Source: Erythrobasidium yunnanense (taxonomy: Eukaryota; Basidiomycota; Cystobasidiomycetes; Erythrobasidiales; Erythrobasidiaceae). From it: a stretch of 64,000 nt of DNA. The DNA lies in assembly GCA_001600175.1 (NCBI GenBank), contig BCJC01000002.1, positions 2,515,111 to 2,579,110 on the forward strand. Reading direction: 5' to 3'. A program made the position numbers and the translations under genes. The notes below the pieces were generated by a model that saw only the letters and a program-made list of their open reading frames with translations, had not been told where the DNA came from and ran no database searches. Positions 1 to 64,000 of the stretch are shown piece after piece. Within the stretch, counting starts at the first letter, position 1. The number at the start of each line of letters is the position of its first letter.

Positions 1-841
1 GAGCGCTCTGCCTTTCTACTGCCGGACGCCGGTCCCTCCGAAAGCCAGCAAGACGACAAAGTCTCTGAAGCGAGCAAAATCCAGTCAGGTGCGCAAGAGC
101 TTTCATTTTTCCTCAAGGAAGAGGAGCAAGAAGAAGACGAGCATGTCTCGGCTTTCCTCTTTCCCGCGAAAACGGTCTTTTTGTGGCTGACTTAGACTGA
201 CTCTCATGTCTACTTTTCTTCGTTTCTATGATTTCTGTGTTATTCCTGAACTCGTGTCTTCCCTACAGCCCGTCACGGAACTGTCTATGGAAGGAACGAC
301 TTCACCTGCGAAACGGCTACGAGCGTCTCCAAGCACGACAGAGATTCCAGCACCATCCCCTCTTCCCTCGAACAGCGGTTCAAGCGCTACATCAACGACT
401 ACCGAAGTGCCTCCTCCTTCTTCCTCATCAACGAGTACCAACAACGGCACTGCACCAGCCCCAGCGCGGAATGGGCGGACGCAGACTCCCACCACACCGA
501 TGACTGAATCCGCCATGATTGGCATCAAGAACCTCTCTACAGCTTCCAACCACGGTACACCCACTCCTCTCGGGACGCCCAGTGATATCTCTTCGACGCT
601 CGCTTCATCGGCCGTCCCGCCAATGCACTTTGAAGGCGCTACGGAAGTAACGCCGAAGAGTACGACGGGAGGAGCTAGTGCCTTGCCTGGAGCGAGCTTG
701 CCGAGTATCGATAGTCTCAATAATGCGGTCGTCCAGCAGCATCAGCAGCAGCAGACGCAGCAGGGGACGGAAGTCAAGCTGGACCAACCGAAGCAACAGG
801 CAGATCTCCATGTTAACGGCGGCATCCCTGGCTTATCGTAG
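1..841 (+). CDS. 3' end of an unknown Ser/Thr/Pro-rich protein (5' partial)
   Basis: Two exons are visible: 2-88, entering from the left edge, and 269-841, ending in TAG. The intron 89-268 (180 nt, GTGCGC...CTACAG) is long for this window, but it joins open frames exactly. The visible peptide starts with a basic stretch containing KTTKSLKRAK, then becomes low complexity with Ser, Thr, Pro and Ala, a Gln run near residue 200 of the visible part, and the end NGGIPGLS. The KRLRAS basic patch and this composition resemble the disordered tail of a fungal nuclear or regulatory protein, but no domain lies in the window, so I assign no function. The antisense ORF at 226-720 is a shadow of this biased composition. 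Confidence 0.6.
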
Positions 842-2546
842 TTCAGCACGCTCCCTGAATCACAAGCTGGCGATGACAAGGCAGCACACGCGCTTCAAGC
901 TTAAACAGCAACATATACATACGGGAGCGGTCAGGAATGGATACATACAGTACCTCCTGGACTTGCAAGCGAGCACGTAAGGCTGGCTAGCCGCAGGCTA
1001 CCGGGCAGTATTGGCAGGCCCGGCGCCGTCATAGAAGTAGAGACTAATAGGACAATCCTCGCTAATAGTCATGGTCAAGGCACAGGAAGCAATGGCGCGA
1101 TATACCAGGCTTATTGCCTGTCGAATGCGACATCACGCATCACTCCCGCCAAACAGACATATTGCGGAGTACAGATAGGGACAGATGCTGCTATTGCTGA
1201 TATTATACTAGACCTTCTCAATATGTTGTATGTACTACTACTATGCGCGTTCCTTGATTGGTAATTGAGCCCGGATGAGCCATATGTAGAGATGCCGCGC
1301 CTCGGTCCTTTCCTGATTCCTGATTGCGGGTCAATTGTCCGTTGGTCTCAGATGCGATGAGGAGCCCTGAGACAGATACTTGTGCTGCAAGGTCTCTCGT
1401 TCTCACAGCTTCATGCACTTCAGACTGGGTGACTGGGTAGCAGTGTGTGTATTCGCCGCCTGAGCTTGATATGCACTCGTTGAAAGCTCACAGACGACCG
1501 CAGTATTCTGGCTCGCTGCGCGAAATGCATGCTTATGATTCTCCTTGATGCTCTTGTGCTTCGGAAGAGGTGCCCCGAGTGACCATAAGACAAGCTTGAG
1601 TTAGTCACTGAGTACTCTCTGGCCAATAAGGAAGGCCGCTTTGCGTGCATCAGCATAGCATGGTGTTGCGGTAACATACTGTAGCATGTAGATAGATTGC
1701 CCTTATACCTACATCTAGTCAGCAGTACGCGCAAGTCAGATTCCATCAGCCTGACTTGGAGTCGCCCTGACTGTTCCTAGCAAGTCACAACACTGCGGTA
1801 ACGGGACCGTGCACTCAGAGTCATCACAACAACCCATCAACTCATCTGTCATTGCATTGCGCGGTAACGGGTTAGGCTTCTTGTCATAATTTCGCCACAA
1901 CGGTCTCCCGGTAAGGCTAGGGGTCGATTGATCACCGCGAGCAGCACCAAGAAGTAGGCTCATCTCGCTGCATAACCTCAGCTTTACAACAAGCTTCAAG
2001 CAACTGTAACATCAATATCCAAGTCTAGAGTCAGAGTACGACTGCTCCACTTCACCACGCTGTGACCGCACGTCGTCTTCTCGAGGACTCGCTTGCCCAA
2101 ACGCACCTGGAGCGACTCTGGCTGCGACTGGCTGGCCTGACCCATTTTGGGGGGAATCGCGGAACGCATAATACGGCCGGCGAACCATCACCTACTAGCT
2201 AGACTACAAACGACTCTACAAGACATCCCTTGGTTTCGCAATCGATTGTCTCGTCCCCAGACTAGGCAGTGCTGCCATCGGAGAGAGAGAGCCACTTGTC
2301 AGCTACAAAGCACAGCCAGGACAAGCGACCCATACCAGAGAGTAGCAAGCAGCAACGTATATACAACAGCAACACCTCACTCTCTTGTCTCCCCCGGTCA
2401 AGACCTCGTTCTGGCTGGCTGACTGTACGGGACTATCGAGCCGCTTAGGGGTAGCGCAGCGTAGCCATCCCACAAGTCACCGTATCCTCATCTCAAACAA
2501 CAACAACAACACCGACAACACGATCTATCATAAGTAATTATTCACC
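842..2546. other. 1.7 kb intergenic stretch, likely upstream region and leader of the SFP1-like gene
   Basis: No frame longer than about 110 codons is open here and no splice-linked series of exons could be built on either strand. The last ~60 bases before the ATG at 2547 are rich in CAA/ACA triplets, typical of a fungal 5' leader. A 91-codon ORF at 2147-2422 (+) could be an upstream ORF but has no recognisable features. This is the longest gene-free stretch between two well-supported genes in an otherwise packed window. Confidence 0.5.
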
Positions 2547-5118
2547 ATGCACCACTCTCCTGTCGCAATCCTCCAGAACAAGCGGCATGGCAGGGAGTAT
2601 AGAGCCTCATCCCTCAGCCACCAGCAGCAGCTCCAGCTCGGGCAAGGACTAGGACAGCTGGGTACATCAGCAGGAACACCAAGCAGCTTGTCATCATCGT
2701 ACATCGAGTGAGTGGCCATCCTTGGCTTGCAGTGTAAAGACCGATGTATGCTGACTTGTGTGTCCGACAATCAGCCACGCATTCGACCATCCAACACCTA
2801 CTTCCTTCAGCCAGCTCCAGTTCCTATCCTCCAGTGTAGCTTCGAATGAAGGATCAGACTATACGCATCGCGTACCCAGAGTCGAGGAGAAGTTCTGTTC
2901 CGGCTTTCACTGCTGCGGACTAGAGCTCGATGATCTGGTGCGTCGGCTGTTCGCCCACTCTCGTCTTACATACACTAATGCTTTATTCTGCCTCCAGCAC
3001 CACTTGCTCGAGCACTTCGAAGAATGCCACGTCCTGTCAGGGCCTCCGGATCCCAACAACCTTCCCGCACCCTTGACAGGTGTCAATTCCGCATTCGAAT
3101 CGCATACTTCCTCACAAGACGGTCCTCAATTCGACGATTTCGATGAAGAAGAAGCCGAGCGTCAACGTCGAGAGAACCCAACCGGCCAATCATCGCAATC
3201 GCAACAACCTCAGACTACCAACGCCAGCGGCACAGGACCTACTCTCTCAGCTCCTCCATCACCTGCACTCTCTTCCTACTCCGATAATTACCCTGCTGGA
3301 CATAATGCGAACAACGGAGGCGCGACATCAGCTGCTCACCCACTCTACGAGCTCAAAACGAAACGGCGAAGCGTTTTAAATAGTTCGCAAACCTCCTTCC
3401 CCTCGTTCAGATCTGGTAAATCCAGGTCGCCGCCTTCAGGTGGAGACGATGAAGCTTCAGCGACTGCTGGAGGTGTTTCGGAAGATGAGAACTCGGCTCA
3501 TCTACCTTTCACAAGACGTGCTCGTCAACAGTCTGTGGACTCAGTAGCTTCAGTCTCTACGAACGCTTCTACGTCGTCAAAGAAGAGATCTTTCGGTGCA
3601 GCGATGGGCTCTACCCGACCCAACTTGGCCACTCCAGGCAACAATACAAGCAACTCACAAGTCAGTCTAGCTGGCTTAGCAGGCGTGAACCCAAGTGCGC
3701 TAAGTACAACCCGCGGACGACCTGGTATCGGCGGTATCGACTTGTCCAACATCCGAGGTCCTGCGCGCAGTGCTATCTCCACTCCTGATTCTTCAGTCCC
3801 CGGAACGCCTGCGAGCGACTATATGGGAGCAAGCACAAGCGAGATGATAGACTCGGGATGTCTGCCTCCGAGCTTGCTCTTCCCTCACGCTGCCCGCCAA
3901 ATGGGGCTTGGCGAGGATCAGGAAATGACTACTGACGAGGAGGAGGACGAGGATAATAATGGAGATGCAGCTTCAAATGCAAGCTTCTATACAGGCTACG
4001 AGTTTGACGATTCACAAGATGAGGATGCACAAGGCGAGACTGAGGATCTCGAAGACTTGCAATCGTCCTTCGGCGGACACGAGCATAAGCGATCTAGGAC
4101 TTCCTCTTCGTCGGCTCGAGCGGGAGGAAGGAATTCCAGGAGAGGTCATGCTAGATATGATTCGCAGACCGATCAGCAAGCCGCGGCCATGTTCTCTCCT
4201 CTATCACTTCTCACTGGGCAAAACACCACTCAATCAGTCTATCAGCAATATGGTAACAACAATAACAACAATGGAGGTAGCAACATCCTTGTCCCCACCG
4301 TGGCAAACTCTACTTCTCCAAACTCGCAAGCGACAGCTTCTGCAGCTACTCTTGCGGCAATACAAGCTGCTGCTGCCGCGAATGGTATCAATACGGGCTC
4401 TACGCCAACAGGAAGGATCTGGATTCCTAATAATGCGAAACCATTCAAGTGCCCTGTTCCAGGATGCGATAAAGCATACAAGCAGCAGAATGGGCTCAAA
4501 TACCATAGATTGCACGGGCATTGCAATTCTAATAGTAATGGAAAAGAGGGTGAAGGGGAAGTCGTGCTCAATGAGGAGGATAAGCCATTCGGATGCTATG
4601 TTGGCCCCGCTTGTGGCAAGAAGTACAAGAAGTGAGTAAATCCCGCGATTGATGCGAGCGTCAACTAACGCGAGTGGCTTTCCAGCATGAATGGCTTGCG
4701 ATACCACTATCAGCATAGCGGCGCTCATGGTCAGATCGGCTTGCAAATGCTGTCGAACGGAACGCATCCGCCTCCCGCCTATCCTCCAGGCCACAAGCGT
4801 TCGGGAAACACCAAAGCAGCGACATACAGTGAATATTCCAACACTGCCTCGCCTACGGTCGTCATGAATCAATCCACAGCTGAAGCCCTTTTAGCTGCTA
4901 TATCCACTACAAACCCGCCTCAACACCATGCATCTTCGAGCGCGTCGGGTCACTCGAGTAGGAATAGCTCAAGGCCTGCTACGCCCAGAATTGGCACTCC
5001 AAACACGTCGAGAGGTCCTTCTCCCTCAAGGCAGAGAACTTCCCCGCAAAGACAGGCATCCATGTCGTCCTTCCCTTCCCTCCCAATGGGAATGGGCGTA
5101 GCTATGGATGACTATTGA
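2547..5118 (+). CDS. SFP1: SFP1-like split C2H2 zinc-finger transcription factor
   Basis: Exons 2547-2707, 2775-2937, 2998-4631 and 4686-5118 encode 796 aa; the introns are 67, 60 and 54 nt. Near residue 75, a CCGLELDDL-HHLLEHFEECH motif spans intron 2; this Cys/His element is the first zinc finger of SFP1-type proteins. Two C-terminal fingers follow: one around KPFKCPVPGCDKAYKQQNGLKYH and one around GCYVGPACGKKYKN-MNGLRYHYQH, the latter split by intron 3. Between them lies a 450-residue Ser/Thr-rich stretch with acidic blocks. In yeast Sfp1 is a TORC1-controlled activator of ribosomal protein and ribosome biogenesis genes; RPS26 lies 14 kb away, but no functional link is shown. Family membership is confident. 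One-to-one orthology with yeast SFP1 is inference. Confidence 0.85.
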
Positions 5119-5318
5119 ACAAAATTGAGCGGCTAGCTCATTCCTCTTTCCTGCCATAGAAGGTCTTCAGCGTAGACTTCCATGTCTATACTTAAGTTTT
5201 ACAATCGGATTATATTCTTCACTATTCGGCGGGTCTGCGACCTGCATTGCAGTTTCTCTCAGTGCTTGGCTCGGCTCTTCCTCTCCTCTCCTCTTCGTTT
5301 TCACGATTCGGTTCGTAG

Positions 5319-5690
5319 CATATAAATGCGGACTTCTTTGGTTATTTCAACTTCCAACCTGCTCATTCGAGCTACACAGCCATAATCTATATGTCGTGTC
5401 GTTGTTGTCACCACCACAACATCGGCGCACCCAAAACAAGGCGGCTAGCGTCTAATCGTGCCAACACCTCCCTACCACCCATACAGCTCGTTGAGCATAA
5501 TCACTCCTGTAGCTGCTATAAGTCCATCTCCGCTCTTCTTATTATACAGCATATAGACTTGTCTACTACTATTCCGTCTAATCTTTTCGTGCTGTTGTTG
5601 ACACCACCCATCTCAACTCCTGCAAGAATAGATGAGCCTCTCCTCTTGATCGTTGTACTTGTAGCTCGTCCGATCTCGGCAGTTCAGTAG
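5319..5690 (+). other. possible small gene: TATA-like box and 99-codon ORF
   Basis: A TATAAATG element near 5322 lies about 70 nt before an ATG at 5391 that opens a 99-codon frame ending at 5690. The predicted peptide begins MSCRCCHHH, has several Cys and His residues and a hydrophobic Leu/Val-rich second half. The spacing looks like a promoter and leader, but no family is recognised, and the stretch also lies 3' of the SFP1-like gene where a transcript end is expected. The rest of 5119-6037 contains nothing else I can support. Confidence 0.2.
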
Positions 5691-6037
5691 TGACATAGAC
5701 AACCCGCTTCTTCTTCGATTCTTTGAGCGCGCACATCATTTGATCTGCTCTTTTGCGAGTGTGACAGGCAAGACACTTGCAGCCGTAGCTGCTCGTGTAC
5801 GCAGCACGCTATAGTTCTGGGCAGGCACTGTTGATCAGCTTGCAGTGCATCAATCCACCTCGAAAATCAGTTGGCGACGAGTGATTGGTCAAAGCTGCTG
5901 CCAAGCTCTTTTGCATCCTTGTTATCCGTAGGGTGATCATACTAGTACAATTATTAAGTGATGAGACGTTACTGTTTAGCTTGACTTGTCGTACGCTAGT
6001 ATCTAGTGTTGTCGTTGACCACAACAAACGATATGCA

Positions 6038-9000
6038 TCATAGCTTAAGCTCGTTAAGAATCGTACGGGCTGAATCAACAGTCAGCACAATACAAGCGTT
6101 GCCCGAAATATGACGACTCACCTAGTTGCGAATACTGCCAGGCACTGCCTGATATTCGTCTGAACTGTATTCCGTGCAGGCCAGGAAGCCAAGGAACCTT
6201 GATTATGAAGACTTCGAAGCGCACGACCATGTCATTAGCGTCTTGAGGAAGTGAGACGTCGATAGCGGGCTGAGCAGGCTGGCCTAGACCTGAGCGGAAA
6301 CTAGGGCTGGCAGGCAAAGCTGGACTAGCAGCTTCGCCTGCTGATGTAGGAGGATTGGTGAGCATAGTGAATGAAGTTGAGGAAGCTGCTGTTCGAGGAT
6401 TGTTGGATAGGGAAGCTTGGGACAAGTCGGCGGAAGCCTCTCTGTCGAGATCCTTGTCTTTGCTGAAGGGCGAGCGTGAGAGACCAATTCTTCCTGTGCG
6501 TCTGGAGGATCTCCTTCTACCAAGTGTTGGCGACTCTGGAGAAGTGGACAGACTGCTACCACGATCTCCAGTCTGATCTGGACGTGGTGAAAAGGCGACG
6601 GAGGTAAGATCGATACTGGGTGCATGAGCGCATTCGAAGCCAGCTTTGATAGGCTGATGTGTAACATTAAGCCTATCTAGAACGGCCACGATAGACTCCC
6701 GTATGACGGCAGGTGATTTTGTCGAGGTTGTAGCAACCGAAAACAGGCCCTGCACATACTTGTCAGTACGGTTATGTCGTCAACAGCTGCTTTACTTACC
6801 TTTAGATAAACAGGTTTCGAGTCACTGGCGACATTGCCATCGGTTGTATCGATGCCTGCTTCGTTCATCTCGAGGGCGTTTTCTGGCTCTTCAGAAAGCT
6901 GACCATCGGGAAGAGCCACAGACCCTGTAGTTTTGGGTCGCCTTGGACTGCCAGCATTCATACTGAGAGACGCTTGACGACGTCTATCACCTTGAGGAGG
7001 CGTGTTCCTAGCTGATGATGCTGACAACCGGGCGCCTGGACCAGCTGTGTCTACCGATGCGCCGCGAAGGTGCTTCACCTGTGATGGAGACAAGTCGGCA
7101 CCAGTTGTGCTGGCACGTCCCACCGTCTTTCCAGCAGGAGGAGGCGAAAGGGGAATGTCTGAGTCCAAACCAGCTTGCTTATCGCGGAAGGCTGAAGACA
7201 CGCTTATCGAGTTGCGTTGCCTACTGTGCTTCTTGTCATCAGATCGCGTCAGGATGGAGCCGAATCTCTTGACGAAGCCACTTCCCACTGTACTAGTAGG
7301 CGAGGTTGGCAGCTCTTCAGCAGGTACAGGAGTGCCCTCATTGCCATTGGACTGTACGGCAGCTGGAATCGAAGATTGCGGTGCAGACATGCCACTGAGG
7401 TGTATCGAATGTCGGTGTACGGGAGGAGTAGATGAATGTGATGGCCGTCTCTGCGGTTCAGGATCTGGAGCAGCCGTGCGACGAAAGCCTCCTTGCATAG
7501 CTGGCGGAGAGGCAGGGGTCGAAGTCGGCAAAGCTGGACTTCGGCGTGCTCGTTGTTGGCTTCCAGCACGACCTAGGACGGTGCTTTCGCCTGCTGCTGG
7601 TGACGGTCGTGCAAGTCCGCCGAACGGACCAGTATCGTTAAGGTCGACTGGTCTCGCTCTTGCCGTAGGAGGCTGCAAGACTCGGGTGTCCCGGCTACCG
7701 AATGTAGCAGCCGGAGCGGGAGCAGCCAAGCTGACAAGCGGCGGTGTCAGTCCAGCAGATACTTCCGGCTTCGGAAGAGCAATGCTATCAGACGTCTGAG
7801 CAGGCTCTTGATTGATGGTTGGCGGTGGGCCCGTCAATGAGACCGTTGATGAGGCGAAAACACCCGCACCATACAGCTTTTCGCGCTCAATCTTCTCTTT
7901 GACCAAGAAGTAGATGGATAGAAGCGGGTGATAACCTCGGGTAGGGTCGGTGAGGTCCGTCCGTACACCTCCTGCCCCAACTGTGTGGGCCACTGTCGAT
8001 TTGCCGTTTGTCGCCAAGCCTGTCTCTTGCTGATCCTCAGTCTTGCTCGAGAAGGCAGCTGCCATGTTGCCTGCAATCTTCTTGCCATAGAAGCCAAGTC
8101 CAGAAAAGCGCTTGCTAGGACTTCGGGATTTCGTTACTGAATGAGTCTCTGTAGGTGACATGCTACCAAGACGCTCTTGTGACGGGGTTCTCATGCTAGT
8201 CACCGAACGACCACGCTTCTCATCCCAGTGCGTCAAAGCGGCCAAGTAGGTATCGGAAGTGAGTACCTCCCCAAGCTTGCTCTCTATCTCTTCAACAGTA
8301 CCGAATTCGAAGCCAGTCATGCCTTTGATAACTTCTGGGTCCAGCTCACCGTGTCGGACAGGTTCACGCGGAGGCAAGTGAGAATTGGGTGCTCGGTCAT
8401 AGCCCTTGGTCATCCACGGATGACTAGCGACTTCTTGCAGCATAGCGCGATTGGCAGGGTTTGTAACAAGCATACGGGAAAGGAGATGCTTGCATTCTGC
8501 GCTTTGTCATCAGTCAATGTACACGAGCAGTATTGGGTGAAGATTGCTCACCAGCACTAAGCCAGGCAGGATATTCGACCAGGCCCCTCTTGATCTTCGC
8601 ATGTAGCGCAGGCATACTTTGGTCGTCGAAGGGTACTTTGCCGCATACCAGCACGTAAAGAACGATACCGAAGCTCCATATATCTACCTCGGGACCGGTG
8701 TATACTTTGGCGTTGAGAAGTTCGGGTGCAGCGAAATACAGAGAGCCACAAAAGGTGGAAAGATGGGAATGGGGAGAGAAAAGGTTGGACAGGCCGAAGT
8801 CGATAATTTTGATGTTACCGCCTTTCGAAATGAGTATGTTTTCGATTTTCAAGTCTAGAAGGACGTCAATATCAGTCAAGAGGCTATCATAATGACCAAT
8901 ATTTTGCGACTCACCACGATGGACAATCGAGTTTGCATGACAGTATTCAAGGGCGGAGCTAATTTGTCTAGCAAACTTGCGAGCACTTCTTTCTCTCAAG

Positions 9001-11088
9001 CGGCCGTGCGAAATAATGTAGTCCAGCATTTGTCCTCCGTTGATGTACTCGAAGACCATGTAGTAGTAATTAGGGTAGACAAGCATTGATCGCATGCCGG
9101 TGATGTAAGGGTGGTGGAGTAGGAGAACGATGGAAGCTTCACGTATCGTGCGGACTTCCTTTGACAGATCTTTAGCGTAGGCTTTAGCCAAGAAGGATTG
9201 CGAAGGTTCTTTTGCAGCTGGGTTCAAAAGCTTGGGATCTGATGAAGAGGCTCCACTTGCTGATCCATTGCGCCCATTGGTCGTAGATTTACGGGAGAGC
9301 TGACCATTTGCACCGGACTCAGCATCGCGAGCTGCTTGCGCCGCAGCTTGCTGATGGGCGGCAGCTGTTGATGTGAATCGAGGTACGATCTTGATGGCGA
9401 GCTGTCGTGGTAACATACTATTTAGCATCATGTAACTACTTGCCGACATGTGGTCTTTTACCTTATCTCCCGTAATATTGCTAACTCCAAGCTTGACTTT
9501 GCCCATACTGCCCGCGCCGAGCGTCTTGCCTAAAGTCCACTCTCCAAGCTGTCTTCTCGAGCTGCGCTCCTTCTCGCGCTGCGATCCATTACGTCCGACT
9601 TCTGTTTCCCTCTCCTTCTCCTTGCCGCTACTTGGAGAGTGTCTGGCAGTCCCAGATGCAGAAGGTCCAGCTTGTGCAGAGTCTTTGGCTTCTGGTACTG
9701 TTCGCATGGCAGATCTGCTCGTCTGCCCGGCATCGTGATGAACATGAGAGGGCTGAGCCGATGTACTTGATATAATAGCTAAAGGGGCATTAGAGTCCAT
9801 AGAGACCCTTCGTGCATGCCCTATCGAGCTTGTTGAGTAGTCACCGTTGCTCTTTGCAGCAGACTCTCCGCGACTCCGGTACTGTGGAACTCGAGGCGAA
9901 TGCGGAGATCTGGGCGCTTGCATTCCAGCAATCTTAGTTGGTGTCTGCGGCATACCATTGCTAGTTGCGAAATTCGATAGTGAGCAGCTGCCTCGAATTT
10001 ACAATTCGCTGATTCGAGACCTACGAGGCATGGAGTACGGGCAAGCCGCCTTCGAGTGCTCCATTAGAGCTTCTGGACCTTTCAGACAAATCGTGTTGCT
10101 GATGTGACCCGCCAGCCGACGATATGACGGAGCCAGAGCGAGCTAGGTGATAAGACGTCCTTCCGCTGGCAATGCTAGCTTTGCGAGCCAGTGCCTCGGC
10201 TGCATCGATGTCTGGCCGTTGATGAAAGTTGTCTTGCATCGGCTCGTGAGAGGAATAGGATGACTGTGAACGCGCCATACCAGCCTGTTGCGACAGGTGC
10301 GGTGACGTTCCATTGGTCGACCCTGCCTGCCTGACCGTCTTTTGCAAGACAGACAGAGGCAGTGAGTCGCTATCGGCTAGTTCCACTAGAGGAAGTGGTT
10401 GCAAGGTAGTACTTTCTCCCTCCTTCACTACCTGGCCAGCTTTGGTAGGTGCGACATCGTTTGCTGGTGGACCGGCACGTATCGAGGACTGCCGCGTTGC
10501 AGACGCTGTACTTGGTTGTGATGAGTACGCCACAGCTGTGACTGCTGGAGAGTCGGTCTCGCTGGCGCAATCCTCCTCTGAATCCTCTGCTTCCGCGGAA
10601 TCGGAATCTGATGGAGGAGCTGGTGGAGACTTTCTTGATGAGTTCATATCTCGACTATTATGGCTATCCTGTGTATTCGAGCGTGAATGCTGAGCTCGAC
10701 TGTCTGTCCTCGCCGTACGAATGGGTATGCTCGAAGTAGGCAGAACGTGTGTTGAAAGCTCTGGCGATTCTCGATGACGTTCCTCCTCTTCTCCATCCTC
10801 GAGTGCATTTGCTGTACTCGCTGCGACGGATGTTGGTGAATCGCTAGTCTGAGTGTCCAGGCTATACTCGCGTAAACGAGGATTCCGATATTGAGATTGA
10901 CTGGCGCCAGGGTCCGCAGAAGAGACTAGACCCGTGGATTCATTGCTAAGATGTTCCTTGCGTAGCTCGGTATCTATTGTAGGGACGAGTCCTGTCCTGC
11001 TAGGTGATCTGTCGTCGGCCGGTAGTGCTGTCGAGGCTTCCGAATCGAGCGCGATGCCTTCTCCAGCTCCTGTACCGACTGTTGACAT
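6038..11088 (-). CDS. KIN1: KIN1/PAR-1/MARK-family serine/threonine protein kinase
   Basis: Seven exons (10025-11088, 9462-9960, 8915-9401, 8552-8854, 6800-8496, 6122-6749, 6038-6069) give 1,569 aa; introns are 50-64 nt. The kinase domain runs from about residue 495 to 815: glycine loop [14 protein letters not shown] lysine, a ~70-residue insert before helix C, HRDLKIEN catalytic loop, DFGLSN and an APE-type AAPELLN. The C-terminal ~210 residues form a KA1 (membrane-binding) domain: [13 protein letters not shown] at its start, [17 protein letters not shown], ending [13 protein letters not shown]1 kinases act at the cell cortex in polarity, secretion and ER stress responses. Exon 1 encodes a 355-residue Ser-rich extension; its junction with exon 2 is a GTAGGT...CTAG intron of 64 nt that restores frame. 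The start ATG at 11088 is the first in frame after upstream stops. Confidence 0.93.
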
Positions 11089-12218
11089 GGTTTGGGTGGG
11101 CTCCTAGCCTGTTCAGACACCCTTGCAAGCCTGGGCACAGCTCCTACAGCAGGGCCTAAATGAGCCGCCAGGTCGGGTCGCCTATGAATATCCAGATAGG
11201 CGTTGTTGTATATATCCTCTTGCCGTACGTTTGCAGCGAGTGATCTGGTTTTGGCTACCAATATCGAGGCGATACTTTGAGGAGCCCGAAGCTCGACAAG
11301 CGGTCAAGTTCCTGCGCGAACGACGGGCCAACGCAAGGCTGCGGCGTCGATTCCTTCGTCGAGATATTGATGCAGATAGGTCTGGCGACGCAAGGATCTT
11401 GCTGATTTCGATACAACTTGCGCGGTTTTCGTCTCTCCAGCTTGATCCGACTTAAGCTGTCACCGCGACGCAGGCCAGAACGATGCTTGAAGCTGCTGAG
11501 ACTTCGCCAGAATGACCGCAGATGACAGGCTGAACCGAACGACGAAGCAAACGACCAGAGCCAATATGCAAGACCGCGCTCGCAGCACGGCGTAGGATGC
11601 GAAAGATGAAGTCAATCCAAACCCCGATATATGAAACCTGGAACACTTCGCATACGAAGACTGCTAGACAATCGAAGAACGTATACTGCTCTCAAGACGC
11701 TATGCCTTCTCGCCTGCTTCTCCAATGACTGAATCGACCTTCAACCCTTGACTGTGTCTAATGTCTGCTTAAGGAGGGACGAATATAACTGTCTGCTGAT
11801 ACGGTATGCGTATTACTGACTCCTCAACTAGCAAGGCCAGGTTGCCAGACTATGAGACACCATCTGTTACGATATCCGACTCGCGACTGGCGAAGACTCC
11901 GATTCAGGACGATATACTCTTAGGGCTATCACATACAGCACTCTAGGCCTTCTCATCCGCACCCGCCATTGTCTGCTGATCATCCCAGCCAGTCCAAATT
12001 CCAATCGGACGAGAGGTTGTTTACGTATTTTGGGCTATAATCTCAAGCAAGCTTCTCTTCCTTCTCTACTACCACAATCTCTGCTGCCTGGCGCAACGGT
12101 ACATTCTACTCAAATCAAGGTTCTGGTCAACCGCTCTCAAACAGTCTGCTGGACAGCCTAAATCGCACATCATACGCCTTCGCATCAACTTCACTCAATC
12201 TACAGTCAACTAGACAAC
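11089..12218. promoter_or_regulatory. divergent intergenic region between KIN1 and a secreted-protein gene
   Basis: This 1.1 kb stretch separates two start codons facing away from each other. No convincing coding exon was found. The ~60 bases before 12219 are rich in CA and TC, as expected for a leader of the rightward gene. Confidence 0.5.
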
Positions 12219-15200
12219 ATGAAGTTCTCAAACACTCTCGTCTTGGGCGCTCTCACCATTGCGGCATCTTCGCCGACTATCACTGCTGCTCCCTTCCCTT
12301 CGGACGCTGGTTCGTCTACAGCTGGAACCGGAGCAAGCGCTGGTGCACCATCGCTCTCATCTAGTATCGGGGCTAGTGGTGGCCCTTCAGCCGTTACAAG
12401 CCCTGATCCCGATGGTGCCCTTTCCCCACGCTCGCGGGCGGTCGAGCGCTTTGGCATGCCGCCTGTGCAGAAGAGGAACAGCTTGAGGATGAGCAAGGAG
12501 AAGCGGGATGGTAAGCCTCGCCAATCATTTCGAGTGTCGAAGCGATACTGACGCTGTACCCATTTCAGGTAAACCGCTTGAGCGTCGCCAGCTTCTTCCA
12601 AATCTCGGTGGCTTGGGGTTGAACGCGAATCAGCTTGCCGGTCTGCAAGGAGGAGCTGGCTCTTCTCCTCTGTCTGGTCTCGGTCTGGGCGTACCCTCAC
12701 TCTCTGGCCTCGGCTTGGGTGGACTCGACGGCCTGACCGGTACAGCCAACGGTGTCTTGTCACAAGCCCAAGGTCTCCTTGCACCTGTTACTTCGCAAGC
12801 TCAAGGTCTTCTCGCACCCGTCACTGGCGCTCTGAACAGCGCTACTGCACCTCTAGCGCCCGTTGGCAGTCTGGTCAATGGCTTGACTGGCGACTTACCT
12901 CTTGTTGGACCGCTCCTCAATCAAGTACAATCCTTGACGGGGCTCAACAACATACTTGGAGGTGGCAGCGCTGGCAACCAGCAGAACGCAAACGCATTAG
13001 GAGGTCTAGGCCTGGGAGGTGTCTCGAGATTGGCCTCGCTTCAGAACTTGAATGCGCAACTCATACAGCAAGAGCTTCTAGCTGAGCTGTCTGCTCTCTC
13101 GTCGGGCAATACTGGAGCACTCACCAATAACCTGCAAGGATTGGCTGGCAACCTTCAGCAGAACATCCCTCTTCCCAACTTGCAGAACCCATTGCAAGGA
13201 AATCTAGGCTTCTTACAAGGCTTAGCTGGCCAAGTACAAGGTGCCGCAGCCAACGCTGCTCAAGGCCTTCCTCAACCTCTGCAAGGTGTTGCCGAACAAG
13301 CCCAGTCTGCACTCGCTGGCGCAAATGGTCTGGCCAACCAAGCGCAAGCTTTAACAGATACTGCTACTCAGGCATTACCTCAGCCGCATCAAGGTGTCGC
13401 GGCGCAAGCTCAAGCTGCACTTGGTGGAATTGGCAATCTACCACAAGCCCTTCAGAATCCAGCAGCTGGCTTGACTGCTCTCCTGCCTAATGGGCTCCCT
13501 TCTGTTCCCAACTTGGGACAGCTGCCAGCCAACCTCGCTGGCGTGCTGCCCGCTCCTCTTGCTGGCGCCCTGCCAAATCTACCTGTGCCCGAGCTACCCA
13601 ACCTTCCTCTTCCACCGTTACCTGGTCTTGGGGCATTCGATCCAGCGACTATTGCTAATCTGCAAGGCTTCCGTAACAAGCTAGCGGTGCCTGGCATTAA
13701 CGATGTCTCCTCTTCGCAATCAGTCATCCCGGATGTCTCTTCTATACCTTCTTCAGCCAGCGAGTGGGTAGCGTCAGCAACTACGTCTCTGGACCCTACT
13801 TCAGTCGAAGCAGTCGTCTCATCGGCTCTTCCTGCCTCTGTTTACCAAGCTGGAGGTCCAGTCATCGCTCCTGTACCATCGATTGTCGTCTCTCTCGAGT
13901 CTTCAGCCAGTCAAGCTGTCAACTCTGCTTTATCTTCAGCTTCGGCAGCAAGCCCCGTGATAGCAGTCACAAGCCTACCTCCGGATGCGACTTCTTCTCT
14001 CGTCCCAGCAGCACCAGTCCCTAGCGGCACGGTCAATCTGCAAAGACGAGACGGTGAACGATTGACTCCAGCTGGAGCTCAGCACAAGATCCAGGACAAT
14101 CCAAATGCTCAAGGTCTGCCCGATCCGTACGATGCGAGTACCGAAGCACAAGCACCTGCTGCAGATGCACCTGTCTCAGTTGCGGGACCTTCAGAGTCTA
14201 TCGTAGCCGACGCTCAGAGTATCATCTCTTCCGTCGAATCAGGACTGGGTCCCGTACCTACGAGCACTGCCGATGGAAACGGGAACCCCATGACCTACCT
14301 GGCTCCTCCGCTTACTGCCGACCCTACACAAGATCCCGCCAACATCAACTTCAACACCGACTCGGCTACGTATGGACCTACTGCGACCGCCGCAGCCAAC
14401 TCTGCACCTGCTCCTGTCGGTTCTGGGTCGTCTGCGGCAAGCGCGCCTACAGCGCCAGCTAGGAAATACAGACGAGATGCGGGTCTGCCTGAAGCAGTCC
14501 AACCTCAGGCTCCCTTAACAAATGACAGTGTGGCATCTGATCAAGTCATTGACCAGACCAGCTCTTCGCATTTGAAGCCTTTGGCACCTGCCGTCGCTCC
14601 ACATATCAATGAGTATGTCGTGGAGTACATCCCGCCATCACCAGCGCAGTCGTTCCATTCCGCTTTCTCCACACCTCCTCTTTCACCGTCGCTCACTTCC
14701 TCAGACTGGTCTCTGCCATCCGATGGTGCCGCATTGCCTATCTTCGATGCAAGCAAGGATACAGTGAAGCTTGTCTCTGCAGATCCTGCAGGCAATACTG
14801 CCATTCCCAGTCCTTACCCTGGCTGGTCACAGGATACAGTCTATCGAAAAGCCGACAGCTCCGCTGGCAAAGGCATTCCAGTGGCTCCTATTCAGCCCTC
14901 ACCAGCATCAAATATAGTCAAGCCAGCCGGTCTGGGACGTTTTGCAAAGCTTAGAAGACAGCGATCTCAGCCTAGCTCGCTCGAGCAGGTTGAAGAGGAT
15001 CATGAGGAAGAGCCGTTTGGGGATGTCTTTTCTGGCAGTAAACTGCAGAATAAGATTGATCCTCATGCAGAGGCAGATGCTGCTGGTGCTCCCTCTCGCC
15101 CTACCAACGGTGTTCCCACTCCACCCTCCAACTGGTCGCAAGACACAGTCTACAAGCATTCTGCCAACGGAGGAGCTGCCAAGCAATCTGCTCTCGGAGG

Positions 15201-15868
15201 CAGCGTCGCTCAGCTCATTGCAAAGCGTGGCATACTGGAAGAGACCGATGGAGCACTCTTCAAGCGAGGTGGTAGGCCGCCTTTGCTGCGAGCCAGGGCC
15301 TATAGCCCGCAAGTAATCGATCTTGCTCCGGCTCCGGTGGAGAAGCGAATGAGGATGGTCCGCTTTGCGCGGTACACCAAAGTCAGAAGAGATGGAGACG
15401 ATGTCGTCGAAGCGGTTCATCAACCGCCAGCGGGTATGCCTTCTGTCGTTGACGTAATGCAGCAGGGACTGACTAAGTATTTGTCACGCAGGTGAACATG
15501 GTCAACCACCTGCAGTCATCAAGGCAGCCAATGTTGCAGCGCCCGCTCCTTCAGAATCAGCCAGCGGCGATTCAGCTCAGCCCACAGCAAGCGCGAAGGA
15601 CAATCGTTCGCACGTAAAGAGCACGAAGAAGAAGGGCAGTAGCAGCAAGAAGCCAAGCAGCGGCGAGAAGTCTGGTGCTCAGCACAAGAAGGGAAAAGGA
15701 AAGAAGAAGGAGCCTGCGCCGTCTGCTGCGCCTGAAGGACCAGCACCCAGTGAGGAGCCTGCTCCCGCAGCTGATGCGCCTGAAGAATCCGCAGCAGCAG
15801 ATGAGCCGGCAGCTAGAATGAGGAAGAGAAGCTTGCTTAAACGGTTCGGTCTTCGTAGATGGATCTGA
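12219..15868 (+). CDS. large secreted repeat protein with many Kex2-type cleavage sites
   Basis: Exons 12219-12510, 12569-15433 and 15492-15868 give 1,177 aa. The N terminus (MKFSNTLVLGALTIAASS..ITAAPFP) is a signal peptide. Residues ~100-450 are a Gly/Leu/Gln/Ala-rich repeat zone with periodic LxGLGxG and QAQxAL/QGLxxPLQG units. Dibasic sites occur at intervals (KEKRDG, LERRQL, LQRRDG, KYRRDA, IAKRG, LFKRG, KVRRDG), suggesting Kex2 processing. Two copies of WSQDTVY with similar flanks lie near residues 850 and 960. The third exon starts after intron 15434-15491, which has a CTGAC branch site; it encodes a Lys/Ser/Ala/Pro-rich tail ending in KRFGLRRWI. Stopping at 15495 would mean reading through that intron. 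Repetitive Kex2-processed secreted proteins in fungi include repellents and cell-surface peptides; that role is inference. No catalytic domain is seen. Confidence 0.8.
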
Positions 15869-16131
15869 GTCTTCCGGTCAAGCGTTGTCGTTGTAATTCG
15901 TAGGCGTATATGAGTAATGTCAGCATATCGAGCGACTTAAAGTGATCAGCCGTGATATAGCTTGAGATCCAAAACAACTAGTTCCCGAACGATTCTTGCT
16001 ACAAGCGAGTAGGATTGAGGGGGTGTGATGCCTGTCAAGCTGGGCGCTTGATAGTTTGCTGAAGTATAGCACTGTCTCCGCTTCTTTATCCCGCTTGTCG
16101 TAGCTCGCTCCCTCTACCCTAATCTGGCTCT

Positions 16132-16801
16132 CTAGATTCCTCGGTTTCCAGCGGCGGCAGCGACGGCAGTCTGAGCAGCAGGGTTGATTCGCTTGCCATC
16201 TATTCGGTAGGACAGGGATGTCAGTGATATTCCTGCGCTTATCGCTGCTATTGCCTACCTCTGTTGAAGCGTACTCTCGGGGGAGGAGCACGGTTTCTTC
16301 GTCCTTCTCTTGAGCGGACACGGACGACGTGGGAGTGGATAGCGCACGAGACGCAGTAGACGACCTTGAGGTAGAGCTTCGGGAGGACGTATTCTGCGTA
16401 GGTCGAGGTCCAGCATTAGCGGACTTGAAGTAGCATTGAGATGGCGTCTGAAGCAGCCGTACCAGAGTAGACTGAAGCTTCTGAGATATCTCTGATGGCG
16501 GCGGACTCGACCATGTTTCGTACGGTGAATCTGCGAGGGTTGGCGCATATCATGTCAACTTCTTGATCCTTGGCTTCCTAGCTAGCAATTCCCTTCTATT
16601 CACCTCTTGATAGCCTTATCCTTGGGTACACATCGGCTGCACTGTTGATATCACATCCCATCTCAAGTCAATTTGCTGTAACTTTGTCCGTTTGAGCCCG
16701 TTCGAGCTGGAGGCAGCACGGCGTACGTTTGAGCATCTCAGGAAAGAGACGTGGCCTCTGCCCTTCTTGTTGCGGCCGTTGTTGCGTCGCTTGACAGTCA
16801 T
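16132..16801 (-). CDS. RPS26: cytosolic 40S ribosomal protein S26 (eS26)
   Basis: Five exons (16727-16801, 16604-16641, 16463-16530, 16259-16393, 16132-16199) encode 127 aa, the normal family length. The start [18 protein letters not shown] and the core [19 protein letters not shown] are diagnostic. The four zinc-binding cysteines lie in CSNCSRC and YCVSC. Residues [17 protein letters not shown] match the conserved basic loop of eS26. The introns are 85, 73, 69 and 59 nt. S26 sits at the mRNA exit channel of the small subunit and contacts the bases just before the start codon. The C terminus ends [18 protein letters not shown], an Ala-rich tail. Confidence 0.97.
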
Positions 16802-17245
16802 GATTGCGTGTGGTAGCTCTACTTCGGACTCGCGCTTGCTGCCGGTCCCTCTCTGCGCTCGACCTCAAATCGGAAAAATGATCGAAGGGAAGAAAGAGAA
16901 GAGAGAAAGAAGAGGGGGAAAGAAGGAGAAGCTTAGAAGCGCTACCGTGTGCATTCTGTCTCAACACATACGGATTACACGCTGCGCAACGTCCTCTGTA
17001 ATGCAATGTCAGCCGACTCTCTCAATGCTATGCCAGATCCTTCCCCATGATGCCCTTGTCGAACTGCAAAGTACTCGAACATCTATACTTCCTGACAGAA
17101 CGTCCACACCTTCTCTAGAGTCAGAAGATCGGTCTCGTTCGTTCACGGGATCATCGTCCGTTTCGATGAAGAAAACTGCACATATCTATGCTACACTGAC
17201 AGCGTTTCGTATACGGGCTACATCAACATCTGAAAGATCTCTTGT
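16802..17245. promoter_or_regulatory. RPS26 upstream region
   Basis: The 440 bases between the RPS26 start and the stop of the next gene hold a purine-rich patch (about 16880-16940 on the + strand, pyrimidine-rich on the RPS26 strand), as often seen upstream of fungal ribosomal protein genes. No coding exon was recognised. Confidence 0.4.
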
Positions 17246-18015
17246 TTAAACTCTACCACGTCCGCGTCCTGTCTTTGGCACAGCGGTCGTGTAGGACGGG
17301 CATCGGAAGATTTCGCTGGCTAGCACTGGACGAGGAGTACCTGCGTACACGACGACTATGAGCCTGTTACTACCTCATGAGAAACACGCCTAGCTTACTG
17401 TATGCCAAAGTCTGAACGGTCGCATCACATTCGTACATCTCCGCAGTCGAAGGTACCACGAATCCGTCCCGATTGTACTGGTACACCAACTCCGTCTGCG
17501 TGGGAACAACGAATGGCAGGACTGGAGCTCTGGGTTGAAGGCTCTGTGCTGGTGCACTGTCGGCTCTCTCTCCTGGCGGAAGACCGCAAGCTTCAGCTAC
17601 AAGGAAAGGGCTTTATACAGATTCAACCATACTTGGAGCTGTAGTTGGCTTCTTCTCACTCTCCTTCTTGGGCTTGACATCACTGCTGCTGTTCCGGCCT
17701 AGGTGCGGGATGCGTAGGTGTCGCTTCTTGTTGGGATCGGTAGGAATTGCTGGCAAAGAGGGGGACGCGATAGGAGAACTAACTAGAGGCGGCGCACTTT
17801 CAGGCAAGGCCATGTTACCGGCTGCAGGAGAGGGTGAAAGCGGAGGTGACATTGTGGAAGCTGAGGATACGGAGCTGGTGCGCGAATGACCGCCTGGCGC
17901 TGGCAACGCTGGTGGGCTGCGGGCTATCCGAGGCCCCGTATCAGCGTGTCGTGTTCGAGTGTACAAAGAAGATAGCCTAACCTTCAGACTCGCGTCGATG
18001 TCGTAGGATGGTCAT
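17246..18015 (-). CDS. unknown short protein, tandem paralogue 1 of 3
   Basis: Four exons (17982-18015, 17660-17923, 17399-17596, 17246-17340) encode 196 aa; all introns are phase 1 and 58-63 nt. The N-terminal half is Ser/Pro-rich with a basic patch (KKRHLRIPHLGR). The C-terminal half contains QTELVYQY, ATVQTLAYSTPRP, ASEIFRCPSY and ends TGRGRGRV. An intron falls directly after the LAY codons. The same arrangement recurs in the genes at 18956-19534 and 20018-20736, which share the C-terminal pattern L(A/S)Y-x-(S/T)P followed ~15 residues later by xPxY. This copy has CPSY where the other two have PPxY. No known family is recognised. The third junction could use other acceptors, but GTGAGA...TTGTAG (17597-17659) has the best signals. 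Confidence 0.6.
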
Positions 18016-18955
18016 GTTGTCAAATCAAGACCAATGAACTGAAGAAGCAGAGACAAAGAGAAGCAGTCAGCTATGCGAGACAAAAGAAAGCTTTTCATGT
18101 CTATCGTCATCTTGCGCGCAGCTCTAGCTGCAGCTTTTGGGCTGTCCTGCAAAGCACAGCGCAAAAATAGTTCGGCAGAGCTTCGCGTACCTCGAAATAG
18201 ACCTGTCACAAAGTCTGAAGGCTTCAGCGCTTCTTCGTTCAGCTTGAAGAAGCCAGCTATGAGTTGCTGAAGAGTGTGTTCACAGATAAGCCAAGCTACT
18301 TCCCGCGAGAGAAGAAGTTATGGCAGACTTCTCGGCAGTAGGACCCTCTATGACGAAAGAGAGCTTTTTTTCAGGGTCACTCTTGTCAGCGCGGTTTGAA
18401 GGTATGAGTAATATGCTCCGATAACTCCACAGCTTCCAGTTGTATGCACAACTGCGACAGTGCGGGCTTTCCGCAAGTCAGTATGCAGGACACCCTCGTC
18501 TTTAAGGTCACTGAGAATCGCAGACACTACCTCGTACCGCGGTGATACCCATTACTAGTGACCACTAATGCTTCTTATGCTTTCACAAGAAGTTGAAAGC
18601 AAGCAATCCATCGACTGCTTCATCGCAAGCGGTTTCAGCGTAAAGGCATGTGGCTGACCCATAGCATGATGCCCAAGAGTTGGTGAGTGTGCAAATCAGT
18701 TATGTTTGTGTGTGTGTGAGCCGGACGGAACTATTCAAGCAAGAGAGAGATGGAAGAATGCTGAAATTGATAGGAAGTGCGCTATCTTATACAATATTGA
18801 AGATGTGAATCTGGCATTGAAATGGTCGTTAAGTTCGTGAGTCAGTTCTTGCTGCGATAGATGTGCTGATTATCCGTATAGGGTCTCTGTTTGTTCCCTA
18901 CTCGCTCAAATCCGCTTATCTTGTCTGTGCGGCCTCAATCACGCTCTGTATAGCA
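18016..18955. other. intergenic stretch between paralogues 1 and 2
   Basis: No coding exon could be supported. A short TG run (about 18702-18720) is present. This should hold the promoter of paralogue 1 (leftward) and the 3' region of paralogue 2. Confidence 0.4.
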
Positions 18956-19534
18956 TTATTGCCGAATGGCGAAAGCATAGGATGGAGGTGCACCAAAGTC
19001 CGAACTCAGCCAGGATAACGGTTGAGGCGAATCTGTAGTTCGGTCAGCTTTGGCCAATCTGACATGAAATAAAGAACAACTTGCCATATGATAGACATGG
19101 CACGAAAGCATGATACTCTGCGATATGATATATTCGTGGCTCGACCCTTCCTTCCTCATCATACTCCTGGATGGTCTGACCGGTTGTCAGAGGCTTCGCT
19201 GGAGTGACAGCTACAGACTTTGGCTTATCGTCAACGCTTGGAAGAGGACTGAGAACATCTCGCCAAAAGCGCGACAATGCAGACGATTTGCGGACGCGTT
19301 GCTGCAGCTCCGAGTCGGAGGAGACGGTGGAAGATGGGGATGGCAGAGGTGCGTCGATAGGTCGTGAGAATAGAGATGTGATGCGCTTGCGTGTACTGAT
19401 ACCTGATCAAACCGTATTCAGCCAAGATCTGGGTTAACAGACATGCTGATCAGCTCTGTACCTGACGAGGTCGATGCCCAGGAAAGCGGCCGAGCTTGCG
19501 AGAAGGTGCGCAGGCGAGGCTGAGGATTGGACAT
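18956..19534 (-). CDS. unknown short PY-motif protein, tandem paralogue 2 of 3
   Basis: Exons 19462-19534, 19085-19402 and 18956-19032 encode 155 aa. The N terminus is MSNPQPRLRTFSQARPLSW; the middle has SRFWRDVLSPLPS; the C terminus has FVPCLSYDSPQP, SSDFGAPPSY and ends AFAIRQ. The last intron (19033-19084, 52 nt) starts GCAAGT instead of GT: a GC-AG intron. Support comes from the paralogue at 20018, whose last intron falls at the same phase after PCLAY and whose last exon also encodes DFGAPP(A/S)Y. Splicing at an upstream GT instead would give a different, non-conserved tail. PPSY matches the PPxY consensus bound by WW domains of Nedd4/Rsp5 ligases; binding is inference. Confidence 0.6.
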
Positions 19535-20017
19535 GGTGAGGTAGAGAGGAAGAGAGAGAGAGACCAGAATCGTGGAGAGATGGATATGCTGAACAAGCCA
19601 GAACGAGAGCAGACTTTGCATAATTGAGTTCCGCGATCTGTTTGTACTGGTTGGTAAGTAAGCATGTAGGGCGGTGTTAAGCGCGATCCTGTCTAGCCAT
19701 GCCACGCGACGCGCAAAGTCTGTCTAGCAGAGGAGTCAGCTGCTAGCGAAAGCCGCTGGACGCCGCGAGCTTTCAGTGCCCTCGGCCTGTGTGGACAAAC
19801 ACAACCAAATAGAAGAGCTTGGGCCGCTTTCCGTTGACGTTCTGACAGGTGAGCTTGCTGGCTTGCTGCGATGGAAGGGAAAGATATTCGATGCACCTGG
19901 TATTGCTTGTTATGCTACAAAGACATTGTTGAAAGGCCCGTCGAATCGCAGATAGAAGACCCGGTCATACTTTTACAAGTACTCTTGCTGTGTACTGTTG
20001 CTGAAGGCCTTATTCCT
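19535..20017. other. intergenic stretch between paralogues 2 and 3
   Basis: No supported exon. It contains a short GA/AG-rich run near 19540-19562 just upstream of paralogue 2, plausibly part of its leader. Confidence 0.4.
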
Positions 20018-20736
20018 TCATCGTCGAGCCCGCTCGTAAGCAGGCGGCGCGCCGAAGTCCTCGCTTGCGACTGTCGCGCGTGGTGTTTCTGCGCAAAGAA
20101 AGGTTGAAGTCAGACATGCCCTTAGAGGTCGCTCAAGTCGCACTCACTGTAAGCGAGACATGGCATCGTAGCTTCGCGAACTTCGTGCGTCTGGGCCATC
20201 AGGGCGCCGCTGCGAGTGATCTGCGGCATCACTTCGCTGGGCATTCGTACCATACGTTGTTGCGCGAAAGGCATATCAGGATTGTTAGGCCCTGCGTTCG
20301 ACGCTACAGCTGCAGAAGCCTCGAATTAGCTGATGCACCCGCCTTAGGGGTAAGAACGACCGCTCACATGACTGTCCAGGTAAGAGCTGTGGACCTGCCG
20401 TACGAATGGCTTCATTCCTCTTTACGTTCTCTGGTCCGTCTGAAAGCGTTGCTGGCGAGCCAATGAAAGCTATGATATTGCAGTTTAGGTCAGCCATGAG
20501 CGCGGGGACGGATATGAGATGTCCAGTAACTCACCGAACGGCACAAAGTTCTGTGGATAGTGACTTATATTCTGACTCTGCGTTGACGAAGTAGTGCTTG
20601 TGCTGTCGTTGGAGGATTGAGAGGTGGAGCGCGAAGCTCTTCGAGCAAGAGGACCAGACAGGGTAGGTATTTCGGTGGGTTTCAGCACTTCCTTGCCTTT
20701 TTTCTTGTCTGCTGATGCGAAGATCCCAAAGAGCAT
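20018..20736 (-). CDS. unknown short PY-motif protein, tandem paralogue 3 of 3
   Basis: Exons 20535-20736, 20368-20469, 20148-20303 and 20018-20088 encode 176 aa; introns are 65, 64 and 59 nt, all phase 1. The protein starts MLFGIFASADKKKGKEV, followed by a Ser/Thr-rich stretch, and ends with REATMPCLAYKTPRATVASE, then DFGAPPAYERARR. The tail aligns clearly with paralogue 2 (PCLSY...DFGAPPSY) and more weakly with paralogue 1 (QTLAYSTPRP...ASEIFRCPSY). The intron directly after the LAY codons is at the same position and phase in all three genes, so they descend from one duplicated ancestor. Function is unknown; PPAY is a possible WW-domain ligand. Confidence 0.65.
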
Positions 20737-21485
20737 GGCTGATGTCGATAAAGGACGTGCCTCAGAGCTTTTCTAAGGATGAAGGAGGGAGCTTTCAAGG
20801 AGAAGAGAGAGTGAGTGAGAAGAATAGAGCAGTCATCTGTCAAATCAGCAGGTATAAAAGTCGCTCTTAGGGCTGTCACTAAGGATTAGCACCTCGCCCT
20901 GCAGATCGCCAGCACATCCTCGGCAAAGCGCGCAGATATAAATTTAGGAGAAAGGCCAGCTTTGTCATCGAGATACCGTGCCAGCATGCAAGACGCATCA
21001 CGATGGATTTGCAGAGTGCCGATACACCTCGTACCGTATGGTAAGTGTCGCCGAAAGGTCAAGCTGGAAGCCTTTCTGACAGATTCTATCATGGCAATTC
21101 CGAAACGGATAGTCCTATCGGGACAAGCAGTGATACTATCATAGACGTGCCTACAGTGATGCAGTACAGCAGCCTGACATGCAAGAGATTCGCAGATGAT
21201 TGTTACAGCGTGAAAGCCTTCGATGAGAACGGACTCCTGAAAGATCGCTGCTGAAAATCTCGCAGGCAGCGATCTTTATACGCGTAAAGTTGGAACCGTC
21301 ACTCTGCCCTGTAAATATATGTTCTACTTTGTAACGGTTCGTAAACTGAAGCCTGCAGTCCATAATCAGTCAGCATCGAAGTGTGCCGAGGGCAAGAGGC
21401 ACACTTACTACACCTCACCCTGGGTATATCACCTCTTTACCCCCGTTGCCTGCGAGTAGAGCCTGGTCGGCCAGCGGAACATTCG
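20737..21485. other. intergenic stretch with one weak + strand ORF
   Basis: The only candidate is a + strand frame ending at 21254. It includes a GTAAGT...CTGACAG pair (42 nt, 21019-21060) with good splice signals, but joining across it gives no long frame from an ATG. I do not call a gene. The right part should be the 3' region of the methyltransferase gene. Confidence 0.35.
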
Positions 21486-22326
21486 TCACTCTGTGTCACG
21501 CACCATCAAGAAAGGGAAATCCCGCGATGATCCATCTTCGCAAGCTTTAGGCAGCTTGAAGCTTTCCTGAACATTCACATCCTGGAATCCGGCTTTCGTC
21601 AAACCATCGATGAGGTCCTGTTTGCGCATCCCGTGGCGCTCGACATCGTGATGCTTTGATTTGGGATGGAAGAGCTCTGACTCGGGCGTCTCTTCGAAGT
21701 CAGACATTATGATCTGACCGCCTGGAGAGAGAATGTCGTATAAGAGCTGATATGTGGGTTGCAGAGAATCGTGTGGCTGCAAACGACTGATCAGCCGGGC
21801 ATCTCTTCAGACTTTATGCGTAGCTTGGACTCACGATATGATGGAGTGTCAGATGGGATACAGCCAAGTCGAATTGCCTGCCCTCTAGTGATGGACTCGC
21901 TGGGTCGACTAGCATTTCTTTTATCGGCTTGATCCGTAGCGGTTCAGAGGCTTTCTGGATTTTGCTGTTCAGGACATCGATCATCCCTTGACTTGTATCG
22001 TAGCCGTAATATTCGTGTAGGTGCGGCGCCAGTTGCGTCGATAATAGACCCGTACCACATCCTGCCGGCAATGTCGGCTTTCTCAACTTGCTAAGGTGTA
22101 AGGGCTTACATACCTATCTCTAGGGCTCGCTTGGAACTGTATTGGCCGTCACTTAAGCCGGGAAGGCGGCTGCAGATGGCCTTGTAGAAGAGGTTGGAAG
22201 AGCCAACAGTGGTAGGATTGGACTGGAGCAGTAGAGAGTGGTCAGGCCAATGCAGTAGTCAGATTAGAGAGCCATAGATCGTACATCCCAGGCAGCGGCT
22301 TCTTCGTCAAAGCGGTTCGTGGTCAT
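21486..22326 (-). CDS. class I SAM-dependent methyltransferase
   Basis: Exons 22285-22326, 22114-22222, 21835-22061 and 21486-21776 encode 222 aa. Motif I, ALEIGCGTGLLS, spans an intron near residue 50; YGYDTSQGMIDVL supplies the acidic residue of motif II; FDLAVSHLTLHHI is motif IV; and LLYDILSPGGQIIMSDFEE is the late beta-strand/motif VI region. This is the layout of the Methyltransf_11/25 type small-molecule methyltransferases. The substrate cannot be read from the sequence. It lies directly upstream of the three tandem short-protein paralogues on the same strand, but a functional link is only a possibility. The start at 22326 gives MTTNRFDEEAAAWD, typical of the family. Confidence 0.85.
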
Positions 22327-22759
22327 CTTGGTAGCCGGTCGCGCTCGGTCTTTGCTTTTTCCAGGGAAGATGGTCCAGACAGGCAATTAGATCAGCTCTG
22401 CGCGTTTAGAGTGTCCAAATTTTCTGGTTGGAAACTGGTCTTCGTTTGTAATTTGGTAAAAGGACGGGGCAAGCTATGCCGCGAGTCTGGCAGCTCGAGC
22501 TGGATGATCAAGCACGAAGGCGTACATATTATCACCATGTTATAACAGCAGTAGATATTGATACTTGCCCTTCCTTTTCGTAATTGTCTGTCCTGCTTTC
22601 GCGTTCCTTTGTCTTTTGGTCTTTCTCGAACGCGTAGACCTCTGGCAGGATCATCTACGCCTTTCAAGACGATTCAACGCCATCTTACAGCGACTTAACA
22701 TCAGTCTTTAAGCATTCTCTTGGAACGACTCCCTTTGTTTCCCAGCAATTCCTTGAGGA
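22327..22759. promoter_or_regulatory. divergent promoter region, methyltransferase / IOC2-like gene
   Basis: 433 bases separate two divergent start codons. No exon is supported. Confidence 0.45.
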
Positions 22760-25700
22760 ATGGACGACGAGCACGAGCGCTCCCTCGAGCCAGAACAGCA
22801 GGAGATTGATGAGCAGTACGATGAGCCAGCTACAAAAGCAAGGAAGCCACGCAAGAGAAAGGCGAAAGCGATGGAAGCCCACCTCTTTGGCCTGTCCGCC
22901 GACGAGAAAGCAGCGATTTTGGCGTCCATTGTAGACAGCCCAGGGCCAGCTACGCGAGTGAGCCATGATACGAGCTTTGCAGCAGAAGAAGAAGAGCCAG
23001 AGCCGCCCAAGAAGGAGCCAACTCAGCCGCCAGAGGTCATCGCGGCCAGGCAAAAGGTGCTACGAACCAGCTGGAGGCTGGCCGCCTTCTCCCACTTCAG
23101 CGCAACTTTCCCACATCTAGTAGCAAAGGACTTTGATATCGACAAGCTCGAGGCAGACCTTGACGGAACAGACGAAAACAGCTACATTGGCGAGGTCGTC
23201 AGCCGTCTCCTCTACACCCTCACCAGAGACTCGCGACTGGCGTGAGTGAGCTTCGTTGCGTTCATAAGTATGTACTGACACTATGTATGCTTGTCGCATG
23301 CTTCCCAGAGGCAAAGAACCAGACAAGCCATGGCTTTTCTCCCTCAGACGCGAATACCTCAAATACGATCCAGCACACAATCCGCTGGGAACCTGGCCGC
23401 TCTATGCTGAGGAAGAGTACCCTGCAGAAGCTTCTAGTACTATATCTACACCTCAAGACTCTGCGGAAGGTGGTACTGCCGATGCTACTAAGCCAGGCTC
23501 TACCCAGACTCAGCAGCCTGTAGCGCTGGTCCCTAGAGTCGGCCAAGGTCCCTTGAGTGCTGTGCCGGTGTCGCACACTGCCGGCGAAGCTGGAAATCCA
23601 GATGCAATGGACGTAGATGACAAGGAAGGCGGAGCAGAACGGCGAACATCCAAAGGCTGGGAGGATCTCACGCTTGAGCAAAAGGTACCACAAGCTAAGA
23701 CGCGCGAAGTGGCCCGTACTGACCTTCATCTTATCCAGATATACTCGCTCTGGTCTATCTGCGAATGGCAACTGACAAACCCAGAAAAATTCAAGACTTT
23801 CCTCACGAAACCGCTTCCTGAGGAGCATCAGGTCGTATGGGTGAGCTTGGATCGCCATAATACGCGTTTATACTGTATCGTCTTGCTGAATATGTATATA
23901 CAACAGCGCATCGATCCTATCGGCACTGACTCCAAGCACAACGTCTACTGGCTCTTTGACGACAACAGGCTCTGGGTCGAGCGCGAGAGTCCACAGAAGC
24001 GCGAGCTTCGTCTCATCTACGAAGAAGCTCAGCAGAAGAACATGAAGAAGCAAGCTGCTCGGGAAAAGCGACTCTTGGCAAACCAGCGCAAGCGAATGAA
24101 GGCTTTGCATGAAGCTCGCAGACTTCGAATGGAAGCTAAACGCATCCAGGACGAGAAGGAACGCAAAGAACTTGAAGCTATACATGCTAAGATCAAAGCT
24201 GAAGGCGGGACTATTCCCGTCCAGGCTAGTCCTAACGGCAAGAAGCGCAAGCGTGCAGGATCCCAGTCTGGTGAAGGGTCAGATGATGAAGACTTCGAGA
24301 TAGAAGGAGGTGGTGGACGAACCTCATCCCGTCTTGGCAAAGCTCGTCTGCATGAAAGAATGGCTGCTAGACCCCCTAGACGCAAGTCTACGCGCACAGC
24401 TAGCTCTACGGACCTAGCTGCTGATGGAGTGGTAGATGATGAGGACTGGCAGAAAATCCCAGCTGATTGGCTAAAGACGGAAGATCAGGAGAGGAATGAG
24501 GATCCAGACTTCGGAGAAGACGCAGCTGAAAACGAAGAGGACGTGGAGGCCGATGACGTTGGGAGCGACTCGGGACTCAGTAATCTGGAAGATGACGAAG
24601 AGCTAGCTAAAGCTGCAAATGTCAGAGCAAGCGCTCGCAATGTGTCAAGGAGAAGTCCGCGAAAGGCAAACGACACCCTGGTCAAAGCTGAAGCCGAGGA
24701 AAGCGAGTTGAGCCCCCTAAGCGGAGGCGAAGACGAGGATTTCGAAGTCTCGGAAGAAGAGGAGCCTGAAGAGGAGGATGGGCAGACGTATCCTGATTCC
24801 AAGTATAACATGGGACCTTCGTTCGAAAACGAAGACAAAGACATGCCCGAAGGCTTTGTCAAGTGGGAGTCTGTAAGTCACTCTGTCTTTCCTCTTGGCA
24901 AGAGATGTGCCCTGACCAGCTTTGCATTCCAGCTATGTACCAACTTGGAAGAATGGGAGGCTTTCCCTGCACGTTTCGCCGGCACAAAGAACGCCAACGA
25001 GCTTGCTCTTCTTGACTACATCAACAACACCGTCATTCCCGGTGTCCGAGCCGCCTACGAAGTCATTGCCGAAGAGCGTCGTCGCAAAGAAGAGGCTGAG
25101 CGGGCCTACTTGATGCGCCAGAGGAAGGAAGCGGAGCGCAAAGCAGCCAAAGAGGCCGCAAAGGAAGCTGCCAAAGCTGCAAAAGCAGCTGGAGTGCCTG
25201 CTCTTACCTCCAAAGCGCTCAGAGGCGTTCGATCTACGCGTAGCAAAGCTTCTACGGCTACTCCAACGGATAGCTTGGGTGTTCAGCAGGACAGCCGCGC
25301 CAACTTGGAAGTGTCGGACACAAGGGCGTCTGGCCTCGATAGAAGAGCTGCTAGAGCGCAGCAGCGAGAAGAGGAAAAGCGCGCAAGGGAAGAAGCAGAG
25401 TTGATGGCTGCTCTGCAAGCGTCACAGCCTCCTCAGGCGGAGGAAGAACTTGCATCGGCGCCCCTTGATGACGAAGCTGGACTGGATACTGAACCTCTTA
25501 GGCAAGCACCAGGTAAGCTTGCATTCTATACTCCTATTGGCGCCAGCTCGACTAACTTTTTCACCTAGCTGGTGACGACGCCGATTACCAGCCCGATGCA
25601 GCAAACGAAGTCATCTACAACGAGAATGGCGAAGTCATGGTGCCTATCATCTATGCCGATGAGGAGGATGACTATTTCCTGGATTGCTCGATTTGCAAGA

Positions 25701-26584
25701 AGAGAGGCATCAACCTGGTATGTTATTGATCAATTGTGAAGCACCAAAGAGGTTGCTGACAACGATATCTCCATCAGGACGCCGATCTTCAGCTTGTGCA
25801 ATGCGATACTTGCGAGCGATGGGAACACATAGCTTGCCATCGTGAAGCGGACAAGAAGGCTGGCCGCCCTCGACGGAATTTTGATGTTGAAGACTTCTAT
25901 TGCGAAGACTGCGAGGGAGTCGGGCATCAAGCTATCAAGATCATTCCCAAGGCGAGCAAGCGGGAACGATCAGATGCTCAGAAGATTGGCGCCGCTAAAG
26001 GAGCAGAGAAGCGGAAAGCAAAGACGGAAGAGAGAAGACTTGAGAGAGCTGCGATTGAAGCTGCTACTGGGAAGAAGCCGCCTGCGAGGAAACGTGCCCA
26101 ACCGCTGGAGAAAGAGCTCTACAAGCCTGTTGCGCGCACAACAAAACGCAGTCGACAAAGTGGCGCAAGCGAGTTAGGCAACGACACCGTGCAGTCGCAA
26201 GACGAGACTATGCAGGATGAAGAGGACGCATCTGTAATGGAGCAGGATGAGCCTACTCTCCAGCTGAATGGCTCGAGCGCAGCACTTGATACCACTCGAC
26301 CTCCTGTTAGTCAAGGCAGCGATATTCCTATCGATCCGAGTCTGGCATCGAGGGTCTCTAGTCCGCTTCCGCAAGCACCGATGGCCACGAGCGGATCTCA
26401 GCCGGTGGTTCCGCTGCCATCTTTCCTCCAGGCAGAGGAGGCTTCACAGGCCCTGCCTGCGCTCTCTTCTAATCTGGCCGAAGTGCCCATTCCCGGCTTG
26501 GCCCAGCCTACGCAAGGCAACGGAGATTTACTTGACCCGCTGCTCGCATCAGGAAACTCGAATGAGAATGGCTTGCAGCAGTAG
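22760..26584 (+). CDS. WHIM-domain and PHD-finger chromatin protein (IOC2-like, ISW1b-type)
   Basis: Seven exons (22760-23241, 23309-23684, 23739-23840, 23907-24872, 24933-25512, 25569-25717, 25778-26584) encode 1,153 aa. A DDT-like stretch near residues 97-155 (FSHFSATFPHLVAKDFDIDK) precedes WHIM motifs: IYSLWSICEWQL near residue 290 and RIDPIGTDSKHNVYWLFDD near 325. A long charged coiled-coil and acidic region follows. A C4HC3 PHD finger near residues 870-930 has CSIC, CDTCERWEH..C and YCEDC. This order matches fungal ISWI partners such as yeast Ioc2, where WHIM binds the ISWI motor and linker DNA and the PHD finger reads histone tails. Four introns keep the frame open, so unspliced reading would insert false residues. 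The C-terminal ~200 residues are Ser/Pro-rich. Confidence 0.85.
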
Positions 26585-26695
26585 ACAGGGAGATGTGACA
26601 ACATGGTTATTATGATATATATGTTAGAGTACACGTATTACTTAGACAGGTGTTTGTCACGAAGGTTGTACATCGTTCAACCAGAACCAGGAATG

Positions 26696-27078
26696 CTATG
26701 CGTCTGCAGATATGCTCTGCTCCGTATGCCGTGCCTCCAACCTGAACATGCTGTCGCTGTCATGTGTTGAGAACGCGTATCTATCTGATGCCAAGTAACG
26801 CTCAAGACCTTCCTTCCGCGCTTCTATGGGAGGAGAGATCAGCTTCTGAGGCCAATCGGCACTAGACAGATAGACGATACTTACTTCTCCTCGTTGTCGT
26901 TCTGATAGTCGAGAGGGGCAGTAGGAACAGTAGGAGGTTGAGTACGATCATTATCGTCGGATAGGAAAGAAGGGATGTATGACCAAGAAGAGTCTCGCTG
27001 AGTCTCGGGATCGCGGTTTGCGTCTGGTTTGATGGGTTTATCCTGCTTCTCGGGGTCGGAAAACTTGTACATGGGCAT
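26696..27078 (-). CDS. small unknown protein with alternative 3' splicing possibilities
   Basis: Exon 1, 26885-27078, encodes MPMYKFSDPEKQDKPIK... with a polar, Pro/Asp-rich composition and no signal peptide. Two models fit downstream. A 61-nt intron (26824-26884: GTAAGT, CTGAT branch, CATAG) gives a 71-aa protein ending KSAEGRS. A 23-nt interval (26862-26884, GTAAGT...CTAG) gives a 119-aa protein whose second exon, 26696-26861, reads WPQKLISPPIEARKEG and on to a TAG. The second reading looks more protein-like, but its intron would be unusually short. I give the outer limits of the longer model. No family is recognised. Confidence 0.45.
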
Positions 27079-27525
27079 ATATGCTTTGCGGGAAGCTATC
27101 GGAGTGTCCGGAGTGTCAGGAGAATGTATGAAAAGAAAAGAAAAAACAGGAAGGCGTAGGGGATTTTCATAGAGGAAATTGTCGAGTCAGCTGGTGAGAA
27201 GCTTGCAAGGCTGTGTGCCTGACTGTTCAGCTTGTCAGACGGTCCGACCTGGAATGACAGACTGTAGATCACGACAGACGGATCCGTCGCTTTACTGATC
27301 GCAAGCGAGGCACGTATCGAGTCATAGCCTTGATCGTCTGCCGAAGACAATTGCTCTTCCTAACCTCTATCTTCTCTGTCAGTGGCTACGCTTCCTGCTT
27401 TCCGGGGACACCACTCTCTCAGCTCGTGTGCAAAGAGATCAGGCCCGTTCTGTGCTGTTGGCGACTGTATATATGCATCAGCTTCAGCAGTATCGAAGGC
27501 GGCTGACAACACTTTGCTACTCACG
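27079..27525. other. intergenic stretch
   Basis: This region holds the leader of the small gene to the left and the 3' region of the membrane protein gene to the right. An ORF at 27096-27350 (-) has no features supporting it as coding. Confidence 0.4.
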
Positions 27526-27795
27526 TTATTCTGTTTCTTTGGTAGAAGGCCCGGCGACCAGATATAAGAACATCATTGTACCCAGATACGAAATGAGAAG
27601 GGTGTAGGCGAAGATGATCCAGCAAAGCCTTCGCATTTCTGAGCGGAAAGCCCAAGACAAAGCAGGTTCCGGAAGAACATCGTATGGCGGTAGCAGTTCC
27701 TCTTCCTCCCCTTCTATTTCTGTGGCCAGAAAGGCTTGCTTCTCAATGTCCGGCTGGAATGACATCTCGAGCCAGTGGGAACCAGGGTAATGCAT
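27526..27795 (-). CDS. small single-pass membrane protein, unknown
   Basis: This 89-aa frame begins MHYPGSHWLEMSFQPDIEKQ and has an acidic stretch (EGEEEELLPPYD), then one hydrophobic helix (LCWIIFAYTLLISYLGTMMF, about residues 57-80) and the tail GPSTKETE. The stop is followed by an unlinked GTGAGT. A possible 5' coding exon of six bases (27901-27906, ATGACT) is followed by GTAAGC; a 90-nt intron ending CATAG at 27811 would join it in frame, giving 96 aa. Either start is possible. Topology is likely N-out or N-in single pass. No family is recognised. Confidence 0.5.
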   Translation of the reverse strand: MHYPGSHWLEMSFQPDIEKQAFLATEIEGEEEELLPPYDVLPEPALSWAFRSEMRRLCWIIFAYTLLISYLGTMMFLYLVAGPSTKETE

Positions 27796-27810
27796 TCTTG
27801 GCAGTAAAGG

Positions 27811-28199
27811 CTATGGAGGTGAAGAGAGAGGAAGTGAAAGAATGAAAGAGGGAACACTGGATGCTGTCGCTGGTGGAGGTGGGCCGAGAAGGTCGCTTAC
27901 AGTCATCTGTCCGTCTAGCAGTCAGTTAGTCCTGAACATCGCCTCTGGCGCTAGTAGAGGATAGGCATAGCCAGAGCAGCAGATAATTCGTTCTTCTGCC
28001 CGATCCGCCAGCTTGCACGACGTTCGATGGTAGCCTGCCAGACGAGACAGCCGGGTGAGACTGCATGTTCCCGACATTACGATTTGTCAGATAGTCACCA
28101 CATGATGTAGCAGTTTCCATGGAGGCCAAGAGATAGATTGCGTCTTGCTTCTAAGCTTGACAGACTCGCTTGTTCTCGCTTCGACTTGCCCGGACAGCC
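27811..28199. other. divergent intergenic region
   Basis: This includes the candidate 5' intron of the membrane protein gene (27811-27900). A 67-codon ORF at 27926-28129 (-) starts with a plausible ATG but shows no recognisable feature; I do not call it a gene. Confidence 0.35.
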
Positions 28200-29787
28200 A
28201 TGGATCCAGCGAGTTCTTCTTCTCAAGCTCAAGGAGGGTCAACAGCAGTACCTCAGTCACAGCTCCCTCCGTCGTTATTCAAGCGTTCTTCATCGACTTC
28301 GCTGTCCCGTCGTTGCAGCGCTCCTCGAAGCCCCGTCCTATACGCGCAAGATGATGCCGGCTATCCAAAGAGATTCGCCAGCAGCAGTAGCAGTGGGCAG
28401 CATGTAGCTAACGATGAACAGGGCAGTGCGTATCCCGAGTTGCATTGGTCGGGATGTGAGAGTTGAACGTGAACCTGATATCGCGACAGAACTGCTCAAT
28501 CAGCTCGAAGCTGAAGAGGAAGCACTCGTTAACTCACTCTCTAGAAAGCTAGAGAAGGTAGGTCTGCGTTTGCGTCCTGAGGTTTCGAGCTGACATGGCG
28601 CTTGTTTGGGAACGGTATACAGCTTCGAGCTGAGAAAGTAGAGCTTGAGAGCACTCTAGAGATGGAGCAAGTAAGTCTTACTACTCTTGAGTGGAGACGT
28701 AGGCAAGCTGACGCGTGTCCGCCAGGAACAACTCGTCAACCGGCTACAGCGACAGCTTTCTCAGCTTCTTACAAGCCAACAACAACAGCAAGCATCCTTA
28801 CCTACAGCCGTGTCTCTACCTTCTTCCCCAAACGCTCGCGAGCTGCCACTCGAGATCTCTTCCAGCCTAAGCAGCGGTGCGCATTCCCGCATGTCCACGG
28901 TTGCCCTAACCTCTGCACACGTCCCACCTCCGAATCTCAATGCTCTTCTATCAAACCCTGATCCCCTGAACCCAAGTCCTGCCTTGGTCCTGCAAGCTTT
29001 ACAATCAGAAAACAACTCGCTACGCGATAAACTGGCAGAAGCGGAGAGTCAAGCGAACAGAGCTAGTAGGATGAATGAGATCTACAGACAAGAGCTTGTG
29101 GACCATCGCAACAGAGCAGGTATAGATACTTCTGATCTGTTTGCGGTGACTTATGGCGATTCTTCGGCCGGGCCAGACTATGGGCAGCATTCGAGAAGAG
29201 GTAGTAATCAGCCTAGAGGAGGAGCTATTCGTATTCCAGGAACGTCAAACTCCCCTCCATACCATTCTCAGCATTCGAGAAGTATGTCGAAATCGTCTTA
29301 TTCTCCGTCCATCACTTCGGCCCTGTCGCCATCTACACCTTATTCAGCTTCGCCAGCTACCAACACAACTACTCCCTCTACTTCCTATACGACGCCACAA
29401 GCACCAGCGTCTACGCCCGTAACATTCGCGAACTCGTCTTTACCTTCTACTTATTCCTCAGTCAGCAACACTCCTTACGGCTCATCTTCCAATGGACATG
29501 CTTTAGGAACATTGTCTTCATCAACCTATCGCGTGCCACCACCCTCGCTCTCCTCCTCTTTAGGCCAAGATTCCTATCTATCAAATTCGACAGGCAACTC
29601 CTCACCCTATGTACAATCTACAAGTCCGATACCTGAAGGTGCAGAAACTTCAGCGAGTAATAGTCTGAACAGAAGATTGTCGGCTAGTAGACATGGAGCA
29701 AGAGTAGCGGAGACCGGGTTTCTGAAGAAGAGAACACCTAGTGGAAGTTCGGGAAGCAGTGCAGTGCCTGGTGCTGGGCAGTCTTAG
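28200..29787 (+). CDS. CCDC6-like coiled-coil protein
   Basis: Exons 28200-28425, 28490-28557, 28623-28670 and 28726-29787 encode 467 aa. After a Ser-rich N terminus, residues ~76-130 form a continuous coiled coil (LLNQLEAEEEALVNSLSRK, LRAEKVELESTLEMEQ, QLVNRLQRQLSQLL), the pattern of CCDC6-family proteins. A second helical block (ENNSLRDKLAEAESQ...YRQELVDHR) lies near residue 200; the rest is Ser/Thr/Pro-rich. Intron 1 (28426-28489, GTGCGT...GCGACAG, CTGAT branch) is chosen because it restores frame with standard signals; an unspliced reading in another frame (..RDVRVEREPD..) also leads into the coiled coil, so the first junction deserves transcript support. Human CCDC6 is a checkpoint-linked scaffold; the function here is unknown. 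Confidence 0.7.
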
Positions 29788-30021
29788 TCCATCACTGTTT
29801 TGGGTGATTTGTAGTGAGCGTTGTCGAGAAATATATGCATCGATTGCTGTATCATGCTACATATAATGAGAAGTGACTAACAGGCAACAGGCCGTGTGAT
29901 GCGTAGGTAAACAGGTTCGCAAATCTGTCGACTCAGTAGAAACCGTATGTCGCCAACCAAGCAGAATGGAAAAGGAGCGCTCCCAGATATCCCAGATTCT
30001 GTAGCGAATGTTAGCCTCATG

Positions 30022-30831
30022 CTAGATCGGGCCTCTCAAACCGTGACCCACAAAGAGCGATGATACACCGTGTGCTGCTCCGAACTGCGATGAGAGTTCT
30101 TTGAGTTGCGGAGGTGCCTGCACGCATATATGCATCAGTTCTAGCCACCAGGCGGAGGGCAAGGGTTCCACATACATCCTTGTCGGTGTAGCTCTTTCCC
30201 AACTCCCTCTCCAATCTATGTCTCTTGAACATCAAATTACTGACCCACGGCGTGATGATGTACAGATTAACCAGCGAGTTCGCCAAGAACCCTCCCGCTA
30301 GCACCCATGCATTGACTACTTCTCCTCTGGACAAAGCTGAGGTGTCAAACATTGAAGAGAGCGTGCGTGGGTGGTAGTATAGCCAGTTGGCAAGCATTGC
30401 AAGCGAGGTCCAGCTGTTGAATGTCCAGTATCTGTTTCAAAGTGGCGGATCGCGTTAGAAGAACATATAACAGAGCTGGAGATGGGCTCACACTGGGAAT
30501 GTCTTGCTTTGGAGGTTTCCGAATTGCTGGATATGAATTCTTAGCGGGAAGATCAGTCGATGTCTGGCGTAACGTGACATACCTGTCGAGGTAGGTTCTT
30601 GTACGCAATCACACCAGCTATAAATGAGCCTGTATATCATCAGAAAGAGAACAGAACAGAAGGAAGAATCGGACATGGGAAAGGTCAGAGATGGGAGAAC
30701 TGGACGAAACGATGATGCTGCTTCGGCTAACCCCACAAGCATGATCCGAGAAGCGTCCCAGCAGCTAGTGATTGGAATGTGCTTGGGTTGAAGAGTCCAG
30801 CGACTGTGGCTAGAGAGAGTTGACGCGACAT
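30022..30831 (-). CDS. DUF4149 / TMEM205-like membrane protein
   Basis: Five exons (30732-30831, 30583-30629, 30492-30526, 30176-30431, 30022-30117) encode 177 aa. Four hydrophobic segments are visible: around LLGSCLWGSFIAG, the TFNSWTSLAMLANWL region, AWVLAGGFLANSLVNLYIITPW, and near the C terminus GAAHGVSSLFVGHGL. Family signatures are IAYKNLPRQQFGNLQSKTFP in the first loop and FKRHRLERELGKSYTDKD after the third segment. TMEM205-type proteins sit in the endomembrane system; their role is poorly known. The first intron is 102 nt with the weaker donor GTTAGC. Exons 2 and 3 are only 47 and 35 nt. Confidence 0.85.
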
Positions 30832-31593
30832 CGCTGCAGTTGACCGGAGGATGACCCAATCGACGGCTCTTTCTCAGACCACAACGATGCAAGATTATCT
30901 GAAGCCTCTTCTGCAATGGAAAATCTTTCCAGATATGATCTGACATGCTGCGATGGCTCCTCGGCTCCTGCTCAAGCGATCTGACAAGGCTTTCTGCTGC
31001 ATGGTCTCGGCGATTGAAGCTACTCTGCGCTACACGATTTTAGAATAGCATCTTCGCAACAGTCTGTCTATATCGAGAATACATCTGCATCTGCTTGCTC
31101 ATCCTCCTCATCCCCCTTCATCGTCACTCCTTCTCCCCGCTGACCAGGCACTCTGTCGCCTTATCGACAGTTGGCTGAACTCGGGCAATCGCATTGACGA
31201 TGAGGGATGCGGCACCTACTGAATCCTGCTGATCTACATATGCTCTTTCGCTGCGCCTCTCTTCTTCTCTCCTTCCAAGTTTCATCTTCAAGTTCAATCT
31301 CACTTTCTTTCGGGTGGGTCTAAAGGATGCAGTATGGTACCATCGAAGCATAGCTAACTCTACATCGATGCAATGTGGTTCGACAGGCCAGGTCTGGTTA
31401 CCTCGTCGCCTTCGCTCTTCAGTGGTCCCTTCAGTAGCCTGGCGCTCACATCACTTTCAATCCCACACTTCCTTAATCACACATTGCGCGCTCGCGAACT
31501 GGTTTCGCAGCACTCACACACAACACACACACATTCACAGTCACCCATACATCCTATCCCCCTTCCGTACTTACATTCTCGTAATTACCTATC
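30832..31593. promoter_or_regulatory. divergent region upstream of a secreted-protein gene
   Basis: No exon is supported. The 90 bases before the ATG at 31594 are very CA/TC-rich, including ACACACAACACACACAC near 31517-31534, consistent with a strongly expressed gene's leader. Confidence 0.45.
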
Positions 31594-33874
31594 ATGCGCT
31601 ACTCTACTGTCTTCCTGGCTATCGTAGCATCGGCTCTAGCAGTCCAAGCTCAAGACTTCAACGCCGAGACGTTCGGAGGTCGTCGAGGCGGCGGGCGTGG
31701 ACGATTCAGAGGAAACGGAGGGCGTTTCGGACAGGGCCAGAATGGAGGACAAGACAACAATGGAAATGGTGCGCAACAACCTCCTAATAATGGAGTTGCG
31801 AATCCATCGGCCAGTCCTGCTGACAGTTCTGATTCGACTTCATCCTGCCCTACCCCTACACGGACCGTCACTGTAACAGCTAGTGCAGATGGCGGAGATG
31901 CAGCTGCTACTTCGACAGATGTCGCAAACCCGCAGATCACCGCTCCTCCTCCTCAGCAGAACGTCGATTTCGGGAACGGGAACCAGCAAAATGGAGGAGG
32001 TTCTAATGACGGGCAGCAGAATGGAGGTGATGGACAGCAGCAGAACGGCGATGGTCAGCAGAACGCCGGGGACCAGCAAGGAGATCAGAACCAGCAGGAA
32101 GGCGATGGTCAAGGCCAAGATCAACAGCAAGGAGGCCAGCAGCAAGGGGACCAGAACAATAACAATAACAATGGAAACAACAACAACAACAATGGCGTAG
32201 TCGATAACGGCCAAGGCACACCTACCACGATTGGAAAGATGGTGAATGACGGCAAGACGGAAGGTCTTCAGCAAGCTACTTCTACAGACGCTGGAACAGC
32301 AGCTACTCAATCAGCAGGCGCAGAACCCGTCGGACAATCTCAGGGAAATGTGCAGAATGTTCAAGCTCTACAAGATAGCTTGACCCTCGATCCAAGCCAG
32401 GTCATGACTAACATCCAGCTGGACGGTAATCAGGTGCGACTCACTTACTTCAAATACGTACCTACTTCGTGTATCTTGACTGACGTGGCGACGTTGCAGG
32501 TGCCCGCCGATGGACAGTCTGCTTCAATCACTTCCAAGAACAACTTCATCAACTTCTGCGCGACCAAGAACTTACCTCTTACCAACGGTGAACAAGTAAA
32601 GACGGGCAGCTGCAATCCTGTGCCTATGGTGCGTTTCATACGTCAGTCGCACTCCATGCCTGGAGTCCGGGCTGACCTGTGTTTTATATGCTGTGATAGG
32701 GAGTGATCATCGCTTCGGACAAGATGCCAAGCTGCAAGGTGAGTATCTCTACAGTGTGATGTCTCTGATAGGCGCCTGATGCTACTTGTGCGGATCGCAG
32801 TTCACATTCCCCAAGAACCTCGATACCATTCAAGCGGGCCAGGATTTCGACATCAAGCTCAAGATCAACAACTTCCAAGCCGGTAGTGCGTATACCTTTC
32901 TTACATCTCTCGAAGCTGCTCATATGCCCTTTGCTCATCGGTATATTCTCCTACTTTTCCACTCACCAGACTTCGTCAACGCTAAATCGAACTACTTCGG
33001 AGGTCCTGCATTCACCAACGATCAGGGTATCATCATCGGCCATTCTCGTGCGTCCTTCCCTTCACTTCCCTCTCGTCTCGTGCTGAGCTGACTTCAAAAA
33101 AACTCTTTCAAATATCCTACAGACGTCGTCATTGAAGCTATCGAGTCACTCACCACTACCAACTTCAAGAACCCGCTCGATTTTGCGTTCTTCAAGGGTA
33201 TCAACACGGGTGCTGATCAGAATGGAGAATTGACGGCTACGGTCACCGGTAAGCTACTCGCTACCCTGGCCTATATGATAGAGTACTGATGTATACGTGC
33301 TGGATTGTAGGCGGTCTCACTCCCGGGACCTACAAACTGTCGACCATCAACTCTGCGGCAAACCACCAGCCTTACGTAAGTCCGCCAGCTCGCGCAAATT
33401 AGCAAGTTGATGCTGATATCAACTTGGTGCATGTATACAGCTCGTCGCAGTCGTAAGGCTCCTCAGCTTGATCCTCCGACTTGTGACTTCGCTAACTCGC
33501 TCTTGCCCTCTGTTGCAGGCCCAGCATGGTTCGCTAGATGATACAGTTTGTGAGTCTATCCACCTCTACACCCTTGTTTGATGGCGAGATCGCTCACTGA
33601 CATCTTCTCTGTCCTCTTCCAGATTTCACCGTCTCGGACAACGCGAACCAAGGCAACAATGGTGGTAACAACAATGGCAACAATGGAGGGAACAATGGAG
33701 GCAATGGTGGACGTTTCAGGGGAGGAAACGGGCAAGGAAATGGACAAAATGGCCAGCGTATGCGTAGAGGCGTAAGTCTTGCTTATGCTGACTGCTACAG
33801 CAGCTTGTAAGCAGTGTTCTGATGTGTTTTCTGCTTGCTGTGAACAGGCTCAGCGTCGGGCGCACCACTTCTAG
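31594..33874 (+). CDS. secreted basidiomycete protein with a GHSHVV-type core and Gly/Asn/Gln-rich tails
   Basis: Eleven exons (31594-32433, 32500-32628, 32700-32738, 32801-32882, 32970-33047, 33123-33248, 33311-33375, 33441-33452, 33519-33549, 33623-33771, 33848-33874) give 525 aa. The signal peptide is MRYSTVFLAIVASALAVQA. An RGG-rich stretch and a long Asn/Gln/Gly low-complexity region follow (to about residue 210). The folded core, about residues 255-460, has NNFINFCATKNLPLTNGEQ, a TGSCNP motif, GHSHVVIEAIESL (assembled across an intron), DFAFFKGINTGADQNG, GTYKLSTINSAANHQPYLVAV and AQHGSLDDTVYFTV. This core is widespread in secreted proteins of basidiomycetes with no known activity. Exon 8 (33441-33452) is only 12 nt, coding LVAV. 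Short intron-split exons contrast with the single 840-nt first exon, suggesting the low-complexity part grew later. Confidence 0.85.
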
Positions 33875-34626
33875 GCGATCTCGTCTAGAGTCTACTCGGT
33901 TCTGCCCAGATTAGTAGCCAGCGCTTAATCGTCTCCTAGATCCATCAAGCACCTTCGCTATAGTCTCTTCTGTTAGCCTTAGATACAAGATATACTACCC
34001 TTCCCCGTCGTCCATTGCAGGCAATGCTCGCAGTCCTACCACTCTCGTTCGTATTTCTCGCATCTCGATATATCGTTCGTTCCTAGTGTAGCTAGTTGGT
34101 ATGTGATGTGAGGTGATGTGGTGCACGCAATGATACCTCTCTTTCCTTTCTATCAGCATCGATATGCGCAGGCACAGGCACTCTTTCTCTTGATCACCTC
34201 GCTCGACCCTCTTCTTCTAGCTTCTACCGACCGGGACCACTAGCCTAGCTTATCTCCTACCGGATCTCAATCTCATCTCATTTCTTCATCTCAATGCATT
34301 GGTTGGATGTGCCCAGTCTCCAACCCGGACGAGTCGCTCGAATGGCCATCGACCATCGTCAACTGTTTCTCGGAGCTGGCTAGCTAGTGCTTGATGACAA
34401 ACATCATCTCTCATCTCATGCACCATCCTCATCTCATGCAATGTCTCTCGGACGTTTGTCTCCGTGTCGCACATCTTCTAGCTCGGTCCCAGACTCAACT
34501 GACCCTGGCGCCGTCGACAAGCAACAGGATAGAACTGAGTAGAACGATGAGGTGATCCTCGACTGATCCCTTGAGATTGCTCCAACCACTCCAATTTCAC
34601 TCCATCCCCAGTCCAATTGCTCTGCG
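33875..34626. other. intergenic stretch, co-directional genes
   Basis: A 750-base region rich in CTC/ATCTCATCTC motifs, particularly about 34265-34450. No exon is supported. It should hold the 3' region of the secreted gene and the promoter of the transmembrane protein gene. Confidence 0.4.
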
Positions 34627-37033
34627 ATGCCCCTCACCCTCGACGACTTCTCCTCGCTCCCCAGCTCACCAGGGATATCCTATCCTGATCTCGTTACTCA
34701 GATTGGAGCGGATACCTTATGCACGACATTGAAAGACTATGTAGACTGCAGCGGGTTCATGATCCCAGTCCTCGTCAGCGCAGTCGTGGGATCAGTGTGT
34801 GAGTGTGCTCGCTCCCTCATCATACAGAAACAGTCGCTGATGGTGCCCTCATGCAGTAATGGGCGTCGTCGTATCGCAAGGTGCGACACACTCAAGCTGG
34901 GCCTCGATGCCAAACCTCACACTAACTTGATGTGATTGTCCCAGCCTACTCGTACACCTGGATATTCTACTGCAGACACATGCGCTCCTACGGCATACTC
35001 TCCATCGTATGGGCGTCCGTGTTATTCCAGCTCATCTCAGCAGCCGCCGACCTAGCACGGATCGTCGATATCTTCGGCAACAACTTCGGCTCCTACTCGT
35101 CTTTCGTAAAGCCCCGCGCTGCAGACGCCTTGATCTTCACTTCAAATGCCGTGTCTCAAGCTATCACGCACATCTTCTTACTGCTAAGAGCGTACAAGTT
35201 TAGCAAGATACAGCATAAATTCCATAAGAAAGTCAAGAGGGTATTCATACATGGCGTACTGGCATTCATGGCTTTCTTGATCATAACGAGCTTCGTTGGA
35301 TGCTTGGTCACGATGGTCGAGATCCAGGTTATGTGAGTCCAGGCACCAGCTTAAACAGATATCATGAGGCTAATGCTTGTTTGTGTAGCGGCAACCAGAT
35401 GCTCCTCGCGTTCAGGACTAAAGAGACCAAGATCTACGACATCGCTACGCCCATCTGGCTTGCCTCCGCGACTATCGTCGATATCACTCTGGCAGGCATT
35501 ATCTTCTGGGAGCTGTATCTGCCCAAGAAGGAGCGCAGCCATCGTCACTCAGCGTGCGTAAACATCTTCTGCCCTTGCGCAGCAAGTCTAACTGACGAAT
35601 GTACCACTCGCAGCCTCCACGACCGCATCATTTCCTTCCTTCTTCTCGTCGGCCAGTCGGGCATCAGTCTTGCTCTCTTACAACTCGCGACACTTATAAT
35701 CTGGGAGTACTATCTTTCCCTCTCCAATCCCTTAAAATGGTCTTCCTGGATGCTTTTACCACAGACTCTTCTAGGGGTATACTATACCATCACTCTCCTG
35801 AACATCATCATGATTCCATACTCCATCAGGAAGGAAAACAGCACGCGGAGCAATCAGGGCGGCCAGCTATCGACGCTGAGCAAGCTGAATGCTGGTCTAT
35901 CAGGTATCCTGGGAGGAGGCGCAGGTGGAGGTAGAGGCAGACAAGGCGACCAAGAGACGCAGATCTCAAGTAGCATGCCCCTTACTCCCAAACAGGCTAT
36001 GCGATTCGGCTGGAAGCTTGACGCAGGCAAGTTTAGCCATCATCATCAGATGGGCCAGTACCCGCACCATCACGCGAACAGAGCGGGAACAGGAAGTTTC
36101 GTCTTGACTTCTCCAACGAGATCAGCGCATGGTATTGGGAATGGGATAGCGGGACATGAGATAGTAGTACTGAGAGAAACGCTGCGAAGCGAGGATAAGA
36201 ACAGCAGCGAAGTGCATATTGGGAGGGGCGACCCATCGTACGAGAAGCAAGACTATACACCCGCATCAGGCAAGGTTTCCCCGCCTTTCTATCAGTCTGC
36301 CAATTCGTATCAAGGCACAAGGGATGGATACGGCTACGCCCCTGGAAAAGCATATAAATCAGCCCTCGTCTCGAGAATGGAGAGTCGACGACCCTCTTCT
36401 ACGCTCATTGAAGAACTTCCACCCACTTCTTCGTTCCTCTACGTTGGTCACGGCGAGAACAAAGACAAAGAGGAAGACAAGGAGATTGTGAAGAGTACGG
36501 AAATCGTAAAGATGTTTCCTAGTCCTCCTAGGTCGAGAGCTGGAAGTACGGGTATCGAGTTGATGAAATCTTCAGTCGATAACAAGCAGGCGCAAAGTGA
36601 AAGCGATGTGGAGATGGAGGAGAAGATGCAGCAGCAAGCCGCATACAGCTTCTTCTCAGCTGCCAAAGCAGAAGCAGAAGCTGAAAACGCCTCTAGCCGT
36701 AACAGGACCTCACCGCGAGAAGGTGATCAAGAGATAGATCTCGAAGCCTATCGATTCGGCAAGGATTTCTCCAATCCATCTACTCCGCTACCCTATTCGC
36801 AGGTCTTCCAGCAGCCTGTCCCTCTATCTCCTTCGCATGTCATTGGCACCTATACGCCGCGAAGGGAAGCGTTTGGCTCTTTTCCAGGAGTGTCGGGATT
36901 CAGTAATGAACATGATGATAATGAAGTAAGGAGAGGAAGGGATGATAGTAGTGATGTGGACGATGCGCTCAGCCAGGACTATGAGCAGGACGCAGCGGAG
37001 GATCGAAGTTCAAGCAGGTTCAGCTTTGATTAG
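34627..37033 (+). CDS. seven-transmembrane protein, DUF6534-like
   Basis: Exons 34627-34798, 34857-34880 (24 nt), 34945-35332, 35389-35553 and 35614-37033 encode 722 aa. The first ~300 residues contain seven hydrophobic segments, starting FMIPVLVSAVVGSVLMGVVV, then SYGILSIVWASVLFQLISAA, an Ala/Ile-rich third, VLAFMAFLIITSFVGCLVTM, the LASATIVDITLAGIIFWEL segment, LLLVGQSGISLALLQLATLI and LLGVYYTITLLNIIMI. This matches the basidiomycete DUF6534 receptor-like architecture, in which the last segments carry the conserved domain. A cytosolic tail of ~400 Ser/Glu/His-rich residues follows. Ligand and signalling partners are unknown. Confidence 0.75.
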
Positions 37034-37218
37034 CGAGAACTTCGCAGACTATTACTATTTGGAAAATGCAGAGCATCCTACGAGGATAGCTTCAATGCAA
37101 AAAAGGAAGTGAGGATCGTTAATGAGTACAACCTGTAGCATAGTCTTCTTTCATCCCGTTCTCTTCTGATCTAAGAAAGTAGAGACTGCATGTCGGAAGA
37201 GAATGAAGGAGGTTACAT

Positions 37219-37953
37219 CTACACTCCAAGTGCTGCAGCTGCATTCGGAGTAACGCTGACGGGCGTCACTTGGAGATCGCCTGGATTTATCTGCTGGATA
37301 TTCGTTGACGTCGAAGAAGAAGGCGTAGAATGCTGTGATACGAGCATGTTGCCCAGTCGTGGTTGTGCTGCGCGAGTGATGAATTCCGTCTTTACTGGGA
37401 TTTTGGCTGCTGCCAGGCGGAGGGCTGCGGGAGAAGTCAGAGATGTAACATCATTCTCTGATAGAGTGTACTCACCATCCTTTGCTACCTGTTCTGCTAT
37501 CCCACCCCCTCCTACTTCAAATATAACCTTGCCTACGCTTGCTCTGCATGCCCAGTATTCAAATGTTCCCTTTCCCTTGCCCATTCTCGTTTCATTACCT
37601 TTTATACACACTGGTATATCAGGAAAGACTCTACAGAATGTCTTGCTTCCTTTGATGACTTTGATGCCTCTCCTCAGCGCTTCCTGGGCTGAATGCAGCT
37701 GCTTTGCGCTCAACCGCGTCGGCTGCGTCACTCGGATCCCGTATTCTCCATGCTCTAGAGTGGTCCCAGATGTACTCCCTCCTGTGTGAACTGGGATCCT
37801 GCCCTTGAAAGCTTTCCGATACTTTGTACGTCTGGGCGCAAGGACTGACCGCGCACGGGTCTGTAAGGTAGAGGTAGCGCTGAAGAGTGTAGAGCTAGAT
37901 GATGAAGCTGTCGGTGACGATGTCGAAGCGAACAAGCTGCGTAAGATCAGCAT
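37219..37953 (-). CDS. MRPL16: mitochondrial large-subunit ribosomal protein uL16m
   Basis: A single exon of 244 aa. The N terminus, [18 protein letters not shown].., is a Ser/Arg-rich mitochondrial presequence. Conserved uL16 elements follow: [48 protein letters not shown] and the [20 protein letters not shown] block that lines the A-site tRNA elbow. A C-terminal extension of ~50 residues (after [14 protein letters not shown]) is Ser/Thr-rich. This is one of the few intronless genes here, together with the other mitoribosomal gene at 47760. Confidence 0.95.
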
Positions 37954-38286
37954 ATTTGAAGATGTATCGTCCGGTTGCCAAAAGAGCGAGCGCTTGCTTT
38001 CGTTCTTGACAAATCGACTACTGTGCTTTTACTGATTCATTCGACATCGCAAGATATGCCTGCTACACCTACATCAATGCCTTAATACCCTCACATACAT
38101 CCTGCGACCATCTCAATACGGCAAGCGGCTTTAGAGCCCGTCCAAGCTCGCCAGATCTGCAACCAGTCGCGGTCGCGCCAGCTTCTCTTGAATCACATCC
38201 TTCATATCTCTTGCTCATATCCCATTCTCTCACCCTGAAACCCATCCTCACTCTTTGCGAAGCTGTCAAAGTCGCCGCGTATCTAG
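37954..38286. promoter_or_regulatory. divergent promoter region, MRPL16 / TBC gene
   Basis: 333 bases between two divergent start codons; no exon or distinctive motif recognised. Confidence 0.4.
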
Positions 38287-40458
38287 ATGTCAGCTATGGT
38301 GCAAGATGCTCAGCCTGTGTCATCTCAAGCAAACAACATGTATCTCGTCCCGGAGAAGGCGTCCTTCCCAGCCAGGTCTTTCAGCATGTCGTCCTTACGC
38401 GACTCTGCGAATCATCAAGCTGCTTCACTACAAGTCGAGCATGTAAAGCGGAATGAGCTCAGCAGTAGCATGCGAGATCTCTCCGTCACTTCCTCTGCTC
38501 CACTCAATGGCCAATCGCCTAACAATCTATCGAAGTCGCAGCCGTCCTCACTGCCAAGACTGGCTATAGACAACCTTCAATCGTCCTCGCAAAGCCCACC
38601 TAGTGCAGATGCTCTGCATATCCAGAGGACGTATCAGAGAATATCGCGGATCGGAGGAATACCTAGAGATGGGTTCGTGGAAGGCGTAGAATTGACGAGA
38701 GAACGCAAGTCTGAAGCTACGATAAACGGCTACCTGTCGCCTCGACTTCATGGGTATGCAGAGGACGACGAAGGAGAAGGCACATCGAATAGCCAGCGCG
38801 GGAGGGTATTTGGAGACTTTTTATCAGCAGACCAGGGGGTGGACGAACAAGGGCGGCAGATGGGCGGCAGCGCGCCGTCGAGTCGCAAAGTCTCAGGAAC
38901 GACCACCACCTCTGTTCGTACGCGCCAAGAAGAGCAAGAAGAGGAAGAACAGCAGGAATACCGCTTCTTGGAGAAAGTAGATAGATATGGGTTCTTCGAG
39001 CCTACATATGGGAAATACTCAAGACTCGCGCTGCTGAGCAGGAAGGAAAACTTAGAACTTCCACCGAAGAAGCTAGCGAAGGGAAAGACGGCACAAGCGA
39101 ATGGTGCCGCGCCAGTGACGGATAAGAAAGGCAAGCGGAGGAGTTTGTTGGCTAATGGAAGTGAAGGAAATGCGACAGCACCTGGCTCGCCATATCTGAG
39201 TGTGCCAACACCCAATACGAGCGGCGCATCCTCCTTAGCGAGTAGCACGATGTCATCGAATCTTCGAGCCAGCCGGAATGGCGGTCCATCTGCAACTTCT
39301 CTCACTTCCTCCATCGGTCCAGGCGGTGTCCCGAATAACACGACCACACCTCTCTCTACTCTTGCGAAAGAGAACTCTCGGACTAACAAATGGTTCACCG
39401 AGATGCTCACGCCCAGCGACCGTGATTCAGGCGGGAACATCATTCAATGGAAGTTATCCGACAAGATACTTACAAACGAGAAGAGGCTTCGAAGACGAGT
39501 TGCGAAAGGTATTCCAGATAGATGGCGCGCGGCAGCGTGGGAAGCTCTGATATTACGGACGGAAGACCAAGCGGGCTATTCGTCAAAACGCAAGAGATCC
39601 CAGATGAATAACAGAGAAACCATCAAGAGGTTCTATGACCTCGTGCTGGAACCGTGTCCGCATGATGTGCAAATCGACCTGGATGTACCAAGAACGATCT
39701 CGGGTCATATGTACTTCCATACGCGATATGGATTAGGGCAGAGAGCGCTCTTTAACGTCCTGCATGCTTTTGCATTGCTCTGTCCGGACTGTGGATATTG
39801 TCAAGGAATGGGCTCGTTGGCCGCTACCTTTTTATGCTATCTGCCGCCGGAGGTGCGCATTACAGCAGCTGTCCCCTTCAATATCGAAGCTGATTATTTG
39901 ATGTCTTCCAGAAAGCGTATGCGGCCATGGTTGCGGTGCACGATTCTTACGACCTTCATACGATATACGCACCTGGCTTTCCTGGCATGCTGGAATGTTT
40001 TGCTGTGCAAGAACGACTTGTTGAGATTCTTATGCCTGATGTGCATCAAGTATTCGTAAGTTTGGCCCAGTCACTCACATAGTGATTTCGTACTAACGCG
40101 TAAATCGCAGGAGCGCAACTACATCACCCCTTCGTCTTTTGCGACTAAGTGGTACATCACCTTATTCTCCAACTGTATCTCCTTCTCTACCCAACTACGG
40201 ATATACGACCTCTTCCTTCTCTACGGCCTCGACTTCCTCATCGTTCTCTCAACAGCGATAATATGGAGTCTGAAGCGGTACATCCTCGATAAGAAAGCAG
40301 ATTTTGAAAGCATACTGTCGCTACTGAGCAGCTTTTTCGTACCGGAAGATGAGGATAAATTGCTGAGGTGGGCGTGTAAGCTACTGAAGAGAAGGGACAT
40401 TGCGGACGTTTTGAGGGAGACTAGGCTGGAATGGCAGAGGAAAGAAGTCCAGAGGTGA
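38287..40458 (+). CDS. TBC-domain Rab GTPase-activating protein
   Basis: Exons 38287-39852, 39912-40055 and 40111-40458 encode 685 aa. The N-terminal ~220 residues are Ser-rich and disordered. The segment FLEKVDRYGFFEP precedes the TBC core (about residues 375-685). The arginine finger lies in IDLDVPRTISGHMYF (IxxDxxR) and the glutamine finger in GYCQGM, so the catalytic dual finger is intact. RWRAAAWEALI marks the domain start, and NYITPSSFATKWYITLFSNC, LRIYDLFLLYGLDFL mark later helices. Such proteins stimulate GTP hydrolysis by Rabs in membrane traffic. The Rab partner is not predictable here. Introns are 59 and 55 nt. Confidence 0.93.
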
Positions 40459-40699
40459 ATCGAACGGAAGATTGCACAATATCGTTATTTCCAAGGATAG
40501 AGGCTGAAGATACAGCTAAAACGGTATAGTAAGGCGAATCTTGGATCGCTACCAGAGCAATTTCTTCGTTTGTTATGCAAGAAAGTCGTTTACGTATGCA
40601 TATTTGTAGCTAGTATATACGCGCAATCAAAGCAAGGCAGTGGCATAGATGTTTACATGAAGGGTTTCAAGCGACTAGATACAACGCCTGGCAGGACAC

Positions 40700-42141
40700 T
40701 CACGGCGCCGGCCATCTCGCTCCGAACTCATCATCTACAACAGCCTTCCTAGGCTTTGGCACTCCCGACCGTCTTTCCTGTTCTCTTCTCAGATCCTGAT
40801 ACATATCATGATCCTCCGTATAGATATCTTCCGCCTCTTCCGTCCATCCTTGTTCAGCCTCTTCTTGTTCCTCCGCAGCTTCTTGCGCTTCTAAGTCCGC
40901 CAAGAGCTCTTTGGCTGTTTTGGCACCTTTCACGGATCTCCCTCCGCTTCTGGCTGATGTGGCTTTTTGTTGCCCGGTGAGAGGGACGGTGACATTCATG
41001 TCTTTCATTGCGCGAGAGAGATTGTCGGCTTTGGCTGCTTCTTTTAATTTCGCTCGATCTGCTTGCAGGCGTTCAAGCTCGGGCTTGTATATTCTGGTAG
41101 GGATCGTTAATACTAGCTTAGGCGATCGCAAGCCTTGAACAGATAAACTCACTCTTCATACTCCTGTCTTGCCTCTTCCACCTTCTCGAAGAAATCCTCC
41201 ATTCCATCTCCAGTCATTGCCGACACTCCGCACGCCCTCAAGTTCTTGTAGAATTCCTCGAGGACCAAGCTCATCGAGCTCATTAGGGAAGTCATGAACC
41301 CACCTCCTTCCTCATGTGCATCTGAGCCTGGGTCTGTGCCCATCTTCTTCTGCATAAGAGCCTGCTGGAACGCTTCAAAGTCTTCCATCCATTCCTTCGC
41401 GAAGTCCCATTCTTTCACATCCGTCTTGTTGAAGACGAGTATAAACGGTAATTTCGTCTTGTAGAGGATAGAACATGCATATAGCATATTTGACATGAAA
41501 GTTTCTGGAGCAGCCGTCCGCGGTGTGTCGATGACATACGCTACTACCGTCGGCAGAGAGCTCGCCAACGAGTCCGTGATGATAGCACCAGACGCTGACC
41601 AAGTAAAGATCTCAATCTGCCCAGGTGTGTCGAGGAGGATGTAGGGCACTTTCCCACTCGCTGCTTTCTTATCTACGAACTGTAAGACCTGGTCGAATTT
41701 AGTTGTGAAGAGGTTTAAAGCAGTGAGAATACCCCCGTTTGGACCGAGGTTGTATTGCTTCATCACTTCTTTGTAGTTGACAGTGTCCCGGATATCGATG
41801 TTTGCTTCGTAGCCCAGATTTACAACTGCTGGATCTAGATTCAAAACATAGGGTGGTTTCTTGATGCCATGCAGGTAGGATGTAAGTCTATGGATGAAGG
41901 TCGTCTTGCCAGAGCCTGAAAAGCGTCGACAATCAGCATTGAGTTCTAGCTTGAAGAACGCAAAGATCATTGGGTATATCTCACCTGCCATTCCTATCGT
42001 GGTGATACACACTGCAGGCGGACTGGGCGGCATCTTCTCAGACGCTGGCGCCGTGCTTTCTGCTGCATTTGCGCCAGCTGTTTCTGGCGCAGGCGGCACG
42101 TCGTCGCTGGCTGTCGCACGTCCTTTGCCTTTATTGTCCAT
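40700..42141 (-). CDS. NPA3: GPN-loop GTPase 1, RNA polymerase II assembly/import factor
   Basis: Exons 41985-42141, 41153-41915 and 40700-41093 encode 437 aa. The P-loop GMAGSGKTTF is split by the first intron. The family-defining loop reads [25 protein letters not shown] is G3 and [13 protein letters not shown] contains the NKxD base-recognition motif. An acidic Glu-rich C-terminal tail ends in [11 protein letters not shown]. Npa3/GPN1 dimerises with GPN3 and promotes assembly and nuclear import of RNA polymerase II. The tail exon (beginning [16 protein letters not shown]) is joined by a 59-nt intron; a naive frame call would split this gene in two. Confidence 0.97.
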
Positions 42142-42416
42142 CGTAGGCTATTCAAGATAGATAACTTCTTGCGAAGAATATTGGAGATGTCGGTCACTGA
42201 TTGACGAAGAAATGGCTATAGCTCGTTGCAGTTTGTTAAGCAGCTTGATGTACAACGAGTTGCTGGGATAATGACTACAGGACTGTGCAGCTATGAGGAA
42301 GGTAGGACAACATTTGGGAAAGATGCTTTGCTGACACGGCTATGCGAGACTACGAAAGCATGATTATGGGCACAGAATGTGTGAAGGGATAACGACTGCT
42401 ATGTAAAGAGGTAGTA

Positions 42417-43739
42417 TCACCGCCTCACTACTCGCTTAACTGGGCGGGCGTTTCCATCTGTTCTCCAATTCTCGCTTGTATGATCCATTTCTACGTCACG
42501 TTGGCCTTCTCCCTCTTCTTTCCTTCCAGACGTCGAGCCGTCACTTGAATCATCTAGATTGATACTATGCTCCGTCGCAGGTTGGGGCAATGTCATTCCC
42601 GCATGCAGATCTGGCAGAAGAGAGGAGGTCCAGCGCCGTTTGGCACCTGCACCTGAATGAGCAGGCATGCTTTCTGATGGATGGCCTTGGGATGATGAGG
42701 TGCGGTGATGAGGTATTCTCCTTTCTTTGTCCTTCCCACGTCGAGCTTGTAAGCGAGTCAGAGGACTACCAGCTTGTCCGGCATCGCTTGCGGGTGTAGT
42801 AGCTGCTGAGTGCGTAGGAGAATGCGCAGCCATCTGCGAGACATCCGCTAATGTGGATACTGAGGAAGGCGGGCATGAATAAGTGAATGAATCGTTACGG
42901 ATTGACGTTGATGCGTTCCTGTAGTCTGGTGAATTGGGAGCCGAGGAGGACTGAAGCATGTTGCGAGGCTGTTGTTGCTGTTGTATGGTGGTTATTGATG
43001 TGGACGGTGTATTGTCGAAGGGAACAAGTCCAGGATTGGATGTCGAGGCGATCGGGGCTGACCGACCTACACCTGAAGCAGTACTGCGAGGACCGACGGG
43101 AGACAAGGACCGAGTGTTCTGCCGTTTGCTAACAGGTTGCTGATGTTGGGTATGTCGTGCTGGCTGCGACTGCTGTCTTGTATGCTGATGCTGCTGATGC
43201 AGAGTCTGCCTTTGATGGCTTTGCTGTTGCTGCTGCTGTAGCTCTTCGTCCTCGCCGTCCATCTCTGATCCATCTAGTCTTATCGCTTCTTGTCTTGCCT
43301 ATATTCATCGTATCAGCATGCCTGTCAAACCTTCTGCGAGCCTATGACTGGGGCTCTCACCTCGATGTAATCGATGACTTCGGCCAGGCCTTCGCTAGGC
43401 TGACCCTGGTGTATATCGAGTCCTTGCTGTAAGTACTCCAGCACATCTTCGAGCGCGGTAGAGTATCCTGCTTGATAGGCTGCAGTCCCGGATCGATCCA
43501 ACAATGGAGGCCTCAAACATCAGCGGACAGCTCAAGAAACCAGCAGTGTATGTGATGGTAGTATACACACCTCGTTTGCTTGTGTTCTGAGCTGCTTTCA
43601 ACAGCGTTACGAGCGACTGGGCTGACGCTTTGAAGCACGCCTGGAGCTCAGCTTCTGCGGCTGTCTGCTGTCTGTGCTGTCTGCTGTTTGATGCGCTACG
43701 CCGTGGCAGCTGATCTGCGAGATGTCTGAGCGAGTCCAT
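42417..43739 (-). CDS. unknown Gln-rich protein with a conserved-looking helical N terminus
   Basis: Exons 43571-43739, 43361-43479 and 42417-43298 encode 389 aa. The first ~115 residues look folded: MDSLRHLADQLPRR, LQACFKASAQSLVTLLKAAQ, AYQAGYSTALEDVLEYLQQG, and GLAEVIDYIEARQEAIRLDG. The remaining ~270 residues are disordered, starting with a Gln/His run (CAG/CAA/CAT codons, about 43160-43240) and then Ser/Pro/Arg-rich. I do not recognise the family. The start at 43739 lies only 61 bp from the divergent start at 43801. Confidence 0.65.
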
Positions 43740-43800
43740 CAAATCTAAGGTCAAGGTCGAGGTTGTTGAGCGGATCCAAGGGGCATGTCTGACTTATGAC
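43740..43800. promoter_or_regulatory. 61-bp bidirectional promoter interval
   Basis: The entire space between two divergent start codons. Core promoters must overlap the neighbouring 5' exons, or the transcripts must overlap at their 5' ends. Confidence 0.5.
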
Positions 43801-44747
43801 ATGTCAAAACATCTAAGTAGGAGGATTCTAACGCGCAGAAGCTATTCCAACACTGCAAATACACGAGACTATCTATGTGTGCTGCCTTTCCGTCACCCTC
43901 CTATCTGCCTAATGCTCCCTGACATCCGACATCCCCTCTGTTTGAAATGCCCATTATCTCACTCCAGATGACATGTATGCGTGCCGAATACCGTGGAATA
44001 TGACCCATCTGACTGATCTATAGCGACGAACATGGCCAGCTCTTCCTATCTGGAACTCGGATGGTTCGTCAATAGCCGGAACACCCGATAGTCGCTGACA
44101 GCTTGCGTCCATCAAGCGCAACTTCACGACCTGCTACAAGGATCCTGCCTTTCTCGACTTCTTCTACTCGCGCCTGAAGCCTATGCCAGTACCCAAAACA
44201 AGCCAGGAAGAGCAGCGCTATAAAGTGCTTCGCAGCAAAGGCTATACATTCTTGAGCTTATGCGGGATAGAAAGAAACTACATACGGTCGAAAGACACGC
44301 CCATTGTCTTTAATGACTTGCAGAAGAGCGCTGATCGGCAGGGTACCCAAGCTTGTCAGTTGTGTATAGAACTGTAACACTTACTTCGATAGCATGGCTG
44401 ACATGTGTTCCTACACTACAGGGCATCTGCGATACGCCGGCACGCTTCTACATCCCTTCTCCCCCTCTTCGCTCAAGGCAGACGATCGGGGATACTTTTA
44501 CCATCCATCACCTGTTCCTTCCCAGCGTAGCAGCAGGAGTAAGAACACCCAGCTGAACGGTATAGCGGAGTCTAATCTATATGGTGGCTATTCCCTCATA
44601 AAGTCGTCATTGGCGCTTGCGAAGATGAGTGAGAACCTCGAGCTGGGTGATTCAGGCGAGGGAGAATATAGCTTCGAAGGGAAGAGGTATCCTATCGGGA
44701 GATTGAATGAAGCGGAAGTGATTAGGGGACTAGGGTTCATAGACTAG
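43801..44747 (+). CDS. UPF0598 (C8orf82-type) mitochondrial protein
   Basis: Five exons (43801-43876, 43968-43974, 44024-44063, 44102-44342, 44422-44747) encode 229 aa. The N terminus MSKHLSRRILTRRSYSN is a mitochondrial targeting sequence. Exon 2 is a 7-nt microexon (ATGACAT); only with it does the frame give RDYLYDIDEHGQLFLSGT, which matches the family's start (aromatic stretch, then D-x-x-GQLFL). Then come RNFTTCYKDPAFLDFFYSRL, FLSLCGIERNYIRSKDTPIVF and the Gly-Gly/Pro-Phe region LRYAGTLLHPFSP. Intron 3 is short (38 nt). The family is conserved from fungi to humans, with no established activity. Confidence 0.85.
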
Positions 44748-44811
44748 ACAGGCCAGCGATGCGTCCTTCATGTTTGCCAGGCTGGAGCGCCATGAACTAT
44801 GCTCCAGGGAA

Positions 44812-45342
44812 TCAGAGAAGCGATCCATAGGACTCCATATGCTGTTTATGTGTCTTTGCCGCTGTTCCCGTTAATCTGAGCAACCAAGCCAGAGGAGCCG
44901 GTGCTTTGCCCCAAACCGTCTCCGTGACTTTACTCTTTCCATCTGCTGTACTCTCCGCTATTCTCAACTTGTACTCCTCTATTCCAGCAGCTGCCACCCG
45001 CGAATGGAAGAGGACAGCATGCTCATTGTCCGCTACGTTTTGCGCGCCCACAACGTTCGCGAGACCCAGCTTGAAGCTGAAATGTACAGCGTCTGGTGAA
45101 TTATCGATGTCTGGCCATGGAAGGTCTGTAGGCCGAGTAGTCGCGTCCAGTTTCTGCGAAACGTCGTTGAAAGCGGGAGTATCGCCATTTGCTGGTTGTG
45201 AGGGCAGCTGTGTTATGGTACAGTCTTTGCAGCTTGGAAGAGCTTGTTGGAGACGAGGGAGATTCTGAGGCGAAGAAAGGAGGGTCCAGGCTATCTCGAG
45301 CGGACAGTCCAGAATGACAGAGTGATGAAGGCGGAAGGCCAT
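44812..45342 (-). CDS. SRPBCC (START/Bet v1-like) superfamily protein
   Basis: A single exon of 176 aa from MAFRLHHSVILDC. The pattern FRLHHSVILDCPLEIAWTLLSSPQNLPRLQ, a beta strand followed by the V-pocket helices with the Leu-Pro element, is typical of SRPBCC/polyketide-cyclase folds. Later strands are VHFSFKLGLANVVG, HAVLFHSRVAAAGIEEYKLRIAE and KVTETVWGKAP, and a C-terminal helix ends at MESYGSLL. Such proteins bind hydrophobic ligands; the ligand is unknown. The frame stays open upstream to 45486, but residues before Met-49 look like leader, so the internal ATG at 45342 is preferred. Confidence 0.65.
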   Translation of the reverse strand: MAFRLHHSVILDCPLEIAWTLLSSPQNLPRLQQALPSCKDCTITQLPSQPANGDTPAFNDVSQKLDATTRPTDLPWPDIDNSPDAVHFSFKLGLANVVGAQNVADNEHAVLFHSRVAAAGIEEYKLRIAESTADGKSKVTETVWGKAPAPLAWLLRLTGTAAKTHKQHMESYGSLL

Positions 45343-45570
45343 GGGTAATGGTGAGATAGCAATGCAGAGATTCGGTGGGAAGGTTGTGAAGACGCGATTG
45401 CTTGACCGCGATGAGTCGGTAAGAATACAACGACATCGATATCTGAGTCTGCAGAAGCTATAGACACCAAGATACGTGTGCCACACGGTCTGTACTATGA
45501 AGAATAATTGCTTGTGAATCTATGCTGGGAGCGCTCCGACACTCCTTGGAATCCAACTTCCTCAAGAGCT

Positions 45571-47532
45571 TCATGCTGCTGTCTTCTGCGGGGAGAACCG
45601 AGATCCACTCCTCTTCAGCGTGTTCCATACAGTTGCTGTCACGCTACTTATCCATGACTGCCGCTGGGACTGGATATCGCTGTCATGCTCTTTCGGCCCT
45701 CGCGTTATCGATGATACGACGGCCTTGTTAGGAAGCGTGATGAAGTGCTGCTCAGACATGCTGGTAGGCCATGGTGTAGCGTGTCTAGCTTGATGCTTGA
45801 AACAGATCGTCGCGATGTCGTCGAGATTGTCGGTTTTCCAGTAGCTCGCGTCTACATTTGAGCTAGTCGCAAAGGAAGGGTAAGGCGCCCGACCATTGTC
45901 AAGATGGATGGTAAGAGGGCTAGCAGGCCTTGCTGTCCGCCTCTTCTTTCGACTGCTGTCTGAAATATCACTTGCGTCCGAGTGTCGCACCATAATAGGC
46001 TCTGGCAGATCGCCGACAGGCTCGGAGATGGATTGCAGGTCCAGGCTTGCACTCGCAGCTTGCTCTCGTCTCGAGGTACCTTGTGAGGCGTCGTCCTCCG
46101 TCGTAGCCGAGTAGCTACTCACCCAGTCCTGCATTCTTCGTCGCTTGTTCTTCTTCTCCCGCCTATCGTTCTCTGCTAGGATGCCCGGGGGGAAAAGAAC
46201 GGCATCTGGGTCGCTCGCGATCGCTAGCCGGTGTCTATTATTTCCAGACGCACTATATGTTGTGTCCGGCGTACGAGGCCGACCGTTGGCTGGTACTGCG
46301 CTGACCCAGACGCCCTCCGAAATATCAGACGCCCCATCAGACGAATGCAGACTCCCTGTAGAGCGCTTGCGAGTCCGCTGGGACGGTCGCGTGGATGTGA
46401 CTTTGGTAGGTCTTGTATGTGCCGGAGAGGGATTGCTCACTGACATCTGTGCCCTGTATCTGTTACAATGGCGAACTTTATTGCGATGCCGCGATAGATG
46501 TGCTTTCGCCCTGCTTCCGGAGAATACGCGTCCGCACTTCGTACAGTCTGCAGACTCGGGAAGCGCAACTTTTGTGACTGTTAGGCTAGTCGGACTGATG
46601 TTTGATTGCGCTGCGCCTCTGCGGGTGGACTTTGCTTTGATAACATCGACCGTCTGGCTGGATGGTTGCAGACTTTTAGCTTGATCTTGAGACTGTATTG
46701 TCGGAATGCCCTGCCCCTCCCTTAATCGCAGGTCTGATGAGCCGTCTGGCTTTGTCATGGGTGGCATTGCGCAGTCGTGTTCCGAGTCCACACGATGCTG
46801 GTCCATGACACTCGCAATCGTCCCGTAGTATGCTCCAGAGCGTTCTTCGCAGTTGGCGGACAGAGGAAAAGGGGAAATTGAGACGCTCGCTGGCTTATCG
46901 GGGCTCCATACTTTGGTAACGCGTCCCGCAATACCAGTCCTATCTAGAACCTTTCTGCTTTGATGAGCAGGAATTGCCTGACTTTGCAATGTTGCCAGGC
47001 TAGCACCAACGCCTGAAAAATCGTCCATATACCCTTCTCCCTGCTTCAACTGACCATGCTTGTCAGCCGCAGCCTGCCTTCTACGCCGCTTCTGAGCCAA
47101 TTTTCCCCTAGAAGTTTTCTGTTCTGCCCAAGCTTTCAAGTCGTCCCAGGTGACGCCCCTCTCCTTAGTCCAACTTTGCAGATGGCCAGTCACGGCCTCA
47201 TGATACTTCAGACTATTGGATGGGCTGAGACTGGTATACTTCTTCCCGCAAACTTGACAGGAAAGGGTGTTTTGGATGCGGCAACGTTGGCCTGCTCTCT
47301 TCGTATTCGAACTGGCCAGCCCTTTTGGCGCGATCATCTGACTGTTGCGAACAATACTGGAGCCGCGGGAGAAGGAAGCAGTAGATACAGTCTCAACAGC
47401 TTCAGTAGCTGCAGGAGTCGCTGGTAAGAGCGAGGTAGCTGTCAAGGCGGAGAGGCTAGCCAACAAGGACTGAGAGGCGGAAGCATTGCTGTTTTTTGAG
47501 TTATTGGCGACATAGTCTACGCTGGAGAGCAT
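45571..47532 (-). CDS. C2H2-like zinc-finger protein, unknown
   Basis: A single exon of 653 aa. Two separated Cys/His clusters are seen: CQVCGKKYTSLSPSNSLKYH..GH near residues 92-118, and CTKCGRVFSGSRAKAHLSRH near 345-365. Basic patches KRRRRQ and KKNKRRR suggest nuclear location. LQSWTKERGVTWDDLKAWAE near 120 forms a helical segment next to the first finger. The rest is Ser/Pro/Arg-rich. The widely spaced fingers fit a DNA-binding regulator but no target family is recognised. The start at 47532 is the first ATG of the frame. Confidence 0.7.
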   Translation of the reverse strand: MLSSVDYVANNSKNSNASASQSLLASLSALTATSLLPATPAATEAVETVSTASFSRGSSIVRNSQMIAPKGLASSNTKRAGQRCRIQNTLSCQVCGKKYTSLSPSNSLKYHEAVTGHLQSWTKERGVTWDDLKAWAEQKTSRGKLAQKRRRRQAAADKHGQLKQGEGYMDDFSGVGASLATLQSQAIPAHQSRKVLDRTGIAGRVTKVWSPDKPASVSISPFPLSANCEERSGAYYGTIASVMDQHRVDSEHDCAMPPMTKPDGSSDLRLREGQGIPTIQSQDQAKSLQPSSQTVDVIKAKSTRRGAAQSNISPTSLTVTKVALPESADCTKCGRVFSGSRAKAHLSRHRNKVRHCNRYRAQMSVSNPSPAHTRPTKVTSTRPSQRTRKRSTGSLHSSDGASDISEGVWVSAVPANGRPRTPDTTYSASGNNRHRLAIASDPDAVLFPPGILAENDRREKKNKRRRMQDWVSSYSATTEDDASQGTSRREQAASASLDLQSISEPVGDLPEPIMVRHSDASDISDSSRKKRRTARPASPLTIHLDNGRAPYPSFATSSNVDASYWKTDNLDDIATICFKHQARHATPWPTSMSEQHFITLPNKAVVSSITRGPKEHDSDIQSQRQSWISSVTATVWNTLKRSGSRFSPQKTAA

Positions 47533-47759
47533 ATAGGCAGAGACATAGATAAGAGATCTTGCGAGTCACGCGTACGTCCGTCTTGCGCCTCCGAGCTTCC
47601 TGGGCAGTAGTATCAGTAAAGACGTCTTCCATACGTGAAGAAGCACATTACACGCTGTATCTGAGCTTTGCGGCTACCTAGATGAAATAATTGGACTGCG
47701 GCAGAGGAGCAAGCTGGTCTCTTCCCGCCTAAAACCCATCAATTTCCAAATCTTCAGCG

Positions 47760-48764
47760 ATGCCTCGACGTTTAGGGTCTTCTGTACCGCAAACGGTATC
47801 TCGTCTGCTCCGAGGAGGCGCCCTCTCGCAAGCGCCAGCCTGGTTCGAAGCAGTCGGCAGCGTCGCTCCATTACGGCCATCAATTACACGACGAGTAGCG
47901 CAGATAGAGCCTATACCTTCAACGTCAGATCTAGGATTCAAAGGACATGATCCATTCGCATGGCAAGGCTCGCGGAAAATGGGCAAGAAAGCCGTCAAAT
48001 CTTTGCGACCCAAAGCACCTAAACCAGCACCACTTCCTGGCTTTGAGCTGTACGATAAGATCAGGAGACAGTTCTATGAGGATCACAAGTTTGAGGCGTT
48101 CAGAGGGATCAATCTGGTAGAGGCGGATGGAGTTGTCGAGGATAGCAGTAAACCTGGATTGAAAGGCAGAGAATGGTCAGAACTGCGGCAGAGAAGCATA
48201 AATCCTAGTCCAGAAGAGTGCGCAGTACTTCGCCGAGCTTGTTACCACGCTAAACGTTTCCTTTCCAGCACCGTCGACTTCATTCTAAATCTACACAACT
48301 CGCATCAGATCCCTATTGGATTGGCATATACCGCTGGAGTTCGGCAGTTCAAGTCATTACGCGCATCATATGAGATCATGCTGCAGTCTGCGCAAGCGGA
48401 ATTACGATCGACTGGATACAAATGGCCTACCGAGTTCAGCGCAATAGACAGGCTGGAACGCGCAGAAGATCGCAACTTGCTGTCCATTCTCGATAATCCT
48501 AAGCAGAGTAGGATAGCAAGCACAACGGGCGTAGCGGTAGCGGGGAATGCAAGTCGGAAGAGCAGCTTGCTGGAGCCAGTCAATGCAACGGGAAAGAGCT
48601 GGACGAAGGGCGTCGAGTACTTGACGAGGCCTGTGCGAATCAGCTCGGAGCAGACACAGCAGGCGGAAGTAGCTAGTCGCAGGAAATTGGCTCAGCCAAA
48701 TCGACGGCCTTCTGCGCGACCTGAGTTACGGCAGAAGCAGGAGCCTGTACCAGTGCCTGCTTAG
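47760..48764 (+). CDS. RSM25: mitochondrial small-subunit ribosomal protein mS23 (RSM25)
   Basis: A single exon of 334 aa. The start MPRRLGSSVPQTVSRLLRGGALSQAPAWFEAV carries the conserved PxW element of mS23 (alpha helix, then APAWF). ELYDKIRRQFYEDHKFEAFR matches the conserved core. Positions 165-225 form helices (CAVLRRACYHAKRFLSS, GLAYTAGVRQFKSLRASYE). The C-terminal 100 residues are basic and disordered. mS23 lies at the foot of the mitoribosomal small subunit. The divergent gap to the zinc-finger gene is 227 bp. Confidence 0.85.
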   Translation: MPRRLGSSVPQTVSRLLRGGALSQAPAWFEAVGSVAPLRPSITRRVAQIEPIPSTSDLGFKGHDPFAWQGSRKMGKKAVKSLRPKAPKPAPLPGFELYDKIRRQFYEDHKFEAFRGINLVEADGVVEDSSKPGLKGREWSELRQRSINPSPEECAVLRRACYHAKRFLSSTVDFILNLHNSHQIPIGLAYTAGVRQFKSLRASYEIMLQSAQAELRSTGYKWPTEFSAIDRLERAEDRNLLSILDNPKQSRIASTTGVAVAGNASRKSSLLEPVNATGKSWTKGVEYLTRPVRISSEQTQQAEVASRRKLAQPNRRPSARPELRQKQEPVPVPA

Positions 48765-48911
48765 AATATGCAGCTTGTCATCTTTCTAAATACTCGGGTT
48801 CGACTTGGCCTTCTTTGCTGCTTGTCCAAATGTCGACTGATTGACTTACCAAAGTATGCACGAGATTCGGGCACCTGAGCACCATCAACAACGGGATCCG
48901 ATACGACGACG

Positions 48912-51781
48912 ATGAAGACGACGAGTAGCAATCCTTCTGATGGAGCTATGCAAGATCCCGGCAACCGGAATGTAGTGCGTTGCGTACTTGCCGTTGATGG
49001 AGGTGCTTCCATGTGTAGCCAATGGGGTAGCATCGCGGGAGGCTACATCCCTGCTATCCTGAGGTCAGAGATACTGGACATCATGAACGGCCAAGAAAGG
49101 CTGATTCTTCTGTGAATGTTTGACTGGTTTCAGGCAGCTCGGCAACCTACATCCAGGCGCGACAGTACGCTTCGAGATCCCCTAATACGCCTATTCTGTC
49201 TCTATCTGACTCAGCTTCGGTGTCTGATAGATCGAAATATCCTCCATCACCATGAATTCCCTCCCACCAACGTCTCGAAGGCCATTGATCGTGAAGCCTT
49301 TCGTACCTGTAGAGACGTTCCGTCAAGCACTGCCTGGGCTTCTGAGTAAAGGCAAAGAGCGAGAAGTTACTTCCGATGTCGACTACGCCTTGCTTGAAGG
49401 CCTTGTGGTGGGCGCGTCGGTAGGCCTCTCTTCCAGCGAGATCGAGTTTAAGAAGCCCTGACAGCGTTATCTGGTTCATGCAGATGCTCGAAGCTCAACA
49501 GTCTTCAAGCGTAGCCTCATATATGATAGTCGCGTCCGCTTCCGACATCCCAAATACCAATTTCTGGGATGAAGAACCTCCGCATGCGATACCCTCCGCC
49601 ACTCTATGGCAGAATGTGGTCAACGAATGCGTGGACGTGGGCTCGGCCTACTCGGACGCCTGGAATGGCCTAATTCAGCAGTTGACAAAGGTGGGCAAGG
49701 CTTAGTCGACTTTACACTAATATCGATCCTGACGCTTGCTTAATAGACAAATACTCATCTCTGTACCGTATCGACTCGCTTTCTGGCTCGCCTTGAAGAG
49801 TTTCAGCGAAGGGTAAGATCGTCTACGAGATGCAATAGGATCGGACCGTTGCTCAAATGACGTGTTCGCAGGTCGCGGCAGCCAGAGGAACGCCTTCACA
49901 GTCTCTTCCCAATCTACAAGATCCAGAACACGCTATACTGCTAAGTGGATTCCAGCTCGGATCGAGCTCTTCCAGCAAGCGGGCTCATCCAGAATCTAGT
50001 CCTGTACAAGGTCTCACGCCGCATGCGAACGGCCAACCAAGTGCTAACAAGAAAGTCAAGCTGTCCCCATCAGCATACGAAAACAATGGTCAGCTTTCCG
50101 GCCAAGCAGAAGCACAAGACAGTGGCCAACTCGACAAGAAACCAGATAAACAGACACCACAGCAGCAACAAGCGCCCTTCCCACCGCTCATGATAGGCTC
50201 GCTGCAGTATCAGCAGAACCCCAGCCAGATGCCTCAACAATCAACACCGCAGTTCGGAAGCGTCCCACAACAGAACAATCAATCACAGGCTGGGTCTCCA
50301 CCTCTTACTCCCATACAGGAACTCCAGCGCCAGAGAGAGGAGATCAAGAAGCAGATGAAGACTTTCATGAATCATCTTCGCTTGAAGGCGCAAAATGGAG
50401 AAATCTCAGCAGAAAAGGCGAAAGCTACAGCTGAGAAAGTTCGGCAGGAAGCAGCCAAGAAGTGGGTATTCGTTCAAGTCAATTTCGCTAGTATGATGCT
50501 GACTTTCCTTCTTGCTATAGGCTCCAGATCATGGATGCGCTCGAAGCGCAGCATAACGCTTCGCCTGGTACTGGCCAGGTTCCACTCCCGACCCTCGACT
50601 CGCAACAGCCACCTCTCGTCCCCAGCCAATCCCGGCAGAATACTCAGGATACTCAGCCACAAGCACAACAAGCCCAGCATCAAACCCAGAATGGGCAGTC
50701 TACTAACAATCGGCCGACGCACAAGCGGCAGGATTCAACTTCACAAGCTGGGTCTACTTCTGCCAATACCCCTAGTGTAGCGGGCTCGCCGTCGAAGGCT
50801 TCCCAAACACAACCACCTGTCTGGTCGGGGCCCATCAAGTGGTCAATGGTCGATCCGGCCAAAGGCAAGAAAGACCTAGCCTTCTACGTGGATGCCGTCC
50901 CTATGCGTCCGAACGCCGTGGTCGAATTGTAGGGTACCCCACGAACTGTCAGACTTTCTTAGCTGACATAGTGTCTGCCTACCAGAATGAATGTGCAGTG
51001 GCCGCAAACATTGGAAGTCTCCCATATTTCGCCAATGTCGATGGGTGAACTACAGAAGTATTCTCATGACAACAGGACGCAGGTCGTCTCGTTCGCGAAA
51101 CCTCCTACTACGTATCTAGATCAAATGGGTATTACGCAAAGCCAGAATGAGGGTCTCTATCAACTTTTAGCCAAGAACCTCGAAAGTAAAGGAAGTGTTG
51201 CGATCGTCCGTATGCAAACTCTGGGTACTAATCGCGGAATCGTCATAGTAGCCCTGCCAGGTAGGCTCTCTTATATTTTGTGCTGTCTGCATGCTTCTCC
51301 GCCTTACGCTTTTCTTACAGGTCAAACAAAACTCGTCGGTCTGGTATTTCTCTCTAGTCCGCTTCCTCCGCGTACACCTGCGTCTGCCAATGCGCAGGAA
51401 CCACAGGGTCACCAAGGTACCATGCAGCAGCAGCAACAACAGGCCATGCAAGCGCTCGATAATCAGCAACAGCAGACGCAGTATCAGCAGCAGCAGCAGC
51501 ATCAATCGCAGCTCAATCAACAGCAAGGAAATCAGTATCAGCATTCTCTGCAGCAGCTCAACAATGCGCAGCAGTCTTATCAGCAATATCAGCAGTCGCA
51601 ACAAGTATCACAGAGTAGCCCATATTCATCATATAGTCAGCCTCCCAGCGCTTTTAGTGCTCCATCAGGCTCAAATACCGCAGGTCACGGTAATTCTGCG
51701 AATCCTGGCTTCCAGTTATCGGATTCGCAAATTCAAGAGATGTTTCAGAATCTTCAGAGGCAGCAGTCAGGTCAGATGTAG
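48912..51781 (+). CDS. MED25: MED25-like Mediator subunit (vWA domain plus ACID-like domain)
   Basis: Nine exons (48912-49063, 49134-49164, 49231-49419, 49484-49690, 49747-49812, 49872-50461, 50521-50928, 50986-51260, 51321-51781) encode 792 aa. Residues ~20-225 resemble a vWA fold: CVLAVDGGASM (beta 1 with degenerate MIDAS), GGYIPAILRQLG, PLIVKPFVPVETFRQAL, DYALLEGLVVGAS and YMIVASASDIPNTNFWDE. A Gln/Ser-rich linker follows. Residues ~530-685 match an ACID/PTOV beta-barrel: VWSGPIKWSMVDPAKGKKD, MNVQWPQTLEVSHISPMSM, LYQLLAKNLESKGSVAIVRM and KLVGLVFLSS. The C terminus is a Gln-rich tract. In animals and plants MED25 links activators to Mediator. Exons 1-2 have a weak donor (GTCAGA), so the vWA N terminus is less certain than the rest. 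Confidence 0.72.
51424..51605 (+). repeat. CAG/CAA-rich coding tract (polyglutamine) in the MED25-like gene
   Basis: Imperfect CAG/CAA repeats with interspersed TAT, AAT and CTC codons give runs of up to six Gln. The mixed codons indicate a purified, older tract rather than a fresh microsatellite expansion. Confidence 0.8.
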
Positions 51782-51993
51782 TGAGAGGTATGTAAGGTGG
51801 TTCTTCGTACGGCGGGTCGTTATGGGCAGTGTCATAGGGCAATACGAGAAGGTGGGAACCTGTTGTTAACATAACACTAGATGATTTATTTGCGGCCTTC
51901 AAGGAGGCATGACAAAGCTGCTCTCGAAGAGCCCTCAATGACTGCACAACAACATGGACTCCGACCACCTGACGAATCCTAACCGAAATATCC

Positions 51994-53694
51994 CTAATCA
52001 GACTTGGCCAACTTGGCAACTCGGGCTTGCTCTTCCTCCTCCCTCTTTCGCTTGCTTGAACCGCTTGGAGCAACCCCAGATAAAAGCTTGTTCGCATCCT
52101 TGCTCGTAAAGTTGATGAACATGGGAGCAGACGTCGCCGATGCCCTTCTGCCCGAACCAGACCCAACCTTGACTCCGAATCGCTTCGAAGCAGTTGGTGG
52201 TGGGGAGGTAAGGTAGGATGGCTGTGTAGGCAGCGTAGCCGTAGCTGAGCGGTGCGAAGGTTGATACGGAATACGCGTCGCTATACTCAGCGGTTGTGGA
52301 CCAATAGTAGCTCTACGAGCAGCCAGAGTGTTTGCATGAGGCTGAGGAGTCGACAGGTAGGCAGGAGGCTGGGCGCTCTGCATGTAGGCGGGAGATGCCT
52401 GATAGGTCGATTGCTGTGCATCGAAGTTGTTGAAAGCCAGAAGCGCTGGCGAGTCCACAGAAGATCCTCGACGCCTATCCATAGCTTCTGTCATGACTAT
52501 AGCTGGCAGAAGTTCCATCTCGGCGTCGCCAGTGGGAGGAGCCGACGCAGGCCTTTCCACTGGCATTCCCATTGCCGAAGCCTCCCCCGTGATTGGCTCG
52601 AATCCATGAAAGCTTGAGAATGTCCAATCCGGCTGATAGGTCTGCTTAGCAGGCAGATCTCTACCAGGTGCAGTATTGAGCGCGAAGGCGCTGTTCCAGC
52701 CGGATTGCTGCGATACTGAAGCACTTGGCATAGGTGCGACTCCCGCTGTAGGTGATAGCGGATCGGGTCCCAACATATGGAGGTCTTCAGGCTGTAAGAG
52801 TACGCCTGAGAAATTGAAGTTATTGTTTGGCTGCGACTGCTGTTGTGGCCGACTTTGCGGTGATAAATGTGCTGCAGGTCCATAGCCATAGGATGGAGAG
52901 AATTGCTGGGAGTGACTGCCATGCGGACTTCCAGTAACAATGGTTGTAGGCACGGGCTGGCCACCAAAGACCTCGGCGAAGAGCTTGTCTACATCGAGAG
53001 GATCCTCGAGAGGTGGAGTCGGGATTTGCTGAATAGTAGGAAGCGGCGGCCTAGCTAAGTCAAGCGGCTGCGGCTGGCTGTACCTGCTAGGCGTAGCCTG
53101 TCGATATGCAGGCTGATAGAGCTGCTGGGGCGACTTGGAAAGGCTAGAATCGGAATGCGAAGAGGGTAGGAAGGATGGGCGGCGAGGCACAGAAGAAGGC
53201 CTTGAAGCGGTAGGCTGAAAAGTCACGACCGAAGCACGGCGAGGTCCAGGTGCATCAACCGTGAGAAGATTGTTGTTTTGCCTTGTATTCTGCGACACGG
53301 AAGAAATAGACATCCGGCCCATGCGAGGAAGCTGAGGTCGCGCACCTTGCGCGTAGGCTTGCGCGGTATGGTGGGACGCAAGGTAGCTGTCTTGCTGTGC
53401 GCCGAACCAGCTCTCTTGTGACTGATTCTTAGGATGGTAGGGAGACGAGGCCGAAGAGTATGGCGTGAGAGGCGTGTGTGCACTGAAGCTGCTTCGCATG
53501 GAAGTCGGGGATAAAATGCTAGTCGAGCCATTCGAAGACATCGTGGAGTCTTCGTATGTGCGATAAGCCATCGCAGGTGTTGTATACATGGCCATGTCCA
53601 ATTTGTGGGCTGATGTAGAAGGCATGCCTCTGCTAAAGTCGGTCTCCATCTGCTCCGGCTGGTAGACCATCGGGTACTGATAGTGGTTCTGCAT
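51994..53694 (-). CDS. unknown Ser/Pro/Gln-rich protein with basic C terminus
   Basis: One coding exon of 566 aa from MQNHYQYPMVYQPEQM. The protein is almost wholly low complexity, with repeated SYxP, QQ and PSS patterns. A likely functional tail reads FTSKDANKLLSGVAPSGSSKRK, then an acidic/basic helix EEEEQARVAKLAKSD. The KRKREEEE stretch looks like a nuclear signal next to a short coiled helix. A 169-nt intron (53707-53875, GTGAGT...TTTACAG) sits just upstream of the ATG, so the leader is spliced. The frame before it has no ATG, supporting a non-coding first exon. Probably a nuclear regulator; no family is recognised. Confidence 0.6.
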   Translation of the reverse strand: MQNHYQYPMVYQPEQMETDFSRGMPSTSAHKLDMAMYTTPAMAYRTYEDSTMSSNGSTSILSPTSMRSSFSAHTPLTPYSSASSPYHPKNQSQESWFGAQQDSYLASHHTAQAYAQGARPQLPRMGRMSISSVSQNTRQNNNLLTVDAPGPRRASVVTFQPTASRPSSVPRRPSFLPSSHSDSSLSKSPQQLYQPAYRQATPSRYSQPQPLDLARPPLPTIQQIPTPPLEDPLDVDKLFAEVFGGQPVPTTIVTGSPHGSHSQQFSPSYGYGPAAHLSPQSRPQQQSQPNNNFNFSGVLLQPEDLHMLGPDPLSPTAGVAPMPSASVSQQSGWNSAFALNTAPGRDLPAKQTYQPDWTFSSFHGFEPITGEASAMGMPVERPASAPPTGDAEMELLPAIVMTEAMDRRRGSSVDSPALLAFNNFDAQQSTYQASPAYMQSAQPPAYLSTPQPHANTLAARRATIGPQPLSIATRIPYQPSHRSATATLPTQPSYLTSPPPTASKRFGVKVGSGSGRRASATSAPMFINFTSKDANKLLSGVAPSGSSKRKREEEEQARVAKLAKSD

Positions 53695-54681
53695 AGCTAG
53701 TAGAGGCTGTAAACAATGAGCCATTAGTAAAGCTCAATATCGGCGAACAGGTCGACCTCGAGATGCCCTGTCTCACGGGTACCTTGGGAAAGTACCTGTC
53801 AGGCTTCGGCAAGACAGGCACTCTCCTAAGTACCTGATGACCAGGGCGCTCGCGAAGTCGACAGCTCGTACTCACCTCGAAGAAGTCGTATGCAGGCTGT
53901 GTATGGGATCGCTGCACAAGTAGGCAGGAAGACGCAGATGGTAGTAGGTGAAGAGGTGAAGAATGCAAAAGGAAAGAAAAGAGGAGGGGGTATATGACGA
54001 TGCATGAGCGATTCGCCCGCTCTCGGATGGCTGTCAGCGAGCGCGAGCTTGCGGCGGGCACACATTTGAGCGCTCAATAAGCCTTTGAATGGCCATCTCT
54101 GTGAGCTGTAAAGCATGCATGTCGTCCTACCATCCTCAGCCTGCTCCATGCCCAAAGTGTCGAAGTCCCAGCCATTTTGCGTGTTCGCCTGCCTTTCGCG
54201 GCTGGGCTTGCCCATATCAGGCCACGACGACTCAGCCTCGCGCGCAGTGGTTTCAGAGATAAACGTTGTTCCTTTGCACTTGAATCTAAACTATGTTGGA
54301 CATCGGCATGTCGTAGAGAGCAGTTCTTGAAGTTGCAAGAGGCAAGCGGACTTAAGAGCGGAACACATCTCATACTTTGTTTATCGCAGAACATGCTCTG
54401 CGTACGCTTCTCTGATACAGCAAGATATCCTACAACGACCGAAGGCGATCTGACTGAGGCTTATGCGGCTGTCACGCTGCGCCCCATGGGCAGTCCGACG
54501 AGGGAACGCTGCCATTAATTGATGCAGAGGCTACGACATCCACATGTGCACAGAAGGCATGTCATCACTGACGTGTAGACAATGACAAGTTTGTCCCTGA
54601 TGAGCAGATCCGGCGTGCCTGCGACTGAGACAGCGTAACATACACGTAGAAGCCAGTCTGGAAGTGCAGCAGCTGGCGACA
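53695..54681. other. leader intron of the gene to the left and intergenic sequence
   Basis: 53707-53875 is a well-formed intron in the 5' leader of the gene to the left; its upstream exon ends at 53876. ORFs at 54074-54518 on both strands lack splice-linked partners or recognisable motifs and are not called. Confidence 0.45.
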
Positions 54682-55872
54682 TCATTGTGCTCTGCGCAAC
54701 TCGGCAGTCCATACGACAGGCTTGTCTGTAATGACGGTGACGATTTCCTCTGTCAGGTGATTTGAGCTTGAAACCATCGTGTCCATAGATGTTTCGGTAT
54801 TGTCTGGGAAGTGACGTGGGTGAAAGTGTTTAGCTGATGAGGAAAACATATATACTTGCTCGGCGCACCCAGATTCCATTCCAGACCTGTTGTCGTCACC
54901 TGAGCAGAGTCTATACCGATAGGCAGTATACCACAGGTGGGTCCTAGCAAGTGTTTTGGTTGATAAAGTTTGTGCGAACCCTAAATCCCAGCAGAGAAGG
55001 CATCAACAACAATTTTGCCCAGAGAAGGAAGGCCCCGGCTGATAGGCTTACGACGTCCAGTAAACACGTCAGACTCTCTTCGCTGACGACCCAGCTATAC
55101 TTTCGACGTTTGCGTAACTTGCAGAGCTTGTGTACTGTGTGAATGGTTTGGTCGAACCGTCCGGAAAGGCCGCCATATATGACAAGTTGGTGCTGCAGAC
55201 TGGCGTGAGTTGCGCGAAAGCATCTGTGGCGGTAAGCTTAGCTCACTGTGTCCCCAGTACGAGCTTCCAGCTCCTCCAGCGACTTTATGCACTTGTCGAG
55301 ATCCGTTGCGTATTGGTCGTCGTCTTTAATGATAGGCATGCCTGCCTGAAACATCGCTCAGCAAATATCGCATCAACATGAGGAGGATGTACCTTCTCGC
55401 GGAAGTATGCAGCAACATCATCCCTAAGTGAGTCCAGATCACCTTTGATCAGATCTGGATAGTAGCTTGTCTGGCAGTCAGCTTCCGTTACAAGTAGTTC
55501 ACCGTGTAGTCGAGTACTTTGGGTCGTCAGGAAAAGCATCGTATAAACGATTCGCTCCTCCGTCAGCGCAGTATCGAACGGATGCTGTCCGGACACGTCA
55601 GGATGGTCATCGATCAAGCAATGAAGCGCAGAGGCAGACAATTCTTCCAGATTGTAGTAAAGATGTCTTTTCGGCATATGGGAGTATTTATAATGATCAG
55701 GGCTGTCTTCGCTGCGACTTCTTGCTGTCGGTTTTCAGTCAGAAATGGCGCTGGATCCCAATATTCTGCGTAGATGTGATCATCAGGCTCGTGAACAGCT
55801 GCTTGCGCGTCCAAGACTTGCTTGCATCGGCTGTCATTTCACACTTAATCACCGAAGACCTGTCACTGTCAT
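54682..55872 (-). CDS. THI80: thiamine pyrophosphokinase
   Basis: Eight exons (55860-55872, 55640-55798, 55503-55584, 55393-55465, 55247-55345, 55052-55192, 54869-54980, 54682-54803) encode 266 aa. It transfers pyrophosphate from ATP to thiamine to make thiamine diphosphate. Signatures in order: ALIIINTPICRKDIFTTIW, RYCADGGANRLYDAF, YYPDLIKGDLDSLRDD, the metal-binding IIKDDDQYATDLDKC, VIYGGLSGRFDQTIHTVHKL, VVSEESLTCLLD, then the B1-binding domain with GILPIGIDSAQVTTTGLEWNL and NHLTEEIVTVITDKPVVW. Introns are 37-71 nt. The first coding exon is only 13 nt; it was chosen because no in-frame ATG exists in exon 2. The intron after residue 84 (37 nt) is short. Loss of any intron call breaks the conserved motifs, so the model is well constrained in its middle. 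Confidence 0.9.
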
Positions 55873-56043
55873 CACAAATCTGAGAATCACAAAGAATCGG
55901 GGTCCGAGATTCAGATTGTGGCGTCAAAAGTTGCGCGCGCGTGCGTATTGATGCGTGCTTTGAAGCACGATTATTCAGGTTGAAAGCAATCTTCTTCTTT
56001 GACTTCCTTCTGAACGATACTTTCAAGCCAGCAGCTAGCCAGC

Positions 56044-57121
56044 ATGGCCATCGATGTCGTCGATATGCTCGCGCTCCAGCCGCTGCCGCTGTTTGACAGC
56101 TTTGGCAAGGATTCCGCATCATCGTCAGCAGATGGCATCTCCGACTCCGACAGCCTACCCTTAAGCGCAGAGTACTCGAGTTGCAGTCCATCTTCAAGCG
56201 CAACTTCTACATCCACCTCTTCCAGCAGCTCTCTTGCTGGCTCTCCCATTTCCTCACCCGATGTCGCAATCGGGCTCGCCCAGCCTGAACCCGACTTCTT
56301 TTCTCTGGATCAGATAACAATCACGCAGCCAAGGAGACACGACAAGCAGCGGAGAGTAGAGCAGATAGCTCCTGGATATGCACAATATGCCGCAGACATC
56401 GTCAAACGCGAAGCAAAGGCATTGCTCGAGCTGGCTCAACGGCTGGAAGGGCAGGCGGAGGATGGAGAAGATAGCAAAGCACGAAACAAGCACTCAGTAG
56501 ACTCGTTCGACCGTGCAGTAGATTTGCTCAACACGATGCATGCGTATGGCAAAGTCGTTATTACTGGCATTGGCAAGTCTGGCCTCTTGGCAAGGAAAGC
56601 CGTTGCGACGTTCAACTCTCTAGGTAAGGCTCTTTGCATGGATTTGCAGACGTTTGTATACTGATTTTCGTTCTGCAGGCGTTCAAAGCGCATTTTTACA
56701 CCCTTCCGAAGCTCTCCATGGGGATCTTGGGCTCGTCTCTCCTCATGGCTTGGATGTCGTTATACTCGTTTCATACTCAGGCAAGACACGAGAGCTACTG
56801 GATCTTACTCAGCTGTTACGGCGAAAGCGCTGTCATGCGCTCATATCGATCACAAAACCCAACTCCCCTCTAGCCGAACTATCGGATGTTACACTCGATG
56901 CTTCGGTCGAGGAAGATGCAGAAGCAGATCATACAGTCCCTGCGCCCACTTCTAGCGTCATGGTTGCTCTCTCGCTGCTGGACAGCTTGGCCCTCACGCT
57001 ACTTCGCTTGCGAACAGGTTGGGACCACGACGATGGTCAGAAAAGAAAGGAAGTGTTTGCAACAAATCATCCTGGCGGTAATCTTGGGCAGATCCTCGGC
57101 TCTGCGATCGTACAATCGTAA
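56044..57121 (+). CDS. SIS-domain sugar-phosphate isomerase, KpsF/GutQ-like
   Basis: Exons 56044-56623 and 56679-57121 encode 340 aa. After a ~90-residue Ser-rich N terminus, the SIS fold starts near residue 160. VVITGIGKSGLLARKAVATF is the sugar-phosphate binding loop, AFLHPSEALHGDLGLV carries the His/Glu element typical of arabinose-5-phosphate isomerases, and DVVILVSYSGKTRELLDL is the second Ser-rich loop. NHPGGNLGQILG at the C terminus is the family's closing motif. In bacteria these enzymes interconvert ribulose- and arabinose-5-phosphate; no CBS domains follow here. The fungal substrate is unknown. It shares a 171-bp divergent promoter with the thiamine pyrophosphokinase gene. Confidence 0.9.
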
Positions 57122-57359
57122 ATAGACTAGATCTGAATAGGTCCATTAAGCGTGACATACAGAGTACAGCCATATAGACGGCTTACACAACTTAGATATC
57201 CCTCATTACATACTGTCTAGACTAACCAAAACACTCTCTACTTCACTCTATGTCGATGTACAAATGGCTTATTGTCGATAAATAGCCTGCGGCATGGGCC
57301 GCCCATTTCCTATGTAGCAAAAAGGAGGTTGTCATACCCTATTCCCCATCTCGATACCT

Positions 57360-58924
57360 CTATGAATGCGAATCTGCCACCATCTGTACTAACGGTTTCG
57401 AGTTGTCGCTCTTGACAGGCTCGATCCTTTCGTTATCAAGCTCTTTAGGCGCGCCGAGGATGGTCTTTGACATGCCCTCCATGATATGTGACCCATCTTC
57501 CCCTTGCAATTCGTCATACCACGCCTTCGTAATTTCAGGGCTCTCCAACGCATGCGTGATAGCTGCTCTCTTCCGCGCGCGTAGCACTGTATCGCCCACT
57601 CGCTTGCCTCGTTGCTCCTGATAGCGAGCTGCTACTTGTTGTAGCTGTGAAGTAGTCGGTGTAGGCGTGATACTGCCCGCTGTAGCGGACAGTCCGGCTT
57701 CTTTGAATAGGTTCGCTATGACAAACGCGTCTTCCATTGCAAGGCATCTATCACAGATTCGCTTAGCTTCGTGTTCAGTTCTTTGGAATTGTCGGACGGG
57801 CTCACCCTCCTTGACCAAGATCGGGCGCTGTAGCATGTGCAGCGTCTCCTATGAGGACAGCTCTTCCGGACGGATCTATCAGGGTAGGCAGAGTGTCCGT
57901 ATCATGGATCTCCACACGAGCTACTTTGCTCGGATCGATGTTGTCGATAAGGATTTGTACGCTATCGTTCCAGCCCTTGAAGTATTGCTTGAGCTCTTGC
58001 TGAACGCCAGCCGGATCGCTGCCTGTCCCTTTAGGTAGCGTGCAGTCAAAGAAGATGTAGAAGCGCTCTTCTGACATTGGCATGATCGATACTCGCTTGC
58101 CTTCGCCGCTGTTTTGCTCGCATTAGCAGATTGCGGAAGCTGATTTGCTCGATACTCACACGAATTGCGTCCATGTCGTCGCCGGAACGGTGCCCTGCCA
58201 ACGAGCGAAGTATGAGCAGCAGTTTAGCCATTCGTGCAGTCATATGCAGCGTACCTTCAAGGCAGATTGCGGTAATGCCATGTTGAAATTGATGTATCCG
58301 ACGTATTGTCTCTCGACCTGCTTGCCGCAGAGCTTATTACGCAATCTAGAATGCGTCCCATCTGCAATGATGAGAAAGTCGCCAGACTCTGTTGACCCAT
58401 CTGCGAACGTAATCTTTATGCCATCTTTGCTCGCCTCGTAGTCTGTAACTTGCTTGTTCAGCGTGACCGTGTCGTGTCCTGCACCATCATAGAGAATCTT
58501 CTGCAAGTCTGTGCGCGCTATCGGACATGCACGCATCTTGACCTGGCACGCATTGTCAATAATGGGTGACTTCTGGGTGCTGTCTTAGCAGCCTGCTCAC
58601 CTTCGTATACAGGGGATCCAGCGAGAAGTCGCAGAAAGGTTTGCCAGTGTCGTGCCGCAAATATGACATGCGATCCATCTGTCCAGCGTACTTCATGGGG
58701 TCCAGGCCGAAAGCTTTCAAAGCTTTCACTCCGTTTGACCATACTACATATACTGCGTCAGCATATAGCTCTCCTCTAATAAGGCTCAGCCCACCTGAGA
58801 TGGCAGCGCCTATGGGACGCATCTCGCGGACTCTATCGTAGCAATGCACTTCATGGCCATCGTTCTTGAGCGCGATAGCTGCGGACAGCCCGCCAATACC
58901 AGCTCCAGCTATGAGGACTTTCAT
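57360..58924 (-). CDS. FAD-dependent aromatic-ring monooxygenase-like protein
   Basis: Six exons (58795-58924, 58601-58743, 58255-58542, 58160-58194, 57806-58108, 57360-57747) encode 428 aa. The dinucleotide-binding motif VLIAGAGIGGLSAAIAL starts at residue 3. PIGAAISVWSNGVKAL (joined across the first intron), RTDLQKIL, FLIIADGTHSRLR (the DG motif) and VLIGDAAHATAPDLGQGG (the GD motif binding FAD ribityl) follow in the usual order of group A flavin monooxygenases (salicylate-hydroxylase/UbiH-like). Introns are 51-60 nt. Substrate unknown; candidates include aromatic acids. The C-terminal ~70 residues are polar and lack the hydrophobic helix seen in some members. Confidence 0.92.
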
Positions 58925-59172
58925 CCTTCTTCTTCGTCAGAGGTTTGCTTCGAAGGAAGAGACAGAGACGATTATGCGATAACGGCGAGCGATAAGGACG
59001 CGGGTCTCCTTCTGACTTCAAAGGATAAAGTGCTGCGAGAAGGACATGTAAGATCTTCAGGACGTGGATAAATGCCTGAATGAACGAGCCGTTCGCAAAG
59101 AAAGAGACAAAGGGAGCAGCTACGCTTCCGTCGACTTCATGACCGGCCAGAAGCCATGTTGGCTTGAATCTC

Positions 59173-61135
59173 ATGACAATGGACAGCGTACCACACGGCG
59201 TCAACACTGACGAAAATGAGACCCTACTGCAACCTCTGGATGGCGAAGCTATCCTCAAGGAGGACTCGGCTGCCGTCGACCAGGCCATTTTCGGGTTTTA
59301 CTGCTACTCTTGGGCGATCGAAGTGCGCTGGCACGCTTGAACTACAGCCTCCTGTCCTACTCATCACCTCCCTCCAGGTCTATGCTGTGGTGTCTCTCAC
59401 TCTGTTCTTGCGTTAGCATCCATCCCCCCAGCTCGTCTCTGAAACCGGCTAATCGCGGTCGCAGCTATAACATTAGAGCAATATGCAAGAGAGGCAGGCA
59501 GTCTTGCTTCAGACCACGTCACATCTTGTGATGCGGATCCGACAGCACCGTGTCAAGTCCGCTTACTGGGCGCGTGGATCAAGTGAGCAGCCGCGTCTTT
59601 CGCAAGACCAATCACTGATTGGTAGCCCTACTTAATGCAGTACGGCCTCGTTCTCCCTGTACACCTATTCCATCTCAGTCGCTCTTCAAGCATTGACAGT
59701 AGTTGCGATTTCGAGCTTGGCAAACAACGCTATCTACCGCAAGATATTATTACTGCTCTTTACCATCCTCGGCGGCATCTCATGTATCCTGTTTATCGCG
59801 ATCCCTTCCAAGTCTGTGTTCTGGCCTCTCGCCTCAATCCTTACTATGTCAGGGAACGTCGCTTTCGGCGCAGGTATGGTCTGCTTGAATGCCATGCTTC
59901 CTATACTAGCTGCGAGCAAGCTCCGATCTCACAAGAATGCAGCAAATGCACGCCCAGGAGTGCATAGCGAAGATGAGGACTCACAGTCCTCGGAGCTATC
60001 CAAACTCACTTCTAGCATCTCATCGAAGGGTATCGCCGCAGGCTACGCCGCAGGAATAGTACTACTCTTGGGCCTGCTGGTGCCTGTGACCCTCATGAAG
60101 GGAAGCTTACTTTCTTTGCGGTTGGCAATTCTGGCAAGCGGGCTCTGGTGGCTTCTTTTCAGCATACGTGAGCGCTATCTCTGAGATCGGTACGGAAGGT
60201 ACTCGTTGACTCCCCCCAGGCCGCCTTCATATGGCTCGGCCTACCTTCGAGCAAGATGCTTCCGCTTAAAGAGGCTTCATCTTGGTCAGATCCCTGGATA
60301 TCGTTATATACCACATTCAAGTCCTATAAGCGGATACCGGAGACGTTCAAGTACCTCATGGCCTGGTTCATCATGTCCGACGCGTTCGCTACAATTACAT
60401 CGACAGCTATTCTCTTCGCGAAGAACAGCCTGGGAATGTCAGCATCCTCTCTTATTGCAGTCGGTGTGCTGTACGTTCCCACATTTGCTGTCGCAGTATA
60501 TGTAGGTAGACCTTGACTGACTGCTCTGTTCCACTAGGACACCGGTCTTTGGCATATTTGGCGCACTTTTTTGGCCAATTCTGCAAGAGCGTTGCTTAAA
60601 GACCTCAAATCTCGCGACTCTTGCGATAATTGTATCTTCGGCAGTCTTGGTGGGATAGCGCCTCGTAGTGCCAGCTCACGCATTGACACAATTGCCAATA
60701 TCACAGATCCCGATGTACGGACTGGTCGCATTGACGACACAGACCCAGCTGCTCTTCCTGTCTTGCTATTTCGGTAGGTCAGCCATACCCTTCGGTAAAG
60801 CCACGATAGGTAACTGACGTACTATCCCTTCAGGCGCACTGTACGGTGCTCTACAAGCCTACTCTCGAACCGTATATGCAAGTCTGATACCACCACGTGA
60901 AGAAGCTCGATTCTTTGCTCTGTACAGCATCACCGACAAATCGTCATCCTTCATTGGCCCGGCTGTCGTAGGAGCGATAGCAGATGCTACTGGATCGATT
61001 CGAGCTGGCTTTATCTTTCTCTTGGTGGCGCTCATCCTGCCTATACCGGTCCTTGCATGCATCGACATGAAGAAAGGCACCACAGATGCGCGAGCGACTT
61101 CTTTGCATCAAGGACTCGAAGACCAAGATGACTGA
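59173..61135 (+). CDS. ATG22: vacuolar amino-acid effluxer of the autophagy pathway, MFS type
   Basis: Eight exons (59173-59322, 59378-59411, 59465-59582, 59641-60167, about 60221-60470, 60538-60649, 60707-60773, 60834-61135) give 519 aa. Family signatures: GFYCYSWAIEVYAVVSLTLF, then LPITLEQYARE, TSCDADPTAPCQVRLLGAWI, NTASFSLYTYSISVALQAL and SLIPPREEARFFALYSITDK, SSSFIGPAVVGAIADATGS. About ten to twelve hydrophobic segments are present. Atg22 exports amino acids from the vacuole after autophagic breakdown. At the fourth intron the only GT donor (60168) and AG acceptor (ending 60219) are out of phase by one base. Family sequence requires the next exon to begin one base later, at 60221. This could be an inserted base, an assembly error, a non-canonical acceptor, or a real lesion. 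Confidence 0.85.
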
Positions 61136-62751
61136 TTGCCGTGCTTGACACGAGAGTCGTTCCTCTAAGCAGAGAAGCCCTTCCGCTCCGCAAGCTGAGC
61201 CGAGAAATACCTCCGCGAACTTCCTTGCCATTGCGAACTTCCTTCAAATCGTAGGTCCTAGATCGCTCATTCGTGGACAGCCGGAGTGCCTTGCAGCTGG
61301 AGCGTAATGTTACGAGTCCCTCCACTATTTCGCGTCCAGTGAGGCGTCGCGGGCAAGACTTTGCGATTATCGCAGGTCCGGCTGCTGGCCCAAAGATCGG
61401 AGTAGGATGGGTTCGCAAAGGCAGGGCCTTTGCTTTCACAGCTCAAGCTCTCGTGAACCGATAGATGAGCATAGGAGCGATGTTCCTTCCGGCGTTGTAG
61501 TTGGCTTCGAGCTTCGAAGCATGAAGCCGTTCCGTTGTCTAGTCGAGAGGCCAACTCTTCCAAGAATCCTTCACTTAATGTTCTACTTGCGATGCGAATG
61601 ACTTCGTGACGTGCAGAGTATTTACCTGTCTTCTTTTCGTAATTTGTTCTGGCCTTTACAACTCTATACTGGGCGCTGTGGGTCGACTCGATCACATGCG
61701 ATAACATGCGCCAGCATCATCGAATCTAGGCCGTCACTCGAGCTGCTTCTGACATATTTATAACGCCTTCTTCTGCCCGCATACCCGGACATTTCGTTAT
61801 TCACTCTGAGCTCGCGTATCGCTTGACAGGTGACCATTACCGGTCGCTCTACTCGTACTCATTCGATATCTGCTACCAACTACGTACTGCAAACATCTGG
61901 CATACATCAACATTACGAGCGACGCTGCCAAATTCCAGCTACTCTGAGACTGGCGAAAGCTCGAGTCCAGCTTATCATAGCAGAACCAGGAAATTACACA
62001 CAGAAAGGAAGTCTTCTATACCTCCAGTCATCCATCTGCCCTTCGACTGTAGATTCTGTCGGTCCAAGTTCTCTCAAAAGACCGCATCGAGGCCTCTTGA
62101 CCTCTCTCGTAATTCCGGACTTCGAAGACGGGATGTATAGTCATCAGTGAAGCACCAACGTATACGGAAGCTACAACACAAAGAACAATCTTTGTCGATT
62201 GCTGGGCCTCCGCAAAGCAGTTCAGACCTCGTTATAGCTTTACAAGAGCGTGGTAGATGAAGATACGGAGGGAGGCATTCAGAGCAATCAAGTATATCGT
62301 AACACAGCAGTGACTCCTGAGCAGTACAGTCTCCAAGTTGCCGTACCGCAAGGCTTTCTTCCTGTCCTTCCTGGAGCTTCCCTGTCGACAAGAATAGGTT
62401 TCGCTTCCTGGCCTGGCAGAGCAGCCTGAAGCAAAGCATCAGTGGAAGAGGTTGGATTGCCTTCGGCGATAAGGCTGGAGAAGCAGTACTATCTCCTTGA
62501 ATTAAACGCGAGACAGGCGGAGTCAGGCAGTTCCGCTACCATCATCAGCCAAACAAGCCGTTACAACACAGCATCTGCGCAGTCGAGAGAGCGGTCAGGG
62601 CTATATAGCCGTTACAGGATTTTTCGAAGGGAGGCAGAAGCCCATCTTCTCTCATCCTCACCCTTCAGCTGGAGATCCTTTCATCAAGATCATCGAAGAC
62701 TCCGATCGACATATTGCAGAACCAAGACGACGCGAGGGAGCTCATCCATCG
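61136..62751. other. stretch between ATG22 and the right-edge gene, with likely 5' exons of that gene
   Basis: A TATTTATAA element at 61755-61763 could be the promoter of the rightward gene. Several + strand segments look exonic: 61915-62110 (encoding ESSSPAYHSRTRK and a FDCRFCRSKFSQK Cys pair), 62256-62391 (GGIQSNQVYRNTAVTPEQY and on) and 62433-62521 (VEEVGLPSAIRLEKQYYLLE). They can be joined by short introns (for example 62123-62149 region, 62219-62255, 62392-62432, 62522-62582), but no in-frame ATG was found at the 5' end, so I leave the model open. On the - strand 61267-61707 is a 146-codon ORF convergent with ATG22, unrecognised and not called. Confidence 0.35.
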
Positions 62752-64000
62752 ATGAGCGAAGGCTTCTGGGTACCGCCGAATACTCAGTACAATCACAATA
62801 CAGCCCTTCCCGAATGGGTACATCAACAGCGCCCGGAAGCGAACGATGCTTTGCAAAGCCAACCAGCGAGCGTCAGCTCGAGCGATACAACTCAGTTGAA
62901 CAGTCCTCGGAGCTATAGCAACAGCCCACATATCGGTCATCCGTCTTATCCCGTACCATCAGTCATTCAGCAACCTGTCCTTCCATCTTCGGCCGTGCAA
63001 CCTTCGTCGCAGCCATCTTTCAATGGTTTACAGACAGCCTATCTCCCATCGCATCAACCCTCTCCTTCTCAATTCTTCGATGTCGCCAACCCCAGCCATC
63101 GCAGAGTGGGCTCCGTGCCAAACGCCAGCCCTGTCATTACCAACTCAGCAGGTCCACCTTACCTCTTTCAGCAGGCAACGCGCGAGTCTTTACCCCCGGC
63201 TAACCCGGGAATTCTCTCTTCACAACCATGGCCACCGCTCAACGAACAGCACGTTCCAGTAGCGCACGTCCAGCAAACAATACCTTCATCAATAGCAAGC
63301 TACGATGGAGGCTTTTTGCTTCAGCCAAGTCAATCAAGGCGGCGTCTGCCTGTACAAGGATATCCAGCCCACGCCCTCTCACAGCAGACATTGTACGATT
63401 CGCAGCATGGTCAACTCGCGGGACAGGTGACCTCCTATCCTCATGCGATCAGCAACCAACAACACGCTTCTTCCTCGAGTTGGCAACCTCTTCCGCAGGT
63501 TCGCCCGACATATCACCATGCACAACCGTCGATGGAGGAAAACGGCCAGCAGAACCCTCAGCCAATACTCTATGCAATACAAGCAGATAATTACCCACAC
63601 ATCGAGAGCGCTGGCCAGACTGTGCCTTTATACCCTCCATCGCACCTACAGCCTCCAGCCTCACACGATTTCGCCTCACGGAGCCAGACACATCTTCCCC
63701 CAGACACCATCTATCCGCCTTCTCTCGTTTCTACAAGCACGCCCGACACTTATGCAGAGGCTAGCGGTGCAACAGCTCTGTCATACCCTTCCGCTTCAAT
63801 ATCGCCTGTCGCAATTGCGATGTCGCACCTTTCGACAGACATCCCCCTACCATATCGTTATCATCAAGCCGAAGCGCAACCGGCAGTCTTCCACCCTTTA
63901 GGCGAAGATGATTCCCACATCCATTCGTCGACGACTTCACCCTATTCTGAAGCGCCTTCGATCGGCAACTACATACAGATGTCATACACTCCCAGTACAG
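62752..64000 (+). CDS. Gln/Pro/Ser-rich protein, probable regulator (3' partial at window edge)
   Basis: A frame open from about 62497 runs without a stop to the end of the window; the first ATG inside it is at 62752 (MSEGFWVPPNTQYNHN). More than 415 codons are visible. Composition is Gln, Pro, Ser, Tyr and His-rich, with many QP, SQ and YP pairs (QPVLPSSAVQPSSQPS, LPANPG-like turns), typical of activation-domain-like disordered regions. Upstream exon-like segments contain a Cys-x2-Cys and His-rich stretch, so a zinc-finger N terminus is possible but unproven. Because no stop lies in the window, a tool that requires complete ORFs would miss it. Confidence 0.55.
   Translation, partial: MSEGFWVPPNTQYNHNTALPEWVHQQRPEANDALQSQPASVSSSDTTQLNSPRSYSNSPHIGHPSYPVPSVIQQPVLPSSAVQPSSQPSFNGLQTAYLPSHQPSPSQFFDVANPSHRRVGSVPNASPVITNSAGPPYLFQQATRESLPPANPGILSSQPWPPLNEQHVPVAHVQQTIPSSIASYDGGFLLQPSQSRRRLPVQGYPAHALSQQTLYDSQHGQLAGQVTSYPHAISNQQHASSSSWQPLPQVRPTYHHAQPSMEENGQQNPQPILYAIQADNYPHIESAGQTVPLYPPSHLQPPASHDFASRSQTHLPPDTIYPPSLVSTSTPDTYAEASGATALSYPSASISPVAIAMSHLSTDIPLPYRYHQAEAQPAVFHPLGEDDSHIHSSTTSPYSEAPSIGNYIQMSYTPST

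Follow-up and report, generated by a model that had tools for sequence, protein, structure and literature searches.

Comparison with described Rsp5 adaptors

PPxY is described as the ligand class of WW domains and Rsp5 (PMC1557994, PMC9105457). According to PMC1557994, about 4% of the yeast proteins have a PY motif, and a single motif is therefore weak evidence. Non-arrestin adaptors of Rsp5 named for yeast are Bsd2, Tre1-2, Rcr1-2, Ear1, Ssh4, Hua1, Sna3 and Rup1, of which Bsd2, Rcr1 and Rcr2 are characterised as membrane proteins (PMC9105457). For basidiomycetes, PMC12345238 gives four classical arrestins in Cryptococcus neoformans and describes Rra2 of the same species, an Rsp5 target that has a short C-terminal motif and is not distinctly similar to the Rim8 arrestin.

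The window studied here, i.e. the whole stretch of 64,000 bases that was analysed (51.8% G+C, eukaryotic, with short introns), contains a cluster of three genes, termed A, B and C, which can be compared with these systems. The reading we prefer, at a probability of roughly 0.42, is that they are old tandem duplicates whose products would be soluble and largely disordered and would carry a docking tail, ending in a WW ligand in two of the three.

Compared by description only, the proteins resemble the yeast non-arrestin adaptors in the absence of an arrestin fold and, in two of three cases (B and C), in the presence of a PY motif. They differ from the membrane-bound Bsd2, Rcr1 and Rcr2 in that no transmembrane segment is suggested for any of them (highest 19-residue Kyte-Doolittle means 0.67 for A, 0.47 for B and 0.39 for C); such an anchor need not be present in every adaptor. 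Hua1 and Rup1 are soluble adaptors. The alpha-arrestins (ARTs) offer a further parallel with their C-terminal PY motif, seen here in B (PPSY) and C (PPAY) and replaced by CPSY in A, and with a number of copies possibly acting with a single ligase. In contrast to the ARTs, arrestin N and C domains were found in none of the three proteins (Pfam, E<=10), which are only 155-197 aa long. Rra2 is likewise comparable by description only, as a basidiomycete non-arrestin protein with a short C-terminal motif. That motif is however SxP with an upstream ubiquitinated lysine, and S-x-P occurs at the aligned place here only in A (STP).

Gene models and introns

A first-pass annotation had placed three leftward genes in this region. 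Models rebuilt from the sequence bear out all three spans, and the range of protein lengths given there, 155-196 aa, holds except for its maximum, which is 197 aa for gene A:

Gene A, 17246-18015, minus strand: exons 18015-17982, 17923-17633, 17572-17399 and 17340-17246; 197 aa.
Gene B, 18956-19534, minus strand: exons 19534-19462, 19402-19085 and 19032-18956; 155 aa.
Gene C, 20018-20736, minus strand: exons 20736-20535, 20469-20368, 20309-20148 and 20088-20018; 178 aa.

For the second intron of gene A there are two in-frame options of 60 or 36 nt, the shorter one adding 8 aa; we preferred 60 nt because it is nearer to the lengths of the other introns.

Codon usage was scored in bits per codon against the 16 long ORFs of the window, with shuffled 60-codon stretches as the null (95% point 0.017, 99% point 0.076). 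In frame, gene A reaches 0.061 (shifted frames -0.202 and -0.221), gene B 0.097 (-0.128 and -0.231) and gene C 0.129 (-0.204 and -0.087). Thus all three whole coding sequences exceed the 95% point, A remaining below the 99% point, and their shifted and antisense frames are all negative. The last exons score poorly (A -0.263, B -0.15, C -0.024), and in the first exon of gene B another frame outscores its own (0.234 vs 0.088). The test is not specific, as ORFs in the gaps between the genes reach 0.025, 0.028 and even 0.145 (ORF 19736-19909, 57 codons).

The three models contain eight predicted introns of 52-65 nt, seven of which start with GT and one, the last of gene B, with GC. All eight are in phase 1, a point absent from the first-pass annotation; they do not amount to eight independent cases, because some of them are homologous. 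For the introns of the neighbouring gene for ribosomal protein eS26, phases 0, 2 and 1 were read by eye. The second introns of A and C, both in phase 1 and respectively 58 and 54 codons ahead of the last one, are at most suggestive of homology. The last introns are the following:

Last intron of A, 17341-17398, minus strand: 58 nt, GTAAGC...CAG, phase 1, directly after the LAY codons.
Last intron of B, 19033-19084, minus strand: 52 nt, GC-AG type, GCAAGT...CAG, phase 1, directly after the LSY codons.
Last intron of C, 20089-20147, minus strand: 59 nt, GTGAGT...CAG, phase 1, directly after the LAY codons.

A phase-1 intron immediately after L(A/S)Y, as had been noticed earlier, is thus present in each rebuilt model. 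Judged from the reading frames, its retention would lead to an early stop and loss of the exon with the terminal motif in all three genes.

The shared C-terminal tail

At their C-termini the proteins have a homologous tail in common, which is about 55 residues long and made up of 31-37 residues ahead of the last intron and the last exon. Local alignments begin 34 (A-B), 37 (A-C) and 31 (B-C) residues upstream of the intron and continue through the last exon. Eleven columns, in the order G, E, A, L, Y, P, S, F, P, Y and A, are invariant across the three proteins, and the tail can roughly be written as G-x-[VL] ... E ... A-x-x-x-x-L-[AS]-Y-x-[ST]-P ... S-x-x-F ... P-[SA]-Y-x-x-A. Of the pattern proposed at first, the two motifs stand; the spacer of about 15 residues does not, since (S/T)P and (P/C)P(A/S)Y are 10 (A), 12 (B) and 11 (C) residues apart. 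Nor is the similarity confined to these two motifs, the alignments reaching further upstream.

CPSY of A, 17291-17302, minus strand: sits where the paralogues have PPxY, as read from sequence and alignment.
PPSY of B, 18977-18988, minus strand: inside DFGAPPSY (pattern at 18977-18997).
PPAY of C, 20036-20047, minus strand: inside DFGAPPAY (pattern at 20036-20056).

The sequence therefore reads as first described, with a PPxY preceded by DFGA in two members and CPSY in the third, and DFGAPP-Y is the longest run common to B and C. A tail HMM was also run against the unspliced six-frame ORFs (at least 12 aa) of the window for further copies; nothing but exons of these three genes passed the inclusion threshold, the next match having an E-value of 2.0.

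Evidence for common descent

When tail was compared with tail, none of 2000 shuffles reached the observed score for A-B, A-C or B-C. The two halves of the tail, picked after the alignment had been seen, were also scored separately. For the part before the intron 4 (A-B), 1 (A-C) and 22 (B-C) of 5000 shuffles reached the observed value, and for the last-exon part 6, 2 and 0, respectively. At DNA level the pattern FGAPP[APST]Y, chosen with the genes already known, has two sites in the window (B and C) and none in 100 shuffles.

A control independent of the gene models comprised all two-exon peptides of the window (n=1661) with introns of 45-75 nt that are preceded by 20 or more open codons and followed by 14 or more. 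It used simple donor and acceptor rules, to which the donor GCAAGT was added with knowledge of gene B. Pairs were counted if their loci were at least 250 nt apart and the peptides were junction-aligned in the same phase with at least 6 residues on each side (n=52). A-C (35.4 bits), B-C (33.1 bits) and A-B (32.7 bits) took the first three ranks, followed by a pair with 22.3 bits. In an unspliced six-frame all-against-all comparison of 1929 ORFs, the last exons of B and C were 18th of the 576 pairs with E<=1 (E 0.028), and A-B and A-C were absent from the best 40 of these pairs. As this comparison fails to single out the three genes, the case for homology rests on the splice models.

The first-pass annotation had argued for duplication rather than chance, and this is well supported by the shuffles, the spliced control over the whole window and the separate exon halves. 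With alignable sequence and an intron of the same position and phase in A, B and C, the three are best seen as tandem duplicates, apparently old, of a single small gene.

Divergence of N-termini and codons

In front of the tail no pair shows similarity beyond that of shuffled sequences, since 1717 (A-B), 1264 (A-C) and 1718 (B-C) of 2000 shuffles score at least as high; the N-terminal comparisons in fact score below the shuffle mean. The contrast noted before, of diverged N-termini beside a conserved tail, is thereby upheld. Every N-terminal part has an [RK][RK]x[ST] site, the observed number being reached by 2.6% (A), 7.1% (B) and 33.8% (C) of the shuffles.

Where two copies have the same residue, it is mostly encoded by a different codon: in 15 of 20 cases for A-B, 18 of 26 for A-C and 14 of 18 for B-C (M and W left out). 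In DFGAPP-Y, B and C use different codons for 6 of the 7 shared residues. The copies therefore look old and the tail constrained. With silent sites changed and the peptide kept, the tail appears to be under constraint, which is read here from codon counts and is no formal dN/dS.

Properties of the proteins

P, S, T and G account for 35-40% of the residues in A, B and C. AlphaFold2 modelled exon 2 of B with low confidence (mean pLDDT 57.5, pTM 0.16); a weak hairpin (IQEY, VEPR) in the tail's first part was the only structural element. The Uversky index lies slightly on the ordered side in all three (0.018 for A, 0.055 for B, 0.032 for C), and the TOP-IDP disorder average of the tail of A, about 0.02-0.16, is below that of most of A preceding the tail. 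Disorder is consequently not proven by these values, least of all for the tail.

Possible function of the tail

In the preferred reading, the proteins would be soluble and largely disordered, and their tail would serve for docking and be maintained by purifying selection. The tail's last piece reads F-x-x-[PC]-P-[SA]-Y, B and C having one extra residue ahead of the last P, and in these two it would be a group-I WW ligand. The PPxY would then most likely be read by a Nedd4/Rsp5-type HECT ligase or another WW protein, and the fast-changing N-termini might either bring targets to this partner or be its substrates. In A, where the WW-ligand consensus is lost, the protein might act through the remaining tail only, or not at all.

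A role of B and C as Nedd4/Rsp5 adaptors, put forward in the first-pass annotation, is plausible; it fits the exact PPxY of both proteins and the fact that no other domains were detected, A having CPSY. This tetrapeptide falls outside the PPxY and LPxY classes named in PMC1557994. As A is without PPxY, WW binding mediated by this motif cannot be the common function of the three proteins. PPxY arises in 6.2% of the shuffles of B and 2.7% of those of C, and the motifs of B and C, coming from one ancestor, are not two independent cases. For B and C, WW binding is our best guess from the motif, a docking role of the whole tail apart from WW domains following close behind. That the N-termini pick the targets is a bare idea one step beyond WW binding.

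It might alternatively be that the tail docks a partner lacking a WW domain, through one longer interface to which L-[AS]-Y-x-[ST]-P and the terminal F...P-x-Y contribute contacts, the PPxY of two copies being incidental. We regard this as possible and hold it as a tentative second reading. The invariant columns are distributed along the entire tail, conservation is seen in either exon half and A, without PPxY, retains the rest, all of which is consistent with such an interface; against it, precisely DFGAPP-Y is the longest B-C run and matches a well-known ligand class exactly.

PPxY occurs in Rsp5 substrates too. The proteins could accordingly be short-lived substrates instead of adaptors, with PPxY as a built-in degradation signal and the function located in the N-termini, and the lysines present (8 in A, 5 in B, 7 in C) would suit this. 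However, the N-termini have no common sequence that would indicate a common N-terminal function, and we consider the substrate role unlikely.

Very unlikely, in our opinion, is that the genes are neutral relics, i.e. old duplicates no longer expressed, or that the splice models are partly wrong. The GC donor of B, the poor scores of the last exons, the better-scoring other frame in the first exon of B, the non-gene gap ORF 19736-19909 scoring equally well (0.145) and the unspliced comparison, which is not significant alone, would be in line with the one or the other. However, the frames are open throughout, the whole coding sequences score above 0.017 in all three genes with negative shifted and antisense frames, the peptide is conserved while codons changed, and the three pairs lead the spliced control. 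A chance resemblance among three unrelated short genes, for which their compositional bias and a per-exon similarity at noise level in the whole-window search could be cited, is hardly credible in the face of the shuffle tests, the FGAPP[APST]Y count, the spliced control and the separately conserved exon halves.

To return to the preferred reading of a docking tail with a WW ligand in B and C, a tail that recruits a WW-domain ligase would make for a simple adaptor design, one fixed plug with exchangeable heads, and would help to explain how Rsp5 is directed in basidiomycetes with few arrestins. It is improbable, in our estimate, that the genes represent an undescribed family of soluble, domain-free adaptors with a fixed PY tail on a separate last exon and freely evolving N-termini, in which A might be a non-recruiting competitor. 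In such a family, splicing of the last intron would determine which copies bear the ligase motif, an early stop following from its retention in all three genes. Were no ligase recruited, a clean tandem family would still be left in which a short tail is held and all else has diverged, as well as a warning that such families can disappear in unspliced searches.

Search for relatives

None of the three proteins matched a Pfam family at E<=10. A PDB profile search returned four sequences, the best being a viral structural polyprotein (E 0.76), and PHROGs one member (E 0.27); both results were ascribed to chance, as was a match of the NCBIfam family NinE to residues 4-31 of C, outside the tail (E 0.00074, 19.3 bits vs a cut-off of 88). 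In viral contigs (IMG/VR), none of 49 pattern matches to the tail alignment and none of 4 to the tail of B was confirmed. In prokaryotic genome contigs (GTDB), none of 19 matches to the tail alignment was confirmed, and 1 of 57 to the tail of C. The latter (Mycobacterium asiaticum) has 31% identity, with a best piece of 63% over 19 residues, and was judged a chance match because it was picked by peptide pattern, contains a stop codon in the aligned stretch and lies opposite a 294-aa ORF.

Hence Pfam, NCBIfam, PHROGs, PDB, IMG/VR and GTDB yielded no credible relative, these sources hardly covering fungal proteins beyond Pfam and PDB; the contig collections, consisting of viruses and prokaryotes, say little about fungal relatives. 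The first-pass annotation had named no described family with this layout; it is quite possible, however, that the family is already catalogued in fungal databases. Six peptide strings gave no match in the literature searched, and among the papers listed none presented such a family in its title or the opening of its abstract. Tandem families of small, fast-evolving proteins are common in fungi, so the surprise is limited.

Neighbouring genes

Directly downstream of the cluster lies the eS26 gene mentioned above (PF01283, E 2.9e-54 with joined exons), and the upstream neighbour encodes a methyltransferase domain (PF08241, E 6.1e-11). Of five minus-strand ORFs that lie in gaps next to the three genes and were scanned against Pfam, four had no match; ORF 18348-18551 (minus strand) gave a weak, sub-threshold match to HTH_Crp_2 (E 0.05, 14 bits vs a cut-off of 27).

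Further open frames of the window are located on the plus strand. The frame at 12493-15495 encodes 1000 aa, among which L, G, A, P and S are abundant and repeats such as SQAQGLLAPVTSQAQGLLAPV occur, and that at 35228-37033 encodes 601 aa, the first part of which has apparent hydrophobic membrane segments when inspected by eye; neither matched Pfam at E<=0.01. Open frames at 23268-26584 contain a PHD finger (E 9.9e-8) as well as a sub-threshold match to a WSD/D-TOX E motif (E 0.00087), and presumably resemble a subunit of an ISWI complex of the Itc1/BAZ type.
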